A stretch of DNA of 64,000 bases from Gemmatirosa kalamazoonensis (lineage in GTDB: Bacteria > Gemmatimonadota > Gemmatimonadetes > Gemmatimonadales > Gemmatimonadaceae), in contig NZ_CP007128.1 of the NCBI RefSeq assembly GCF_000522985.1, positions 1,906,220-1,970,219 of the forward strand. The letters are read 5' to 3'. The translations under genes and the position numbers were made by a program. Below, in pieces: positions 1-64,000 of this stretch. Numbering within the stretch: position 1 is the stretch's first letter; the number at the start of each line of letters is the position of its first letter. The notes below the pieces were generated by a model. That model had not been told where the DNA came from, did not search any database, and was given only the letters and a program-made list of their open reading frames with translations.

Positions 1-843
1 CGCTTCCTCCTCCACGTACGCGTACGCCGAGGCGTCCTGCGCCCACGTGCCGCCGACGAACTCGCGCGCGATCCGGAACGCCTTCGCGTCGAGATACTCG
101 AGGCACCGCGGCTGCACGCCGGCGTCGCCGTGGTCGCGCGCCGCGCGCGCCGCGGCGATGAACGCGAGCGCGTCCTTCGCGGTGCGGAACGGCACGCCGA
201 GCCCGGTGACCGTCGTCGGCAGCGGGAGCAGGCGCAGCTCGGCGGCGAGCACGACGCCCAGCGTGCCCTCGCTGCCGACGAACCAGTCCACCGGGTCCTG
301 CACGAACGGCGGGCCGGCGGTGTTCTTCTCGAGCGCGGGGCGCCGCACCTCGATCACGCGCCCGTCGGCCAGCGCGACGGTGAGCGCCGCGACGTGCGGC
401 CGCGTGGCGCCGTACTTCAACGACCGCGCGCCCGAGGAGTTACACACGATCGCGCCGCCCACGCTCGACTCCTCCTCGCTCGTCGGGTCGGGCGCGAGGA
501 GCAGCCCGTGCGCCGCGGCGGCGCGCTTCACGTCGCCGAGCAGCGCGCCGGGCTCCGCGCGCACGACGCGCGCCGTCGGGTCGACGTCGAGCACACGGTC
601 GAGCGCGCGCAGCGAGAGCACGAGGCCGCGATCGGTGATCGACCCGCCGACGTAGCTCGTCTGCGCGCCCGCGGGCGTCACTGGCGTGCGCGTGCTCGAC
701 GCGTCCTTCAGGATCTCCACGACCTCCGCGGCGGACGTCGGGCGCGCGACCGCCTCGGGGACGAGGTAGAGCCCGGAGGCGTCGGCGGCGAACGCGGTGC
801 GGACGTCGAGGTCGGTCGTGACGAGACGATCCGTGTCAGGCAT
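1..843 (-). CDS. FAD-linked oxidase (GlcD / D-2-hydroxyacid dehydrogenase type), 3' end beyond window
   Basis: Reverse-strand frame open from ATG at 841-843 to the window edge, so about 281 N-terminal residues are present and the C-terminus is missing. The sequence carries the FAD-binding PCMH pattern: PAGAQTSYVGGS near residue 58, then DPTSEEESSVGGAIVCNSSG near residue 118, then VGSEGTLGVVLAAELRLLP near residue 190. This is the VAO/PCMH flavoprotein layout of GlcD, D-lactate and D-2-hydroxyglutarate dehydrogenases. It lies directly downstream of serA on the same strand with a 180-bp gap. In other bacteria a D-2-hydroxyglutarate dehydrogenase of this family removes the 2-hydroxyglutarate made by SerA, so that role is plausible here but is inferred from context only. 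The substrate cannot be told from the N-terminal half. Confidence 0.85.
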   Translation of the reverse strand, partial: MPDTDRLVTTDLDVRTAFAADASGLYLVPEAVARPTSAAEVVEILKDASSTRTPVTPAGAQTSYVGGSITDRGLVLSLRALDRVLDVDPTARVVRAEPGALLGDVKRAAAAHGLLLAPDPTSEEESSVGGAIVCNSSGARSLKYGATRPHVAALTVALADGRVIEVRRPALEKNTAGPPFVQDPVDWFVGSEGTLGVVLAAELRLLPLPTTVTGLGVPFRTAKDALAFIAAARAARDHGDAGVQPRCLEYLDAKAFRIAREFVGGTWAQDASAYAYVEEEA

Positions 844-876
844 CGGCGCGTCGACAGGATGAACGGGGCTGTGCGT

Positions 877-977
877 TTTCTTCGACAGGATGAACAGGAC
901 GGACAGGATGACAACCAACACGAGAGAACTTGTTGTTGGTGTTCATCCTGTCCGTCCTGTGCATCCCGTCGAAAGAA
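877..977. repeat. Long imperfect palindrome, ACAGGATGA-type arms
   Basis: Left arm about 877-919 and right arm about 933-977 are reverse complements over roughly 43 nt with a few mismatches. Each arm is made of degenerate copies of a short unit (gacaggatgaacaggacgg). Looser copies extend outwards to about 851 and 1019. It fills the gap between serA and the downstream oxidase, so it may act as a processing or termination hairpin. One of a set of such palindromes in this window. Confidence 0.8.
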
Positions 978-1023
978 GAGGCTGACGTTCCTGTCGATCC
1001 TCTCGTCCATCCTGTCACCGGCG

Positions 1024-2628
1024 TCACGCTTCCCGGAACTGCACCACCGACGCGCTCTGCACGTCCGGCAGATCGCAGAGCCGCTGTCGCACGCCGGCGT
1101 CCACGCGTCCGTCGACCGAGACGACGGCGAGCGCCTCGCCCCCCTGCGCCAGCCGCGCCTGGTGGTACTCGGCGATGTTCACGCCCGCGTCGCCGAGCAG
1201 CGTGCCGACGCGGCCGATGACGCCGGGGACGTCGCGGTTCGTGAGCACGATCAGCGTCTGGCGCGGGTTCACGTCGACGCGGAACCCGCCGATGCGCGTG
1301 AGCCGCGGCGCGCCTTCGGCCGACGTGATCCCCGCGACCGCCAGCTCCTGCATCGCGCCGCGCAGCGACACCTCGACGCCTAACGGCGGCAGCGCCGCGC
1401 TCTCGCCGACGACCAGCTCCAGGCCGCGCGCCTCGGCCAGCGCGCGCGCGTTGATCATGTTGAGCCGCTCCGCCTCCGCCGTCCCTTCGATCGCGCCTAA
1501 CGCCGCGGCGCTGAGCAGCGCCTGTTGCCCGCCGGCGAGCGACGCGCCGCAGCGGAGCGTGAGGCGCTGCGGCGCGCGCATCCCCATGTCGGCGAGCAGC
1601 GCGCGCGCCACCGCCGCGGCGCGCCGCGTGACGAGCATCGCCGGCTGCAGCTCGCGCCACTGCCCGTCCACCGCCGCGACGTTCATCGACCGACCGAGCT
1701 CGTTGCTGAGCAACGCGTCGCGCACCGCCGCGCACGCGTCCACCGCGACGTTGCGCTGCGCCTCCGCCGTCGACGCCCCGATGTGCGGCGTGAGGATGAC
1801 GTTGGGCAGCTTGCGCAGCGCGCTGTCGGCGGCGAGCGGCTCGGCCACGTACACGTCGAGCGCGGCGCCCTTCACGTGGCCGCTCTCCAGCGCCGCGGCG
1901 AGCGCCCCGTCGTCGACGATGCCGCCGCGCGCGAGGTTCGCCACGATGCCGCCCGGGCGCAGCCGCGCGAGCTCGCGCCGGCCGATGAGTCCGGTCGTCT
2001 CGTCGGTGAGCGGCGTGTGCACGGTGACGATGTCCGCCTCGTCGAGCAGCGCGTCGAGCGTCGCGGCGCGGTGCACACGCAGCGTGGTGAATCGTGCGTC
2101 GGCGACGTACGGGTCGAACGCGTGCACCTGCATCCCGAACGCGTGTGCCCGCGCCGCCACCTCGCTCCCGATGCGTCCGAGCCCGACGATGCCGATCGTC
2201 TTGCCGAGCAGCTCGGTGCCGAGCAGCGACGAGCGGTCCCACCGGCCGGCGCGCATCGACTCCACGGCGCGCGGCAGGTGGCGGATGAGCGAGATGAGCA
2301 CGCCGAACACGAGCTCCGCCACCGCGATCGTGTTCCCCGCCGGGGCGTTGATGACGGCGATGCCGAGCTCGGTGGCCACGTCCATCGCCACGTTGTCGAC
2401 GCCGACGCCGGCCCGCCCCACCACACGGAGCCGTTTCGCTCGCCGGAGCAGCTCGGCCGAGATCTTCGTGGCGCTCCGTCCCACGATGGCGTCGTAGTCG
2501 CCGATGCGCTCGAGCAGCTCCTCCTTCGGGAGCGTCGGCACCTCGTCGACGCTGAGCTGGGGTTCGGCCTCGAGGAGCGCGACGCCGTCGCGGTCGACGT
2601 CGTCGGTGACGAGCACGCGGAAGGGCAT
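1024..2628 (-). CDS. serA: D-3-phosphoglycerate dehydrogenase, long form with ACT domain
   Basis: Oxidises 3-phosphoglycerate to 3-phosphohydroxypyruvate with NAD, the first step of serine synthesis. 534 aa, the usual length of the long type. The N-terminal substrate-binding lobe holds the NAD Rossmann motif GKTIGIVGLGRIGSE (about residue 145). The signature NLARGGIVDDGAL, then ALDVYVAEP and the catalytic-His stretch LTPHIGAST follow. An intervening ASB-type domain leads to a C-terminal ACT domain starting RQTLIVLTNRDVPGVIG (about residue 455), the usual site of serine control. I chose the ATG at 2628 because MPFRVLVTDDVDRDG matches the family N-terminus; an upstream in-frame ATG would add 37 low-complexity residues read from the repeat region. 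Same strand as the FAD oxidase downstream. Confidence 0.95.
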   Translation of the reverse strand: MPFRVLVTDDVDRDGVALLEAEPQLSVDEVPTLPKEELLERIGDYDAIVGRSATKISAELLRRAKRLRVVGRAGVGVDNVAMDVATELGIAVINAPAGNTIAVAELVFGVLISLIRHLPRAVESMRAGRWDRSSLLGTELLGKTIGIVGLGRIGSEVAARAHAFGMQVHAFDPYVADARFTTLRVHRAATLDALLDEADIVTVHTPLTDETTGLIGRRELARLRPGGIVANLARGGIVDDGALAAALESGHVKGAALDVYVAEPLAADSALRKLPNVILTPHIGASTAEAQRNVAVDACAAVRDALLSNELGRSMNVAAVDGQWRELQPAMLVTRRAAAVARALLADMGMRAPQRLTLRCGASLAGGQQALLSAAALGAIEGTAEAERLNMINARALAEARGLELVVGESAALPPLGVEVSLRGAMQELAVAGITSAEGAPRLTRIGGFRVDVNPRQTLIVLTNRDVPGVIGRVGTLLGDAGVNIAEYHQARLAQGGEALAVVSVDGRVDAGVRQRLCDLPDVQSASVVQFREA

Positions 2629-2939
2629 TGCGGGGGGCGCGGGTGACCGGAGAAGGGACCCGGGAAGGATATGCGGGGTGGGGGGGTGGGGCCAATCGGG
2701 ACGCCTCGCGGCGGGACGCCTCACGGCGGGACGCCTCACGGCGGGGACCGGCAGCGTCGCGTGGGATCCGCGGTGCGTCGGATCGGTACCGCTGCCTGGT
2801 CGCGAGCGTGGGACTATGGGCGAAGGGGGGGAGCCCCCCCTGGTAACTACGATCCCGCCCCCGCCGTAGACGTCCCGCCGTAGACGTCCCGCCGTAGATG
2901 TCCCGCCGTCTAACGTCCCGCGGTCTAACGTCCCGCGGT
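2629..2939. other. Intergenic gap dominated by repeats
   Basis: 311 bases between the serA start and the stop of the next reverse-strand gene. It holds the inverted tandem-repeat element at 2698-2985 and a G7/C7 palindrome at about 2824-2840. No convincing gene is visible. Whatever promoter serA uses must lie within or right beside this repeat. Confidence 0.7.
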
Positions 2940-2985
2940 CTAACGTCCCGCCGTCGATCGTCCCGCGGTGAGGCGTCCCGCCGTA
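2698..2985. repeat. Inverted tandem-repeat element, GGGACGCCTCACGGC unit
   Basis: Three 15-bp copies (gggacgcctcacggc and a one-base variant) run head to tail at 2698-2742. About nine reverse-complement 14-15-bp copies (such as gtagacgtcccgcc and tctaacgtcccgcgg) run from 2866 to about 2985. The two blocks can fold on each other around a 120-nt spacer. The right block overlaps the last codons and stop codon of the SARP gene ending at 2940. Confidence 0.85.
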
Positions 2986-5822
2986 TTATCGCGCCCCCCC
3001 TCCACCCGCCGCACGTAATCCGCGTCCGCGTGCGCCCAGTCCTCCGTCACGATCCGCCGGTGCGCCGCCGCGCTGTCCGCGTTCCCCGCCGCCGACCACG
3101 CCCGCGCGAGCAGCGCGTGCACCTCCGTGCGCGACACGTACACGTTGGAGTTGTCCACCGGGCCGTGGAACAGCGGCCGCAGCGCGCGCACCGCGTCGAG
3201 CGGGCGGCCGAGGCGCAGCAGGGCGCGCGCGAGCGCGTAGTTCGTGCGCGAGTAGCCCAGGTTCGGCGACCGCATCGCCGCCCGCAGCTCGGCCACCGCG
3301 CCCGCGTCGTCGCCGCGCGCCGCGAGCAGCAGTCCACGTACGTGGTGGTGCATGCGCTGGTCACGGCCGAGTAGACTCTGCCGCCCCCACGCCGCCACCG
3401 AGTCGACCAGCCGCGCGAGGCCCGCGGTGTCGCCCGCCTCGGCGAGCGCGTCGGCGGCGTGCGCGAGCATCCACGCTCGGTTGCGCGCGTACTCCGACGC
3501 CGCGCCGGCCGGCCCCGCGACGTGCCCCACAGAGTCGAACAGGGCCGCGCTCTCGCGATACCGCCCGGCGTCGAGCAGCAGCTGCGCCTCGAGCAGCGCC
3601 TCGCCCGGCACGCCCGCGTTAGGCACCGGTGCCGTCGCGCGCAGTCGTCGGGCGGTGCGCAGCGCGTCGGCCACGCGCCCCTGCTGTCGCTGCGAGATCG
3701 CGAGCCACCACAGCGCCGACGCCACCTGCTGACCGTTGCCGGCCTGCAGCTCCTGCTCGAGCAGCGCGTCGGCGCGCGTGTACTGGCGCAGCCGCAGCCA
3801 GTGATCGGCGAGGAAGTCCGCCTCCTCCATCGCGCTCGGCGGATCCAGCGTGGCGCCCGTGCGCCGCGCCTCGAGCGCGCCCTCGCTCTGACCTTCCGCG
3901 TCGAGGATCAGCGAGAGGTGTCGCCACGCGCGCGCCGACCGGGGGTCGAGCCGGATCCAGCGCCGCACCGCCCGCTCGGCGGCGTCGAGCGAGTCCATCA
4001 CGAGGTGCGTGTTCGCGATCTCGAGGATCGCCTCGCACGCGACGCAGCCGGGATGCTCCGTGTCGCCCACGTGCGCGGAATCCATCGCTACCGCGCGCTC
4101 CAGGTGGGGAAGCGCCGCCGCGTACTCGTCGCGCGTGCGGAGCGCGAGCCCCATGAAAAAGTGCCCCTCCACCTCGTCCGGGTAGCGCGTGAGCAGCGAC
4201 TCGGCGAACGCGTACAGCGTGGGCGACGCCGTCCACCGCGCCCAGCTCGCGCGAATGACGAGCCGCTCGCGCTCGCTCGCGTGCTCGGCAAGACGGTTCG
4301 CGCGGGCGATCAGCGCTGCACGCTGGGCGGGCGGGTCGCGAGAGAGCAACGCCGCGTACCACGCCGCCATGGCGAACGTGGAATCCTCGCGCACGGCGGC
4401 GGCGAGCAAGTGCGCGGCACCCGGCAAGTCGCCATCGTGATAGCCGCGCTTCACTCCCTCCGCGTAGAGCCGGTACGCCACGACGGAGCGTGTCGTCGCG
4501 TCGGCCACCGAGCCGATGCTCGCCGCGCGCCCGTACGCGCCGACGATGCGCGCGGTACCGCTGTCGACGAGCGCGAACGGGTCGTGCCCCGTGACGCTGC
4601 CCGCCGCGACGATGCGGCCGCTCGCGAGATCGACGCGCCGCAGGTCGAGGCGGAGCGTGCCGCCGGTCGATGCGGTGAGCGTGCCCTCCACGAGCTCCGT
4701 CGCGCCGGCCCGCCGCGCCGCGTCCGACAGCGCGGCCGGACTCGTCGCGCCGCCGTCGAGCAGCGCGTACATGCGCGCGGGGCTGATGACGCGCAGCCCG
4801 GGCGCGCGCGCGAGGTTCGTGGCGAGCATGTCGGCGAGCGGCGCCGCGGTGGCGGTCGTCGCCGAGTCGCCGCGGAACGCCGTCACACGGCCGACCGCGA
4901 GCACCGGCGGCGCGCTGCCCGCCGAGTGCAGAAGCACTCGCGTCCCCGCCGCGATCGTGCCGAGCAGCGCGACGCCGACCGCCGCGATCGTCCGCCACCG
5001 GCGGTGACCCGCGAAGCCCGGCGCCACGAGTGCCACGCGCGGCGCGGTCGGCGCCGACCCGTTAGGCACCGCTACCGTCTCCGGCACCGGCAGATCGCGC
5101 CGCGGCTCCGCGGCCGACGCGCGCAGCCGCGTCTCGAGCGCGAGCACGCGCGGGTCGGGCGGGAGGTCGAGCTCCTGCGCGAGCAGCGTCGCGTGCACGC
5201 GCGCGTGGCGCAGCGCCGCGCCGACGTCGCCTGCGGCGGCGAGCGATTCCATGAGCCCCAGCGCGGCGCGCGCGCTCAGCGGATCTTGCGCGGCGAGCGC
5301 ACGCCACCAGCGCACCGCGCCCGCCGCGTCGCCGCGCTGGGTGGCCTCGGCGGCGAGCCGGTCGAGCGCCTCGGCGTGCACGCGAGCCAGCGCGCGCCGC
5401 TCGTCGTCCAGCCAGCGCTCGAACTCCGGGACGCCGGGGACGCGGAAGCCGTCGAGCAGAGGGCCGCTGTAGAGCTCCGCCGCGCGCTCCGGTCGTCCCG
5501 CGGCGAGCGCCGCACGTAGCTCCGCCACGTCGCTCGTCACGCGCTCGGCGTCGAGCCGCAGCACCTGCTGTCCGACGAGGATCGACTCGTCGCCGAGGTC
5601 GCGGCGCAGCGCGTAGAGCGCCTGCTTCAGCGCGGCGCGGCCGTGCTCCTCGTCGGCGTCGGGCCAGAACAGCGCGACGAGCCGCTCGCGGCGGATGCCC
5701 GCGTCGCCCGCACAGGCGATGACGGCGAGCAGGGCGAGCCGCCGCGGTTGGGCGGCGGCCCCCGTCGCCGGCCGGCCGTCCACGTGAACGGCGGCGCCGC
5801 CGAGGAGCTGGATGCGGACCAC
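2940..5822 (-). CDS. Transmembrane SARP/BTAD regulator with TPR repeats
   Basis: The N-terminus is an OmpR-type winged helix (VRIQLLGGAAVHVDG, RRLALLAVIA, REDL-like RRERLVALFWPDAD). A BTAD helical domain follows (AELYSGPLLDGF, ERWLDDERRALAR) to about residue 240. A single hydrophobic segment (TIAAVGVALLGTIAAGTRVLL) lies near residues 275-295. A TolB/adenylate-cyclase-like domain (VLAVGRVTAFRGD, LADMLATNLARAPGLRVIS) and a long TPR array up to about residue 940 come after it. The layout suggests a DNA-binding head in the cytoplasm and a sensory TPR part across the membrane; that topology is inferred. The GTG at 5822 gives the usual M-V-R-I-Q-L-L-G-G start; an ATG at 5948 in the same frame would add 42 residues. 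The C-terminus (TAGRLTAGRSTAGR) is read from the intergenic repeat, so the 3' end looks extended by repeat invasion. Confidence 0.82.
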   Translation of the reverse strand: MVRIQLLGGAAVHVDGRPATGAAAQPRRLALLAVIACAGDAGIRRERLVALFWPDADEEHGRAALKQALYALRRDLGDESILVGQQVLRLDAERVTSDVAELRAALAAGRPERAAELYSGPLLDGFRVPGVPEFERWLDDERRALARVHAEALDRLAAEATQRGDAAGAVRWWRALAAQDPLSARAALGLMESLAAAGDVGAALRHARVHATLLAQELDLPPDPRVLALETRLRASAAEPRRDLPVPETVAVPNGSAPTAPRVALVAPGFAGHRRWRTIAAVGVALLGTIAAGTRVLLHSAGSAPPVLAVGRVTAFRGDSATTATAAPLADMLATNLARAPGLRVISPARMYALLDGGATSPAALSDAARRAGATELVEGTLTASTGGTLRLDLRRVDLASGRIVAAGSVTGHDPFALVDSGTARIVGAYGRAASIGSVADATTRSVVAYRLYAEGVKRGYHDGDLPGAAHLLAAAVREDSTFAMAAWYAALLSRDPPAQRAALIARANRLAEHASERERLVIRASWARWTASPTLYAFAESLLTRYPDEVEGHFFMGLALRTRDEYAAALPHLERAVAMDSAHVGDTEHPGCVACEAILEIANTHLVMDSLDAAERAVRRWIRLDPRSARAWRHLSLILDAEGQSEGALEARRTGATLDPPSAMEEADFLADHWLRLRQYTRADALLEQELQAGNGQQVASALWWLAISQRQQGRVADALRTARRLRATAPVPNAGVPGEALLEAQLLLDAGRYRESAALFDSVGHVAGPAGAASEYARNRAWMLAHAADALAEAGDTAGLARLVDSVAAWGRQSLLGRDQRMHHHVRGLLLAARGDDAGAVAELRAAMRSPNLGYSRTNYALARALLRLGRPLDAVRALRPLFHGPVDNSNVYVSRTEVHALLARAWSAAGNADSAAAHRRIVTEDWAHADADYVRRVEGGRDNTAGRLTAGRSTAGR

Positions 5823-5946
5823 GCGGCCAACATGCAGTCGGCCGGAAAACGCGGCAATCGCGCCGGTGACCGACGGGTGACCGCGCGGTGACCGCCCAAC
5901 GCGAGCGTGCGGCGTTCGCCGACGCCACACGATTCCCGGAGGTCCC

Positions 5947-6573
5947 ATGCGTTCGACCGTGCCACGTTTCGCCGTAGCCGCCGTCGTCGTCGCCCTGTCC
6001 GCGCCGCGCGCCGCCCACGCGCAGAACCTGCTCTACAACCCCGGCTTCGAGATCGGGAACCTCGATGGGTGGACGAGCCCGACCAACCACATGCCGCCGC
6101 GCTCGTTCACGCCGTTCGCGCACAGTGGGCTCTACGCGGCCGAGATGCCGTCGGTGTACCCGTTCAACTATCCGGGGCCGCCGAACTACCAGCAGTTCGG
6201 GCAGACGATCGCGACGACGGTCGGCCAGAGCTACGACGTGTCGTTCTGGGCCATGAACTTCGGCCCGAACGGCCCGATCCCGAACAACCCGAACGGCCTG
6301 CGCATCCTTTTCGGCGGCACCACGCTGTTCGATCAGCAGCTCACGAACAGCACCTGGCAGCTGTTCACCGTGCACGGCACCGCGACGTCGACGAGCACCT
6401 GGTTCGAGATCGACGGGTTCAGCCCCATCGGCTCGAACTTCATCGACGACCTGAGCGTCGCCGCGGCCGGACCCGGTGCCGGCCCGCCGACCACCACCCC
6501 CGAGCCGGCGACGCTCGCGCTGCTCGCCACGGGGCTCCTCGCGCTCGGCGCGAGGGCGGTCGCGAGGCGTTAG
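5947..6573 (+). CDS. PEP-CTERM secreted protein
   Basis: 208 aa. A signal peptide ends at about AAHA-QNLL. The body begins NLLYNPGFEIGNLDGWTS, a carbohydrate-binding-like beta sandwich start common among PEP-CTERM proteins. The tail is a classic sorting signal: TPEPATLALLATGLLALGA, then AVARR. In the family, exosortase recognises PEP, the hydrophobic helix holds the protein in the membrane and the basic tail stays inside. No exosortase gene is in this window. A strong GGAGG precedes the ATG by 6 nt. It is divergent from the SARP gene at 2940-5822, so the two may share control. The stop codon lies inside a GTTAGGC heptamer. The binding target is unknown. Confidence 0.88.
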   Translation: MRSTVPRFAVAAVVVALSAPRAAHAQNLLYNPGFEIGNLDGWTSPTNHMPPRSFTPFAHSGLYAAEMPSVYPFNYPGPPNYQQFGQTIATTVGQSYDVSFWAMNFGPNGPIPNNPNGLRILFGGTTLFDQQLTNSTWQLFTVHGTATSTSTWFEIDGFSPIGSNFIDDLSVAAAGPGAGPPTTTPEPATLALLATGLLALGARAVARR

Positions 6574-6705
6574 GCGCCCGCACGACCGGCGGCATCCCGG
6601 GGTGCGCCACGCGACGCTCCCGGGGTGCCGCGCTGGACGGGCGTCGACGCGCCGGGTTACCTTCGGCACCTCGCAGGTCACCCCTCCCGGCGCCGATCCC
6701 CCCCG

Positions 6706-9015
6706 ATGGCCAGTGCCGTTCTGCTCGAGCGGCTCCAGCGCGCGCTCGAACCCGCGTACGCCATCGAGCGTGAGCTGGGCGGCGGCGGCATGTCGCGCGT
6801 CTTCCTCGCCGAGGAGCGCGCGTTAGGCCGTCGGGTCGTGGTGAAGGTGCTCGCCCCGGAGCTGGCCGAGGAGATGACCGCCGAGCGGTTCGCGCGTGAG
6901 ATCCGGGTCGCCGCCTCGCTGCAGCAGGCGAACATCGTCCCGCTGCTCACGACCGGCGGCGCCGACGGGCTCACGTACTACACCATGCCGTACGTCGAGG
7001 GACGTACGCTGCGCGACCGCCTCGGTGGCGTCGGGCTGCCGCTCGGCGAGGCGGTGAACATCGCCCGCGACGTCGCCCGCGCGCTCGCGTTCGCACACCG
7101 GCACGGGGTGGTGCACCGCGACATCAAGCCGGAGAACATCCTCATCTCCGGCGGCACCGCGGTCGTCACCGACTTCGGCATCGCGAAGGCCGTCGACCGC
7201 GCGCGGACGAACGCGTTCGGGTCGAGCTCCACGCTCACCCGCGACGGCACGTCGGTGGGAACGCCGGCCTACATGAGCCCCGAGCAGTGCGCGGGCGATC
7301 CGGCGGTCGACCACCGGTCGGACATCTACGCGTGGGGCGTGTTCACCTACGAGATGCTGGCCGGGCGCCACCCGTTCGCCGAACGGCGCACGATGCACGA
7401 GCTGATTCGCGCACACCTCGTGGAGCCGCCGCCGCCGCTGCTCGACCTGCGCCCCGACCTGCCGCCGTCGCTCGCCGGTCTCGTCGAGCGATGCCTGGAG
7501 AAGTCGCCCGAGCAGCGTCCGCTGGCCGCGGACGACCTCGTGCAGGCGCTCGACGTCCTGTCGATCACCGGCACGATGACGTCGGCGGAGTTCCAGCTGC
7601 CGGGCGTCGACGTGGAGGCGCCGTCGGTCGCGGTGCTGCCGTTCGCGAACATGAGCCCGAACCGCGAGGACGAGTTCTTCGCCGACGGGATCAGCGAGGA
7701 GATCATGAGCGCGCTCGCGCGCGTGCGCGGCCTCCGGGTGGCCGCGCGCACGTCGTGCTTCGCGTTCAAGGGACGCATGGTGGACCTGCGCGTGATGGCC
7801 GAGCAGCTCGGCGTGCGCACGGTGCTGGAGGGGAGCGTGCGCCGCGCCGGCCCGCGCGTGCGCGTGTCGACGCAGCTCGTGAGCGCGACCGACGGGCTGC
7901 ACCTGTGGAGCGAGCGCTACGACCGGGAGATCGTCGACATCTTCGCGGTCCAGGACGAGATCGCGCGCGCCATCGCCGACACGTTAGGCACCCGGCTCCG
8001 CGGCGCGTCGCTGCCCATGGTGCGCGTGACGGGCGGCCGACCCGCCGGCCCGGCGAGCGTGGAGGCGTACGAGGAGTACCTGCGCGGCCGGCTGCACCTC
8101 GACCAGCGGAGCACGAACCTCGGCGCGTCGATCGCGAGCTTCGAGCGCGCGGCGGCGCTCGACCCGGGGCTGTCGGTCGCGCACGCGGGGCTCGCGCACG
8201 TCTACACGTGGCTCGGGCTGTGGTACATCGCGCCCGCGACGATCGCGTTCGCGAAGGTGCGCGAGGCGGCCGACCGCGCGCTCTCGCTCGACCACAAGGA
8301 CGCCGTCGCGCTCGCGGCGCGCGCGATCATGGCGCTCTGGTACGAGTGGGACTGGGCGGCGGCGGAGCGGGTCGCGCAGCAGGCGATCGACGCCGCCCCG
8401 GGGCTGCCCTTGGGCTACTCGGTGATGACGTACGTACGCGTCGCCGGCGGACAGCACGAGGCGGCGATCGACACGGCCGCACGCTCCGCGTCGCTCGACC
8501 CGCTGTCGAACGCGGCGAAGACGGACCTCGGCGACGCGCTCCGCTACGCGGGACGGCACGCGGAGGCGCTCGAGGTGCTGCTCCCCGTGGTGCGGCGCGA
8601 GCCGGGGCACATCCTCGCGAACCTGTGGGTCGCCTACCAGCTCGACGCGCTGGGCGACGCCGCGTCGGCGGTGCCGCACGCCGAGCGCGCGGCGGCGGCC
8701 GCGTCGGGCAGTCCCGCGCCCACCGCGGCGCTCGCGCGCATCCTCGCGCGCGCGGGGCGCGAGGCCGAGGCGCGCGCGATCCGCGACGGGCTCGCCGCGC
8801 GCGGCGCCAGCGAGTACATCGCCGAGTACCTGCTCGCCATCGCGTCGGTGGAGCTCGACGATCACGAGACGACGCTCGCGCGGTTGGAGCGCTCGGTGGC
8901 GGCCCGCGATCCGCACATGATGCTCATGCACCGCGAGTACTACTGGGACGCGCTGCGCGGTCATCCGCGGTTCGAGGCGCTCGTGCGCACGGTTGGCGTT
9001 AGGCGGGAGACCTGA
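6706..9015 (+). CDS. Serine/threonine protein kinase with TolB-like and TPR domains
   Basis: 769 aa. The kinase domain spans about residues 15-275: glycine loop IERELGGGGMSRVF, catalytic loop VVHRDIKPENILI, VTDFGIAKAV and GTPAYMSPEQ. All catalytic residues (K, HRD, DFG) are present. From about residue 305, PSVAVLPFANMSPNRED to FAVQDEIARAIAD is the TolB/CadC-like module often fused to such kinases and to adenylate cyclases. Residues 450-760 are TPR repeats. No transmembrane helix is obvious, so it probably acts in the cytoplasm. The start ATG at 6706 gives MASAVLLERLQRAL; an ATG at 6625 would add 27 poor residues. Patatin follows 28 nt downstream, so the two may share a transcript. Substrates are unknown. 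Confidence 0.92.
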   Translation: MASAVLLERLQRALEPAYAIERELGGGGMSRVFLAEERALGRRVVVKVLAPELAEEMTAERFAREIRVAASLQQANIVPLLTTGGADGLTYYTMPYVEGRTLRDRLGGVGLPLGEAVNIARDVARALAFAHRHGVVHRDIKPENILISGGTAVVTDFGIAKAVDRARTNAFGSSSTLTRDGTSVGTPAYMSPEQCAGDPAVDHRSDIYAWGVFTYEMLAGRHPFAERRTMHELIRAHLVEPPPPLLDLRPDLPPSLAGLVERCLEKSPEQRPLAADDLVQALDVLSITGTMTSAEFQLPGVDVEAPSVAVLPFANMSPNREDEFFADGISEEIMSALARVRGLRVAARTSCFAFKGRMVDLRVMAEQLGVRTVLEGSVRRAGPRVRVSTQLVSATDGLHLWSERYDREIVDIFAVQDEIARAIADTLGTRLRGASLPMVRVTGGRPAGPASVEAYEEYLRGRLHLDQRSTNLGASIASFERAAALDPGLSVAHAGLAHVYTWLGLWYIAPATIAFAKVREAADRALSLDHKDAVALAARAIMALWYEWDWAAAERVAQQAIDAAPGLPLGYSVMTYVRVAGGQHEAAIDTAARSASLDPLSNAAKTDLGDALRYAGRHAEALEVLLPVVRREPGHILANLWVAYQLDALGDAASAVPHAERAAAAASGSPAPTAALARILARAGREAEARAIRDGLAARGASEYIAEYLLAIASVELDDHETTLARLERSVAARDPHMMLMHREYYWDALRGHPRFEALVRTVGVRRET

Positions 9016-9043
9016 AGCCGGGCCGTCGGCCCACGGAGACCAC

Positions 9044-10111
9044 ATGCCGGTGCGCAACCTCGTGTTCCAGGGCGGCGGCGTCAAAGGGATCGCCTATGTC
9101 GGCGTGCTCGGCGCGCTCGAGGAGGCCGGCGCGCTGGCGACCGTGACCCGCGTCGCCGGCACGTCCGCCGGCGCGATCACCGCGGCGCTCGTCGCGTGCG
9201 GCGCCACCGCCGCGGATCTCTCCGACGCGCTCACCCACACGTCGTTCAGTTCGTTCTGCGATGGGCACGGCGGGATCCTCGGCGACGCCGACCGGCTGCT
9301 CCAGAGCGGCTTCGGCATCCACCCGGGCGAGACGATCGAGACGTGGCTCCAGCAGCAGATCGGCGCCGTCACGGGGCGACTGTTAGGCACGCCGCGTCCC
9401 GACCTCACGCTCGGCGCGCTGCACGCGCTCGTCGGCGACCACGGCGCGCCGTTCCGCGAGCTGTACGTCATCTCCACCGACCTGTGCGGCCAGCGCGCGC
9501 GCGTCCTCTCGGCGGCGACGACGCCCGACCTCCCGGTGTGGCGCGCCGTGCGCATGTCGATGAGCATCCCGATCTTCTTCGCGGCGGTGGAGCAGGACGG
9601 GACGTGGTGGGCCGACGGCGCGGTGTCGTGGAACTACCCGATCGACCTGTTCGACGGCGTGCGCCGCCAACCCGTGGACAGCGCGCAGCTGCCGGCCGCG
9701 ACCGACGACGGCGAGACGATCGGCTTCTGCATGGGCACGCAGACCGAGGTCGCCGCGCTCCGCTCGGGGTGGCAGCTCCCGCCGGTGCAGGTGCAGGACT
9801 TCGCGTCGTACATGTCGTCGCTCGTGAGCTTCCTGCTGAACGAGTCGACGCTGCTGCACCTCGACGCGAGCGACCTCGCGCGCAGCGTGTTCATCGACGT
9901 CGCCGGCGTGCGCACCACGCAGTTCGACCTCACGCCGGAGCAGGCGGCGACGCTCGTCGCGAACGGGCGCAGCGCGACGACGGCGTTCCTCGCCGCGCGC
10001 GCGGCGAGCACGGCGAGCACGGCGAGCACGGCGAGCACGGCGAGCCCCGGTGTGCCCGGGGGAGACCTCCCGTCCGCGCCCGCCACGCCACCGGCGACGA
10101 CGCCCGCGTAG
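9044..10111 (+). CDS. Patatin-like phospholipase
   Basis: 355 aa. Patatins are Ser-Asp dyad lipid acyl hydrolases. The oxyanion motif FQGGGVKG is near residue 10, the nucleophile elbow GTSAG near 44 (Ser in GxSxG), and the Asp in ADGAVSWNYP near 190, so all active-site parts are present. No signal peptide is visible, so a cytoplasmic or self-exported enzyme is likely. The ATG at 9044 follows GGAGACCAC. The tail is an Ala/Ser/Thr linker (STASTASTAST) made by four perfect 9-bp repeats, then a Pro/Ala-rich end. It is the first gene of a codirectional group with an unknown protein, DyP peroxidase and hydrolase-P450. Confidence 0.9.
   Translation: MPVRNLVFQGGGVKGIAYVGVLGALEEAGALATVTRVAGTSAGAITAALVACGATAADLSDALTHTSFSSFCDGHGGILGDADRLLQSGFGIHPGETIETWLQQQIGAVTGRLLGTPRPDLTLGALHALVGDHGAPFRELYVISTDLCGQRARVLSAATTPDLPVWRAVRMSMSIPIFFAAVEQDGTWWADGAVSWNYPIDLFDGVRRQPVDSAQLPAATDDGETIGFCMGTQTEVAALRSGWQLPPVQVQDFASYMSSLVSFLLNESTLLHLDASDLARSVFIDVAGVRTTQFDLTPEQAATLVANGRSATTAFLAARAASTASTASTASTASPGVPGGDLPSAPATPPATTPA
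10004..10039 (+). repeat. 9-bp tandem repeat inside patatin gene
   Basis: Four perfect copies of gcgagcacg plus a degraded fifth, coding Ser-Thr-Ala units near the patatin C-terminus. The period is a multiple of three, so copy-number change would alter linker length without breaking the frame. Confidence 0.9.
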
Positions 10112-10207
10112 CCAGCGCGTCGCTGCTGGTTGCCCGGCTGGAGGCACAGCCGTATTGTTGCGCGCCCGCAACACCCCTTCGCGCGCTCGCCTTCTGGAGG
10201 CCCCCGC

Positions 10208-10744
10208 ATGCACTCCGCGCCCGCCACGAAGTTCGACTTCGAGGACAGCTACGCCGTCGGGCCGTCCGCGCCGGCGCCCGAGGCGGCGGCGCCGGCCGTC
10301 TACGATTTCGGCGAGCACTCGCTGGCCGTCGACGGCCAGGTGCAGCGGGGGCTGAACCTGTTCCTGCCGCTGAAGAGCCCCGCGCAGATGCCGGCGCTGT
10401 TCGCCGCGCTCGCCGCGCACGCGCCGACGACGCAGAAGGCGCTGCGCGAGCTGCACTACGTGCACTTCGCCCGCTTCGTCCCGACGCCCGACGGCTCCGC
10501 GCTCATCGTCGTGACGGAGTACGACGGCGACCTGCGGTCGTACGTGATGGACTTCGTCGCCGTGCTCGGCGACATCTTCACCGCGATCCTCGAGTTCGTG
10601 AAGGGCGCGCCGCCGCTCCCCGTGCAGCGGTACCCCGAGGAGTTCTGGGCCTTCGTGCAGCGGAACAACATCGACGTGCCCGTCTGGAGCGCCTACCCGC
10701 ACATGACGGTCATCGACATCCTGCGCGCGCGCCGTGCGCGGTAG
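10208..10744 (+). CDS. Unknown protein of the patatin/DyP/P450 cluster
   Basis: 178 aa, not assigned to a named family. The stretch RELHYVHFARFVPTPDGSA followed by TEYDGDLRSYVMDF looks like a ferredoxin-like fold with a conserved HFAR...DGD pattern that I associate with proteins near or fused to DyP peroxidases; that link is from memory, not search. The middle segment (VLGDIFTAILEFVKGAPPLPV) is hydrophobic but too polar for a sure membrane helix, and there is no signal peptide. The ATG at 10208 is preceded by CTGGAGG. It sits 96 nt after patatin and 48 nt before the DyP gene, all on one strand, so it is probably co-transcribed and may assist the peroxidase or its substrate. Confidence 0.75.
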   Translation: MHSAPATKFDFEDSYAVGPSAPAPEAAAPAVYDFGEHSLAVDGQVQRGLNLFLPLKSPAQMPALFAALAAHAPTTQKALRELHYVHFARFVPTPDGSALIVVTEYDGDLRSYVMDFVAVLGDIFTAILEFVKGAPPLPVQRYPEEFWAFVQRNNIDVPVWSAYPHMTVIDILRARRAR

Positions 10745-10792
10745 GCATACGTTAGGCATGCGTTAGGCATCCCCGGCCGAGGAGCGCGATAC

Positions 10793-12367
10793 GTGACCAC
10801 CCCCGACGACGCGGCCGCGAAGGCCGCCGTGACCCCGTCCGACCTGTCGGACATCCAGGGCAACGTGCTGCGCGGCGTGCGCGCCGGCCTCGCCCGCCAC
10901 TACGTGCTGACCATCGGCGATCCGGCGCAGGCGTCGCGCGCGATCCTCAGCCTCACGCCCGACGCCGACGACGCGGACGGCGACGGCGTGGACGACGACG
11001 GCCTGCGCGTGTCCACCGCGCGGGAGTGGAACGAGCGGCCGAAGTACTTCATGAACGTCGGCCTCACGCACGCCGGGCTCACCGCCCTCGGCCTGCCGCC
11101 GGGCGTGCTCGCCGCGTTCCCCGAGGCGTTCCGCGGCGGCCCGCTGCGCGTGAACGCGAACTCCGGCATCCCCGTGCCGATCGAGCTCGGCGACGTGCGT
11201 CCGGCCCTCACGGATCCGAAGCACACGACGCTCGACGAGACCGATCCCGGTCACCCCAAGACATGGGCGTTCGGCGGCACCGCTACCGCGCCGGTGCACG
11301 TCGTCGTCTCCATCTACTGCGATCCCGACGACGCGCGCGGCACGCTCGACGAGTACGACGCGAAGCTGCGCGCGCTGTTCGCCGCGCACGCGCTCACCGT
11401 GGCGTCGACGCACGACGCGGCGGGGCTTCCGGGCGGCACCGTGCACTTCGGCTACCGCGACGGCATCGCGCAGCCGCGCGTCGCCGGGATGCCGGGGCGC
11501 GTGCGGCGCGACATGCAGCCGACGTCGACGCCGGGCGAGTTCCTGCTCGGCAAGGGCTACGTCAACCAGTACGGCGGCAACTTCCTCCTCGGCCTACCCG
11601 AGGAGCTGGGCGCGAACGGCACGTACGGCGCGCTGCGCATGGTGAAGCAGGACGTGCGCGCGTTCGAGGACTTCATCGAGCTCGCGGGCCAGCGCGCGAA
11701 CATGAGCAAGGAGCTCGTCGCCGCGAAGCTCATGGGCCGCTGGCGCAACGGCAAGCCGCTCGCCCTCGCGCCAGAGGACGAGAGCACCCCCGTGAGCGAG
11801 GCCGAGATCAATCGGTTCGACTACGCGCCCACCGCGCACCACCCGAACAGCTACGACGACGCCGACGGGCTGCGCTGCCCGATCGGCTCGCACGCGCGGC
11901 GCATGAACCCCCGCGGCGCGCTCGTCATGGGCAAGCCGCACGCGCGTCGCATCATCCGGCGCGGCATGCCGTACGGCCCGGCGTTCGATCCGTCCGCGCC
12001 GGACGACGGCGTGGAGCGCGGGCTCGTGGGCTACTTCGTCTGCGGCGACATCGAGGCGCAGTTCGAGTTCCTGCAGGCCACGTGGGGCAATCGCGACTTC
12101 TCGACGAGCTGCATCCGCGGCACCGTGGACCCGATCGTCGGCACGCCGGCGCCGTACGGCGGCAGCTTCACCATCCGCACCGACGACGGACGCGATCCGA
12201 TCTCGTTGGGCGGGCTGCCGCGGTGGGTCACCACGCGCGGGGCGGCGTACTGCTTCCTCCCCGGCATCGGCGGGCTGCGCTGGCTCGGCGAGCGGCGCTG
12301 GGAGCAGGCGGCGCAGCCGATGGGCTACCCGTCGCCGACGGCCGCGTTGACGCAGCCGACGACGTGA
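10793..12367 (+). CDS. DyP-type heme peroxidase
   Basis: 524 aa, long for the family and closest in size to the larger DyP classes. Hallmarks in order: DLSDIQGNVLRG at residues 17-28, FGYRDGIAQP (the GxxDG motif with the distal Asp) near 223, IGSHARRMNPRG (proximal heme His) near 363, and FEFLQATWGN near 425. DyPs use hydrogen peroxide to oxidise dyes, phenols or other bulky substrates. No Sec or Tat signal is visible, so it may be cytoplasmic or packed into a compartment, but no encapsulin gene is seen nearby. The GTG at 10793 has GAGGAG 9 nt before it. The stop TGA overlaps the GTG start of the next gene (GTGA), showing translational coupling to the hydrolase-P450. Confidence 0.93.
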   Translation: MTTPDDAAAKAAVTPSDLSDIQGNVLRGVRAGLARHYVLTIGDPAQASRAILSLTPDADDADGDGVDDDGLRVSTAREWNERPKYFMNVGLTHAGLTALGLPPGVLAAFPEAFRGGPLRVNANSGIPVPIELGDVRPALTDPKHTTLDETDPGHPKTWAFGGTATAPVHVVVSIYCDPDDARGTLDEYDAKLRALFAAHALTVASTHDAAGLPGGTVHFGYRDGIAQPRVAGMPGRVRRDMQPTSTPGEFLLGKGYVNQYGGNFLLGLPEELGANGTYGALRMVKQDVRAFEDFIELAGQRANMSKELVAAKLMGRWRNGKPLALAPEDESTPVSEAEINRFDYAPTAHHPNSYDDADGLRCPIGSHARRMNPRGALVMGKPHARRIIRRGMPYGPAFDPSAPDDGVERGLVGYFVCGDIEAQFEFLQATWGNRDFSTSCIRGTVDPIVGTPAPYGGSFTIRTDDGRDPISLGGLPRWVTTRGAAYCFLPGIGGLRWLGERRWEQAAQPMGYPSPTAALTQPTT

Positions 12368-15300
12368 CGGCGCCCTCCGCCGGCGCGGCGTCGTTAGGCG
12401 CCGCGCCGCTCGGTCCCACGCTCGAGCCAGCGTTGGTCGCCTGGTTCGGCGCCACGTCGTTCCCCGACGGCGGGGACGATGCCGCGCCGCTCGGGCAGGC
12501 GGCGTTCGAGGCCACGTACGCGCGCCTGCTCGCCGCGGCGCGCGCGCCGGGGCTGCTCCCGCCGCTGTTCGCGCTCGAGGCGCCGCTCGCTGCGATCCGT
12601 CCCGACGCGCCCGTGCCGGTCGCCGTGGCCGACGTGCCGGTGTCGATCGCCGACGCGGACGAGGCGCGCGCCGCCGCGGCGCGCGCGTTCGACGGCGCGC
12701 CGGCCACGGCGGCCGACGTCGCGACCGCGCTCGCGCCCAACGCCCACTCGAGTCGCGCGTTTCTCGCCGCCGCGCTGCTGCACGAGCAGTGGGGGCGCGA
12801 CGCCGCCGTCTATCGCGGGCGCGACGTCACCTATGTGCTCGACGAGCGCTTCTGGGTCGCGCTCCCCGGTATGCCGCGCCCCGACGCGATCGAGCTGGAC
12901 CCCGGCGACGGCGCGGGCGCGCGTGCCGTCTCGTTAGGCGGCACGGTGGCGGCAACGTACGCCGAGGGGGTGACCACGGCGACGGTCACGCTGCGCGCGC
13001 GCTATGGCGCCGAGTCCCGCACCGCACGCTTCACGCTCCCGGTCGGCGGCCCGCCCGCCGCTCCCGTGCCCGACGAGACGTGGCCGCTCTCGGCCGAGGT
13101 GCCTAACGAGGCACCGGTGACGGGCACGGCGAGCGTGTGGCACGGTGCGGGCAACGCGCGTGTCACCTACCCGATCGTCGTCGGCGAAGGGTTCCCGGGC
13201 GGCTACGCGCCGGACTACATGTACGACATGCTGAACCAGGCGGGGCTCGCCGACGCGCTGCGCGCGCGCGGCTGGGACCTCGTCGTGGTGCACTACGCCT
13301 CGGGCACCGATCCGATCCAGCGCAGCGCGCGCGTCGTGACGGCGTGCGTGGGCGAGCTGCACCGCCGCGGCGCGCCGCCGCAGCTCGTCGGCGGCGTGAG
13401 CATGGGCGGGCTCGTGTCGCGCTACGCGCTGCTCCGCATGGACGCCGATGGCGTCGCGCACGGCGCGCACACGTTCCTCACCGTCGACTCGCCGCACCGC
13501 GGCGCGTACACCGCGGCCGGCGACCAGTGGCTCGCGCTGCGGCTCGCGCCCGTGTCGCCGCTCGCCGCGACGCTCGCCGGTGCGCTCGCCACGTCGGCCA
13601 ACCAGCAGTTCGTCATGCGCGTCGTCGACGGCGACCGCGTCGGGCCGAGCGCGCTCCGCGCCGCGCTGCTCGCCGAGCTGCAGGCGCTCGGCGACTGGCC
13701 GCGTGGCGTCAGGCGGCTCGCCGTGTCGAGCGGCAGCGGCGCCGGCGTCGTCGATCGCGCGACGGCGAGCGGTCCCGCGCTCACGCTCGACGGCGCGCCG
13801 TTCGCCGAGCTGCGGTTGTACCTGGAGCCCGCGGCCGGCGAGCACGCGGTCGTCGCCGCGGGACGGTGCGCCGTCGCCGCGCCCGGGGTCCCCGATACGC
13901 TCACCGTCACGAGCGACGAACGGTGGGCCGACGTCCCCGGCGGCACGAACGACTACACCGCGATCGCCGCCGGCATCGCCCGCGCGCTGGGCAGCGGCGA
14001 CGTCACGTGCGACGCGCCGATCTGCTGCTCCGTGCCCACGGTGAGCGCGCTCGCGCTCGACCAGGACCCGCGCGCACCGGTGCCGCCGCCATCCAGCGGC
14101 GCATCGCCGTTCCACGACTACGCGTGCGCGGAGCGCGACGAGCACCACTGCGTCATCACGCCGTCCGTGGCGGCGTGGATCCTCGATCGACTCGGCTCGC
14201 CGCACGACGTCAGGCCCACCCCCGAGAGAGAGGCCGCCATGGCCACGACCGTCCGTCCCGCCGTCACCTACGCGCCGCCCGCCGCGCCGTCCCCGACGAC
14301 CTTCGACCCGTCGACGGTGAACGTGCACGATCCCGCATACCTCGCGAACCCGTACCCGACCTACGCGCGGCTGCGGGCGGGCGCGCCGGTCGCGGCGCTC
14401 GCGCCGTATCCCGGCGTGTGGGTGACGCGCTACGACGACGTGAAGGCGGCGCTCCTCGACCAGGACACGTTCCGCAAGGCGCCCGTCTCCGCGGCGCCGG
14501 GCGCGATGCCCGCCGGCGTGTTCTCGGCCGACCCGCCGTTCCACGACGCGATCCGCGGCGTCGTCGAGCCGCCGATGCGGCGCGCGTTCGCCCGCGCCGC
14601 GGCGGCGGCGAACGGCATCGTCGACGAGATCCTCGCCGGCATCCGCGCGAGCGGCACGCGGCGGCTCGATCTCATGATGGACTACGCGCTGCTCGTGCCG
14701 TCGGGCACCCTGTTCACGCTTCTCGGCCTGCCGCAGTCGGACTGGCCGATGCTGCGCAGCATGGTGACGGCGATCGCCGGGGCGAACGACATCACGCAGT
14801 CGGTCGGCGTGCGGACGATGGGCGGCATGAGCGCCATGGCGCTTTCCGGCTACTGCCAGGGCGTGCTGCGCGTCGCCGCCGGCGCGCCCCCCGAGCTGTG
14901 GGTGCTGCGCCAGATGCTCGATGCGGCGACGGCCGCAGGGCTCGATGCCGCCGACGTGCAGACGTCGGTCGTCAACTTCATCGTCGCCGGCTACCTGTCG
15001 ACGACGTTCCTCATCGGCACGGCGGTCGTGAACCTGCTCGCGAACCCCGAGCAGCTCGCCGCGCTGCGCGCCGATCCATCGCGCATCGACAACGCGGTGC
15101 AGGAGTTGATGCGCTACGACGCGCCGGCGCAGCTCGTCGACCGCGTGACGTCGCGCGACGTCACCATCGCCGGCACCACCGTACCCGCCGGCACGGTCGT
15201 GAAGCTCGTCCTCGGCTCGGCCAACCGCGACGAGACGAAGTTCCCCGACCCAGACCGCCTCGACATCGGGCGGCCCGACCTGCGCGAGACCGCGATCCCG

Positions 15301-15471
15301 TTCGGCGCCGGCATCCACACGTGCATCGGCGCGCCACTCGTCGGCATCGTCGCGCCGATCGCGATCGGGCGGCTCGTGGGCGAGCTGCCTAACGTGAGGG
15401 TGGACGGGCTCGTGACCTGGCAGACCGACCCGTACCTGCGCGCGCCGGCGAACGTGCCGCTGGCGATCTAA
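12364..15471 (+). CDS. Alpha/beta-hydrolase joined in frame to cytochrome P450
   Basis: One open frame of 1,035 aa. Residues 1-260 are an Ala-rich region with a beta-type domain. Residues 270-610 form a lipase-like alpha/beta hydrolase with nucleophile elbow GGVSMGGLVSRYA and DSPHRGAY. From residue 626 (MATTVRP) a complete cytochrome P450 of 410 aa follows. It has ExxR in QELMRYDAP and the heme-Cys loop FGAGIHTCIGAPL. The I-helix reads VAGYLSTT, so the usual acidic residue before Thr is absent. The P450 part has its own ATG (14239) and a good ribosome site, so it may also be made alone; no stop separates the two. No ferredoxin or reductase gene is close. The start overlaps the DyP stop. The substrate is unknown; lipid-like compounds are a guess from patatin and lipase. 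Confidence 0.85.
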   Translation: MTAPSAGAASLGAAPLGPTLEPALVAWFGATSFPDGGDDAAPLGQAAFEATYARLLAAARAPGLLPPLFALEAPLAAIRPDAPVPVAVADVPVSIADADEARAAAARAFDGAPATAADVATALAPNAHSSRAFLAAALLHEQWGRDAAVYRGRDVTYVLDERFWVALPGMPRPDAIELDPGDGAGARAVSLGGTVAATYAEGVTTATVTLRARYGAESRTARFTLPVGGPPAAPVPDETWPLSAEVPNEAPVTGTASVWHGAGNARVTYPIVVGEGFPGGYAPDYMYDMLNQAGLADALRARGWDLVVVHYASGTDPIQRSARVVTACVGELHRRGAPPQLVGGVSMGGLVSRYALLRMDADGVAHGAHTFLTVDSPHRGAYTAAGDQWLALRLAPVSPLAATLAGALATSANQQFVMRVVDGDRVGPSALRAALLAELQALGDWPRGVRRLAVSSGSGAGVVDRATASGPALTLDGAPFAELRLYLEPAAGEHAVVAAGRCAVAAPGVPDTLTVTSDERWADVPGGTNDYTAIAAGIARALGSGDVTCDAPICCSVPTVSALALDQDPRAPVPPPSSGASPFHDYACAERDEHHCVITPSVAAWILDRLGSPHDVRPTPEREAAMATTVRPAVTYAPPAAPSPTTFDPSTVNVHDPAYLANPYPTYARLRAGAPVAALAPYPGVWVTRYDDVKAALLDQDTFRKAPVSAAPGAMPAGVFSADPPFHDAIRGVVEPPMRRAFARAAAAANGIVDEILAGIRASGTRRLDLMMDYALLVPSGTLFTLLGLPQSDWPMLRSMVTAIAGANDITQSVGVRTMGGMSAMALSGYCQGVLRVAAGAPPELWVLRQMLDAATAAGLDAADVQTSVVNFIVAGYLSTTFLIGTAVVNLLANPEQLAALRADPSRIDNAVQELMRYDAPAQLVDRVTSRDVTIAGTTVPAGTVVKLVLGSANRDETKFPDPDRLDIGRPDLRETAIPFGAGIHTCIGAPLVGIVAPIAIGRLVGELPNVRVDGLVTWQTDPYLRAPANVPLAI
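14224..14241 (+). promoter_or_regulatory. Internal ribosome site and ATG for the P450 domain
   Basis: The purine run gagagagagg (14224-14233) lies 5 nt before an ATG at 14239 inside the hydrolase-P450 frame. Translation from here gives 410 aa, the normal size of a free bacterial P450. This suggests either a recent stop-loss fusion or dual production of fused and free P450. Confidence 0.55.
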
Positions 15472-15478
15472 GGGCCGC

Positions 15479-15556
15479 CTCACGCGGAGGCGCGGAGAAC
15501 GCGGAGAACACCGACTGCTCTTGGTGTGCTCCGCGTTCTCCGCGTCTCCGCGTGAG
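15479..15556. repeat. Long palindrome, CGCGGAGAA-type arms
   Basis: Arms 15479-15512 and 15523-15556 are reverse complements over 34 nt with about three mismatches, built from a repeated cgcggagaa-like unit. It starts 7 nt after the P450 stop codon, which fits a terminator or mRNA 3'-end hairpin. There is no T-run. Confidence 0.85.
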
Positions 15557-15654
15557 ATGCGTACGCCGGTCTTTGTCAGAACCCTGACAGAAGCCGCACC
15601 GCTGCGGCGCTCCGTGGTTTCGCGCGTGTGGTCCCGCGCCTAGCGTCCGTCGCC

Positions 15655-16827
15655 ATGAAGCGACCGACCGTCCCCCGCGTGCACTCGGTCGACGTGCTGC
15701 GCGGCGTCGTCATGGTGCTCATGGCGCTCGACCACGTGCGCGACTACTTCGGCGACGCCGCCGCGAGCCCGACGAACCTCGCGACCGCCACGCTGCCGCT
15801 GTTCTACACGCGGTGGGTGACGCACATCTGCGCGCCGACGTTCTTCCTGCTCACGGGCACGAGCGCGTATCTCTCGGCGCGCCGGCGCGGCACCACGGGG
15901 TTGGCGCGCCACCTCGTGACGCGCGGCCTCTGGCTCATCGTGCTCGACCTCGTGATCCTGCGCTGCCTCGGCTGGCAGTTCAACGTCGACTTCCGCGTCA
16001 CGCTGCTGCTCGTGCTGTGGGCGCTCGGCTGGTCGATGATCACGCTCGCGGCGTTCGTGCGGCGGCCGGCGCTCGCCGGGATCTTCGGCGTCGTCGTCAT
16101 CGCCGGCCACAACCTGCTCGACCGCGTCGATCCGGCGTCGCTCGGCGCGGCGGCGCCGCTGTGGCTCGTGCTGCATCGCCCCGGCCTGCTCGCCGGACCG
16201 CCGCACTTCGTGCTCGTCGCGTATCCGCTCGTGCCGTGGGTCGGCGTCACGGCCGCGGGCTACGCGCTCGGGCAGATCTTCGACTGGGACGCGGCGCGGC
16301 GGCGCGCGTTCCTCCTGCGCAGCGGCATCGGCCTAACGATCGCGTTCCTCGCGCTGCGCGCGTCGAACGTCTATGGCGATCCCGCGCCGTGGTCGGCGCA
16401 GCGCTCGGCGGCGTACACGGTCGCGTCGTTCCTGAACGTCACGAAGTACCCACCGTCGCTGCTCTTCCTGCTCATGACGATCGGCGTGGCGTTGCTCGTG
16501 TTGCGCGCGGTGGACGCACGCGTGCCGCGCTGGCTGCGACCGGCCGAAGTGGTGGGGCGCGTGCCGATGTTCTACTTCGCGATGCACGTGGTGCTGATCC
16601 ACCTGCTCGTGGTGCTCGCGCTCGCGGTGCGCTACGGCGCGGTGCACTGGGCGTTCGAGTCGCCGACGCCGGACCGGTTCCCGTTCACGCAGCCGCCCGG
16701 GTGGCCGATCGCGCTTCCCGGCGTGTACGCGGTGTGGGCGCTCGTGGTGGTCGCGCTGTGGCCGCTGTGCCGGTGGTACGCTGCGCTGCGCGAGCGCCGA
16801 CGCGGCTGGTGGACGGGCTATGTGTGA
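15655..16827 (+). CDS. Multi-pass membrane protein, heparan-alpha-glucosaminide acetyltransferase-like (DUF1624 type)
   Basis: 390 aa. The N-terminus VHSVDVLRGVVMVLMALDHVRDYF is the signature of the DUF1624/HGSNAT-like membrane acyltransferase group, with the conserved LRG...DHxRD pattern and WVTHICAPTFFLLTGTSAYL after it. About ten hydrophobic segments span the protein and the C-terminus is basic. Members are thought to move acetyl groups across or onto membrane-side sugars, but the bacterial substrates are mostly unknown. I chose the ATG at 15655; an ATG at 15628 would add 9 residues. The ribosome site is weak. The gene stands alone, 183 nt after the P450 and converging on the kelch lipoprotein. 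Confidence 0.82.
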   Translation: MKRPTVPRVHSVDVLRGVVMVLMALDHVRDYFGDAAASPTNLATATLPLFYTRWVTHICAPTFFLLTGTSAYLSARRRGTTGLARHLVTRGLWLIVLDLVILRCLGWQFNVDFRVTLLLVLWALGWSMITLAAFVRRPALAGIFGVVVIAGHNLLDRVDPASLGAAAPLWLVLHRPGLLAGPPHFVLVAYPLVPWVGVTAAGYALGQIFDWDAARRRAFLLRSGIGLTIAFLALRASNVYGDPAPWSAQRSAAYTVASFLNVTKYPPSLLFLLMTIGVALLVLRAVDARVPRWLRPAEVVGRVPMFYFAMHVVLIHLLVVLALAVRYGAVHWAFESPTPDRFPFTQPPGWPIALPGVYAVWALVVVALWPLCRWYAALRERRRGWWTGYV

Positions 16828-16871
16828 TGTGCCCTCCACCGAGCCGCGTCATGCTCCGCGCGACGTGCGTC

Positions 16872-18416
16872 TCAGGGCAGTCCGATGCTGTACACGTCGA
16901 GGACCGCCCCCGCGGTCGTCGACCCGCCGACGACCAGCAACCGGTGACGCGGCGGGTCGTAGAACAGGCCACCCGACCACCGCGCCGACGGCGCCGCGCC
17001 CCGCGCGGTCACGGGACGCCACCCGCTCAGCGGTGTTGCGAGATCGAGTCGTTCGAGGACATTGCGTGCCGAGGAGAGATCGGGATGCACCTCCCACACG
17101 CTGCCGTTCCTGTTAGGTGGGAGCGGGGCGAGCCCGCCGAACCGGTAGACTGCGTTCGCCTCGGGGACCACGTCGAGCGCGGCGCCGATGAAGGTCGCCT
17201 CGCGAGTCGGGTCGTTCGGCAGCACCTGTGTCCACGCGTTCGTCGCGAAGTCCAGACGCCATAGGTCGTTAGGCGTCAGCGCGCCGTCGAACTGGCTACC
17301 GGTCGGATAGCCTTGACCGCCCCCGAGAAATAGGGCCCCACCCGTCTCGTCGATCCCCGCCGCGTCCCCGAACCGCGGCATCGGGCGGAGGGAACTCTGC
17401 GCGAGCTGGATCCATGTCGCATTGGAGCGGTCGTACGACCAGAGATCATTGTGCCACGTGAAGAAGCCATAGCCGCCGAAGAAGGCGAGCCGCTGAACAC
17501 CGGGGTGCCAGAACGCCACAGGACCGTTGTACGCGGAGGCCCAGGGCCAAGGCGAGAGCCGGTGCCACGTCCCGCCCGTCTCCGGCAGCGCCCATACGGG
17601 TCCGAGACCCTCCTCGAACGTCAGCAGTTCGTGGCGCGTCGGGTCGTGGACGAGCTGCCGTGTCTGTAAGCCATCGGGCAGCCCATCGGCCGGAATCGCC
17701 CTCCAGGCGTCCGTCGTCAGGTCGAATCGCCACACCGTGAACGGACTCGTCTCGTACGGGATGGAGTACAAGGCGAAGACCGCGTTGTCCTCGCCGACGT
17801 ATACCGCAGACACCCGCTGCCCACCGCTGGCCGGACTCGCCGCACGCATAGCCCACGTCGACGTTGTCTTCGCGATCCAGAACTTGATCGGCACGGTGCT
17901 GCCATTCTGAAACGTGGCCACACCGGCGCCCCCCGTCGCCTTCGCGCTTCCATCGATTAGTCGCACGTCGATGGAGCCGATCTCGCCTCGCGCCGCCGTC
18001 CGCACGCGGATCCGGTAAGCCGGATCCGTGCTGAGGGTGCAGGGGCCCTGCACGCATTGCTTCGTCTTCCAGTTCGCGATGTACTGCTGGCTCGCGGCGT
18101 CGAGACGCACGTCACGCTCGCCGCTGCCGAACGTGAAGCTTGCCACGACGGTGCCGCAGCCTCCGTCGGTGCCGGCGACGCAGACGTCCACCGTAGGGCG
18201 GGCGTCGGAATCGAGCGTTGACGGAGCCGTGGCGGCCGGGGAGATCGGCGGCAGGAAGGCGAATGCGCTACTCGACGCCGTGGCCGTCGAGTGACGGGGT
18301 CCGGTCTCGGGAAACGCGTGTGGCCGGGTAGGCGCGGTCGGATCCGCGCACGCGACGGTCAGAGCAATCAGCATCGGCCAGCGAACGGCCGCGCCGCTAG
18401 AGCGTGCTCGCAGCAT
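16872..18416 (-). CDS. Kelch-repeat lipoprotein
   Basis: 514 aa. The N-terminus MLRARSSGAAVRWPMLIALTVAC-ADPTAPT is a lipoprotein signal (lipobox LTVAC). A beta-rich domain to about residue 180 has a Cys pair region (DVCVAGTDGGCGTVV, KTKQCVQGPCTLS) and ends NGSTVPIKFWIAK. From about residue 200 there are kelch-type blades with patterns such as LAFFGGYGFFTWHNDLWSYD, ALFLGGGQGY and LLVVGGST, which form a beta propeller. The GGAGG before the ATG at 18416 decides the start; longer in-frame starts lack a signal. It is divergent from the transmembrane SARP/AAA regulator, with 273 bp between the starts. I infer that it sits on the outer or inner membrane and may be controlled by that regulator. Third-position GC looks lower here than in neighbouring genes. 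Confidence 0.85.
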   Translation of the reverse strand: MLRARSSGAAVRWPMLIALTVACADPTAPTRPHAFPETGPRHSTATASSSAFAFLPPISPAATAPSTLDSDARPTVDVCVAGTDGGCGTVVASFTFGSGERDVRLDAASQQYIANWKTKQCVQGPCTLSTDPAYRIRVRTAARGEIGSIDVRLIDGSAKATGGAGVATFQNGSTVPIKFWIAKTTSTWAMRAASPASGGQRVSAVYVGEDNAVFALYSIPYETSPFTVWRFDLTTDAWRAIPADGLPDGLQTRQLVHDPTRHELLTFEEGLGPVWALPETGGTWHRLSPWPWASAYNGPVAFWHPGVQRLAFFGGYGFFTWHNDLWSYDRSNATWIQLAQSSLRPMPRFGDAAGIDETGGALFLGGGQGYPTGSQFDGALTPNDLWRLDFATNAWTQVLPNDPTREATFIGAALDVVPEANAVYRFGGLAPLPPNRNGSVWEVHPDLSSARNVLERLDLATPLSGWRPVTARGAAPSARWSGGLFYDPPRHRLLVVGGSTTAGAVLDVYSIGLP

Positions 18417-18689
18417 CTGGCTCCTCCACGGTGAGGGACGGGGATGGAGCCGCGTCGACGACCCAGCGCCCGGGTGGGCCAGGCGACGGTCGGCGACACG
18501 ACTGCCGTCACCATCGCGGTCGTGTGTGAATCCACCGTCAATCCCCTCTGCGGCATCGGGTTGCAGATGCGGCGGGGCCGTGATCGCGCCCTGGACGGCT
18601 GCTGGGCCCTTGCGTAACGTCGCCACGTGCCCCTCCGCCAAGGGGATGCTCCCTCCCACTCCCCGTAGTCCCGCCGTCCCGCTGCCCGC

Positions 18690-21600
18690 GTGTTTCTCCG
18701 CCTGTTCGGCCCACCCGCGCTCCATGCCTCGAGCGATCCGCAGTCGCCCATCCTCCTCTCTCCGGGGAAGCCTGCGGCGGTTCTCGCATATCTCGCGTGC
18801 ACGGCCTCACATCGCGCGTCACGCGACGAGTTGCTCGACCTTCTCTGGTCTCACGTCGAGCCTGATCGCGCCCGGCAGTCGCTGCGACAGGCGCTGACAC
18901 ATCTCCGACGCATCCTCGGGCCGGGCGCCATCGAGACGGCGGCTGACTTCGTTCTGCTGCGTGCCGCGCTCGCCAGCGACGCGGCGCTCTTCGACGCCGC
19001 ATTCATGGCGGGCAATGCCGCCGAGGCGCTCCGTTGGGCAGCCGCGCCATTCCTGTCCGAGTTCGCGACGCCTGGCGGCGCCACGTTCGAGCAGTGGGGG
19101 GCGAGCCTGCGCGTGCGCTACGACGTCGCGGTCGTACGAGCGCGCGAGTTGGTGGCGCGCGAACACCTCGATGCGGGCCGCTTTCAGGAAGCGCGTGACG
19201 TTGCGCGCCTCGCCATCACCACCGCCCCGGATCGAGAGTCACCGTGGCGCCTGCTGCTCGAAGTGCTCCTCTCGGCTGGCGACCGACTGAACGCATCGCT
19301 CGAAGCCGCGGCCCTCGAGCGGTGGCTCGCCGACGAGGAACGCGAGCCCGCGCCCACGACCCGTCGCCTGCTCCGTCGGGTGTGGAGCGAGTGGAACGAT
19401 GGTTTGTCGGACGCGGCGGGCCCCATGCCCGATGGTGGTGGAGCGGCATTTCTCGCTCCAGAGCTTGTCGGCCGTGAACGTGAGTTCGCGCGACTACTCG
19501 GCGCGTGGACCGAGGCCCGCCGCCGCGGCCTCGTGCGCGTTCACGTCACGGGCCCTCCGGGGATCGGCAAGAGCCGTCTCCTCGCCGAGGTGCGCCAGCG
19601 GTGGCGCGCCGTCGGCGTCACGGCGCTGCTTGTCCGCTGTCATCCCGGCTCCCGTCGGATCCCGGGCGTGCTGTTGTCCGACGTCGTGACGGCGCTCGCT
19701 CACCTCCCGGGATCGCTCGGCGTGTCGCCCGCGTGCGCCGCGTCCCTGGTGGAGCTCGCGCCGGCGCTCGCCGAGACGTATCGCGGGGCACCCAGAGGGG
19801 ACGGCGGCTCCGCGACCGGCGCGTTAGGCGCCGACGCCGAGCGGCGATGGCTCCAGGCACTCGAGCAACTCGTGCGGGCGGTGACGGAGGAGCGCCCCAT
19901 CGCGCTCGTGCTCGACGACGTCCACTGGGCGGACGACGTCTCGTCGCGCGTGATACTCGGCTCCCTCGAGCGGCTCGCCGCGTGTCGTGTGCTGCTGGCC
20001 ACCACGGCGCGGGACGGGACGGCGGCCGCGTGGGCGCCTTCGGATCTCGATGGCGAGCGTGCCGTCGAGAACGCGGCCGAAGGCGTGGACGCCCCGGCCG
20101 TGCACAACGTGCCGCTCGCTCCGTTAGGCATCGCGGACGTCGACGCGCTTGTGCGGAGCATCGGTGCGCTACCCGTCGCCGGGTGGCCGGAGGTGCTGCT
20201 CCCGTCGCTCGCCTCGTCCACACGCGGTGTACCGCTGGTTCTGCTCGAGCTCCTGGCGTTGCTGGTCGAGCGGGAGCTGCTCGCGTTGACGGACGAGGGA
20301 TGGCGGCTCGGTCGAGCCTCGCGGCCGCTCGAATCGGCGTGCGCGCTACTGGAGGCGCACGCGGGACCTGGTGCGCGCGTGGCCGGCCTCGACTCCAGCG
20401 CGCTGCGTGTGCTGGCCGCTCTCGCTGTCGTCGGGGCACCGCTCGACGCGGAGACCGTCGGAGCGGGCGTCGGTTGTGACGCCGGGACGGCGGAGGCGAG
20501 GCTCGTCGCGCTCGCACGGCGCGGGCTCGTGCGCCTAACGGACGACGGTCATTGGGAACCGGCGCACGACGAGATCCGGGACGCGGTGCTCGCGCGACTG
20601 CCGGACGACGAGGTCCGCCCGATGGCCCGGTCGCTCGGTATGCACTACGCGGCGTGCGCGGCGGCGGCCGGTGACGCGGCGACGCCGCTCGCGCGGGCTG
20701 CGGCCGCGTTCGTGCTCGCCGGCGCGGACGAGCCGCTGGCGAGGGTGTTCATGCGCTGGCTCCTGCTGTGCCGCCGGCAGGGCGACCGCCGGCCGGACGC
20801 GGATCTCGCGCGCGAGCTACTCGGCGACGCGGCGTCCGCGCAGCGCGTGAACACGCTGCTCGCTGCCCGGCCGATCGCGGACCGCTTCGGCCTCCGGTCC
20901 CGGCGCGCGGCGGCGGGCATGCTCGCCGCCATGCTGGTCGTCGCCGTGGGCGTCGCAGCGGGCCAGCTCGTCGCCGTGCGCGCGGCCGACGCCCAGGCAC
21001 GTCGGGCGCGCAAGCCTACGCGCCTCGCGTTGATCGCCCAACCGTTCACGTGGAAGGTCGGCTTCCCCATGACGCCGGTGCCGATCGCGGAGGTACAGGA
21101 CGCATCCGGGGAACCGGTCCTGACGGCCGGAGACTCCGTGCGTGTGGACGTGACCGGCGCGCAAGCGATCGTCGCGGGGAACACGGCGCCGGTGGTGCGT
21201 GGACGGGGCACGTTCGATCGTGCCGTGCTTGCGCAGCTCGGTGCCGGCCAGATGTCGCTCCGATTCACCTATCCCGGCGTACCGCCGCTGGTGGTGCCCA
21301 TCGTGAGCGGAGGGACCGAATACTCCGTTCTCAGCCTGACTCTCGTCGGTGCCAGCGTGAACGGTCAGGTCCTCACGCCGCGCCAGCGTGTAGCCCGAGT
21401 GCAGGCCGGCGACTCCATCGCCCTCGTGCTCGACCTCCGCTACACCAGTCCGTTCCCCGCGGCGAACGTCGTGATGGGCGCCGCGCCGTCGTGGGGCGAC
21501 CCGGCGAAGAGCTTCGTGCGGCTCGCTTCGTTGGTCACGCCGGCGCGCGCCTTCGCGCTCCACACGCAGACGACCCTACATGCGCCTAACGAAACGGGGC

Positions 21601-21896
21601 GTTACCACGTGGTGGTGGCGTTCGGGGCCGAGGAGAACGTGGCGTACTTGCTCTCGGGGACGAACTGGACCGTCGGCCGCGCCATCTGGCACGACGGCAA
21701 TGACGTCGCCGACTGGAACGAGACCCAGCGCGACGAGGCGGACCGGAGCGGCTCGGCGCCCGCCATCATGCTCGAGCGTCGCGGCGGACCGATCGCGACG
21801 GGTGTCGCAGTGCCCATCCGGTCGCGCGACATGCTTCGGCATCGGATCCGCGTCCCTGCCACGACGCTGACGATCGACGTGCTACCGCGTCGTTGA
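18690..21896 (+). CDS. Transmembrane SARP/BTAD regulator with AAA ATPase and outer C-terminal domain
   Basis: 1,068 aa. Starts with a short winged helix (LRLFGPPALHASS) and BTAD domain to about residue 240. An AAA/NACHT-like ATPase follows: Walker A GPPGIGKS near residue 290 and Walker B IALVLDDVHWAD near 410. A helical part comes next. A single hydrophobic segment (AAAGMLAAMLVVAVGVAAGQLVAV) lies near residues 745-770. The last 300 residues look like two Ig-like beta domains (GDSVRVDVTGAQAIVAGN; AGDSIALVLDLRY). SARP/LAL regulators are normally soluble; a membrane span with an outer domain suggests direct sensing from outside, which is an inference. The GTG start at 18690 fits the family start. 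It is divergent from the kelch lipoprotein, a likely target. Confidence 0.82.
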   Translation: MFLRLFGPPALHASSDPQSPILLSPGKPAAVLAYLACTASHRASRDELLDLLWSHVEPDRARQSLRQALTHLRRILGPGAIETAADFVLLRAALASDAALFDAAFMAGNAAEALRWAAAPFLSEFATPGGATFEQWGASLRVRYDVAVVRARELVAREHLDAGRFQEARDVARLAITTAPDRESPWRLLLEVLLSAGDRLNASLEAAALERWLADEEREPAPTTRRLLRRVWSEWNDGLSDAAGPMPDGGGAAFLAPELVGREREFARLLGAWTEARRRGLVRVHVTGPPGIGKSRLLAEVRQRWRAVGVTALLVRCHPGSRRIPGVLLSDVVTALAHLPGSLGVSPACAASLVELAPALAETYRGAPRGDGGSATGALGADAERRWLQALEQLVRAVTEERPIALVLDDVHWADDVSSRVILGSLERLAACRVLLATTARDGTAAAWAPSDLDGERAVENAAEGVDAPAVHNVPLAPLGIADVDALVRSIGALPVAGWPEVLLPSLASSTRGVPLVLLELLALLVERELLALTDEGWRLGRASRPLESACALLEAHAGPGARVAGLDSSALRVLAALAVVGAPLDAETVGAGVGCDAGTAEARLVALARRGLVRLTDDGHWEPAHDEIRDAVLARLPDDEVRPMARSLGMHYAACAAAAGDAATPLARAAAAFVLAGADEPLARVFMRWLLLCRRQGDRRPDADLARELLGDAASAQRVNTLLAARPIADRFGLRSRRAAAGMLAAMLVVAVGVAAGQLVAVRAADAQARRARKPTRLALIAQPFTWKVGFPMTPVPIAEVQDASGEPVLTAGDSVRVDVTGAQAIVAGNTAPVVRGRGTFDRAVLAQLGAGQMSLRFTYPGVPPLVVPIVSGGTEYSVLSLTLVGASVNGQVLTPRQRVARVQAGDSIALVLDLRYTSPFPAANVVMGAAPSWGDPAKSFVRLASLVTPARAFALHTQTTLHAPNETGRYHVVVAFGAEENVAYLLSGTNWTVGRAIWHDGNDVADWNETQRDEADRSGSAPAIMLERRGGPIATGVAVPIRSRDMLRHRIRVPATTLTIDVLPRR

Positions 21897-21938
21897 GCCC
21901 TTAGTTGCCCGGGGGTCGCCTGAGTCGAGCGCACTCCC

Positions 21939-22058
21939 TCAGGGCCGCCGCGACTTCCGCCGGATGCGCCGCATCGTGATCACGTACAGCGGCAGCGACC
22001 CGACGAGGACCACCAGATAGATCAGGGCTTCCTCGATCAGTGTGGCCAGCAGTCGCAT
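21939..22058 (-). CDS. Small single-span membrane protein, 39 aa
   Basis: Not recognised. The frame MRLLATLIEEALIYLVVLVG... has one hydrophobic helix (about residues 9-28) and a strongly basic C-terminus (MRRIRRKSRRP), a positive-inside pattern. It lies 82 nt downstream of the S1/P1 nuclease gene on the same strand. The ribosome site is weak (CGGA). The clean helix and charge pattern support a real gene, but the length makes it uncertain. Confidence 0.45.
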   Translation of the reverse strand: MRLLATLIEEALIYLVVLVGSLPLYVITMRRIRRKSRRP

Positions 22059-22140
22059 CGTCGCGATCCGGGAGTCATGTACGGGGGAAGCCCCGGTATT
22101 CTGTCGACGTGCTGCGCCGAGCGCAACCGCGGACGTGCGG

Positions 22141-23064
22141 TTACTGGTGCTTCGTTACAGGGAGCCCGGACGTGACCCACGCGCTCCACCACAGGTCGCG
22201 CAGCATCGTCGCGCCCGCGGCGAGCCGCTCGGCGGCGAACTGCGCGTGCGCGGGGTCCGCGTTCGTCGGGGTGAACGGCGACGCCTTCTCGAGGTCGTAG
22301 AGGCGCGTGAGCTCGGCAGCCGTCAGGCCGAGGTACGCGCGCACGGCGGGGCGCACGTCCTCGATCACCTGGGGCGTGCGCGCCACGAGGGGCGTCACCG
22401 CGGCGGGGGTGATCCGCGCCTGCACGAACGCGCTCTCGAACCGCGAGTGGAACGTGCGGTCGGTCGTGTAGCCGTTCGGGTTGTCGCCCGTCCAGCCGTT
22501 GAACTGCTTGCTGACGTGCGTCGGGTTCGACCCGTCCGCGACGTAGTGGCCGAGGATGCCGGCGTCGTCGATGATGCGCGCCTCGATCCACCGCCTCGTC
22601 GAGTCGGGCGCGACGCGCCAGCGGCGGAAGTCGGACCGGAGCTGCTGGGTGAGCTCGAGGATGCGGAACGGCAGCACCCCCACCACGGCCGGGTCGAGGC
22701 CGAGCGCCCGGACCGAGTCGGCGAACGCGAAGCGCGACGGCGCGGCGAGCGCGCTCGCCAGCCGGTCGGCGGGAAGCATGTCCGCGTCGATGAAGTGCTC
22801 CGGCGCGGTCGCTCCGTCGAGCGCGGGATCGAGCTCCCGCTCGGCGCGCTCGCGCCACCGGTCGGGCTCGGAGTTCAGGTACGCGAGCTGGGCCGCCGCG
22901 TCGCGGAAGAACGCGGGCATCTCCCGCGGGAGCGCGGCCGCCGCGACGCCGCCGATCAGCCGGTGACCGTAGTCGCCCCACGCGTCGCCGGTCGTGGGCC
23001 GGAGCAGGAGCAGCCCGCCGGCGAGCGCGGCGACGAGCAGGGCAGGCAGGCGATGTCTGGACAC
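22141..23064 (-). CDS. S1/P1-type nuclease (zinc-dependent), secreted
   Basis: 307 aa. A signal peptide (HRLPALLVAALAGGLLLL) is followed by DAWGDYGHRLIG. In S1/P1 enzymes the mature N-terminal Trp and nearby His bind zinc, matching WGDYGH here. Further zinc ligands are visible in APEHFIDADM and in GHYVADGSNPTHVS (HxxxD). The family cuts single-stranded nucleic acids and removes 3'-phosphates, or acts as phospholipase C; nuclease is preferred from the W-G-x-x-GH start. The GTG start at 23064 gives the signal peptide directly. The region just upstream is the GGGCAGGA palindrome, so its promoter or leader lies in repeats. Confidence 0.83.
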   Translation of the reverse strand: MSRHRLPALLVAALAGGLLLLRPTTGDAWGDYGHRLIGGVAAAALPREMPAFFRDAAAQLAYLNSEPDRWRERAERELDPALDGATAPEHFIDADMLPADRLASALAAPSRFAFADSVRALGLDPAVVGVLPFRILELTQQLRSDFRRWRVAPDSTRRWIEARIIDDAGILGHYVADGSNPTHVSKQFNGWTGDNPNGYTTDRTFHSRFESAFVQARITPAAVTPLVARTPQVIEDVRPAVRAYLGLTAAELTRLYDLEKASPFTPTNADPAHAQFAAERLAAGATMLRDLWWSAWVTSGLPVTKHQ

Positions 23065-23082
23065 GCCGGACGATAACGACCA

Positions 23083-23180
23083 GGGCAGGAGGGCAGGAGG
23101 GCAGGAGGGCAGGAGGGCGGGAGGGCAGGAGACCGTGAGACTCTCCTGCCCTCCCGCCCTCCTGCCCTCCTGCCCTCTCC
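23083..23180. repeat. Long palindrome, AGGAGGGC tandem arms
   Basis: Left arm 23083-23132 is about six head-to-tail copies of an 8-nt unit (gggcagga). Right arm about 23141-23180 is the reverse complement; at least 32 nt pair perfectly. It separates the small gene ending at 23181 from the nuclease start at 23064. A close copy with the same unit is at 32185-32262. Confidence 0.9.
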
Positions 23181-23384
23181 TCAGTCCTGGTCCGTCGGCC
23201 GATCCGGGTCTGCGAGCCGCGAGTCGTTGCGGCCAGTCACCGAGCCGCGGGCCGACTCCTCGGGGCTGCCGCCCTGCACCTGCTGCGGACCGCCCTGGTT
23301 GTGGCGGGCGCTGACGTCGTCGTTGCCGTGGCGCGGTGCGCGCCCGCCCTTCTTCGAGTTCGTGTTGCCGCTGCTGCCGCTCAT
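23181..23384 (-). CDS. Small hydrophilic protein, 67 aa
   Basis: Not recognised. Sequence begins MSGSSGNTNSKKGGRAPRHG and is rich in Gly, Ser, Asn, Asp and Arg with no hydrophobic segment, so it is probably disordered. The start is well supported by AAGGAG 8 nt before the ATG. It resembles in style the small stress-related hydrophilic proteins of soil bacteria, but no named family is claimed. The stop codon abuts the AGGAGGGC palindrome, which could serve as its 3' hairpin. Confidence 0.65.
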   Translation of the reverse strand: MSGSSGNTNSKKGGRAPRHGNDDVSARHNQGGPQQVQGGSPEESARGSVTGRNDSRLADPDRPTDQD

Positions 23385-23521
23385 GCCGTCGCTCCTTGGG
23401 CTGCGTGGACCGACCGGGCGGGGCAGAGGGTGTGCCAGGGACGGCGTGCGGCCGCGTTTCGAGACTTGCCGCATTCGCTCGGAGCGCGCAGCATGGCGGC
23501 ACCCGAACACCACGAGGACGC

Positions 23522-25090
23522 ATGCCCCGCGTCGCCCGCCTGCCGTTCGCCGCGCTCGTCGTCGCACTGCTCGCGCGCCCGCTCCATGCGCAGTCGCACC
23601 ACGACGCCGAGCGCCTCGGCACCGTGCACCTCGCGACGTCGTGCCGTCCGGAGGTCGCGCCGCGGTTCGACCGCGCGGTGGCGCTGCTGCACTCGTTCGA
23701 GTTCGGCGCCGCGATCCGCGGCTTCGAGGACGTGCTCGCCGGCGACTCGACGTGTGCGATGGCGTACTGGGGGATCGCGCTCGCGCGGTGGACGAACCCC
23801 GTGGCCCCCGGCGAGCGCCCCACGGCGGCGCTCGTGCTGGGACGACGCGCCGCCGACGCCGCGGCGCGCCTCGCACCGCGCGCGACGCCGCGCGAGCAGG
23901 GCTACGCCGCCGCCGTCGCGGCGCTGTACGCGGACTACGAGCACGTCGACCAGCAGACACGCGTCCGCGCGTACGAGCGGGCGATGGCCGACCTCGTGGC
24001 GCGCGAGCCCGCCGACACCGAGGCGAGGATCTTCCACGCCATCGCGCTCGTCGCCGCGGCGCCGCCGACCGACAAGTCGTACGCCGACTTGCGGCGCGCG
24101 GGCGCGGAGCTCGAGGCGCTGTGGGCGAGGCAGCCCGACCACCCCGGGCTCGCGCACTACATCATCCACAGCTACGACGTTCCCGCGCTCGCCCCGCGCG
24201 CCGCGGCGGCGGCGCGGCGCTACGCCGCGATCGCGCCCTCCGCCGCGCATGCGCTGCACATGCCGTCGCACACGTTCACGCGCGTCGGCCAGTGGCAGGC
24301 GTCGGTCGACGCGAACCGCCGCTCCGCCGAGGCCGCGCTGCGTGACGCGTCGATCGCCGAGGTGCTGCACGCGTCGGATTACCAGGTGTACGCGTACCTG
24401 CAGATGCGGCGCGACTCCGCCGCGCGCGCGGTGCTGGCCACGCTCCCCGCGCTCGCCGCGCGCTTCGATCCCACCGCCGTGACCGGCGCCGCGCCCGGCT
24501 CGGCGGGCGTGTTCGCGCTCGCCGCGATGCCGGCGCGCTACGCGCTGGAGCGCGGCGCGTGGGCGGAGGCGGCGGTGCTGGAGCCCGTGGCGAGCGCGTT
24601 CCCGTATGCCGAGGCGATGACGTACTTCGCCCGCGCGTTGGGCGCGGCGCACATCGGCGACACTGCACGGGCGCGCGTCGCGGGCGAGTGGCTCGCGGCG
24701 ATCCGCGACCGGCTCGCGGCGCGCGGCGAGCCGTACTGGGCGGAGCAGGTCGCGATCCAGACGTTAGGCGCCGACGCCTGGCTCGCGTTCGCCCGCGGGC
24801 GCCGCGACGACGCGCTCGCGCTCATGCGCGAGGCCGCGACGCGCGAGGACGCCACGGAGAAGAGCGCCGTCACGCCCGGCCCGCTCGCCCCCGCGCGCGA
24901 GCTGCTCGGCGACCTGTTCGCGGCACTCGGCCGACCGCGCGAGGCGCTGGCCGAGTACCGCGCTACACTGGTGAGGGAGCCTAACCGATACCGCGCGCTC
25001 GACGGCGCCCGCCGCGCCGCGCTCGCGGCCGGCGACCGCGCGGCGGCGGCGCGCTACGCCTCGCAGATCCGGACGCTCATGGGCCGTTGA
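23522..25090 (+). CDS. Secreted TPR-repeat protein
   Basis: 522 aa. A signal peptide ends at about RPLHA-QSHH. The rest is helical with TPR-like units (AMAYWGIALARWTNP; EARIFHAIALVAAAP; PREALAEYRATLVREPNRYRAL near the C-terminus). The conserved stretch LAHYIIHSYDVP followed by HALHMPSHTFTRVGQW, with several His, is typical of a family of periplasmic TPR proteins of unknown function. The ATG at 23522 follows a GAGGA site. It is divergent from the small protein at 23181-23384 and convergent with the M14 peptidase. The role is unknown; protein-protein binding in the periplasm is likely. Confidence 0.82.
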   Translation: MPRVARLPFAALVVALLARPLHAQSHHDAERLGTVHLATSCRPEVAPRFDRAVALLHSFEFGAAIRGFEDVLAGDSTCAMAYWGIALARWTNPVAPGERPTAALVLGRRAADAAARLAPRATPREQGYAAAVAALYADYEHVDQQTRVRAYERAMADLVAREPADTEARIFHAIALVAAAPPTDKSYADLRRAGAELEALWARQPDHPGLAHYIIHSYDVPALAPRAAAAARRYAAIAPSAAHALHMPSHTFTRVGQWQASVDANRRSAEAALRDASIAEVLHASDYQVYAYLQMRRDSAARAVLATLPALAARFDPTAVTGAAPGSAGVFALAAMPARYALERGAWAEAAVLEPVASAFPYAEAMTYFARALGAAHIGDTARARVAGEWLAAIRDRLAARGEPYWAEQVAIQTLGADAWLAFARGRRDDALALMREAATREDATEKSAVTPGPLAPARELLGDLFAALGRPREALAEYRATLVREPNRYRALDGARRAALAAGDRAAAARYASQIRTLMGR

Positions 25091-25092
25091 GG

Positions 25093-25234
25093 TCGCGCGG
25101 AGGCGTAGGAGAGCCTTCTGCTGTGTATTCGAACCGCAGAGGACGCGGACGGCCGCAGAGGACTGCAATTGTTGTCCTCTGCGGCCCTCCGCGTCCTCTG
25201 CGGTTCAATGTCGTTCTCCGCAGCTCCGCGTGAG
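25093..25234. repeat. Long palindrome, CGCAGAGGAC-type arms, between convergent genes
   Basis: Core arms 25131-25163 and 25174-25206 are reverse complements over 33 nt with one mismatch. Looser outer arms (gcgcggaggcgtaggagag against ttctccgcagctccgcgtga) extend it to 25093-25234. It lies between convergent stop codons, as a bidirectional terminator would. Confidence 0.88.
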
Positions 25235-25244
25235 CCGGATGTGC

Positions 25245-27584
25245 CTAACGCGTCGCCGCCTTCGTCACCGGGATCCCGCTCCCGCCGATCGGCTTCAGCG
25301 CGTTCCACAGCAGCGGGAACGTCGCCATCGTCTGCCCGCGATACTGCGGACGGAAGCCGAACAGCACCACGTGCCCCTTGCCCTGGCGCACATCCACCAG
25401 CGCCGCCTTGCCGTTCAGCTTCGAGCCGCCCAGCAGCCAGCCGGAGAGCAGCGGATCGCCCTGCGCCGGGTAGCGCGCGACGACCGTCGCGCGCGACGGA
25501 TCGGTGACCTCGAACGCCGGCCCGCTCTCGAACCACGCCATCGGCTGCGGCGCCGTCATCCCCGCCGCGAGCGGGTGCGCGCTGTCCAGCTCCACGCGGA
25601 AGATGGAGCCCGGCGCGTAGAAGTCCGTGCTGCGCAGCCCGTCGAGCACGTTCTTCACCGGCAGCTCCAGCGCCTCGATCGCGTAGTCGCTCGCGTCGTT
25701 GAACGCGACGAGCGTCCCGCCCGCGTCGACGAACGACTTCAGCGCCGCCGCGCCCTCCTTGCCGACGCCGCCCTTCAGCGAGTCGGGGTACTGGTTCATC
25801 GGGCCGTTCGCGATCTGCCGCGCGTTCTGCTCGGGAAGGATGATCGCGTCGAACTTCGCGTTCAGGCTCCCGCCGCGCAGGTCCTTCGCGTGCACCACCG
25901 TGAACGGGATGCGGTACTGGTCGAGCAGCCACCGCGTCCATCCCTCGTCCATCGACGGCGAGTAGTTCGCGAACACCGCGATGCGGCGGGCCTTGTTGTC
26001 CGTCAGGCCGCGCGCCACCCACGGCGTCGCGTTCTGCGTGGTGAGCAGCGCGGTCGGCGCCGTCACGGAGTCCTTCACGAACGCGACGTCGAAGCCCATG
26101 AGCAGCGGCAGCGTGTGCGCCGTCACGTCGTACGGCCGCTTCGGCGGGCCGCCCGGGTACTCGCGCAGGTTCGGGTAGTGCTGCGGCTCGAGCAGCGTCT
26201 TCGCGAACGCGCCGTACGGCTGCGCGGTGTAGATCACGAGACTCCCCGCGGGGAAGCTCCGGCCGCCCGCGCTGAACGCGGCCGGCGCGCGGCGCACCTC
26301 CACCTGGCCGCGCTGGAGGATGCGCACCGCGGCGTTCACCGCCGTGTCGCGCACCGGCTGCGCGGGGATCACGATCGTGGCCGGCCAGTCCGTGCGGCCC
26401 GCCGCCGTGTTGCCCGCGACGGCGTTCTTCTGCACCTGCACGTAGCTCGCGAGCCACTCGTCGCGGTCGCCCGCGGCCTCGGCCAGCAGCGCCATCGACG
26501 CCGCGGTCTGGTAGCGCACGATGTCGCCGACCGTCCAGTGGCCGCCTGGCCACTTCGTGAGGAAGTCGACGCCGGTCTCCTTCGGGTCGACGTTGTAGCC
26601 GGGACGCAGCGACTCGAACGGCACGTCGATCGGCGACGCGAGCGCGGCACTCGCCGTCTCGGTGAGGATGCGGATCGCGCCGTGGTAGTGCTGGTACGCG
26701 CGCGCCGGCGTCCACGCGTCGTAGCTCGTGTTGTTCGCGACGCCGACGAAGCCCTGCGCCGTCAGCCGCCACGTCATCGCCTTGCCCATCTGCGCCACGC
26801 CGGCCATGAGGATCGGGTCGATGTTCGGCTCGATCGGGTCCATGTACGGCGGGATGAAGATGCGCGTCCCGTTCGCGCCCTGCTGGTGGATGTCGTTCAC
26901 GATCTGCGGATGCCACTGGTTGTACAGCGAGTCGATCACCATCCGCGTCTCGGCCTGCGTGAACGCGTACCAGTCGCGGTTGTCGTCGTGGCCCGTGTAG
27001 TAGTGGTAGAGCTGCGGCGGCTGCGTGCCCTCCCACGCGGTGCCTAACGAGCTGCGGTACCAGTCGCCGACGATGTCCACGCCGTCGGGGTTCAGGCTCG
27101 GCACGAGGATGGTCAGCGCGTTGCGCCGGATCGCGCGCGCCTCCTCGTCCTCGCCGCCGACGAGCCGCTCGGCCAGCTTCATCGGCGTCAGGTTGCCGCC
27201 GACCTCCGTCGAGTGGATGCCGCTCGTCACGAGCACGACGACCTTGTCGTCCGCCGCCGCGCGCCGGATCTCGTCGGCCGAGTGGAAGCGCGGGTCGGAG
27301 AGCGTGCGCTGCAGCTCCTGGTAGCGCGGCAGGTTCGCGATCGTCGCCGAGTCGCCGATGAACGCGGCGAGGAACGGCCGGCCGAGCGTCGTCTTGCCGA
27401 GCGTCTTCACGGTGATGCGCGGCGACGCGGCGTCGAGCGCCTGGAAGTACGCGACGACCTGCTTCCACTCGGGGAGCTTGCGGTCGGTGCCGGGATCCCA
27501 GCCGATCACGCTGGCCGGCGTCGGGATCTGGGCCGCGAGGGCGGTGGGGAGCGCCGCGAGGGCGGCGAGCAGTCGGAGGTTCAT
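25245..27584 (-). CDS. M14 family zinc carboxypeptidase, secreted
   Basis: 779 aa. A signal peptide ends at about TALAA-QIPT. The M14 zinc site is visible: HSTE in SGIHSTEVGGN (His and Glu ligands), the third-ligand region NDIHQQGANG, the substrate region HDDNRDWYAFTQ, and the catalytic Glu in ILTETASA. The C-terminal 300 residues look like a class-I glutamine amidotransferase/DJ-1-like domain (RIAVFANYSPSMDEGWTRW) found in this subgroup. It probably trims peptides in the periplasm. The stop codon lies in a GTTAGGC heptamer. The ribosome site region is the GGGACTC palindrome immediately upstream. A larger paralog lies at 29344-32178. Confidence 0.9.
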   Translation of the reverse strand: MNLRLLAALAALPTALAAQIPTPASVIGWDPGTDRKLPEWKQVVAYFQALDAASPRITVKTLGKTTLGRPFLAAFIGDSATIANLPRYQELQRTLSDPRFHSADEIRRAAADDKVVVLVTSGIHSTEVGGNLTPMKLAERLVGGEDEEARAIRRNALTILVPSLNPDGVDIVGDWYRSSLGTAWEGTQPPQLYHYYTGHDDNRDWYAFTQAETRMVIDSLYNQWHPQIVNDIHQQGANGTRIFIPPYMDPIEPNIDPILMAGVAQMGKAMTWRLTAQGFVGVANNTSYDAWTPARAYQHYHGAIRILTETASAALASPIDVPFESLRPGYNVDPKETGVDFLTKWPGGHWTVGDIVRYQTAASMALLAEAAGDRDEWLASYVQVQKNAVAGNTAAGRTDWPATIVIPAQPVRDTAVNAAVRILQRGQVEVRRAPAAFSAGGRSFPAGSLVIYTAQPYGAFAKTLLEPQHYPNLREYPGGPPKRPYDVTAHTLPLLMGFDVAFVKDSVTAPTALLTTQNATPWVARGLTDNKARRIAVFANYSPSMDEGWTRWLLDQYRIPFTVVHAKDLRGGSLNAKFDAIILPEQNARQIANGPMNQYPDSLKGGVGKEGAAALKSFVDAGGTLVAFNDASDYAIEALELPVKNVLDGLRSTDFYAPGSIFRVELDSAHPLAAGMTAPQPMAWFESGPAFEVTDPSRATVVARYPAQGDPLLSGWLLGGSKLNGKAALVDVRQGKGHVVLFGFRPQYRGQTMATFPLLWNALKPIGGSGIPVTKAATR

Positions 27585-27588
27585 GGGC

Positions 27589-27717
27589 GGGACTCGGGAC
27601 TCGAGACTCGGGACTCGGGACTCGGCTGTCCAACTCTACGCCTGCCCCGGCCGAGCGTTGAGTTGGAGTCCCGAGTCCCGAGTCCCGAGTCCCGAGTCCC
27701 GAGTCCCGAGTCCCGAT
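27589..27717. repeat. Long palindrome, GGGACTC 7-bp tandem arms
   Basis: Left arm holds five head-to-tail gggactc units (one variant) from 27589. Right arm holds seven gagtccc units ending at 27717. An inner stem (ccaactctacgc against gcgttgagttgg) closes the loop. It occupies nearly all the space between the M48 stop and the M14 start, ending only 4 nt from the M14 start codon. Confidence 0.92.
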
Positions 27718-27720
27718 CCC

Positions 27721-28452
27721 TCACCCGGACAGCGGCAGCCTGAGCGCCCGCGTCTTCGTCAGCCCCTCCCAGTGGTACTCCGCGATCTCGGCGCGGATCT
27801 GCTCGATGCGGTCCGTGATCGCCTTCGGCGCCGGCGTGCCCGGCGCGTGCACCTCGCCGAGCACGACGAACGAGCGGAGCAGCGTCTCGTACGCGCCGGG
27901 CGCGTAGTCGGCCTGCACGGCGAGCTTCGCGCCGTCGTAGTCGCACAGGTTCTCCTTCGTCTCGCCGTAGCTCGCGCCGAACTCCTGCCACCGCCACTGC
28001 GACGGGTCGGTGACGGCGCGCCCCTTCGTGCGCACGAGCGAGTCGATGCGTCCCGAGACCTGGTCGTCGTCGATGTGCTCGATCTCGTGCGCGACGATCG
28101 CCGCCAGCTCGTCCTCCGTCGTCATGTACGAGAGGATGCCGCCCCAGATCACGATGTGTCCCCCCGGCAGCGCGAAGCCGCTGTGGATCCCGGGGTGCGG
28201 GTCGTAGTGGATCGTCCACGGCAGCCGACGGCGCGTATGCCGCCCGAGCGAGTCGGCGACCGACTGGATGTACGCCTCGATGCGCCGGTCCTGGTCGTCC
28301 CGCGGCACGAGCCCACGCTCGGCCGCGAACTTGTCCGCGAGCGCCGCGCCGAGGGCGATCTCCTGCGCGTCGGTCGCCGCGTGGTGCGGCTGGGCGCCGA
28401 CCGGCACGGTGATCAGGAGGGCGACCGCGGTCACGACCTTCGTGATCTGCAT
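27721..28452 (-). CDS. M48-type metallopeptidase, secreted
   Basis: 243 aa. A signal peptide ends at about PVGA-QPHH. The zinc motif HEIEH sits in ELAAIVAHEIEHIDDD near residue 136, with the third ligand probably the E in ETKENLCDYDGAKLA (the ExxxD helix). A GGHIVIWGGILSYM strand precedes it. This matches the small periplasmic M48 peptidases (BepA/LoiP-like) that act in envelope quality control; the exact role is unknown. The ATG at 28452 gives the signal peptide. It is flanked by palindromes on both sides and lies between an M14 peptidase and a PEP-CTERM gene on the same strand. Confidence 0.88.
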   Translation of the reverse strand: MQITKVVTAVALLITVPVGAQPHHAATDAQEIALGAALADKFAAERGLVPRDDQDRRIEAYIQSVADSLGRHTRRRLPWTIHYDPHPGIHSGFALPGGHIVIWGGILSYMTTEDELAAIVAHEIEHIDDDQVSGRIDSLVRTKGRAVTDPSQWRWQEFGASYGETKENLCDYDGAKLAVQADYAPGAYETLLRSFVVLGEVHAPGTPAPKAITDRIEQIRAEIAEYHWEGLTKTRALRLPLSG

Positions 28453-28484
28453 TGCGATGAGAGGACGGGTCGCGGGAGACGGTG

Positions 28485-28578
28485 CGAGGCGAGTACCGAA
28501 TGGGGATCCACGAGCGATTGAAAAAGGATCTCGAGATCCGTTCCATCGCCGTTGGATCCCCATTCAGTACTCGCCTCG
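28485..28578. repeat. Long imperfect palindrome, non-tandem arms
   Basis: Arms about 28485-28530 and 28531-28578 are reverse complements with several mismatches (cgaggcgagtac / gtactcgcctcg at the ends and ggatctcgagatcc at the centre). Unlike the others it shows no clear short unit. It lies between a PEP-CTERM stop and the M48 start. Confidence 0.85.
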
Positions 28579-28592
28579 TCCCTCCGCGCCGC

Positions 28593-29168
28593 TCAGCCGT
28601 CCCGTCCCCGTCGCCGCCCGATCGCCGCCATCGCTCCGAGACCGCCAGCGAGCAGCGCGAGACTCGCCGGCTCCGGCACGGCGTTCAGCTGCGGTCCGGC
28701 GACCGTGCCCGTGGCGTCGAACGCGACGGTCCCCGCGGCGAGGTTCTGCGTGCCGCGCGTCGTGCCGGTCCCGGTGGCTTCGGTGAACATGCCGGTGCCG
28801 CCGCCGATGACGATCGTCGACGAGCCCGAGAAGACCTGGGGCGCGGTCATCACGAACGATCCCGCGCTCGTGCCGAACAGGGTGTTGCCGCCGCCGAAGT
28901 CCAGCGTGAAGACGCCGCCCGTGAAGTCGAACGTGCCGAGGTTGACGCACGCCGCCTGCGTCCCCGTCGCCGCGCCGAACGGCGAGAACAGACCCGAGAA
29001 GGTCGCGTTCACGTCGACCTGGTTCGGGCCGCAGCTGCCGGGCGTCGCCGTGACGACGGTGCCGGTGAAGCTCCCCGTGAACGCGATCGGGGGCTTCGCG
29101 TGCGCCGGCACGGTGGCGAGCGCCGTGGAGAGAGCGGCCGCCAGGAATGGGAGTCGGGTCCGTCGCAT
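28593..29168 (-). CDS. PEP-CTERM secreted protein
   Basis: 191 aa. A signal peptide ends at about VPAHA-KPPI. The body is Gly/Thr-rich beta structure (FTGSFTGTVVTATPGS; GTFDFTGGVFTLDFGGG) with two Cys. The C-terminus VPEPASLALLAGGLGAMAA then RRRGRDG is a PEP-CTERM sorting tag. GGAGGAT before the ATG at 29168 sets the start. It is divergent from the 944-residue M14 peptidase with 175 bp between. The function beyond surface or exopolysaccharide association is unknown. Confidence 0.87.
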   Translation of the reverse strand: MRRTRLPFLAAALSTALATVPAHAKPPIAFTGSFTGTVVTATPGSCGPNQVDVNATFSGLFSPFGAATGTQAACVNLGTFDFTGGVFTLDFGGGNTLFGTSAGSFVMTAPQVFSGSSTIVIGGGTGMFTEATGTGTTRGTQNLAAGTVAFDATGTVAGPQLNAVPEPASLALLAGGLGAMAAIGRRRGRDG

Positions 29169-29343
29169 CGCATCCTCCGAGCGTGTGGAGAGGACTACGG
29201 ACTGCGGGGCGGGATGCCGGCCTGAAGGGAGCGCGGGCGGGCCCAATGTACGTGTCCGCCGCCGACAACGCCCGCCCCGGGCGAGCGCGTATACTCGGTC
29301 GGCGCCCCGAGCGCCCCGTTTCCACAGGCCGCCCATCCCCCCA

Positions 29344-32178
29344 ATGCTCCAGGCCCGATCCTGCCGCGCCCTCGGCGCCGCCCTGCTCCTCGTCGCGGCG
29401 CCGCTCGCGACGCCGCTCGCGGCGACCGCGCAGCCGAGCGCCGCACGCCACATCACCACGCCGAAGGAAGCGTTCGGCTTCAACGTCGGCGACGACTATC
29501 GCCTCGCGACCTACACCCAGTTCGAGAAGTACTGGCGCACCATCGCCGCGCAGTCCGACCGCGCGAAGCTCGTCGAGATCGGCAAGACCGAGGAAGGGCG
29601 GCCGCAGCTCATGATGATCGTCTCGAGCCCGGCGAACCTCGCGCGCCTCGACCGCTACAAGGAGATCTCGCGCCGCCTCGCGTTAGGCCTGGCGCGCGAC
29701 TCGAGCGAGGCCCGCGCGCTCGCCCGCGAGGGGAAGGCCGTCGTGTGGATCGACGGCGGCCTCCACGCCACCGAGGTCCTCGGCGCGCACCAGCTCATCG
29801 AGACCTCGTACCATCTCCTGTCGCGCACCGACCCGGAGACCATGCGGTTCCTGAACGACTGCATCATCCTCCTCGTCCACGTGAACCCGGACGGGATGGA
29901 GCTCGTCTCCAACTGGTACATGAAGGACGCCGACTCCACGAAGCGCGGCATGAACATCCCGCGCCTCTACGAGAAGTACGCGGGGCACGACGACAACCGC
30001 GACTTCTACATGGCGAACCTCAAGGAGACGCAGAACGACAACAAGGTGATGTACTGGGAGTGGTTCCCGCAGATCGTCTACAACCACCACCAGACGGGCC
30101 CCGTCGGCACGGTGATGTTCGCGCCGCCGTTCCGCGACCCGTTCAACTACAACTACGATCCGCTCGTCGTCATGGAGCTCGACCAGGTCGGCTCCGCGAT
30201 GCACTCGCGCTTCGAGGCCGAGGGCAAGCCGGGCGTCACGATGCGCTCGGGGTCGACGTATTCCACGTGGTGGAACGGCGGGCTCCGCACCATGCCGTAC
30301 TTCCACAACATGGTCGGCCTCCTCACCGAGACGATCGGCAACCCCACGCCGCAGACGATCCCGTTCGTGCCCGAGCAGCAGCTGCCGCGCGCCGATCTGC
30401 CGTACCCGATCGCGCCGCAGGCGTGGCACTTCCGCCAGTCGATCGACTACTCGATCACGGCGAACCGCGCGGTGCTCGATCTCGCCAGCCGCCAGAAGGA
30501 GAACTTCCTGTTCAACATCTGGCGCATGGCGCGCAACTCCATCGAGCGCGGCAGCCGGGACACGTGGACGACGACGCCGAGCGAGCTCGATTCGGTGAAG
30601 CAGATCGCGGCCGCGAACGCGCCGCCGCGGCAGGGTGGTCCGGTGGGCGACGCGTTGGGCGGCGGCCGTCCGGTGCCGACGGAGCTGTTCACGAAGTTCC
30701 TCCGTGACCCGGCGAAGCGCGATCCGCGCGGCTACGTCATCCCGAGCGACCAGCCCGACTTCCCGACGGCGGTGCGGTTCGTGAACGCGCTGCGCTACGG
30801 CGGCGTCACGGTGCTGCAGGCCACCGCGCCGTTCACCGTGAACGGCAAGCAGTACCCGGCGAACAGCTTCGTCGTGAAGGCCGCGCAGCCGTTCCGGCCG
30901 CACGTGCTCGACATGTTCGAGCCGCAGGACCACCCGAACGACTTCGCGTACCCGGGCGGCCCGCCGAAGCGCCCGTACGACAACGCCGGCTACACGCTCG
31001 CCTACCAGATGGGCGTGCAGTTCGACCGCATCCTCGACGGCTTCGACGTGCCGAACGCGGTCGAGGTGAAGGGGCTCGCCACCGTGCCGGCCGCGCGCGT
31101 CGCCGCGGCGCCCAACGCGTCGGGCTTCCTCGTGAGCCACGCGATGAACAACGCGTTCATCGCCGTGAACAAGGCGCTGAAGGCCGGCGCCGACGTCTAC
31201 ATGCTCCGCTCGCCGCTCTCGGCGAACGGCAAGACGTATCCCGCCGGCACGTTCTGGATCGCGTCGGCGAACGGCACGCCCGCGATGCTGCAGGAGCTCG
31301 CCCGCTCGCAGGGCGTCGCGTTCGACGCCGCGGCCGCGCGCCCGGCCGCCGATGCGCAGAAGCTCACGCCGAAGCGCATCGCGCTGTTCGACCAGTACGG
31401 CGGCTCCATGCCCTCCGGCTGGACGCGCTACCTGTTCGAGCAGTACGACTTTCCGTTCCAGCTCGTCTACCCGAAGGACCTCGACGCCGGCAACCTCGCG
31501 GCGAAGTACGATGTGATCGTCTTCCCGTCGGGCACCGTGCCCGGCGTCGGCGGCGGGCGCGGAGGACGCGGCGGCGGCGGCTTCGGCGGCGAGTCGGACA
31601 CGACGACCATCCCCGCCGAGTTCCGCGCGCGGCTCGGCCGCGTCACGCCGGAGAGGACCGTGCCGCAGATCAGGAAGTTCCTCGAGGACGGCGGCACCGT
31701 CGTCGCCGTCGGCACCTCGACGGCGTTAGGCTACCACCTCGGCCTGCCGCTCGAGAACGCGCTCGTCGAGTCGATGGCGAACGGCACGCGCGAGCTGCCG
31801 GCGGAGAAGTTCTACATCCCGGGCTCCATCCTCCGCGCCGCGGTCGACACCACCCGCCCGGTGTCGTACGGCATCGGCACGGGCGGCGAGGTGGACGTGT
31901 TCTACGACAACAGCCCCGCGTTCCGCCTGAAGTCCGACGCCGCCGCGCAGGGCGTGCGGCCGCTCGCGTGGTTCGCCTCCGCGTCGCCGCTGCGCAGCGG
32001 CTGGGCGTGGGGCCAGAGCTACCTGAACGGCGCCGTCGCCGCGGCGGAGGCGAAGGTGGGGAAGGGGACGCTGTATCTGTTCGCCCCCGAGATCACGTTC
32101 CGCGCCCAGCCGTACGGCACGTTCAAGTGGCTGTTCAACGGCATCTACACGCCGACGGCGCCTAACGCCGCGATGTAA
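29344..32178 (+). CDS. M14 family zinc carboxypeptidase, large, secreted
   Basis: 944 aa. A signal peptide ends at about LAATA-QPSA. Zinc ligands appear in GGLHATEVLGAHQ (HxxE) and in QIVYNHHQTGP; the catalytic Glu is in GLLTETIGNPT. The C-terminal part carries a DJ-1/GATase-like domain (RIALFDQYGGSMPSGWTRY) and a Gly-rich loop (GVGGGRGGRGGGGFGGE near residue 735). It is a paralog of the 779-residue enzyme at 25245-27584, sharing the HDDNRD substrate motif and the same two-domain plan. It probably acts on peptides in the periplasm or outside. The ATG at 29344 gives the signal peptide. The ribosome site is weak. Confidence 0.9.
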   Translation: MLQARSCRALGAALLLVAAPLATPLAATAQPSAARHITTPKEAFGFNVGDDYRLATYTQFEKYWRTIAAQSDRAKLVEIGKTEEGRPQLMMIVSSPANLARLDRYKEISRRLALGLARDSSEARALAREGKAVVWIDGGLHATEVLGAHQLIETSYHLLSRTDPETMRFLNDCIILLVHVNPDGMELVSNWYMKDADSTKRGMNIPRLYEKYAGHDDNRDFYMANLKETQNDNKVMYWEWFPQIVYNHHQTGPVGTVMFAPPFRDPFNYNYDPLVVMELDQVGSAMHSRFEAEGKPGVTMRSGSTYSTWWNGGLRTMPYFHNMVGLLTETIGNPTPQTIPFVPEQQLPRADLPYPIAPQAWHFRQSIDYSITANRAVLDLASRQKENFLFNIWRMARNSIERGSRDTWTTTPSELDSVKQIAAANAPPRQGGPVGDALGGGRPVPTELFTKFLRDPAKRDPRGYVIPSDQPDFPTAVRFVNALRYGGVTVLQATAPFTVNGKQYPANSFVVKAAQPFRPHVLDMFEPQDHPNDFAYPGGPPKRPYDNAGYTLAYQMGVQFDRILDGFDVPNAVEVKGLATVPAARVAAAPNASGFLVSHAMNNAFIAVNKALKAGADVYMLRSPLSANGKTYPAGTFWIASANGTPAMLQELARSQGVAFDAAAARPAADAQKLTPKRIALFDQYGGSMPSGWTRYLFEQYDFPFQLVYPKDLDAGNLAAKYDVIVFPSGTVPGVGGGRGGRGGGGFGGESDTTTIPAEFRARLGRVTPERTVPQIRKFLEDGGTVVAVGTSTALGYHLGLPLENALVESMANGTRELPAEKFYIPGSILRAAVDTTRPVSYGIGTGGEVDVFYDNSPAFRLKSDAAAQGVRPLAWFASASPLRSGWAWGQSYLNGAVAAAEAKVGKGTLYLFAPEITFRAQPYGTFKWLFNGIYTPTAPNAAM

Positions 32179-32184
32179 CAGCGA

Positions 32185-32262
32185 GGGCAGGAGGGCAGGA
32201 GGGCACGAGGGCAGGAGAGTCGTTAGGCTCTCCTGCCCTCTCGCCCTCTTGCCCTCCTGCCC
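32185..32262. repeat. Long palindrome, AGGAGGGC tandem arms, loop holds GTTAGGC
   Basis: Left arm about 32185-32218 (gggcagga-type units) pairs with right arm about 32228-32262. The tip reads gagagtcgttaggctctc, so a GTTAGGC heptamer lies in the loop. It lies between convergent genes. The unit is the same as in the palindrome at 23083-23180, but the loops and the order of variant units differ. Confidence 0.9.
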
Positions 32263-33309
32263 TCAGCCGTCGTAGATGGCGCGCAGGATCTCCCGCGCGA
32301 CGCCGGGCCGGTAGTGCGACTGCTCGTAGTAGTTGTGCACGTCGCGCGTGATCGGGTTCGCGCCGGAGAAGTCGAACACGTTGGCGGGACCGAAGATCGT
32401 GCGGAGCGCCGAGAGGTCGGCCGGGTTCAGCGGCACCTCGTCGTAGAGCGCGCTGATGACGATGCGGTAGTCGGCGTGCTGGCGGGCGAGCACGCGCGCG
32501 ATGTCGAGCAGCATGCGCCGCTGCACCGGCCCGATCACCGGCGGCGCGGGATGTGGAGCGGTCGGCGGGCGCGGGTGCTCGTGCGCGAGCTCCACGAAGT
32601 ACGCGTCGCCCCGGTCGCGGATCGCGCGGTCCATCGACAGCTGATATCGCTCGTTCGACCGCGCGTCGAAGCCCACGTCGCCCGGGCTGATGTAGCCCGT
32701 CATGTAGTGGCGGAACGTGTGGAACAGCCGGTAGTCGGCGTAGGCGAGCAGGAACTTCGGCGTCGCGAACGCGTGCAGGAACGCGCCATGAAACGCGAGC
32801 GCACTCTCGCCGCTCGTGCGCGGGTCCTTCATGTACAGGTGGCCCGGCTGGTCCGCGACCGTCGCGAGCATTCCCGTATCGGCGACGATCAGCACATGCC
32901 GCAGGCGCGCGCCGTGGCGATCGAGCCACCGCAGCTTCGTCTGCACGCCGTACAGCGACTCGCCGAAGGCGTTGAAGTGGAAGATCCGCGTGGAATGGAT
33001 GTGCGGCGCCCAGTCGGAGGCGTGGTACACGTCCGAGCGAGAGCTGCCGAAGATGAACGCGTCGAGCGAGTCGCGGCGCGGGTGACGGAGGTACCGCTCC
33101 GTGGACACGAAGTCGCGGTTGTACTGCACGCCGTGCGTGCAGCAGTAGTCGCCGTGCCGCCACACCACGCCGAACGGGTCCAGGGCGCCGTACGCCGCGA
33201 GCCACAGCAGGCCCGGGATCGCGAGGATCGCCAGGCGGCCGGTGAGCCGTCGGAGCGCGTGCGGTGTCGACGTCACGTCAGAACTGGAAGTAGATGAACT
33301 GCGGTGCAT
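32263..33309 (-). CDS. SGNH-like membrane-anchored protein, partner of MBOAT
   Basis: 348 aa. One N-terminal membrane helix (LAILAIPGLLWLAAYGALD) leads to an outer domain. IFGSSRSDVYHAS supplies a GSS nucleophile-like block and NPITRDVHNYYEQSHYRPG near the C-terminus supplies Asp and His, the pattern of DltD/AlgX-like SGNH partners of MBOAT acyltransferases. It overlaps the upstream MBOAT gene by 32 nt, so the two are coupled. A GTG 33 nt further in (33276) would start just after the MBOAT stop and is an alternative. The pair probably adds acyl groups to a surface polymer; which polymer is unknown. Confidence 0.72.
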   Translation of the reverse strand: MHRSSSTSSSDVTSTPHALRRLTGRLAILAIPGLLWLAAYGALDPFGVVWRHGDYCCTHGVQYNRDFVSTERYLRHPRRDSLDAFIFGSSRSDVYHASDWAPHIHSTRIFHFNAFGESLYGVQTKLRWLDRHGARLRHVLIVADTGMLATVADQPGHLYMKDPRTSGESALAFHGAFLHAFATPKFLLAYADYRLFHTFRHYMTGYISPGDVGFDARSNERYQLSMDRAIRDRGDAYFVELAHEHPRPPTAPHPAPPVIGPVQRRMLLDIARVLARQHADYRIVISALYDEVPLNPADLSALRTIFGPANVFDFSGANPITRDVHNYYEQSHYRPGVAREILRAIYDG

Positions 33310-34744
33310 CGGGGCGTGCCGCGAGCATGCAGCCGTAGACCAGCCCGTAGTACACGGCGTAGCGGAGCACCGCCGGCAGCCGCTGCACGCCCGCCGTCGC
33401 GGGCACGCCCTCGGCCGACTCCAGCGCCTCGGCCGGCTCGCCGGCGCGCGCGAGCGCGCGCTCGGCCGCCACGGCGCCGGCGATCATCACCGCACACGCC
33501 GCCCACGCCCGCCACATCGCGCGGTCGGCGCCCGCGCTCGGCCCGATCGCGTGCGACAGGACGTACCTCGCCTGCTCGAACGTCGTGGCGCGGAAGAACA
33601 CCCACGCGATCGTCACGAGCGCGAACGTGGTCAGCGTGGCGCCGACGCGGACGACGCCGCGGTCGCGGTCGAGCCCGAGCCGCCGCAGCGCCGCGCTCCG
33701 CAGCGGACGCGTCGCATCGCCGACCACGAGGTACGTGCCGTGGAGCAGTCCCCACACGACGTACGTCCAGCTCGCGCCGTGCCACAGGCCGCTGATCGCG
33801 AACACCGTCAGCAGGTTCGCGTAGTGCCTGACGGTCGTCGTGCGGCTCCCACCGAGCGGGATGTAGACGTAGTCCTTGAACCAGGTCGACAGCGAGACGT
33901 GCCACCGGCGCCAGAACTCGCCCACCGAACGCGCGAAGTACGGCGTGCGGAAGTTCTCCATCAGCCGGAACCCCATCACCTGCGCGCTGCCGATCGCGAT
34001 GTCGGAGTAGCCGGCGAAGTCCCAGTAGATCTGGAACGCGAAGAACACCGTCGCGATGAGCAGCGGCGGACCGCCGAACGCGTGCGGGTGCTCGTACACG
34101 CGGTTCACCTGCGCGGCGAGCGTGTCCGCGAGCACCACCTTCTTGAACATGCCGACCGCCATGCGCAGCAGCCCGTCGCGTACGCGCGCGTACTCGAAGC
34201 CGTGCGGCTCGCGGAACTGGTGCAGCAGGTTCTGCGGCCGCTCGATGGGGCCCGCGACGAGCTGCGGGTAGAACATCACGTACAGCGCGTACGTGAGCAG
34301 GCTCCGCTCCGCGCGCTGCGTGCCGCGGTACACCTCGATCGTGTAGCTCATCGCCTGGAACGTGTGGAACGAGAGCCCGATCGGGAGCAGCATGCGCAGC
34401 GCCGGGAACACCGGCGCGAGTCCGAGCGCATGGCCTAACGACGTGAGGTTCGCGGCGAGGAAGCCGTAATACTTGAAGACCGCGAGCACGCCGACGTTCG
34501 CGACGATGCTGGCGCCGAGCGCCCACCGGCGCGCACGCCCCGCCGCCCGCTCGATCGCGATCCCGGCGACGTAGTCCACGACGATCGTGAACGCGAGGAT
34601 CGCGATGTACGCCGGCACGAACGCCATGTAGAACACGCAGCTCGCCGCGAGCAGCAGCGGCGCGCGCCAGCGGTGCGGCAGCGCGAAGTACAGCCCCGTC
34701 ACGACGGGGAAGAACAGCAGGAAGGCCAGGGAGTTGAACAGCAT
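33278..34744 (-). CDS. MBOAT family membrane O-acyltransferase
   Basis: 488 aa, multi-pass. It matches the AlgI/DltB type: YYGFLAANL, LLPIGLSFHTFQAMSYTIEVY, FYPQLVAGPIERP, WDFAGYSDIAIGSAQVMGF, FWRRWHVSLSTWFKDYVYI, and the active His in SGLWHGASWTYV. These enzymes pass acyl groups from the cytoplasm across the membrane for O-acetylation of alginate, teichoic acid or similar polymers. The ATG at 34744 gives MLFNSLAFLLFFPVV, the usual AlgI-like start. It is transcribed with the SGNH-like gene downstream, which likely completes transfer in the periplasm. Confidence 0.93.
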   Translation of the reverse strand: MLFNSLAFLLFFPVVTGLYFALPHRWRAPLLLAASCVFYMAFVPAYIAILAFTIVVDYVAGIAIERAAGRARRWALGASIVANVGVLAVFKYYGFLAANLTSLGHALGLAPVFPALRMLLPIGLSFHTFQAMSYTIEVYRGTQRAERSLLTYALYVMFYPQLVAGPIERPQNLLHQFREPHGFEYARVRDGLLRMAVGMFKKVVLADTLAAQVNRVYEHPHAFGGPPLLIATVFFAFQIYWDFAGYSDIAIGSAQVMGFRLMENFRTPYFARSVGEFWRRWHVSLSTWFKDYVYIPLGGSRTTTVRHYANLLTVFAISGLWHGASWTYVVWGLLHGTYLVVGDATRPLRSAALRRLGLDRDRGVVRVGATLTTFALVTIAWVFFRATTFEQARYVLSHAIGPSAGADRAMWRAWAACAVMIAGAVAAERALARAGEPAEALESAEGVPATAGVQRLPAVLRYAVYYGLVYGCMLAARPDAPQFIYFQF

Positions 34745-34874
34745 CGCGCGGCCCGGCGGGAAGGCGGCCGGAGGGGGGAAGCGAGCGCGGCATTGGGAGG
34801 GACGCCCCGTAGCTCGCAACCGACGATGCGACGGAAGGGACCGGCGGTCAATGGGGCATTAACCGGCGTTAACG

Positions 34875-34911
34875 AGAAAGCCCGGCGCGCAAACGTGTGC
34901 GCACCGGGCTC
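34875..34911 (-). terminator. Rho-independent terminator of tRNA-Asn
   Basis: On the reverse strand AGCCCGG and CCGGGCT close a GC-rich stem around a short loop and are followed by TTTCT. It begins a few bases after the tRNA 3' end. Confidence 0.8.
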
Positions 34912-34915
34912 TCGA

Positions 34916-34988
34916 CTGGGGCGGGTGGATTCGAACCACCGATCTTCCGATTAACAGTCGGACGCTTTGCCAGCTCAGCTACGCCCCA
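34916..34988 (-). tRNA. tRNA-Asn (anticodon GTT)
   Basis: A full cloverleaf is visible on the reverse strand: acceptor TGGGGCG/CGCCCCA, D arm from GCTGAGC, anticodon stem TCCGA-CTGTTAA-TCGGA with GTT, T arm GGTGG-TTCGAAT-CCACC and discriminator G. No CCA is encoded. A terminator hairpin follows at once. Confidence 0.95.
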
Positions 34989-35146
34989 TCGGCAGGGGAG
35001 AGGACGACCTCCCTCGGCACATGGTAATGGGTGTGGCGCCCGTCCAACAACCCGAAGGTCGCCCCGCGCCGGCCCGGCCTGGCCGTCGACGGTGCCGCCG
35101 TCTATCCTCGCCGGACTCGCTCCGGCTCCCCTCCCGCACCCGCCCG

Positions 35147-36865
35147 ATGCGCTCAATCCGCGCCGCGCGCCTCCCGCTCGCGCTGCTGCTCGCCCTCGCC
35201 GCCTGCGCCCCCCGCGCCACGCGCTCGTCCGACGGCGCGCCGTACGATCTCGTCATCACGGGCGGCCGCCTCGTCGACGGCACCGGCAACCCGTGGCAGT
35301 ACGGCGACGTCGGCGTCCGCGGCGACCGCATCGTGCGCGTCGCCCCCGCCGGCGCGCTCGCCGCCGCGCCCACGCGCACCCGCGTCGACGCGCGCGGCCT
35401 CGTCGTCGCGCCGGGGTTCATCGACGTCCAGAGCCACTCGTGGGACGCGCTGCTGTGGCGCGACGGCCGGGTCGTCGGCAAGGTCGCCCAGGGCGTCACG
35501 ACGGAGATCCTCGGCGAGGCGACGACGCCGGCGCCGGTGAACGACGCCGTCCAGAAGCTCATCGAGGATGGCACCACGACGCCCACCGAGCACGCGCTCC
35601 ACGAGCGCTTCCGCGGTGCGCGCGGCTTTGGCGCGTGGCTCGACGCGATGGACCGCCACCCGAAGTCCGTCAACGTCGGCTCGTACCTCGGCGCCGCCAC
35701 CGTGCGCGCGTACGCGAAGGGACAGGCGATCGGTCCCGCGTCGCCCGCGGAGCTCGACACCATGCGCCGCGTCGTCGCCGACGCGATGAAGGATGGCGCG
35801 TTCGGCGTGTCGAGTGCGCTGATCTACCCGCCGGGATCCTACGCCACGACCGCGGAGCTGATCGCCGAGGCGCAGGCGATGGCGCCGTACCACGGCACCT
35901 ACATCACCCACATGCGCAGCGAGGAGGACTCGCTGTTCGAGGCGATGGACGAGGCGTTTCGCATCGGGCGCGAGGGCGGCGTGCCGGTGATCGTCTATCA
36001 CCTCAAGGCGGCCGGCTTCCGCAACTGGTGGAAGGCGCCCGGCATGGTCGCGAAGATCGACTCCGTTAGGCGCGCGGGTGGGGACGTCACCGCGTCGATG
36101 TACCCGTACCCCGCATCGTCCAACAACCTCGCGTCGTGCTTCCCGCCGTGGGCGAGCGAGAACGGGCGCCTGCTCGACAACCTGAAGGATCCCGCCACCC
36201 GCGCGCGCATCGTGCGCGAGATGACCGACACCACGAGGGGCTCGCTCGAGCTCTGCCAGTTCGCGCCCGGCGCGGTGATGGCGATCGGCTTCACGCGCCC
36301 CGAGTACCAGAGGCTGAACGGGCTGCGCCTCCCCGAGATCGCGCAGGCGTTAGGCACGTCGTGGGCCGACGCCGTCGTCGACCTCACCATCGCGGAGCGG
36401 AACCGGCTGTCGAAGATCACGTTCGGCATGGACGAGAAGAACGTCGCCATGCAGCTCCGCCGGCCGTGGGTCATGATCGGCAGCGACGCGGGCGGCTTCG
36501 ATCCCGACAGCGCGAGGGGGCTCACGCACCCGCGCGCCTACGGCACCTTCGCCCGCGTGCTCGGCAAGTACGTGCGCGAGGACTCCGTGCTGTCGCTCGA
36601 GGACGCCGTGCGGCGCATGACGTCGCTCACGGCCGGCCGCCTCGGCCTGCGCGACCGCGGGCTGCTGCGCGAGGGGTTCTACGCCGACGTGGTCGTGTTC
36701 GACCCGGCCATCGTCGCGGACCGGGCGACGTACACGCAGCCGCACCAGCTCGCGGTCGGTGTGCGCGACGTGTTCGTGAACGGTGTCGGCGTGTGGCGCG
36801 ACGGCCGCCACACCGGGGCGACCCCGGGCCGAGCGGTGCGCGGGCCCGGATGGACCGGGCGCTAG
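35147..36865 (+). CDS. N-acyl-D-amino-acid deacylase-like amidohydrolase, lipoprotein
   Basis: 572 aa. The N-terminus MRSIRAARLPLALLLALAAC ends in a lipobox (LAAC), so it is lipid-anchored. YDLVITGGRLVDGTGNPW and VVAPGFIDVQSHSWDALLW start the amidohydrolase barrel. The usual metal-binding HxH is QSHS-W here, so the second His is replaced, as in D-aminoacylases (HTHDD type) only loosely. GTYITHMRSEEDSLFEA, VIVYHLKAAG, MIGSDAGG and GLREGFYADVVVFDP-like C-terminal parts are typical. It probably removes the acyl group from D-amino acids or splits a related amide in the periplasm. The ATG at 35147 gives the signal peptide. Confidence 0.83.
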   Translation: MRSIRAARLPLALLLALAACAPRATRSSDGAPYDLVITGGRLVDGTGNPWQYGDVGVRGDRIVRVAPAGALAAAPTRTRVDARGLVVAPGFIDVQSHSWDALLWRDGRVVGKVAQGVTTEILGEATTPAPVNDAVQKLIEDGTTTPTEHALHERFRGARGFGAWLDAMDRHPKSVNVGSYLGAATVRAYAKGQAIGPASPAELDTMRRVVADAMKDGAFGVSSALIYPPGSYATTAELIAEAQAMAPYHGTYITHMRSEEDSLFEAMDEAFRIGREGGVPVIVYHLKAAGFRNWWKAPGMVAKIDSVRRAGGDVTASMYPYPASSNNLASCFPPWASENGRLLDNLKDPATRARIVREMTDTTRGSLELCQFAPGAVMAIGFTRPEYQRLNGLRLPEIAQALGTSWADAVVDLTIAERNRLSKITFGMDEKNVAMQLRRPWVMIGSDAGGFDPDSARGLTHPRAYGTFARVLGKYVREDSVLSLEDAVRRMTSLTAGRLGLRDRGLLREGFYADVVVFDPAIVADRATYTQPHQLAVGVRDVFVNGVGVWRDGRHTGATPGRAVRGPGWTGR

Positions 36866-36869
36866 ACGC

Positions 36870-37262
36870 CTAGCACGGCTCGAGCAGCGTGCGCGCCGCG
36901 AACCGCACCGTGCCGGCGGGGCGCGGCACGCGCACGACGTCCACCGGCGCGGTGATGACCTGCGCCGTGAAGCACTCCGGCGCCGGACCAGCCACGGTGT
37001 AGGTCACGTCGAGCCCACCGTCGGCGGCCGCTCTCACCGCGTCGACCGTGACGCGCCAGCCGCCGGACGGCCGCTCGCCGGCGGCGACGACGAGCACGAC
37101 GTCACGCGAGAAGTCCACCGCGGGCCGGTGCGGCGCGGGGACCGTCGCCGCGGTCAGCCGCTCCCACGTCCCTTCCCACGACGCGGCGTCGCGCACCACG
37201 AGCTCCGCCGGCTCGGTCAGATCGCTCGACGCGGCGCGGAACAGTCGATCGATGGGGAGCAT
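36870..37262 (-). CDS. PrcB-type domain protein
   Basis: 130 aa. Patterns SWEGTWERLTA, DFSRDVVLVVAAGERPSGGW and ITAPVDVVRVPRPAGTVRF match the C-terminal PrcB domain, named from the Treponema protease complex subunit PrcB. No signal peptide is seen with the ATG at 37262; an in-frame ATG at 37301 would add 13 residues (MLSRRRHAPHLPF) and also gives no clear signal. It converges on the amidohydrolase with only 4 nt between the stops. The function in this organism is unknown. Confidence 0.68.
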   Translation of the reverse strand: MLPIDRLFRAASSDLTEPAELVVRDAASWEGTWERLTAATVPAPHRPAVDFSRDVVLVVAAGERPSGGWRVTVDAVRAAADGGLDVTYTVAGPAPECFTAQVITAPVDVVRVPRPAGTVRFAARTLLEPC

Positions 37263-37471
37263 GAACGGAAGGTGAGGGGCGTGGCGTCGACGCGACAGCA
37301 TTGACGGGATATCGCGCGGATGTAACAGTAGCGTCGCGGCAGAGGCTGCCTCGCCGCACCCGTGGCGCACATCCGACGCTCCCACCGATTCGCGCCACCG
37401 CCCGCCGAGGCCAACCCCTCCCGGCCTCGACCCCCTCCGTTCTCGTCCCCCAGCCCCCGCCCGGAGGTTTC

Positions 37472-38539
37472 ATGCGCACACGCCTGTCCCGCCGTCTCTC
37501 GTTCGTTCTCGGGGTGCTCGCCGTCGCGCCGGGAGCCGCTCGGGCGCAGACCCCGACCACCGCGACCGCCGACCTGATGCCGGAGCGGACGATCGTCGTC
37601 GGCCGGGCGACCGGCACGACCGGGGGGGCGGTGTCCGCCGACATCTTCGGGCCGACGAGCTACGCCGCCAACTACGGCGCCGTACGCGAGGGGGTCGACC
37701 TGAGCGGTGTCGCGCTGCTGCAGATGTTCAGCCCCACGAACACGTTCCTCGGCAGCTGCACCGGCTCCCTGCTCTGGGGGCGTCACGACATCCTCACCGC
37801 GGCCCACTGCGTCTCGCCGACGATCCTCGGCGCGCCGCTCGGCCACGTGCAGGTGCTCTTCATCGGGCCGGGCAACACGTTCCAGTCGATCAACACGTCG
37901 CAGGCGGTCATCGCGTCGGGGTACGATCCGACGTTCGTGAACAACGACCACGACCTCGCGATGCTCCGGCTGCCCACCGCGGCGCCGTCGTTCGCCGCGG
38001 GGTACTCGCTGTTCTACGGCGATCCGCTGTTCCAGCGCACCCTGTTCGCCGGCTTCGGCCTCTGCGGCAACGGCCTGACGGGCGACTCGTTCAGCTGCGG
38101 CGGCAACCGCCTCGCCGGGGTGAACCAGTTCGACGCGTACAGCTATCGCTGCCTCGACGCGAACGGCAAGGAGACGTGCATCGGCCTCACCACGGCGCCG
38201 ACGCCGGTGCTCGTCACCGACTTCGACAACGGCACGGCCGGCAAGAACACGCTGTGCCTCATCCTCGGCGCCTGCGATCCGGGCCTCGATCGTGAGGTCA
38301 CGACCGGCCGCGGCGATTCCGGAAGCGGCAACTTCATCGACGGCCAGCTCGCCGCCGTGACGTCGTGGGGCGCCGGCAGCTCGAAGTTCGGCGCGATCGG
38401 GGGCTACGTGAGCCTGGTCGACACGCAGAACCGCGCGTTCATCACGTCGAACGCCGTCCCCGAGCCGTCGACGTACGTGCTGCTCGGCACCGGCCTCGTC
38501 GCGCTCGGCGTCGTCGCCCGCCGTCGCCGGCGCGCCTGA
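37472..38539 (+). CDS. Trypsin-like serine protease with PEP-CTERM tail
   Basis: 355 aa. A signal peptide ends at about AARA-QTPT. The S1 catalytic triad is in place: His in ILTAAHCVSP (near residue 113), Asp in NNDHDLAMLRLP (near 164) and Ser in GRGDSGSGNF (near 285). The C-terminus VPEPSTYVLLGTGLVALGV then RRRRRA is a PEP-CTERM sorting tag. A strong GGAGG precedes the ATG at 37472 by 5 nt. A secreted protease held and released by exosortase would act at the surface or in the exopolysaccharide; its substrate is unknown. A perfect palindromic terminator follows. Confidence 0.92.
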   Translation: MRTRLSRRLSFVLGVLAVAPGAARAQTPTTATADLMPERTIVVGRATGTTGGAVSADIFGPTSYAANYGAVREGVDLSGVALLQMFSPTNTFLGSCTGSLLWGRHDILTAAHCVSPTILGAPLGHVQVLFIGPGNTFQSINTSQAVIASGYDPTFVNNDHDLAMLRLPTAAPSFAAGYSLFYGDPLFQRTLFAGFGLCGNGLTGDSFSCGGNRLAGVNQFDAYSYRCLDANGKETCIGLTTAPTPVLVTDFDNGTAGKNTLCLILGACDPGLDREVTTGRGDSGSGNFIDGQLAAVTSWGAGSSKFGAIGGYVSLVDTQNRAFITSNAVPEPSTYVLLGTGLVALGVVARRRRRA

Positions 38540-38563
38540 GTCGATCGCGTTAGGCAGCGCGCG

Positions 38564-38599
38564 GACGCCGCCGACGGGACGCGTCCCGTCGGCGGCGTC
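38564..38599. terminator. Perfect 36-bp palindrome, probable terminator
   Basis: gacgccgccgacgggacg pairs exactly with its reverse complement at 38582-38599. It lies 25 nt after the PEP-CTERM protease stop and is followed by a short T-containing run (cgcgtttcgg). It reads the same on both strands. Confidence 0.75.
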
Positions 38600-38658
38600 T
38601 CGCGTTTCGGTAGGCAGGCGCGGACGCGTGGGCTCGACCTTGCATCGACCGGCGGCGT

Positions 38659-39474
38659 ATGCCTCGCCCCGCGCCCAGCCGCCGCACGCTCGCCGCTCTC
38701 GCGCTGCTCGCCGCGTCGAGCGCGTCCCCGCTCGCCGCGCAGTCGTCGACGGCCACCTCGCCCCCACCGATGCTCGGCGGCACCGACGCCGCGATCGCCG
38801 GCGGCTTCGCGCTCGGCACGCTCGGCGCCTTCGCGCTCGACCGGACGCTGGCCGAGCGACTGCAGCGGCCCGGGGTGCGCAGGAGCCGCGCGCTGTCGCG
38901 CACCGCGACGGTGTTCCGGCTCGCCGCACAGCCCGGGGTCCTCGTGGGCCTCCCCGTCGTGTACCTGGTCGGTCGCGCGACGAAGCAGGATGGCATGGCC
39001 GACGTCGGGCTGCACGGGACCGAGGCCGTCGCCGTCGCGCTCGTGAGCACCACGATCGTGAAGGCGATCGTCGGTCGCGCGCGCCCGGCCGTCGACGTGC
39101 ACGACCCGTCGAACGTGGCGCTCCTGCGTGGCATCACCCGCGGCGGCGAGTTCCAGTCGTTCCCGTCGGGTCACGCAACGACCGCGTTCGCCGCCGCGGC
39201 CGCGCTCACGGCGGAGACCGTGCGCCGCCGCCCGGACGCGCGGTGGCTCGTCGGCGTGCCCGCGTACGGCGCGGCGTCGCTCGTCGGCTGGTCGCGCATG
39301 TTCGACAACCGGCACTGGGCGAGTGACGTCGTCGCCGGCGCCGGGTTCGGCACGCTCGCCGGTGTCGCCGTCGTGCGCTACCAGCACACCCGCCCGCGCA
39401 ACCGTCTGGACCGCTGGTTCCTCGGCGCATCGATCGACGGGCGCGGCGCCGTGCCGATGGCATTCGTGCGTTAG
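38659..39474 (+). CDS. PAP2-family phosphatase, exported
   Basis: 271 aa. A signal peptide ends at about SPLAA-QSSS or a near site. The three PAP2 motifs are present: KAIVGRARP, FPSGHATTAF and SRMFDNRHWASDVVAG, carrying the catalytic His residues. The family removes phosphate from lipid phosphates such as undecaprenyl pyrophosphate or phosphatidic acid. Several hydrophobic stretches suggest membrane association. The stop codon lies in a GTTAGGC heptamer. It lies upstream of the DEAD-box helicase with 170 nt between, which hold a hairpin leader. Confidence 0.9.
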   Translation: MPRPAPSRRTLAALALLAASSASPLAAQSSTATSPPPMLGGTDAAIAGGFALGTLGAFALDRTLAERLQRPGVRRSRALSRTATVFRLAAQPGVLVGLPVVYLVGRATKQDGMADVGLHGTEAVAVALVSTTIVKAIVGRARPAVDVHDPSNVALLRGITRGGEFQSFPSGHATTAFAAAAALTAETVRRRPDARWLVGVPAYGAASLVGWSRMFDNRHWASDVVAGAGFGTLAGVAVVRYQHTRPRNRLDRWFLGASIDGRGAVPMAFVR

Positions 39475-39588
39475 GCACGTTCCGTTTTCCTTGGGAGAAA
39501 GAGAGCCGCTCTCTCATCGCGGTACCGGACGTGGGCCCGACCAGCGATATTGCATCTGGGAGCGGCGCACCTCCTGCGTCAGCCCGTC

Positions 39589-39628
39589 TCACGGCCTCGA
39601 CAGCGCTGTCGGGGCCGTGACGCTTTTT
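39589..39628 (+). promoter_or_regulatory. Terminator-like hairpin in the leader of the DEAD-box helicase
   Basis: tcacggcctcgaca and tgtcggggccgtga form a stem (39589-39620) followed by a T5 run at 39624-39628, 16 nt before the helicase ATG. This is the layout of an intrinsic terminator or attenuator, placed where it would block helicase expression rather than only end the upstream PAP2 transcript. No clear ribosome site is seen before 39645. Confidence 0.6.
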
Positions 39629-39644
39629 CCAATGGCACGCCATC

Positions 39645-41486
39645 ATGTCCGCACCGACTTCCCCCGAACTCCTCGACACCGTACCGCCCGACGACGGCGG
39701 CTTCGCGGCGCTCGGCCTGCGCCCCGAGCTGCTCACCGCGGTCACCGCGCTCGGCTACGAGGAGCCCACGCCCATCCAGCGCGCGGCGATCCCCGTGCTG
39801 CTCGAGGGGCGCGACGTCCTCGGGCTCGCCGCGACCGGCACGGGCAAGACGGCCGCGTTCGCGCTGCCGCTGCTCGACCGCGTCGCGGGCGCGCGGAACC
39901 GCGACGGGTCGCCGGCCGCGCTCGTCCTCGTGCCGACGCGCGAGCTCGCGATGCAGGTGGCGGAAGCGGTGCACAAGTACGGCCGACCGTTAGGCATCCA
40001 GGTCGTGCCCATCTACGGCGGCGCGCCGATGGGACGGCAGCTCTCCGCGCTCGAGCGCGGCGTCGACGTCGTCGTCGCCACACCGGGGCGCGCGCTCGAC
40101 CACCTCGGGCGCGGCACGCTGCGGCTCGACTCGGTGCGCGTCGTGGTGCTCGACGAGGCCGACGAGATGCTCGACATGGGGTTCGAGGACGAGCTGCGCG
40201 CGATCCTCGAGGCGACGCCGACCGAGCGGCAGACCGCGCTGTTCTCGGCCACCATGGCGCCGCAGGTCGCGCGCATCGCCGGCGCGCATCTGCGCGATCC
40301 CGCGCGCGTCGAGATCGCGCGCGAGCCGATGGCCGCCGGCACCGTGCCGCGCGTTAGGCAGACGGCGTACGTCGTGCCGCGCGCGCACAAGCTCGCGACG
40401 CTCGGCCGCGTGCTCGACATCGAGGCGCCGACGAGCGCGATCGTGTTCTGCCGCACGCGCACGGAAGTCGACGAGCTCACCGAGACGCTTGCCGGCCGCG
40501 GCTGGAGCGCCGAAGCGCTGCACGGCGGCATGGGGCAGGAGGCGCGCGATCGCGTCATGCGGCGCTTCCGCGGCGGCCAGCTCGAGCTGCTCGTCGCCAC
40601 CGACGTCGCCGCGCGCGGCCTCGACGTCGAGCACGTGTCGCACGTCGTGAACTACGACGTGCCGAGCGCGCCCGAGGCGTACGTGCACCGCATCGGCCGC
40701 ACCGGGCGGGCGGGCCGCGAGGGCGCGGCGGTGACCATCGCCGAGCCGCGCGAGCATCGGCTGCTGCGCAACATCGAGCGGCTGACCGGACAGAAGATCG
40801 AGTTCGCCGTCGTGCCCACGGTCGCCGACCTGCGCGCGCGCCGCCTCGATCTCACGCGCGCGGCGGTGCAGGACGCGCTCGTGGAGGCACAGACGAACGC
40901 GGCGCGGCTCGACCGCTTCCGCATCGTCGTGGAGACGCTCGCGAACGAGTTCGATCTCATGGACGTCGCCGCCGCGGCGGTGAGCGTCGCGCACGAGGCG
41001 ACCGCCGGCGACGCCGAGGAGGACGACGTCGAGATCCCGACGGTGACCGTGGGCGAGTACCGCGGTGGCTCGCGCACGGCGGGACGCTTCGGCCGCTTCG
41101 AGCGGAACGAGCGCCCGCGCCGCGAGAGCTGGCGCGACGAGGGGGGCCGCGAAGGCGCGCGCGAGAGTGCGCGCGAGGGCGGGCGCGAGGGCGGCCGCGA
41201 GGGCGGCCGCGAGGGGGCCCCCCCCGACAGCAACGTCGCGCCGGCCCGTCGAGCGAGCGGTACCCCGACGACGCGGGGCGGGACGCGCGAACGCGTCGCG
41301 ACCGCGGCACCGGCGACACGACGCGCATCTACGTCGGCGCCGGGCGGAAGGCGGGGATCCGCCCGGCGGATCTCGTCGGCGCGATCGCGAACGAGGCGGG
41401 GCTGCACGCGCGCGCCATCGGGGCCATCGAGATCGCCGACCGGTTCTCGCTCGTCGAGGTCCCCGAATCGGCGGTGGAGGCGGTGA
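39645..41486 (+). CDS. DEAD-box RNA helicase (DeaD/CsdA-like), frameshifted near C-terminus
   Basis: 613 aa as read. RecA-like core: Q motif PTPIQRAAIPVLLEG, motif I ATGTGKTAAF, VLVPTRELAMQ, TPGRALDHL, motif II VLDEADEMLDMGF, motif III FSATMAP, then AIVFCRTRTEVDEL, VATDVAARGLDVEHV and motif VI HRIGRTGRAGREG. After an Arg/Gly-rich REGGREGG linker (12-bp DNA repeats) the frame runs through a G5C8 tract at 41213-41225 and then reads an Arg/Ser-rich sequence unlike any helicase. The correct C-terminal RNA-binding domain continues in the -1 frame (see 41225-41551). One added base would restore a 635-aa protein. It could be a sequencing or assembly slip, a true mutation or slippage during expression. 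Confidence 0.85.
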   Translation: MSAPTSPELLDTVPPDDGGFAALGLRPELLTAVTALGYEEPTPIQRAAIPVLLEGRDVLGLAATGTGKTAAFALPLLDRVAGARNRDGSPAALVLVPTRELAMQVAEAVHKYGRPLGIQVVPIYGGAPMGRQLSALERGVDVVVATPGRALDHLGRGTLRLDSVRVVVLDEADEMLDMGFEDELRAILEATPTERQTALFSATMAPQVARIAGAHLRDPARVEIAREPMAAGTVPRVRQTAYVVPRAHKLATLGRVLDIEAPTSAIVFCRTRTEVDELTETLAGRGWSAEALHGGMGQEARDRVMRRFRGGQLELLVATDVAARGLDVEHVSHVVNYDVPSAPEAYVHRIGRTGRAGREGAAVTIAEPREHRLLRNIERLTGQKIEFAVVPTVADLRARRLDLTRAAVQDALVEAQTNAARLDRFRIVVETLANEFDLMDVAAAAVSVAHEATAGDAEEDDVEIPTVTVGEYRGGSRTAGRFGRFERNERPRRESWRDEGGREGARESAREGGREGGREGGREGAPPDSNVAPARRASGTPTTRGGTRERVATAAPATRRASTSAPGGRRGSARRISSARSRTRRGCTRAPSGPSRSPTGSRSSRSPNRRWRR

Positions 41487-41551
41487 TCGACGCGCTGCGC
41501 GGCACGACGGTGAAGGGCAAGCGCGTCGTCGTGCGCCGCGACCGCGCGTGA
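41225..41551 (+). pseudogene. Out-of-frame DbpA-like C-terminal RNA-binding domain of the helicase
   Basis: Reading codons from 41225 gives an Arg-rich linker then TTRIYVGAGRKAGIRPADLV, GAIANEAGLHARAIGAIEI and VPESAVEAVIDALRGTTVKG to a TGA at 41549-41551. This is the DbpA/CsdA RNA-recognition domain that should end the helicase at 39645. It is displaced by one base at the C8 run and has no start of its own. Confidence 0.85.
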
Positions 41552-41569
41552 CGCGCGCCTGACGGCGAC

Positions 41570-42103
41570 GTGCCCGGCGCGAACGGCATCTTCGTCCTCA
41601 GCGAGATCGGCGGTCCGTTGGGCGAGCGGATCCGCGACGTGCAGCGGCGGTTCGACCCGAAGCTCGCGCGGGAGACGCCGCCGCACGTCACGCTCGTCGG
41701 CTCGTCGGGCGTCGGGCCGATCGTGCCGTCGACGCCCGTGGAGCGCATCCGAGACGCGCTGAAGCCGATCGCGGACACGACGCCCGCGCTGGAGCTGCCG
41801 TTCGAGCGGCCGCACCGGTTCATGCAGACCAACATCGTGGTGCTGCCGCTCGACCCGCACGGCCCACTGCGCCGGCTGCACGATCGCATCGCGCGCAGCG
41901 GGCTGCCGTTCGCGCGCGCGAAGTTCACGTTCACGCCGCACGCGACGCTCAGCTTCTATCCCACGCTGTCACGCGATGCGTTCCGCGAGCTGCTCGGCAT
42001 GCGCTTCGACGAGCCGGTGCGGCTGGATCGCATGACCGTGTATCACACGCGCGACCCGCAGCCGGCGGTGAAGCTGCTGGAGCTGCCGTTCGAGGGAGCG
42101 TAG
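41570..42103 (+). CDS. thpR: 2'-5' RNA ligase / cyclic phosphodiesterase family protein
   Basis: 177 aa, the usual length. It carries the two HxT motifs of the 2H phosphoesterase superfamily: PPHVTLVGS near residue 38 and PHATLSFY near 127. Members join or open 2'-5' RNA links or cut 2',3'-cyclic phosphates; the cellular target is unknown. The GTG start at 41570 lies 18 nt after the helicase tail stop. It probably shares the helicase transcript, which would place two RNA enzymes together. The gene symbol is by family resemblance. Confidence 0.8.
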   Translation: MPGANGIFVLSEIGGPLGERIRDVQRRFDPKLARETPPHVTLVGSSGVGPIVPSTPVERIRDALKPIADTTPALELPFERPHRFMQTNIVVLPLDPHGPLRRLHDRIARSGLPFARAKFTFTPHATLSFYPTLSRDAFRELLGMRFDEPVRLDRMTVYHTRDPQPAVKLLELPFEGA

Positions 42104-42168
42104 AGCGTGGAGCGTGGAGCGTGGAGCGCCGCAGTCCCTCCAGGCTCCACGCTCCACGCTCCACGCTC
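42103..42168. repeat. Palindrome, GAGCGTG 7-bp tandem arms, between convergent genes
   Basis: Left arm is three gagcgtg units plus a partial one from 42103, starting in the last base of the upstream stop codon. Right arm is three cacgctc units ending at 42168. The next gene's stop is 5 nt away. A 7-bp period is shared with the palindrome at 27589-27717 although the unit differs. Confidence 0.92.
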
Positions 42169-42172
42169 GCCA

Positions 42173-42808
42173 TCACGGCGTAAGTCGCACGCCCGCGCGC
42201 ACGAGCACTCCGTCCTCCCCGTTCCGCAGGACGTCGCGCGCCGAGGATTCGCGGGCGCCGTAGTCGAGGCGCGACCAGAGCGCGCCGAGGTCGAGGGCGA
42301 GCGACCGGGCGAGCCACACCTGCAGCCCGCCGCCCGCCGCGTACGTGGTGCCGGTGAGCGGCGTCGCGGTGCTCGACAGCGTCGTCGGCGACGACACCTT
42401 CGTGCGGCCGATGCGTCCCGCGAGGTACGGCGTGAAGTTGCCCGCCCCGAGGTCCAGCGTCACGCGCGGCTCGAGGTAGTAGCCCGAGTAGATCGCGTGG
42501 TCCGTGGACCCCGCGAGATCGTGCTCCGTGCGCTGGTAGCCGGCGCCGACGCCGAGCGCGCTGACGCCGATGCTCGCGTGGACGTCGAAGCCGTAGCCGT
42601 CGCCGATCCGCGGGTCGGAGGCTCGCGCGCGGACGGACGAGTACACGCCGTCGCCGCCGATGGCGACGAACGGGGAGCTGCGCCGCTCCCACGGCTGCGG
42701 CGGATGCCGCTGGGCCTGGGCGCGGGGCGCCAGGAGCGGGAGCGTGGCGAGGGCGCCGATCGCGATGGACGCGACGCGGCCACCGGCGAGGTGGGGGCGA
42801 GGAGACAT
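42173..42808 (-). CDS. Outer-membrane beta-barrel protein
   Basis: 211 aa. A signal peptide ends at about RAQA-QRHP. The mature part alternates polar and hydrophobic residues in strand-like runs (GDGYGFDVHASIGVSALGVGAGYQ, YYLEPRVTLDLGAGNFTPYLAGRIG, TYAAGGGLQVWLARSLALDLGALW) and ends in a strand GVLVRAGVRLTP. This is the form of small 8-stranded OMP (OmpW/OmpX-like) barrels. The ATG at 42808 follows GGGGCGAGGAGAC. No specific function is known. Confidence 0.75.
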   Translation of the reverse strand: MSPRPHLAGGRVASIAIGALATLPLLAPRAQAQRHPPQPWERRSSPFVAIGGDGVYSSVRARASDPRIGDGYGFDVHASIGVSALGVGAGYQRTEHDLAGSTDHAIYSGYYLEPRVTLDLGAGNFTPYLAGRIGRTKVSSPTTLSSTATPLTGTTYAAGGGLQVWLARSLALDLGALWSRLDYGARESSARDVLRNGEDGVLVRAGVRLTP

Positions 42809-43003
42809 GGGAAGCCCGGTGTGGGTCACGGCACGCCGCCCGACCTTCGCCGGACGCGGCACCGACTGCCGAGGCAACCGCCGGGCCCTCCGACGACACG
42901 CCGTAAGTCGCGTCGCCGGAAGGGCTTCACATGTTCACGCCGGGGTGCGTGTCACCCCGCTGGGACGGCGGGCGTCGCGCGACGGCGACGCCCGCCGAGG
43001 CGC

Positions 43004-43519
43004 TCAGGCCGCGGCCTGCGGGCGGATGCGGGCGTAGGCCGTCGTCGCCTGCCTCAGCAGCAGGAGCGCCGACGCCTCGAGGTCGTAATCCACCGTGAGC
43101 TCGGCCAACCGCTCGGTGCTGTGCTTCCCGTCGCCCAGGTCGCGCACGGCGCGGCTCGCGATGCGCTGCCGGCGCGCGTACTCGCGGCTCGCCATCCAGA
43201 GCTGGTTCGCGGCCTGCCAGCAGCCGCTGTCCCGCTCGGCACAAATACGAGTGGCGGCTGCCTCGTAGGCCGCCGCCATGTCCGCCAACGCCTGGTCGGT
43301 CACCGTGACCAGCGCCTGCGCCGCCCGCTGCTCGGCGCCCATCGCGCGATCGCGCACGAAGCGCGACAGGCGCTCGTGCTGCCGGCAGCACTCCATCGCC
43401 GCACGGTAGAGGGCATCGGCGCGCTGATAGAACGTCGCGACGTCCCGTGGAGCGGGGGTCTTCCGATCGCGGGTGACCTGGATCGTGCCGTTCGTGCGGA
43501 AAGGATTCAGCTTCGGCAT
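43004..43519 (-). CDS. Hypothetical helical protein, 171 aa
   Basis: Not recognised. It is Ala/Arg-rich and predicted almost all helical by eye (FYQRADALYRAAMECCRQHE; ALADMAAAYEAAATRICAER; ASALLLLRQATTAYARI), with three Cys and no signal or membrane segment. A four-helix bundle or coiled-coil protein is likely. The ATG at 43517-43519 starts MPKLNPFRTNG. It is divergent from the enoyl-CoA hydratase with 183 bp between, which contain an AT-richer stretch (about 43610-43680) fit for promoters of both genes. Confidence 0.7.
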   Translation of the reverse strand: MPKLNPFRTNGTIQVTRDRKTPAPRDVATFYQRADALYRAAMECCRQHERLSRFVRDRAMGAEQRAAQALVTVTDQALADMAAAYEAAATRICAERDSGCWQAANQLWMASREYARRQRIASRAVRDLGDGKHSTERLAELTVDYDLEASALLLLRQATTAYARIRPQAAA

Positions 43520-43702
43520 GGGACCACGGTGCGGCGGGGCGGACGAGCGGTGGGATGGAGCGAAGGCGGGAACAGCGAGCTCCGGGAGGCCGTCCGCGTG
43601 AGACGTTCGTCACAGAGTATAGGCAACAAGGAGCGGAATACCTAGTCTTGACTCCGTAGTTGTCCCTACACAGACCCGCCTCTCCGCCCGACACCATCAC
43701 GC

Positions 43703-44467
43703 ATGACCATCCCTCTCCGGGTCGATACGGAGCCGAACGGCGTTCGCACGATCACCCTCGATCGGCCCGACCGGCTGAACGCCGTGAACCCCGCGCTCGC
43801 CGACGCGCTCCCGCTCGCCCTCGACGACGCGGCGGCCGACGACGCGGTCCGCGTGGTCGTCGTCACCGGGGCCGGCCGCGGCTTCTGCGCGGGGCTCGAT
43901 CTGCGTGACCCTGCCATGGGCAGCGACCGGTCGCTCCCCGAACGGCTCGACCCGCTGCACTGGGTCGGCCGGTGGGTGCTCGCGGTGCGCGGCTGCGAGA
44001 AGCCGGTGATCGCCGCCGTGAACGGCCCCGCGGTCGGTGCCGGCTTCGGCCTCGCGCTCGCCTGCGACCTGCGGCTCGTCGCCGCGGGCGCGACGATGGC
44101 CGCCGGCTACGTGCGGCGCGGCCTCAGCCCGGACGCCGGCGTGTCGTACTTCCTGCCGCGCCACGTCGGCTCGGCGCGCGCGGCGGACATCCTGTTCACC
44201 GGCCGCGACGTGAGCGCCGACGAGGCCGAGCGCATCGGGCTCGCGCTCGTGATACCCGCCGAGCGGTTCGCCGAGGACGTCGCCGCGTATGCCGCCCGGG
44301 TCGCCGCCGCGTCGCCGGTCGCGCTCGCGCTCACCAAGCGCCTGCTCACCGGGAGTCCCGACACGCCGCTCGCCGCGCACCTGCGCGACGAGGTCGCGCA
44401 CATCAAGACGTGCCTGGCGACTCCCGAGGTGCAGCGCGCCATGGCGGAGTTCCGCGCCAGGGGCTGA
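43703..44467 (+). CDS. Enoyl-CoA hydratase/isomerase family protein
   Basis: 254 aa, the normal crotonase size. The oxyanion-hole segments GRGFCAGLDLRD and NGPAVGAGFGLALACDLRL are present. At the catalytic site the sequence is GLSPDAGVSYFLPR, with Asp where hydratases have Glu, as in some isomerase or PaaG-type members. It therefore could be a hydratase or a double-bond isomerase of fatty or aromatic acyl-CoA. No acyl-CoA neighbours help to choose. The ATG at 43703 starts MTIPLRVDTEPNGVRTITLDRPDRLNA, a typical start. Confidence 0.88.
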   Translation: MTIPLRVDTEPNGVRTITLDRPDRLNAVNPALADALPLALDDAAADDAVRVVVVTGAGRGFCAGLDLRDPAMGSDRSLPERLDPLHWVGRWVLAVRGCEKPVIAAVNGPAVGAGFGLALACDLRLVAAGATMAAGYVRRGLSPDAGVSYFLPRHVGSARAADILFTGRDVSADEAERIGLALVIPAERFAEDVAAYAARVAAASPVALALTKRLLTGSPDTPLAAHLRDEVAHIKTCLATPEVQRAMAEFRARG

Positions 44468-44478
44468 CGCCGTGGGTG

Positions 44479-45873
44479 CTAGTGGCGGGACCAGATCAGC
44501 ACGATGCTGCAGCTGGTCAGCCGGCCGCTCGCGTACTGCGGCGGGGCGTAGGCCGGGTCGGCGTAGACCTCGATCCCCGCCACCTGCTGGGGGTCGACGA
44601 AGTCGTCGATCCGGTCGCCGGGCGGGACCGGCATCCCGTCCAGGAACAGGAGCGCCTGGCAGGTGCCGCTGCCGAGCTTCCCGCGGCCGAGGATCATGTT
44701 GCCGAGGTGCCCGTCGGGCGTGATCTGCAGCCCCGGTACGTCGCGCAGCGCGGCGGAGAGCACCGTCGGTTTCGCGCGATCGAGGTCCGCGGCGGTCAGG
44801 AACCGGCCGAAGGCATTGTGGCGCTGGCGGTCGAGGAACTCGGTGAGCAGCGGCGACTGCCGGGACGGGGTGCCGAAGACCGTCACCGGGCCGAGGGCCA
44901 CCGCCGTCCGCTCCATGCGCACGTCCACGCTGCCGGTGCGGTCGGTGGAGAGATCGACGGCCACGCGGCGCGCCGCGAACCCGATCGCCCGCAGCTCGAG
45001 CGTGCGCGTGCCCGCGGGCAGCCCGCCGAGCGTGAACGCCCCGTTCGCGTCGACGGTGGCCGACGCCGCCGCGCCCCAGACGAAGGCCCGGGCCCCGCGC
45101 ACGGGGCGGCCGTCCGAATCGCGCACGGTCCCGGTGAGACGCGCGGTACCGCGCGCCGCGGACGCCGTGTCGCCGAGGAGGAGGTCGCGCACGACGAATC
45201 CCCGCGGGGGCAGCTCCAGCGCGACCTCGCCGCTCGCGCGACCCGGGACCGCCGCGGACGCGACGAGCTCCTCGCCGGACGGGACGCCGCACAGCACGAA
45301 GCTGCCGCCCCGACCGGTGGTGATCGGTACGCGGCGGTGCTCCGTGCGCAGCCCGCGGGCACCGACCGACACCTCCGACCAGGTGAGGACGACCGTGGCG
45401 TTCGGCACGGGCGCTCCGTCGACCGCGTCGCGCACGCGGCCGGCGAGCAGGCCGGACGAGTCGGTCGACGCCTGCGGGCTCCCGCACACGACCGGCCGCA
45501 CGCGCGCGAGGTCCGGCACGCCGAGATCGACGCGGACCGCGCCGTCCCCGGCCCCGAGGTCGACGACCCGCGGCGTGGCCTCGACCCGCAACAGGTCGAG
45601 CAGCGGGTGAAAGAAGCCGACGAGGTAGCGGCCAGGCCCGAGCGAGTCGATCCGGAACGCGCCGGCGGCGTCTGCGGCCACCGTCCGGCCCCCGTCCAGG
45701 TCGTCCGCGCGCACGATCTGGACGTAGGCCCGTGCGAGCGGTCCGTGGCCGAGCGAGTCGTACACCACGCCGTACACCGCGCCGAGCGCGGGCTGCTGCG
45801 CGCCGGCGTCGCGGGCTGCGAGCGCGGCGACGGCGAGGGAGGCGGCGACCACGGCGTCACGCCGAGCGCGCAT
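44479..45873 (-). CDS. Secreted protein with carboxypeptidase-regulatory repeats and TonB-receptor plug domain, no barrel
   Basis: 464 aa. A signal peptide ends at about DAGA-QQPA. Three Ig-like CarboxypepD_reg-type domains follow (VYGVVYDSLGHGPLARAYV; LLAGRVRDAVDGAPVPNATV; LTGTVRDSDGRPVRGARAFV). The C-terminal 120 residues are a TonB-dependent receptor plug: RQSPLLTEFLDRQRHN, AALRDVPGLQITPDG, LLFLDGMPVPP and VAGIEVYADPAYAP. No beta barrel follows, so it cannot be an ordinary transporter. It may be a binding or scaffold protein of the outer membrane. It lies 67 nt downstream of manC on the same strand and has a relative at 47272-48468. Confidence 0.8.
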   Translation of the reverse strand: MRARRDAVVAASLAVAALAARDAGAQQPALGAVYGVVYDSLGHGPLARAYVQIVRADDLDGGRTVAADAAGAFRIDSLGPGRYLVGFFHPLLDLLRVEATPRVVDLGAGDGAVRVDLGVPDLARVRPVVCGSPQASTDSSGLLAGRVRDAVDGAPVPNATVVLTWSEVSVGARGLRTEHRRVPITTGRGGSFVLCGVPSGEELVASAAVPGRASGEVALELPPRGFVVRDLLLGDTASAARGTARLTGTVRDSDGRPVRGARAFVWGAAASATVDANGAFTLGGLPAGTRTLELRAIGFAARRVAVDLSTDRTGSVDVRMERTAVALGPVTVFGTPSRQSPLLTEFLDRQRHNAFGRFLTAADLDRAKPTVLSAALRDVPGLQITPDGHLGNMILGRGKLGSGTCQALLFLDGMPVPPGDRIDDFVDPQQVAGIEVYADPAYAPPQYASGRLTSCSIVLIWSRH

Positions 45874-45940
45874 CGGGCAGGGCTCCAGGATCGGGGGCGG
45901 CGGGGCGGCGAAGGTAGACCGCGACCCGAAACCCCGCCAG

Positions 45941-47143
45941 TCAGATCTCCGGTCGACGCGGCGAGCGCCCCGCGAGTCCGTCCGGCAGCTGGTCGAGCAG
46001 TGGATTGAGCTCCGTCGCGCGGTCGAGCGTCGTCACGAACGTGAGCCCGGGGCGCGACACGACGAGCATTCCCGACACGCCGTACAGCACCACCGTGCCG
46101 CCGTCGGCGTGGACGACGCACGACGACGAGTCGACGACGTGCGCGGCGCCCCATACGCCGTTCCCCGTGTCGTCCAGCTCCCGCACGCGCCGCAGCGCGG
46201 CCCACGTCCCGACGTCGTCCCATCCGAACTCGCCGGGGAGCACGACGACGTTCTCGCTCCGCTCGAGCAGGCCGCGCTCGATCGACACGCTCTGGATGAG
46301 CCCAGCGAAGCGATCGAGCTTGCCGGCGGCGAGCGCGGCGAGCCCCGGCTGCAGCTCCGTGGTCCGCTCGGCGAGCGCGTCGAGCATCGTCCCCGCCTGC
46401 GCGACGAGGATCCCGGTGTGCCAGAACGCGCGCTCCGCGATGAGCTCCTCGGCCAGGATCGGGCCCGGCTTCTCGACGAAGCGGCGCACGTGGAACGGCG
46501 CCGTGCGCCGCGCGTCGTCGCCCTCGAGCGGCGCCGCGGGCATGAGGTAGCCGAACCCCGACTCGGGGCGCGTCGGCTCGGCGCCTAACGCGACGATCGA
46601 CGCGTCGCGCGCGGCGATCGCGGCGGCGCGCTTCAGCAGTCGGCGCAGCTCGTCGGGGTACGCCACCGCGAGGTCGGCGTGCAGCGCGACGAACAACGTG
46701 CGTGGGCCGACGCGGCGCGCGATCTCCTGCGCGCCCCACGCGATCGCCGCGGCGGTGCCCATCGGGCGCGGCTCGACGAGCATGTTCGCGTCGGGCACCT
46801 CGGGGATCGCCGCGTGCAGCGCATCGGCGATGTCGGCGCTCGTGAGCACGAGCACGCGGTCCGCCGGCACCGTGGGCGCGAGCCGCGCGATCGTGTCGGC
46901 GATGAGCGGGCGCTCGCCGACGAGCGCGAGCAGCTGCTTCGGGCGCTCCGGCGTGGAGAGCGGCCAGAAGCGCGAGCCGATGCCGCCGGCGAGCACGATG
47001 GCCCACAGCGTTAGGCCGGTCTGCAGCGCGTCTTCCGGCTCCGGCTGCTCGCTCGGCAGCGTGCCCACCGCGTCCGACTCTGCCTCGACCGACTCGGGGA
47101 TCCCACCGAACGGCGGAATAGAACCGGGGATCGGTGGGACCAT
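45941..47143 (-). CDS. manC: Mannose-1-phosphate guanylyltransferase
   Basis: 400 aa. Makes GDP-mannose from mannose-1-phosphate and GTP for polysaccharide synthesis. The signature LAGGIGSRFWPLSTPERPKQ near residue 52 is the nucleotide-binding loop; FVEKPGP and GEFGWDDVGTWAAL are further family motifs. There is no phosphomannose isomerase domain, so it is the single-function type. The start is set at the ATG 47143 (MVPPIPGSIPPFGG); this N-terminus is about 45 residues longer than usual, and an ATG at 47239 would lengthen it further. It is divergent from the plug/TonB gene at 47272. Confidence 0.9.
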   Translation of the reverse strand: MVPPIPGSIPPFGGIPESVEAESDAVGTLPSEQPEPEDALQTGLTLWAIVLAGGIGSRFWPLSTPERPKQLLALVGERPLIADTIARLAPTVPADRVLVLTSADIADALHAAIPEVPDANMLVEPRPMGTAAAIAWGAQEIARRVGPRTLFVALHADLAVAYPDELRRLLKRAAAIAARDASIVALGAEPTRPESGFGYLMPAAPLEGDDARRTAPFHVRRFVEKPGPILAEELIAERAFWHTGILVAQAGTMLDALAERTTELQPGLAALAAGKLDRFAGLIQSVSIERGLLERSENVVVLPGEFGWDDVGTWAALRRVRELDDTGNGVWGAAHVVDSSSCVVHADGGTVVLYGVSGMLVVSRPGLTFVTTLDRATELNPLLDQLPDGLAGRSPRRPEI

Positions 47144-47271
47144 GGCGAGGGTAGGAAATTGGCCTGGGACGAACCGCCCGCTTTTCGGGATCGGCGGCTG
47201 AAGAATACCCTGGCGCGTCGTATGCCGCACCTGCACCATCAGGCATGGTACGGCTTCCCTGGAGGCACCTT

Positions 47272-48468
47272 ATGCGCTTCCAACCACTTCGCTCGCCCCT
47301 CGGTCGTCCCACCCTGAGTGCGGCGGCACTGTTCCTCGTCGGCACGGTTCCGGCGCGGGCGCAGACACCGGCGGCGACCGTCGCGTCCACCGCCTCCACC
47401 GACTCGCTCGTTCCCGTCGAGGGGCGCGTGCGCGGACCCGACGGACTTGCCATCGCGAGCGCCGAGGTCACCATCACGCCGAGGCCGAACGGCGCCGCCG
47501 TGACGCTCGCGCGTCGGCTGTACAGCGACGACTCGGGCACGTTCAAGTTCCCGCCGCTCCCGCGCGGACCCGCCACGCTCTCGGTGCGCCGCATCGGCTT
47601 CAAGCCCGTCACCGTGGAGACCGAGCTGCCGGTCTCGATGCCGCTGTCGGTGCGGCTCGAGACGACGTCGCAGACGCTGTCGGCGGTCGTCATCCAGGAC
47701 AGGCGTCGACACTACGAGGGGCCGCTCGCCGACTTCAACCGCCGCCGCGACTTCGGCATGGGCCGCTTCCTCACCGCCGGGCAGATCGACGCGCGCAACG
47801 CGATCCGGACGACGGATCTGCTGCGCGGCGTCCCCGGCGTGCAGGTGTTCAACGGCCTGCGCGGCACGTCGCTGCGCCTGCGCGGGAGCCGCTGCGACCC
47901 GCTCGTGTGGATCGACGGCACGCCGGCGCTCGCCGGCTACTTCGACATCGACGCGTTCGCGCCGAACTCGCTCGGCGGCATCGAGATCTACAACGGCGTG
48001 AGCGAGGTGCCGGTGGAGCTGCGCGGCCCGCGCGGCGAGGAGCGATGCGGCGTCGTCGCCGTGTGGTCGCGTCTCCCGGAGCGTCGGCCCAAACAGAGCA
48101 AGCGCAAGCCGATGACCGCCGAGGAGATCAACGCGCTGCTCGCGTCGGCGACCGTGTACACCGCGGAGCAGGTGGACCGACCGGTGGTGGTCGACTCGCA
48201 GGTGCCGGTCGAGGCGTACTACCCGGACTCGCTGAAGCAGAGCAAGCTGTCGGGCGTCGCGGTCGTCGAGTTCGTGGTCGACACCGAGGGGCGCGTGGAG
48301 ACGGAGACCATCAACGTCGTGCAGGCGTCGCACCCCGGCTTCGCGCGCGCCGCCCGCGAGGCGGTGTTCTCGGCGCGCTTCATTCCCGCCCTGCTTCGCG
48401 GCCGCGCGGTGCGGCAGATCGTGCAGCTGCCGATCCAGTTCCAGTCGACGGCGGCCGGGAAGCGTTAG
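47272..48468 (+). CDS. Plug-domain protein fused to a TonB C-terminal domain
   Basis: 398 aa. A signal peptide ends at about ARAQ-TPAA. First a CarboxypepD_reg-like domain (VEGRVRGPDGLAIASAEVTI, near residue 50). Next a TonB-receptor plug (RTTDLLRGVPGVQVFNG, LVWIDGTPALAG, IEIYNGVSEVPVELRG) around residues 165-265. The end is a TonB C-terminal domain (SKLSGVAVVEFVVDTEGRVE, FARAAREAVFSARFIPALLRG) from about 325. Receptor plug and energy-transducer end are normally on partner proteins in different membranes, and there is no barrel, so the arrangement is unusual. CTGGAGG before the ATG sets the start. The stop codon is in a GTTAGGC heptamer. Confidence 0.82.
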   Translation: MRFQPLRSPLGRPTLSAAALFLVGTVPARAQTPAATVASTASTDSLVPVEGRVRGPDGLAIASAEVTITPRPNGAAVTLARRLYSDDSGTFKFPPLPRGPATLSVRRIGFKPVTVETELPVSMPLSVRLETTSQTLSAVVIQDRRRHYEGPLADFNRRRDFGMGRFLTAGQIDARNAIRTTDLLRGVPGVQVFNGLRGTSLRLRGSRCDPLVWIDGTPALAGYFDIDAFAPNSLGGIEIYNGVSEVPVELRGPRGEERCGVVAVWSRLPERRPKQSKRKPMTAEEINALLASATVYTAEQVDRPVVVDSQVPVEAYYPDSLKQSKLSGVAVVEFVVDTEGRVETETINVVQASHPGFARAAREAVFSARFIPALLRGRAVRQIVQLPIQFQSTAAGKR

Positions 48469-48485
48469 GCGTCAGGCGTTAGGCA

Positions 48486-49451
48486 TCAGGCGCGGCGGCG
48501 GCGCCGCACGACGGCGGCGCCGAGGCCAAGCGCGCCGAGCGCGACGAGCGACAGCGACGACGGCTCCGGCGTCACCGTGCCGGTGAACTGCACGTCGTAC
48601 GTCGCCCCCGGCTGGCCGAAGCCGGCCGTCGCGTCGGTGTGGAACGAGAGCGTCTGCGTGAACGCGCCGCGCGCGACGCCGGTGATCGCGACGTCGAACG
48701 GCTCCAGCCCGCCCTCGCCGAGCACCGTGCCCGCGGGCAGCCCGAGGATCGTGGTGAGCACCTGCGGCGCGGGCGACGCCGTCACGCCGAGCAGCGAGAG
48801 CTGCGTGAGCTCGAGCACCTGGGGCGCCGAGGGCATGCCGCCGTAGATGCTCTGCAGCGCGGTCGACGTGTTCGCGATCCACCAGTGCAGCGTGAACGTC
48901 GAGCCTTGCGCCAGCAGCCCGAGGTCGATCGTGGACCCCGGCGTGAACGACGACGCGAACTCCGGCTCGACCGAGCCCGGGACCGGCGTGCCGGCGCCGC
49001 CGATGAAGCGGCAGGCGGGCGCCTGGCCGTACGACGTCGTCTGCGCGGCGCAGAGCGTCTGGTGCGTCGCCATCGTCGTCGGCACGAAGTAGCCCGGAGC
49101 GGCTGGCACCTCGGCGATCGGACGCTCGCCGGACGAGTAGAAGCCCAGCTCCGCGGGGAAGCGCACCGTGCTGCCGGGGAGCGGCACGAAGAAGCCGGCG
49201 CGGGCCGGCGTCGGCTTCACGGCGCCGGCGGCCGGCACGTAGGTGCCCGGCGGGGCGATGGTGGGTGACGTCGCCCCTTTCGTGAGGACGTAGTAGCCGG
49301 CCGGCGCCGGCGTACACGGCTGCCGCCCCGTCGGGCTCCAGGTGCCGGGGGCGCAGAGCGGCTGCGCGTGCAGCGTGGTCGGAGCGGAGAACGCCAGCGC
49401 CACGGATGCGCCGAGCAGGCACGTCGTGAGAGCGGAGCGAAGAGTCGACAT
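48486..49451 (-). CDS. PEP-CTERM secreted protein with Pro/Cys-rich repeats
   Basis: 321 aa. A signal peptide ends at about TTLHA-QPLC. Residues 30-130 hold degenerate repeats of a C-x-PGTWSPTGRQPCTPAPAGYYV type (PPGTYVPAAGA, AGFFVPLPGS, LGFYSSGE, APGYFVPTTMA). A beta-rich domain leads to the sorting tail VTPEPSSLSLVALGALGLGA then RRRRRA. The ATG at 49451 (MSTLRSALTT) is chosen for the best signal peptide; an ATG at 49478 would add 9 residues. It converges on the plug/TonB gene with 17 nt between the stops. The function is unknown, probably in the extracellular matrix. Confidence 0.85.
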   Translation of the reverse strand: MSTLRSALTTCLLGASVALAFSAPTTLHAQPLCAPGTWSPTGRQPCTPAPAGYYVLTKGATSPTIAPPGTYVPAAGAVKPTPARAGFFVPLPGSTVRFPAELGFYSSGERPIAEVPAAPGYFVPTTMATHQTLCAAQTTSYGQAPACRFIGGAGTPVPGSVEPEFASSFTPGSTIDLGLLAQGSTFTLHWWIANTSTALQSIYGGMPSAPQVLELTQLSLLGVTASPAPQVLTTILGLPAGTVLGEGGLEPFDVAITGVARGAFTQTLSFHTDATAGFGQPGATYDVQFTGTVTPEPSSLSLVALGALGLGAAVVRRRRRA

Positions 49452-49685
49452 GGGTGTCGCGAGAGAGTCGGTATCCATCGGTGTGCGCTGAGGATACCCG
49501 GCGCTCTGGCAAGCCCGACAACAAAGAACTCCTTGTAAGGCGGTCTACAAAGAAAGCTTGGTGGTTCGACGGGTGATGCGCCGCGCGCGTCCGCCGCGTG
49601 GCACATCCGTTGCCCGCAAGCACGGCGGAGCCAAACCACCACGTCGGTGTGGACGGCATCCCGCGCTCTACAGCCGGAGTGGGCG

Positions 49686-49952
49686 ATGTTGGAGGAGCAG
49701 TACCAGCGAAGTGACGGTCGCGCCGCCGATGGCGCGACGGGGGACCCCGCGGCGGACACGCCGCCGGCCGCGCCGCGGGTCGAGGGCGTGCCGAGCGAGC
49801 AGCTGTGGCGAGCGGCCATCCTTGCCGCGCGGCAGGCGGCGCTCGCTGCGGCGGAGCTCCGGCGTGCGCTGGCCGAATCGGCGGCCGCGGCGCCTCACGT
49901 CGCGGTGGCCCCGTCGGTGGACGAGGTGGCCGGCGCGACGGTGCTGAGCTGA
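49686..49952 (+). CDS. Small hypothetical protein, 88 aa
   Basis: Not recognised. MLEEQYQRSDGRAADG is followed by a Pro/Ala linker and one long Ala-rich helix (SEQLWRAAILAARQAALAAA). It has strongly GC-biased third positions like real genes here, and CCGGAG lies 6 nt before the ATG. It has no signal peptide. It converges with the tlpA-like gene with 5 nt between the stops. Confidence 0.55.
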   Translation: MLEEQYQRSDGRAADGATGDPAADTPPAAPRVEGVPSEQLWRAAILAARQAALAAAELRRALAESAAAAPHVAVAPSVDEVAGATVLS

Positions 49953-49957
49953 CCGCG

Positions 49958-50449
49958 TCAGAGCGCCTTTCTGATCGCCGCCTCGAGATTCTGCTCGCTG
50001 CCCTGGCCGGTGTAGACGACCTTTCCGGCGCGGTCGAGGACGAGGATGTAGGAGGTCGCCGGCACGTCGTAGGCGCCCGTCGCGGCGCCCTTCGTATCGA
50101 AGACGAACGTCCCCGGCAGCGCGTGCTTCGCGACGTACGCCCTCACCCGCTCGGGCGACTGGTTCACGGATACCGCCACTCCGACGATGCGCAGCCGGCC
50201 CGCGTACTTCCGGGCCACGGCCTGCATCTGCGGCTCGAGCGCGCGGCAGTTCGGGCACCACGTCGCCCAGAACTCGATGAGCACCGGCCCCTGGCCGATG
50301 AACTGGGAGAGGTTCGCGGGCTTGCCGTCGAGCGTCTGGACGGCGGCCGGCGGGGCCTGGGTGCCGATCTCGAGGCCGATGTCCTGCGCCCGAGCGGCGA
50401 CCGGAGCGGCGAGCAGGAGGGAGACGGCGGCGAGAAGGAGTCGTCGCAT
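49958..50449 (-). CDS. TlpA/ResA-like thiol-disulfide oxidoreductase
   Basis: 163 aa. A signal peptide ends at about VAARA-QDIG. The thioredoxin fold has the active site FWATWCPNCRAL (CxxC near residue 67) and the cis-Pro region DVPATSYILVLDRAG. Such periplasmic proteins reduce disulfides, for example on apocytochrome c. It starts 29 nt after the CcdA-like gene, which supplies electrons across the membrane, so the two form a working pair. The ATG at 50449 gives the signal peptide. Confidence 0.92.
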   Translation of the reverse strand: MRRLLLAAVSLLLAAPVAARAQDIGLEIGTQAPPAAVQTLDGKPANLSQFIGQGPVLIEFWATWCPNCRALEPQMQAVARKYAGRLRIVGVAVSVNQSPERVRAYVAKHALPGTFVFDTKGAATGAYDVPATSYILVLDRAGKVVYTGQGSEQNLEAAIRKAL

Positions 50450-50478
50450 CGGGAAACGGTGGGAACGGAGTCGCGGGA

Positions 50479-51210
50479 TCAGAGCCAGACCGTGCCGGCC
50501 TGGATGAAGTAGTACTCCGCAGCACCGATCATGGCGACGGCGAACACCCGCTTCACCCACACCATCCACATCCCGGCCCGCGGCAGCCGCGCCACCGCGC
50601 CGCTGGAGACGCCGACCGCGACGAGCAGCGTGCACATGCCGAGCGAGAAGACGAACAGGTAGAGGAACCCGATCCCCGCGCTGCGCGTCGAGGCGACCCA
50701 GGTGAGCACGGCGGCCATGACCGGGGCGGAGCAGGGGGCGGCGACGAGCCCCGACATGGCGCCCATGACGAACGCGCCGACGAAGCGTCCGCCGGCGCCG
50801 GCGGTCGCCGCGCGGTTCATGAGCCACGCCGGCACCCGCACCGGGAGCACGTCGAGCATCGCGAGCGCGGCGAGGAGCAGCAGGTTGCCCATCGCGAGCA
50901 GCGCCCACCGGTTCGTGCTGATGGCGCCGAACAGCGACCCGGTCATCCCGGCGAACAGCCCGAGCGCGGAGTACACGAGGGCGACGCCGAGCACGTACAC
51001 GAGCGTGAGCGCGACCGGCCGCCAGCGCGTGCCGCGCACGCCGACCGCCGCGTCGCCGCCGGCCACCGACTGCCCGCCGACGATCGCCGCGGTGATCGGG
51101 ATCATCGGGTAGACGCACGGCGTGAGGCTCGTCAGCACGCCCGCGCCGAACAGCACGGGGATCGCGGCGACGGGGTTCGCCGACAGTTGCGCGGCCAGTC
51201 CGGGTTCCAT
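50479..51210 (-). CDS. CcdA/DsbD-type transmembrane thiol reductant transporter
   Basis: 243 aa with six or more membrane helices. The paired Cys motifs are LTSLTPCVYPMIP near residue 30 and LVAAPCSAPVMAA near 158, which carry electrons from cytoplasmic thioredoxin to the periplasm. This is the short CcdA form without thioredoxin ends. It lies 9 nt downstream of the KAP NTPase stop and 29 nt upstream of the TlpA gene, all on one strand. Confidence 0.92.
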   Translation of the reverse strand: MEPGLAAQLSANPVAAIPVLFGAGVLTSLTPCVYPMIPITAAIVGGQSVAGGDAAVGVRGTRWRPVALTLVYVLGVALVYSALGLFAGMTGSLFGAISTNRWALLAMGNLLLLAALAMLDVLPVRVPAWLMNRAATAGAGGRFVGAFVMGAMSGLVAAPCSAPVMAAVLTWVASTRSAGIGFLYLFVFSLGMCTLLVAVGVSSGAVARLPRAGMWMVWVKRVFAVAMIGAAEYYFIQAGTVWL

Positions 51211-51219
51211 GTGTGCATT

Positions 51220-53673
51220 CTAAGCACGCGAGACGCCGTCGAGATGGGTCATTCGACGGTCGTACGACGTGGCGGGCGCGCGGCCGCGGCGGCGCGTGGC
51301 GACGTCGGCGCGAAGCTCCGCGTCGAGCGCGGGGTTGAAGTTCACCGTGTAGCCGCGCAGCACCTGCAGCTCGCTCCACGACAGCCCCTCGCTCGCCCGC
51401 ACGAGCCGCTCGAGCGACGCGCCGTCGTGGTCGAAGCGCGCCTGTTTCGCCGGGTCGAGCGCCGGGCGCACGGCCTCGTACAGCCAGTGCAGCGGCGGCT
51501 CCTCGGGGAGCGCGGGGCCGAGCGGCGGCCCGTGCGCGTCGAGGTGGTCGAGCATCGCGTACACCGCGTACGGCCACTGCGCGCAGAGCGTGAGCCAGCG
51601 CACCGTCGCCGCCGGGTCGTCGAGGATGGCGCGGCTGCCGCCCAACGTCGCGAGCGAGCGGACGAGCGCGTACACGTTGACGAGCCGCTTCACGTGCCGC
51701 GGGTTGCGGCGCATGCACGTGGCGACGTCCTCGAACGCGCGCAGCTCGGCGTGCGTGAACGACAGCGGGTCGAGCGGTGCGGACGACGGCGACACGGACG
51801 ACGGCGACACGGCGGACGGCGACCCTGCGGACGGCGACCCTGCGGACGGCGATACGGCGGGCGGCGACGCGTTAGGCGGGTCGGCCGACGGCAGCGTGCC
51901 GCTCGTGGCTTCGTACCCTGGCTGCTCGGGCGGGTCGCCGAGCTGCTTGCCGAGGAAGCGCTTCAACTCGTCGCTCGTCGGCTCCGGGATGCGGAACGGG
52001 ATCTGGACGATCTTGTCGAGGTACTCGTAGCCGGTGATCCCCGCGGGGCCCAGCAGCTCCTCGTAGTGCTGCTCCACCGCGGCCGTGATGACGCGCGCGT
52101 CGATGCCGAGGCAGACGACGAAGCTCCGCCGGTCGAGGAGCTGGTTGATCGCCTGCAGCACCTCGACGGCCTTGTCCGGCTCGCAGCGATCGAGGTCGTC
52201 GATCGTGATGAGGACGCGGCTTCCCTCGCCGCGGAGCTGCTCGTCCACGAGGTCGAGATCCGCGCGCACGGCGCGCACGAAGTCGCTCTCGCCGCCGTAG
52301 CCCGGGCCGTCGTCGAGGAGCGCGGTGACCCAGCCGCCTAACGGGGTGATCACCGACGAGCGGAGGAGCATCACCGCGGCGGTGACGGCGCCGACGATCG
52401 CGGGGACGGAGAACTTGTCGTCGCTCGTGTCGACGCCGAAGACGCGCCGCGCGAACGTCTGCGCCTGCTCCGGCTTGAGATGCGCGAACCCCCACCAGAG
52501 GCCCGCGCCGACGCCGATCCAGGCGAGCAGCGTCTTCCAGTCGCCACGCAGCTTGCGCAGGAAGTTGCGGCGCAGCTTGCGCCACGCCGTCCGCGCCCAG
52601 CGGACAGGCCGGCGGTGCCAGCGCACGTCACGCGTCACGCCGTCGAGCACGCGCCTCACGAGGCGCGGCCAGATGTGCTCCGCGGCGTTGTACTCCCACG
52701 CGTTGAACGCGATGCAGTAGACGTGGGCGCGCTGCCGCGTCGACGCCGTGACGCCCGGGCTTGGCCGGTGCGCGGCGCCGCGGCGCTCGACCTCGTCGAT
52801 GAGATGGCGGAGGAGGAACGACTTCCCGGCGCCCCACGCGCCGAAGATGCCGATCGTGAGCGGCGGCCGCGTATCCGGGGAGTCGATGAGGTCCGCGAAC
52901 GCGCGCACGTAGTGCGTGAAGTTGAGCCGGTCCTCGCCCTCGGCGCGGTCGTTCGCGGCGCCGCCGCCGGTGCCGATGCGGGGCGGCTCGGGCGCCGGCT
53001 GCTGCACGGGTACGGCGCCCACCAGGTCCTCGAGCTCCGCGAGCTGGCGGCGGGCCTCGTCGTCGGACAGCTCGTCGTCGCGCGCACCCTGCTCGATCGT
53101 CTCGTGCAGCACCGCCGCGGCGACCGGCCGCACGTCGTCGAACAGCGCGACCACCGGCGACGACCGGACGGCGAAGAAGCCCGCGAGCAGGTGGCGCAGA
53201 TGCGTGGGGCGCGCGCCGTCCGCCGTCGCGCCGGCGAGGAGCGCCGCCGCCGTCACCGCCGCCACGACCTCCGGTGTCAGCGGCGGCAGCGTGTCGCTCC
53301 GCGACACGAACGCCGCGCCGTCGCGCACGAAGTACGGGAGGCGGTCGGCCGCCGGTGCGTCGAAGCCCGCCTCGCGCAGCCGCGCCGTGAGGCGCTCGGC
53401 GTCGAGCCCCGCGCGGTCGAACGTGGAGCGCCCGGACGTGGCGTTCGGCGTGCGGAGGCCGAGGACGAGGTGCTCCATCGCGACCGCGTCGCGCCCGTGG
53501 ACCCGCCGGATCGCGTCGGCGACGCCGAACGCGAGGCGCGCGGTGTCGGTGAGCGAGCGGGCGACGCTCTCGAGCTCCGGGTGCGGCGGCGCGTCCGTGC
53601 TCGACGCGCTCGACGCGCTCGACGCGCTCGACTGCACGAGCGGCTCACGCTCGTCCACCGGCTTCGTGGCCAT
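51220..53673 (-). CDS. KAP-family P-loop NTPase with Clp-N-like N-terminus
   Basis: 817 aa. Residues 1-30 are a Ser-rich tag from 9-bp repeats ([11 protein letters not shown]). Residues 35-180 resemble two Clp-N repeats ([30 protein letters not shown]; a second from about 110), normally ClpA/ClpB substrate or adaptor sites. The KAP core has Walker [18 protein letters not shown] near 272, two membrane helices near 380-440, and Walker [15 protein letters not shown] near 486, then [13 protein letters not shown] and [11 protein letters not shown] Ser/Pro linker ([19 protein letters not shown], 15-bp repeats) lies near 605-630. KAP NTPases include phage-exclusion PifA and animal Kidins220; a defence role here is a guess. 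Operon with CcdA and TlpA downstream. Confidence 0.85.
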
Positions 53674-53993
53674 GCATCGTCTCCGCGGTCGGCGTGAGAA
53701 CCTCGACGCTCGCCTCCATCGTACCGCTGGTCCAGGGGCGCGCCAGCCTTGCGGCCTACACCAGCGCGGCGCACGTCGCGCGAGCGTTCCCACGCTTGAT
53801 GGGAGCGGCACGGGCGGCCACTCGCTGTTCGCGAACTTCGCGACGAGCACGTTCACGTTCGACGCGACGGCGCTCGGCGGGCTGCCGACGTCGGCCGGCA
53901 TCGTGTGGACCGACGTGGCGGCCGTGCTCCGGCCCCTCGTCCCTTTTAGCTTTCGGGGATACGCACGACGAACCATCCCAGACGACAGCGACC
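53674..53993. other. Intergenic gap before ettA
   Basis: 320 bases between the divergent KAP NTPase and ettA. Apart from the PEP-CTERM fragment at 53798-53940, no gene is visible. The AT-richer tract cccttttagctttcggggat at about 53940-53960 is the likeliest promoter area for ettA. Confidence 0.6.
53798..53940 (+). pseudogene. Fragment of a PEP-CTERM-type secreted protein
   Basis: Codons from 53798 read [20 protein letters not shown] then [20 protein letters not shown]. The SLFANF...TFTFDA..LG.LPT.AGIVWTD pattern is a conserved internal block of some PEP-CTERM secreted proteins. There is no start, signal peptide or tail around it, so it looks like the remains of a lost gene upstream of ettA. 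Confidence 0.6.
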
Positions 53994-55664
53994 GTGGCAC
54001 CACAGTTCATCTACGTCATGAAGGGCCTGCGCAAGGTGATCCCGCCGAACCGGATCATCCTCGACGACATCTGGCTCTCGTTCTATCCCGGCGCGAAGAT
54101 CGGCGTCCTCGGGCCTAACGGGGCCGGCAAGTCGTCGCTGCTGCGCATCATGGCCGGCGTCGACCAGGACTTCCAGGGCGAGGCGTGGCCGCACAAGGGG
54201 ACGAAGATCGGCTTCCTGCCGCAGGAGCCGCAGCTCGACCCGACGAAGACCGTGCGTGAGAACGTCGAGGAGGCGCTGAAGGAGCAGCGCGGGAAGCTCA
54301 CGCGCTTCAACGAGATCAGCGCCGCGTTCGCCGACCCCGACGCGGACTTCGACAAGCTGCTCGAGGAGCAGGCGCGCGTGCAGGAGTACATCGACACGCA
54401 CGACCTGTGGAACCTCGACAACAAGATCGAGATCGCGATGGACGCGCTGCGCCTGCCGCCCGGCGACGCCGACGTCACGAAGCTTTCGGGCGGCGAGAAG
54501 CGACGCGTCGCGCTGTGCAAGGTGCTGCTCGAGGAGCCGGACATGCTGCTGCTCGACGAGCCGACGAACCATCTCGACGCGGAGTCGGTGGCGTGGCTCG
54601 AGAAGCATCTCGAGACGTTCCCCGGCACCGTCGTCGCGATCACGCACGACCGCTACTTCCTCGACAACGTCGCGAAGTGGATCCTCGAGCTCGATCGCGG
54701 GCGCGGCGTGCCGTACGAGGGGAACTACAGCGGGTGGCTCGAGCAGAAGCGGCAGCGTCTCGCGCAGGAGGAGAAGTCGGCCTCCGCGCGGCAGCGCACG
54801 CTGGAGCGCGAGCTGGAGTGGGTGCGCATGTCGCCGCGCGCGCGGCAGTCGAAGAGCAAGGCGCGCCTGCAGGCGTACGAGCAGCTCGCGAGCGAGGCGC
54901 AGCAGGAGAAGGTGGTGCAGAACGAGATCGTCATCCCGCCGGCGCCGCGACTCGGCAACGAGGTCGTCGTCGTGCGCGACCTGCGCAAGGGCTTCGGCGA
55001 CCGGCTGCTCATCGACGACCTGTCGTTCTCGCTGCCCCGCGCGGGCATCGTCGGGATCATCGGGCCTAACGGCGCCGGCAAGACGACGTTCTTCAAGATG
55101 ATCGCCGGCCAGGAGACGCCGGACGACGGCGACGTGAAGATCGGCGAGACGGTGGTGATGGGCTACGTCGACCAGAACCGCACGCTGAACCCGACGAACA
55201 CGGTGTGGCAGGAGGTCTCGGGCGGGTCGGACACGATCATGGTCGGCAAGCGCGAGATGAACACGCGCGCGTACCTCTCGAGCTTCAACTTCAAGGGCAC
55301 CGACCAGCAGAAGAAGGTCGGCGATCTCTCCGGCGGTGAGCGCAATCGGCTGCACCTCGCGAAGACGCTGATGACGGGGTCGAACCTCCTCCTGCTGGAC
55401 GAGCCGACGAACGATCTCGACGTCGACACGCTGCGTGCCTTGGAGGAGGCGCTGCTGGACTTCTCGGGGTGCGCCGTCGTGATCTCGCACGATCGGTGGT
55501 TCCTGGACCGCGTGGCGACGCACATCCTCGCGTTCGAGGGGAACAGCGAGGTGGTGTGGCACGAGGGGAACTACCAGTCGTACATCGAGGACCTGCGCAA
55601 GCGCAAAGGCCCCGACGCCGATCAGCCGCACCGGATCGCGTACAAGAAGCTCGTGCGGGCGTAG
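53994..55664 (+). CDS. ettA: Energy-dependent translational throttle protein EttA (ABC-F ATPase)
   Basis: 556 aa, nearly the length of E. coli EttA. Two ABC domains: Walker [12 protein letters not shown] near 44 with signature [11 protein letters not shown] and [18 protein letters not shown]; then [11 protein letters not shown] near 357 with [12 protein letters not shown] and [18 protein letters not shown]. The linker has the EttA-type arm and basic [15 protein letters not shown]. EttA binds the ribosome E site and controls early elongation by ATP level. The start GTG at 53994 ([18 protein letters not shown]) matches the family. Both Walker A Pro-Asn pairs are coded by GCCTAAC. It is divergent from the KAP gene. 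Confidence 0.96.
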
Positions 55665-55709
55665 GTAGGCATTCGCTTCGTGCGCACAGTCAGCCTCCCG
55701 GGGTCGGCA

Positions 55710-55769
55710 AACCCCTTGCGGTCTTATGGGTGGGGCAGTATTTCTGCACCCATAAGACCACAAGGGGTG
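55710..55769 (+). promoter_or_regulatory. Hairpin covering the padR ribosome site
   Basis: Arms 55710-55731 (accccttgcggtcttatggg...) and 55747-55769 are reverse complements over about 22 nt with one mismatch. The right arm ends caaggggt, whose AAGGGG (55762-55767) is the only ribosome site 6 nt before the padR GTG at 55774. The stem could hide the site in the mRNA, or the DNA palindrome could be a PadR operator. It also follows the ettA stop by 45 nt. Confidence 0.6.
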
Positions 55770-55773
55770 CGCG

Positions 55774-56133
55774 GTGGACGGGACTGTGACCGAGCTCCGG
55801 AAGGGGGCGCTCGACGTGCTGATCCTCAAGACCGTCTCGTGGGGACCCGCCCACGGGTACGCGATCTCGCGCTGGATCCGTGAGACCACCGGCGGCACGC
55901 TGATCGTCGAGGAGGGGGCGCTCTACCCCGCGCTGCACCGCCTCGAGCAGAAGGGGTGGATCGAGTCCGAGTGGCGGCTCTCGGAGACCAACCGGCGCGT
56001 GAAATCGTACCGTATCACGCCGGCGGGCATGCGGCAGCTACATGCCGAGGCGTCGAGTTGGACGCGGTTCGCCGCCGCGATGGCGCAGGTCCTCGACGGC
56101 ACCCGTGCCCCGGTGTGGGCGGCCGAGTCATGA
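55774..56133 (+). CDS. PadR family transcriptional regulator
   Basis: 119 aa, the short PadR type. Starts [31 protein letters not shown], then the wing [20 protein letters not shown] and [15 protein letters not shown], then a C-terminal dimer helix. In this group PadR controls the ABC permease gene beside it. Its TGA overlaps the permease ATG (ATGA), so translation is coupled. The GTG at 55774 uses a ribosome site buried in the upstream hairpin. The ligand is unknown. Confidence 0.93.
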
Positions 56134-58811
56134 GCCGCCTGCCGATGTGGCGCCGCTACCGTCGGCTGTTCGGCTCCGACGTCCGCGCCGATGTCGACGA
56201 CGAGCTCCGCTACCACCTCGACATGCGCGCCCAAGAGCTGATCGACCGCGGCACGCCACCGGAGTCGGCGCGCGCCGAAGCGCTGCGCGCGTTCGGCGAC
56301 CTCCAGGCGGTCTCCGCCGAGTGCGTGACCCTCGGTGAGGCACACGACCGCGAGCGCGACCGCCGCGAGTGGCTGGGCGAGCTGCGGCAGGACGTGACGT
56401 ACGCCGTCCGGCAGCTCCTGCGCGAGCCGGCGTTCACGGCGATCGCCGTGCTGACGCTCGCGTTAGGCATCGGCGCCACGACGGCGATCTTCAGCGCGGT
56501 GCGCAGCGTCGTGCTGCGGCCGTTCCCGTTCGCGCACCCGGAGCGCGTGATGATGGTCTCCGAGCTGTGGCCCGGGAACAACGGCTCCGTGTCCGACGGC
56601 AACTTCGTCGACTGGCGCGCGCGGCAGACGACGTTCGAGAAGCTCTCGGCCGAGCAGTTCGCCGAATTCACGCTCGCCGACCGGAGCTCCGCCGACCGTC
56701 TCTCGGGCGGCAAGGTGACGAAGGACTTCTTCGCCGTGTTCGGCGTCGGGCCGGCGTTAGGCCGCACGTTCCGCCCGGAGGAGGACGAACCCGGGAACGA
56801 CGGCGTCGTCGTACTCTCCGACGCGTTGTGGCGTACCCGGTTCGGCGCGGCAGCTGGCGTCGTCGGCCGCGAGGTGCAGCTCAACGGGCGACCGTACACC
56901 GTGATCGGCGTCATGCCCTCGGCGTTCGACCCGACCACCACGGGCGAGCAGCTGTGGGTGCCGCAGGCGTTCACCCCGGAGCGCGAGGCGAATCACGACC
57001 AGCACCACAACATCGTCGTCGGACGGCTGAAGCCAGGCGTGCCGGCGTCCCGCGCGCAGGCGGAGCTCACGGCGATCCAGAAGGAGCTCGACGCCCGCTA
57101 CCCGAACGCGAACTTCGACGGCACGGTCGGCGTACGCCCGTTCGACGAGGCCGTCATCGGCGACTACCGCGAGCGGCTGTTCGTGACGCTGGGCGCCGTC
57201 GCGTTCGTGCTGCTCATCGCGTGCGGGAACGTCGCGAACCTGCTCCTCGCGCGCGGCGCGTCACGTGCCAAGGAGCTGGCCGTGCGCGCCGCGTTGGGCG
57301 CGCGGCGCGGGCGCATCGTCCGGCAGCTGCTCACGGAGAGCGTCGTGCTCGGCCTCGCCGCCGCGGTCGCGGGGCTCGGGCTGGCGTACGCGGGGATCGA
57401 GGTGCTCGTCGCCGCGGCGCCGGAAGGCATCCCGCGACTCAACGAGACGCGCGTCGACGTGGTGGTGCTCACGTTCACCGTCGCCGTCGCCCTCGCGAGC
57501 AGCGTGGTGTTCGGGCTCGTGCCGTCGCTGCGCGCATCGAAGCAGGACGTGCAGTCGACGCTGCGCGAGGGCGGACGCGGGTCGGGCGCCGTGAAGGACC
57601 GCGTCAGGCAGGCGCTCGTGGCGGCCGAGGTGGCGCTCGCGTGCACGCTGCTCGCCGGCGCGGGGCTGCTCGTGCGCAGCGCCATCTACCTGCAGCAGGT
57701 GAAGCCCGGCTTCGACCCGGCCGGCGTGGTCACGGCGCGTGTGACGCTGCCGGAGGTGCAGTACAAGGATCCGGCGCGCGCGCTGCAGGCGTTCCACGCC
57801 GTCGCCGAGCGGCTCGCCGCGCTCCCGGGTGTGAAGCTGGCGTCGCTCGGCTCCACCGCGCCGCTCGTCGGCGGGGACTTCACCAACGGCATCGTGCCGG
57901 AGGGGCAGCCGGCGGATCAGGAGCACCTCGTGCAAGCCGCCTCGCGCTTCGTGATGCCGGGCTACCTCGCGACGATGCGCATTCCGCTCGTGCGCGGCCG
58001 CGACTTCACCACGGCCGACGTCGCGGGCGCGCAGCGCGTGGCGATCGTGAGCGAGGCGCTCGCGAAGCGCGCCTGGCCGAACCAGGACCCGATCGGCAGG
58101 CGATTCGGATGCTGCGACGGCGCCCCGGGCGATCCGCGCTGGAAGACGGTGGTCGGCGTCGTCGGCGACGTGCACGCGGACGGGCCGGCCGCGGAGGTGC
58201 AGCCGGAGTTCTACATCCCGCTCGACCAGATGCCCGCGGCGGCGTGGGACTGGACGCGGCGGACGGTGACCGTCGTGGCGCGCGCATACGGCGAGGACAG
58301 GGCGCGCGTGGCGGGCGTTGCGGCGGCGATCCGCGCCGCGGTGCGTAGCGTGGACCCCGCGATCCCGGTCTACCGCGTTCGCCCGATGCGCGAGTTGATT
58401 CGCGGCTCGACGGCGGAGGCGCGGTTCAACACGCTGCTGTTGGGCCTCCTCGCTACCGCGGGGCTCGTGCTCGCGATGGTCGGGATCTACGGGGTGGTGG
58501 GCTACTTCGTCGCGCAGCGTGCGACGGAGATGGGCCTGCGCATGGCGTTAGGCGCGTCGCCGGCGGACGTGCTGCGGCTGCTGACGCTGCAGGGCGCGCG
58601 GCCGATCCTGGTGGGCGTCGGCGTCGGCGCGGCGATGGCGGTCGTCGCGACGCGGTTGCTGCGCACCGCGGTCGTCGGCGTGCGACCGAGCGACCCCGTG
58701 TCGCTCGCCGCCGCAGCAGCGGTGCTGTGCGTGGCCGGGCTCGCGGCGACGCTCGTGCCGGCGCGGCGGGCGACGCGGAGAGATCCGGCGCAGACACTCA
58801 TGAGAAGCTGA
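56130..58811 (+). CDS. ADOP-type ABC transporter permease (MacB/FtsX fold, duplicated)
   Basis: 893 aa. An N-terminal cytoplasmic block ([20 protein letters not shown]) leads to the first helix ([24 protein letters not shown]) and a MacB-like periplasmic domain. Three helices follow around residues 345-470 ([22 protein letters not shown], then [20 protein letters not shown]), the half then repeats, and the C-terminus ends [20 protein letters not shown]. This is the acidobacterial duplicated orphan permease plan, common in Acidobacteria and Gemmatimonadota and paired with PadR. No ATPase gene lies beside it. Export of a peptide or drug is likely, but the substrate is unknown. Confidence 0.93.
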
Positions 58812-59143
58812 GGGAGGCGGACGAGAGTAGCCGGAAGCATGGCTGCATGCTTAGCCATGAGCAGCTACGGTGGATCGGGGTCAAACGCCGCCTGACACGA
58901 GACGTCGGGTGTGACCGGATCCGACAACACGGTCTCGCGAGCAGCGCCTTGTCCCACGAGGCTTTCTCTGCCGGTCGGGCCACAACGAAAGGGACCGGAC
59001 GAGCGCGCGAGCAGTCGACACCTGGTGCCGTGAGCGCGTGCACGCGCACGCTGCCGGCCGCCTAACGATCGCCTAACGCCAGCCTAACGCCCGCCTAACT
59101 CTTCCCGCCGGGTGCTCGGTGGCGGGCGGCGTGGTCATCGTGC
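58812..59143. other. Gene-free gap after the ADOP permease
   Basis: 332 bases with no convincing gene on either strand. It contains the GCCTAAC array at 59060-59099, and then cttcccgccgggtgctcggtggcgggcgg, which can fold into a GC-rich hairpin between the permease and the convergent LysR-type gene. Confidence 0.65.
59060..59099. repeat. Four GCCTAAC copies at exact 11-bp spacing
   Basis: GCCTAAC starts at 59060, 59071, 59082 and 59093, each followed by four varying bases. The heptamer is the reverse complement of GTTAGGC, which is scattered over the whole window. The 11-bp step puts the copies on nearly the same face of the helix. Confidence 0.95.
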
Positions 59144-61177
<2,034 letters not shown>

Positions 61178-61240
61178 GCACGCGCGATACACGACGTTCT
61201 GAAAAACGTCCGGGATCTCTCGGGATCTTCAACGGCGTGA

Positions 61241-63973
<2,733 letters not shown>

Positions 63974-64000
63974 GAAAGGCCGCGCGTCCGCATCGGCGCC

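Follow-up and report, generated by a model that had tools for sequence, protein, structure and literature searches.

An in-frame hydrolase-cytochrome P450 fusion with a candidate internal start at the end of a predicted peroxidase operon in Gemmatirosa kalamazoonensis

Gene content of the locus

The window analyzed here is a stretch of 64,000 nucleotides from the soil bacterium Gemmatirosa kalamazoonensis (NZ_CP007128.1), in which a small protein, a DyP-type haem peroxidase, a hydrolase resembling lipases and a cytochrome P450 are encoded one after another on the forward strand, the last two within a single open reading frame (Table 1). No Pfam or NCBIfam match was obtained for the small protein. 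The peroxidase matches TIGR01413 under the cut-off of that model, and it matches DyP structures in the PDB with values down to 6.5e-48. Loci L009 and L010 contain orthologues of the peroxidase, and L063 has the C-terminal end of one. The order small protein-DyP-hydrolase-P450 is kept in the loci that are long enough (L009 and L010), and the contig of genome G452 carries DyP, hydrolase and P450 in this order. On the basis of gene order, the hydrolase and the P450 are predicted to be the terminal genes of a conserved four-gene operon. The earlier note on this DNA had found the fusion of the two enzymes and had overlooked both the operon with its DyP peroxidase and the unusual I-helix of the P450 described below.

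The small protein and DyP also occur together in a cyanobacterium, Gloeothece (L058 9305-11359), and the small protein adjoins DyP more weakly in Bradyrhizobium and Terrarubrum plasmids (L059 5356-7347; L060 4561-7341). Its position directly upstream of DyP is thus seen in Gemmatimonadota, one cyanobacterium and two alphaproteobacteria, with weak similarity among the small proteins, and it is possibly a dedicated DyP partner.

As for the flanking genes, a patatin-like phospholipase gene (9044-10111) is found ahead of the operon only in the window and lies outside the conserved unit; in two related genomes, G122 and G352, a divergently oriented gene for a cyclase/ATPase-type regulator stands in its place. 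In both of these genomes the P450 gene is followed on the same strand by a Ser/Thr kinase gene with TPR-like repeats (L081 172-2688; L080 4864-7230), and a kinase of similar layout is encoded upstream of the operon in the window (6625-9015). The hairpin just beyond the P450 stop codon has an arm, CTCCGCGTTCTCCGCGTCTCCGCGTGAG, with 196 copies in the genome at up to 3 mismatches and 0 in the reversed control. The copies often form inverted pairs about 50 bases apart and are found on the chromosome and the large plasmids. The hairpin is thus one member of a dispersed palindromic repeat, which looks like a REP/BIME-type family, and it may act as a transcript end.

Table 1. Features of the hydrolase-P450 locus, with positions in the window
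Feature	Position	Strand	Evidence
Small protein, 178 aa, first operon gene	10208..10744	+	Homologues upstream of DyP in L009 and L010; same gene pair in Gloeothece L058
DyP-type haem peroxidase with GYRDG motif; TGA stop overlaps hydrolase start	10793..12367	+	PDB DyP matches; orthologues
Fused open reading frame, 1,035 codons	12364..15471	+	Translation; codon-usage likelihood; same join in L063
Hydrolase, 625 aa, LCAT/DUF676/PGAP1-like alpha/beta hydrolase	12364..14238	+	Weak profile matches; 40-44% identity to three relatives
Candidate nucleophile Ser346 in GVSMGG	13399..13401	+	Invariant in four orthologues
Linker, combining the former hydrolase C-terminal tail with a Pro/Ala-rich extension at the P450 N-terminus	14194..14316	+	Comparison with relatives; in-frame codon bias
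Shine-Dalgarno-like GAGAGAGAGG	14224..14233	+	Duplex -7.5 kcal/mol, top 2-3% of internal ATGs
Cytochrome P450, 410 aa from internal ATG	14239..15471	+	PF00067 1.7e-19; many PDB P450s
I-helix motif AGYLSTT	14986..15006	+	Alignment with 31 P450s; same type in L009, L010 and L063
Haem-binding loop FGAGIHTCIG with Cys ligand	15301..15330	+	Alignment of 31 P450s
Near-perfect long hairpin just 3' of the P450 stop	15479..15558	+	MFE -76.4 kcal/mol, z -10.9

The joined reading frame

Translation of the joined frame from its GTG start gives 1,035 residues with a single, terminal stop (TAA); residues 1-625 are those of the hydrolase, and 626-1035 form a complete P450. The GTG overlaps the stop codon of the upstream DyP gene as GTGA and, because this overlap is conserved in all four loci, it is a credible start. 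The length of the frame by itself is weak evidence, because open frames are cheap in DNA so rich in G+C: an antisense ORF of 849 aa spans the same DNA, and around the join phase 2 has no stop between 14000 and 14500. A codon-usage likelihood model built from approximately 170-190 long genes of the same genome is more informative across the junction. Over the 15 codons that precede ATG 14239, the given frame scores about 6 natural-log units higher than either of the other two, and over the 26 codons that follow, about 9 or more. The single frame spanning both enzymes, as proposed in the earlier note, is therefore borne out by translation and codon usage. Taken together, codon usage, the Shine-Dalgarno duplex and the recurrence of the join in G452 (see below) support the join beyond chance.

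The hydrolase part could be assigned only by weak Pfam matches (LCAT, 0.0015; DUF676, 0.0038), with scores under the curated cut-offs (16.3 bits vs 20.3 for DUF676 and 12.6 vs 24.3 for PGAP1), and a PDB search with the hydrolase profile returned no match. A GxSxG nucleophile elbow is present as GVSMGG in all four orthologues, and Asp375, Asp585 and His595, also invariant, are candidate catalytic residues; the AlphaFold model of the hydrolase, with a mean pLDDT of 41.7, is too poor to bear on the fold. Searches of plasmids yielded distant Streptomyces hydrolases, with no annotated P450 adjacent in the single region viewed.

At the join, the P450 of the window has about 17 additional Pro/Ala-rich residues that are absent from the three relatives. 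This stretch would lengthen the tether between the two enzymes and would suit a linker role. The AlphaFold model of the fusion, with a mean pLDDT of 47, is too weak for assessing the tether.

Internal start within the joined frame

Inside the joined frame, five bases separate the purine-rich GAGAGAGAGG from ATG 14239, and the predicted duplex with the anti-Shine-Dalgarno sequence has an energy of -7.5 kcal/mol. An equally good site precedes 31 of 1,280 internal in-frame ATGs of the same genome; when the count was repeated on a slightly altered set of genes, it was similar (34 of 1,249). The score is thus supportive of internal initiation and is not proof of it. Both the sequence and the duplex energy agree with the previous proposal of a ribosome site and an ATG that would open a P450 of 410 aa. 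The proposal that the cell may make the fusion, a free P450 or both is likewise consistent with the open frame and the internal ribosome site, the free P450 being the uncertain product.

GTG 14317, part of a GTGA that contains a phase-1 stop (14318), was also considered as the P450 start and was rejected: it has no Shine-Dalgarno sequence (0.4 kcal/mol), and the preceding stretch (14239-14316) has in-frame codon bias. The GTGA itself is uninformative here, since every phase-1 TGA has such an appearance.

Fused and split versions in related genomes

We searched overlapping samples of 395 genomes of the phylum, 394 of the class, 288 of the order, 179 of the family and 154 of the order of G452. 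Among them, the hydrolase was found in three other genomes only (G122, G352 and G452). G122 and G352 represent one genus of the same family as the window (41% identity), with DyP, hydrolase and P450 arranged in the order of the window. Their hydrolase and P450 genes are separate, lie in different frames and overlap by four nucleotides as ATGA. In G452, from another family of the class (44% identity), the two parts are joined in frame as they are in the window; the open frame leaves the hydrolase, crosses the junction as ...SREVTP-MTKPFDP... and continues within the P450 until the contig ends. The search for homologues with the same fusion thus yielded one case, and the idea of the fusion as a fixed property of the family did not hold, as the two nearest relatives have two genes with a stop at this place, a situation that the earlier note had named as one that would refute its reading. 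Since G452 is joined but G122 and G352 are split, the fusion is not confined to the window, nor is it the rule.

The contig of G452 is 3.3 kb long and comes from a draft genome of 76% completeness. Its ATG is flanked by phase-1 stops, 8 nt upstream and 1 nt downstream of the A, so that the two genes would be separate if one indel had been missed there. The codon-usage advantage of the fused frame in G452 is about 6 log units when the last 15 codons are scored and only 1.1 for the last 10. Its internal ATG is preceded by GAGAGGTGA with a duplex energy of -7.1 kcal/mol, a value reached at 23 of 393 internal ATGs (5.9%) and hence less special than in the window. A GAGAG(N)GG-type site stands directly 5' of the ATG in both fused loci, whereas the scores are weaker in the split loci of G122 and G352 (-4.4 and -2.4 kcal/mol). 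The pattern, with a Shine-Dalgarno site where the upstream stop is missing and a weak one where stop and start overlap, is suggestive, with two loci on each side, and fits two alternative ways of securing P450 synthesis.

In the phylogenetic tree, the four operon P450s form one clade with 100/100 support and a long stem. Within it, G452 branches first, followed by the window and then by G122 and G352, an order with weak support (92/50). One change would suffice if the fusion came first and was later split in G122/G352, or if a single fusion occurred and the window and G452 are sisters; two independent fusions would require two changes.

The P450 part and its I-helix

PF00067 is the sole Pfam domain found in the fusion (70.4 bits vs a cut-off of 22.8), and the best sequence matches of the P450 in the PDB are ordinary soluble bacterial P450s. 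The K-helix ExxR motif is intact (ELMR), as is the FxxGxxxCxG haem loop. The I-helix motif, AGYLSTT, has Leu where Glu/Asp is usual and Ser where Thr is usual, and the canonical acid-alcohol pair (AGxE/DT) is not found in this P450. The orthologues have AGYYSTT, AGYWSTT and AGYISTT, so that all four operon P450s share the form AGY[L/Y/W/I]STT. Most paralogues in the family keep Glu/Asp (AGHETT, AGHEAT or GGIETT), and the acid-less motif sets the operon P450s apart from most of the 28 other P450s compared. In most P450s the acid-alcohol pair of the I-helix relays protons, and peroxygenases lack it (PMC5818669). The missing acid hints at an unusual chemistry of the four P450s, perhaps driven by peroxide; for the P450 of the window, use of peroxide is put forward as a hypothesis only. 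The conserved loss of the acid beside a haem peroxidase marks a group of P450s whose chemistry is likely unlike that of standard monooxygenases.

No orthologue was found in two contig scans using back-translated peptides; the sole locus that they returned, an Erythrobacter P450, proved to be a distant paralogue. Plasmid searches for the P450 gave generic P450s only.

Proposed working of the operon and alternative explanations

The best explanation, which we hold with a probability of about 0.6, is a translationally coupled four-gene operon ending in the hydrolase and the P450, from which a hydrolase-linker-P450 fusion and, in addition, a free P450 would be produced. As no stop separates the two parts, any ribosome reading the hydrolase would be expected to continue into the P450 and to yield the 1,035-aa protein. 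The fusion is thus the product that can be predicted most safely, and the hydrolase would most likely be made only in this form. At the Shine-Dalgarno site and ATG of the join, additional ribosomes could start and produce the free 410-aa P450, which is a probable second product. In the split relatives, the ATGA overlap would couple termination to re-initiation and lead to two proteins.

The hydrolase and the P450 probably act together in one pathway, because the join recurs in one distant relative and the genes are kept as a pair in two closer ones. Natural fusions generally point to enzymes acting together. Closely spaced gene pairs in E. coli and Haloferax are also enriched for subunits of heteromeric complexes (30% and 45%, compared with ~6-7% of distant pairs; PMC10666635). 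Both enzymes may work on one substrate stream, in which the hydrolase would free or trim an acyl or ester compound and the P450 would then oxidise it, the tether replacing a complex or coupling of separate enzymes.

The strongest competitor, appreciably less probable than this reading, is that the fusion alone is made and acts as a purely bifunctional hydrolase-P450, the internal ribosome site being a relic or a product of chance. The frame without a stop and a Pro/Ala-rich linker longer than in the relatives are in its favor, and 2-3% of internal ATGs have an equally good site by chance. However, the GAGAG(N)GG-type site is present in both fused loci and weaker in both split ones, as if it had been kept for use.

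It is also conceivable, but improbable, that the join is neutral: in GC-rich DNA, where stops are scarce, a coupled gene pair may have come to share one frame by drift, with the product being cut or tolerated and the enzymes acting separately. Two relatives are split, open frames come cheaply at such a GC content, and the tree permits a single change or two independent fusions. Recurrence of the join at ~44% identity in a genome of another family argues against a neutral origin, as does the codon bias kept across the linker.

A stop codon hidden by an assembly or sequencing error in the window, a suspicion raised in the earlier note, is very unlikely. The PacBio-only assembly of 2014 could retain rare indels (PMC3974934), and the join contains a C5 run and a (GA)4 run. 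Yet the genome of strain KBS708 (5,312, 1,106, 1,041 and 21 kb) was sequenced to 118x on the chromosome and polished with Quiver (PMC3974934), codon bias fits the given frame, and the join recurs in G452. Moreover, phase 1 first meets a stop 79 nt into the P450, and no phase-2 stop occurs up to 14500; because no alternative frame stops at the join, an indel error could not restore ordinary separate genes in the window. A phase-variation switch, in which slippage in the C5 or (GA)4 run (14219-14232) would toggle between fused and separate products, is least credible of all, given that the runs are short, that G452 has the join without a (GA)4 run, and that a slipped frame would not stop at the join but 27 codons into the P450 or much farther on.

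Beyond the preferred reading of a fusion plus a free P450, a more speculative extension, which we regard as improbable, would bring in the peroxidase as well. The tethered hydrolase would hand its product to a P450 without the normal I-helix proton relay, the P450 would use peroxide or hydroperoxide made or managed by DyP, and the internal ribosome site would set the ratio of tethered to free P450.

Comparison with known systems

The earlier note had stated that no common hydrolase-P450 fusion of this order was known. We found no bacterial case in the papers searched, which is weak evidence of absence; a fungal fusion of the reverse order is known. This protein, MpaDE of mycophenolic acid biosynthesis in Penicillium, is a natural P450-hydrolase single chain that performs successive steps (PMC4708987). 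In addition to being fungal and having the P450 before the hydrolase, it differs from the window in having neither an internal ribosome start nor split bacterial orthologues. The hydrolase of MpaDE is of another fold.

The self-sufficient fusions CYP102/BM3 and CYP116B/RhF are likewise single chains in which a P450 is combined with a second catalytic domain. In these, the P450 is paired with a reductase domain, whereas the partner in the window is an N-terminal alpha/beta hydrolase, and Pfam detected no reductase or ferredoxin domain in the fusion. The CYP152 peroxygenases (OleT and BS-beta) resemble the operon P450s in the absence of the acid-alcohol pair of the I-helix (PMC5818669). They have Arg-Pro at this place, whereas the four operon P450s have [L/I/Y/W]-S (Leu-Ser in the window); because Arg-Pro is absent, the P450 of the window is not a CYP152 member.

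With respect to termination-reinitiation pairs, G122 and G352 present a textbook 4-nt ATGA, and the DyP-hydrolase junction is GTGA in all four loci. In contrast, the window and G452 have no stop upstream of the P450, and the downstream start has a Shine-Dalgarno site of its own. As fused and split versions of one operon coexist, both the value of tethering and the exchange of a stop-start overlap for an internal ribosome site are directly testable, and the tethering of a hydrolase to a P450 could serve biocatalysis.
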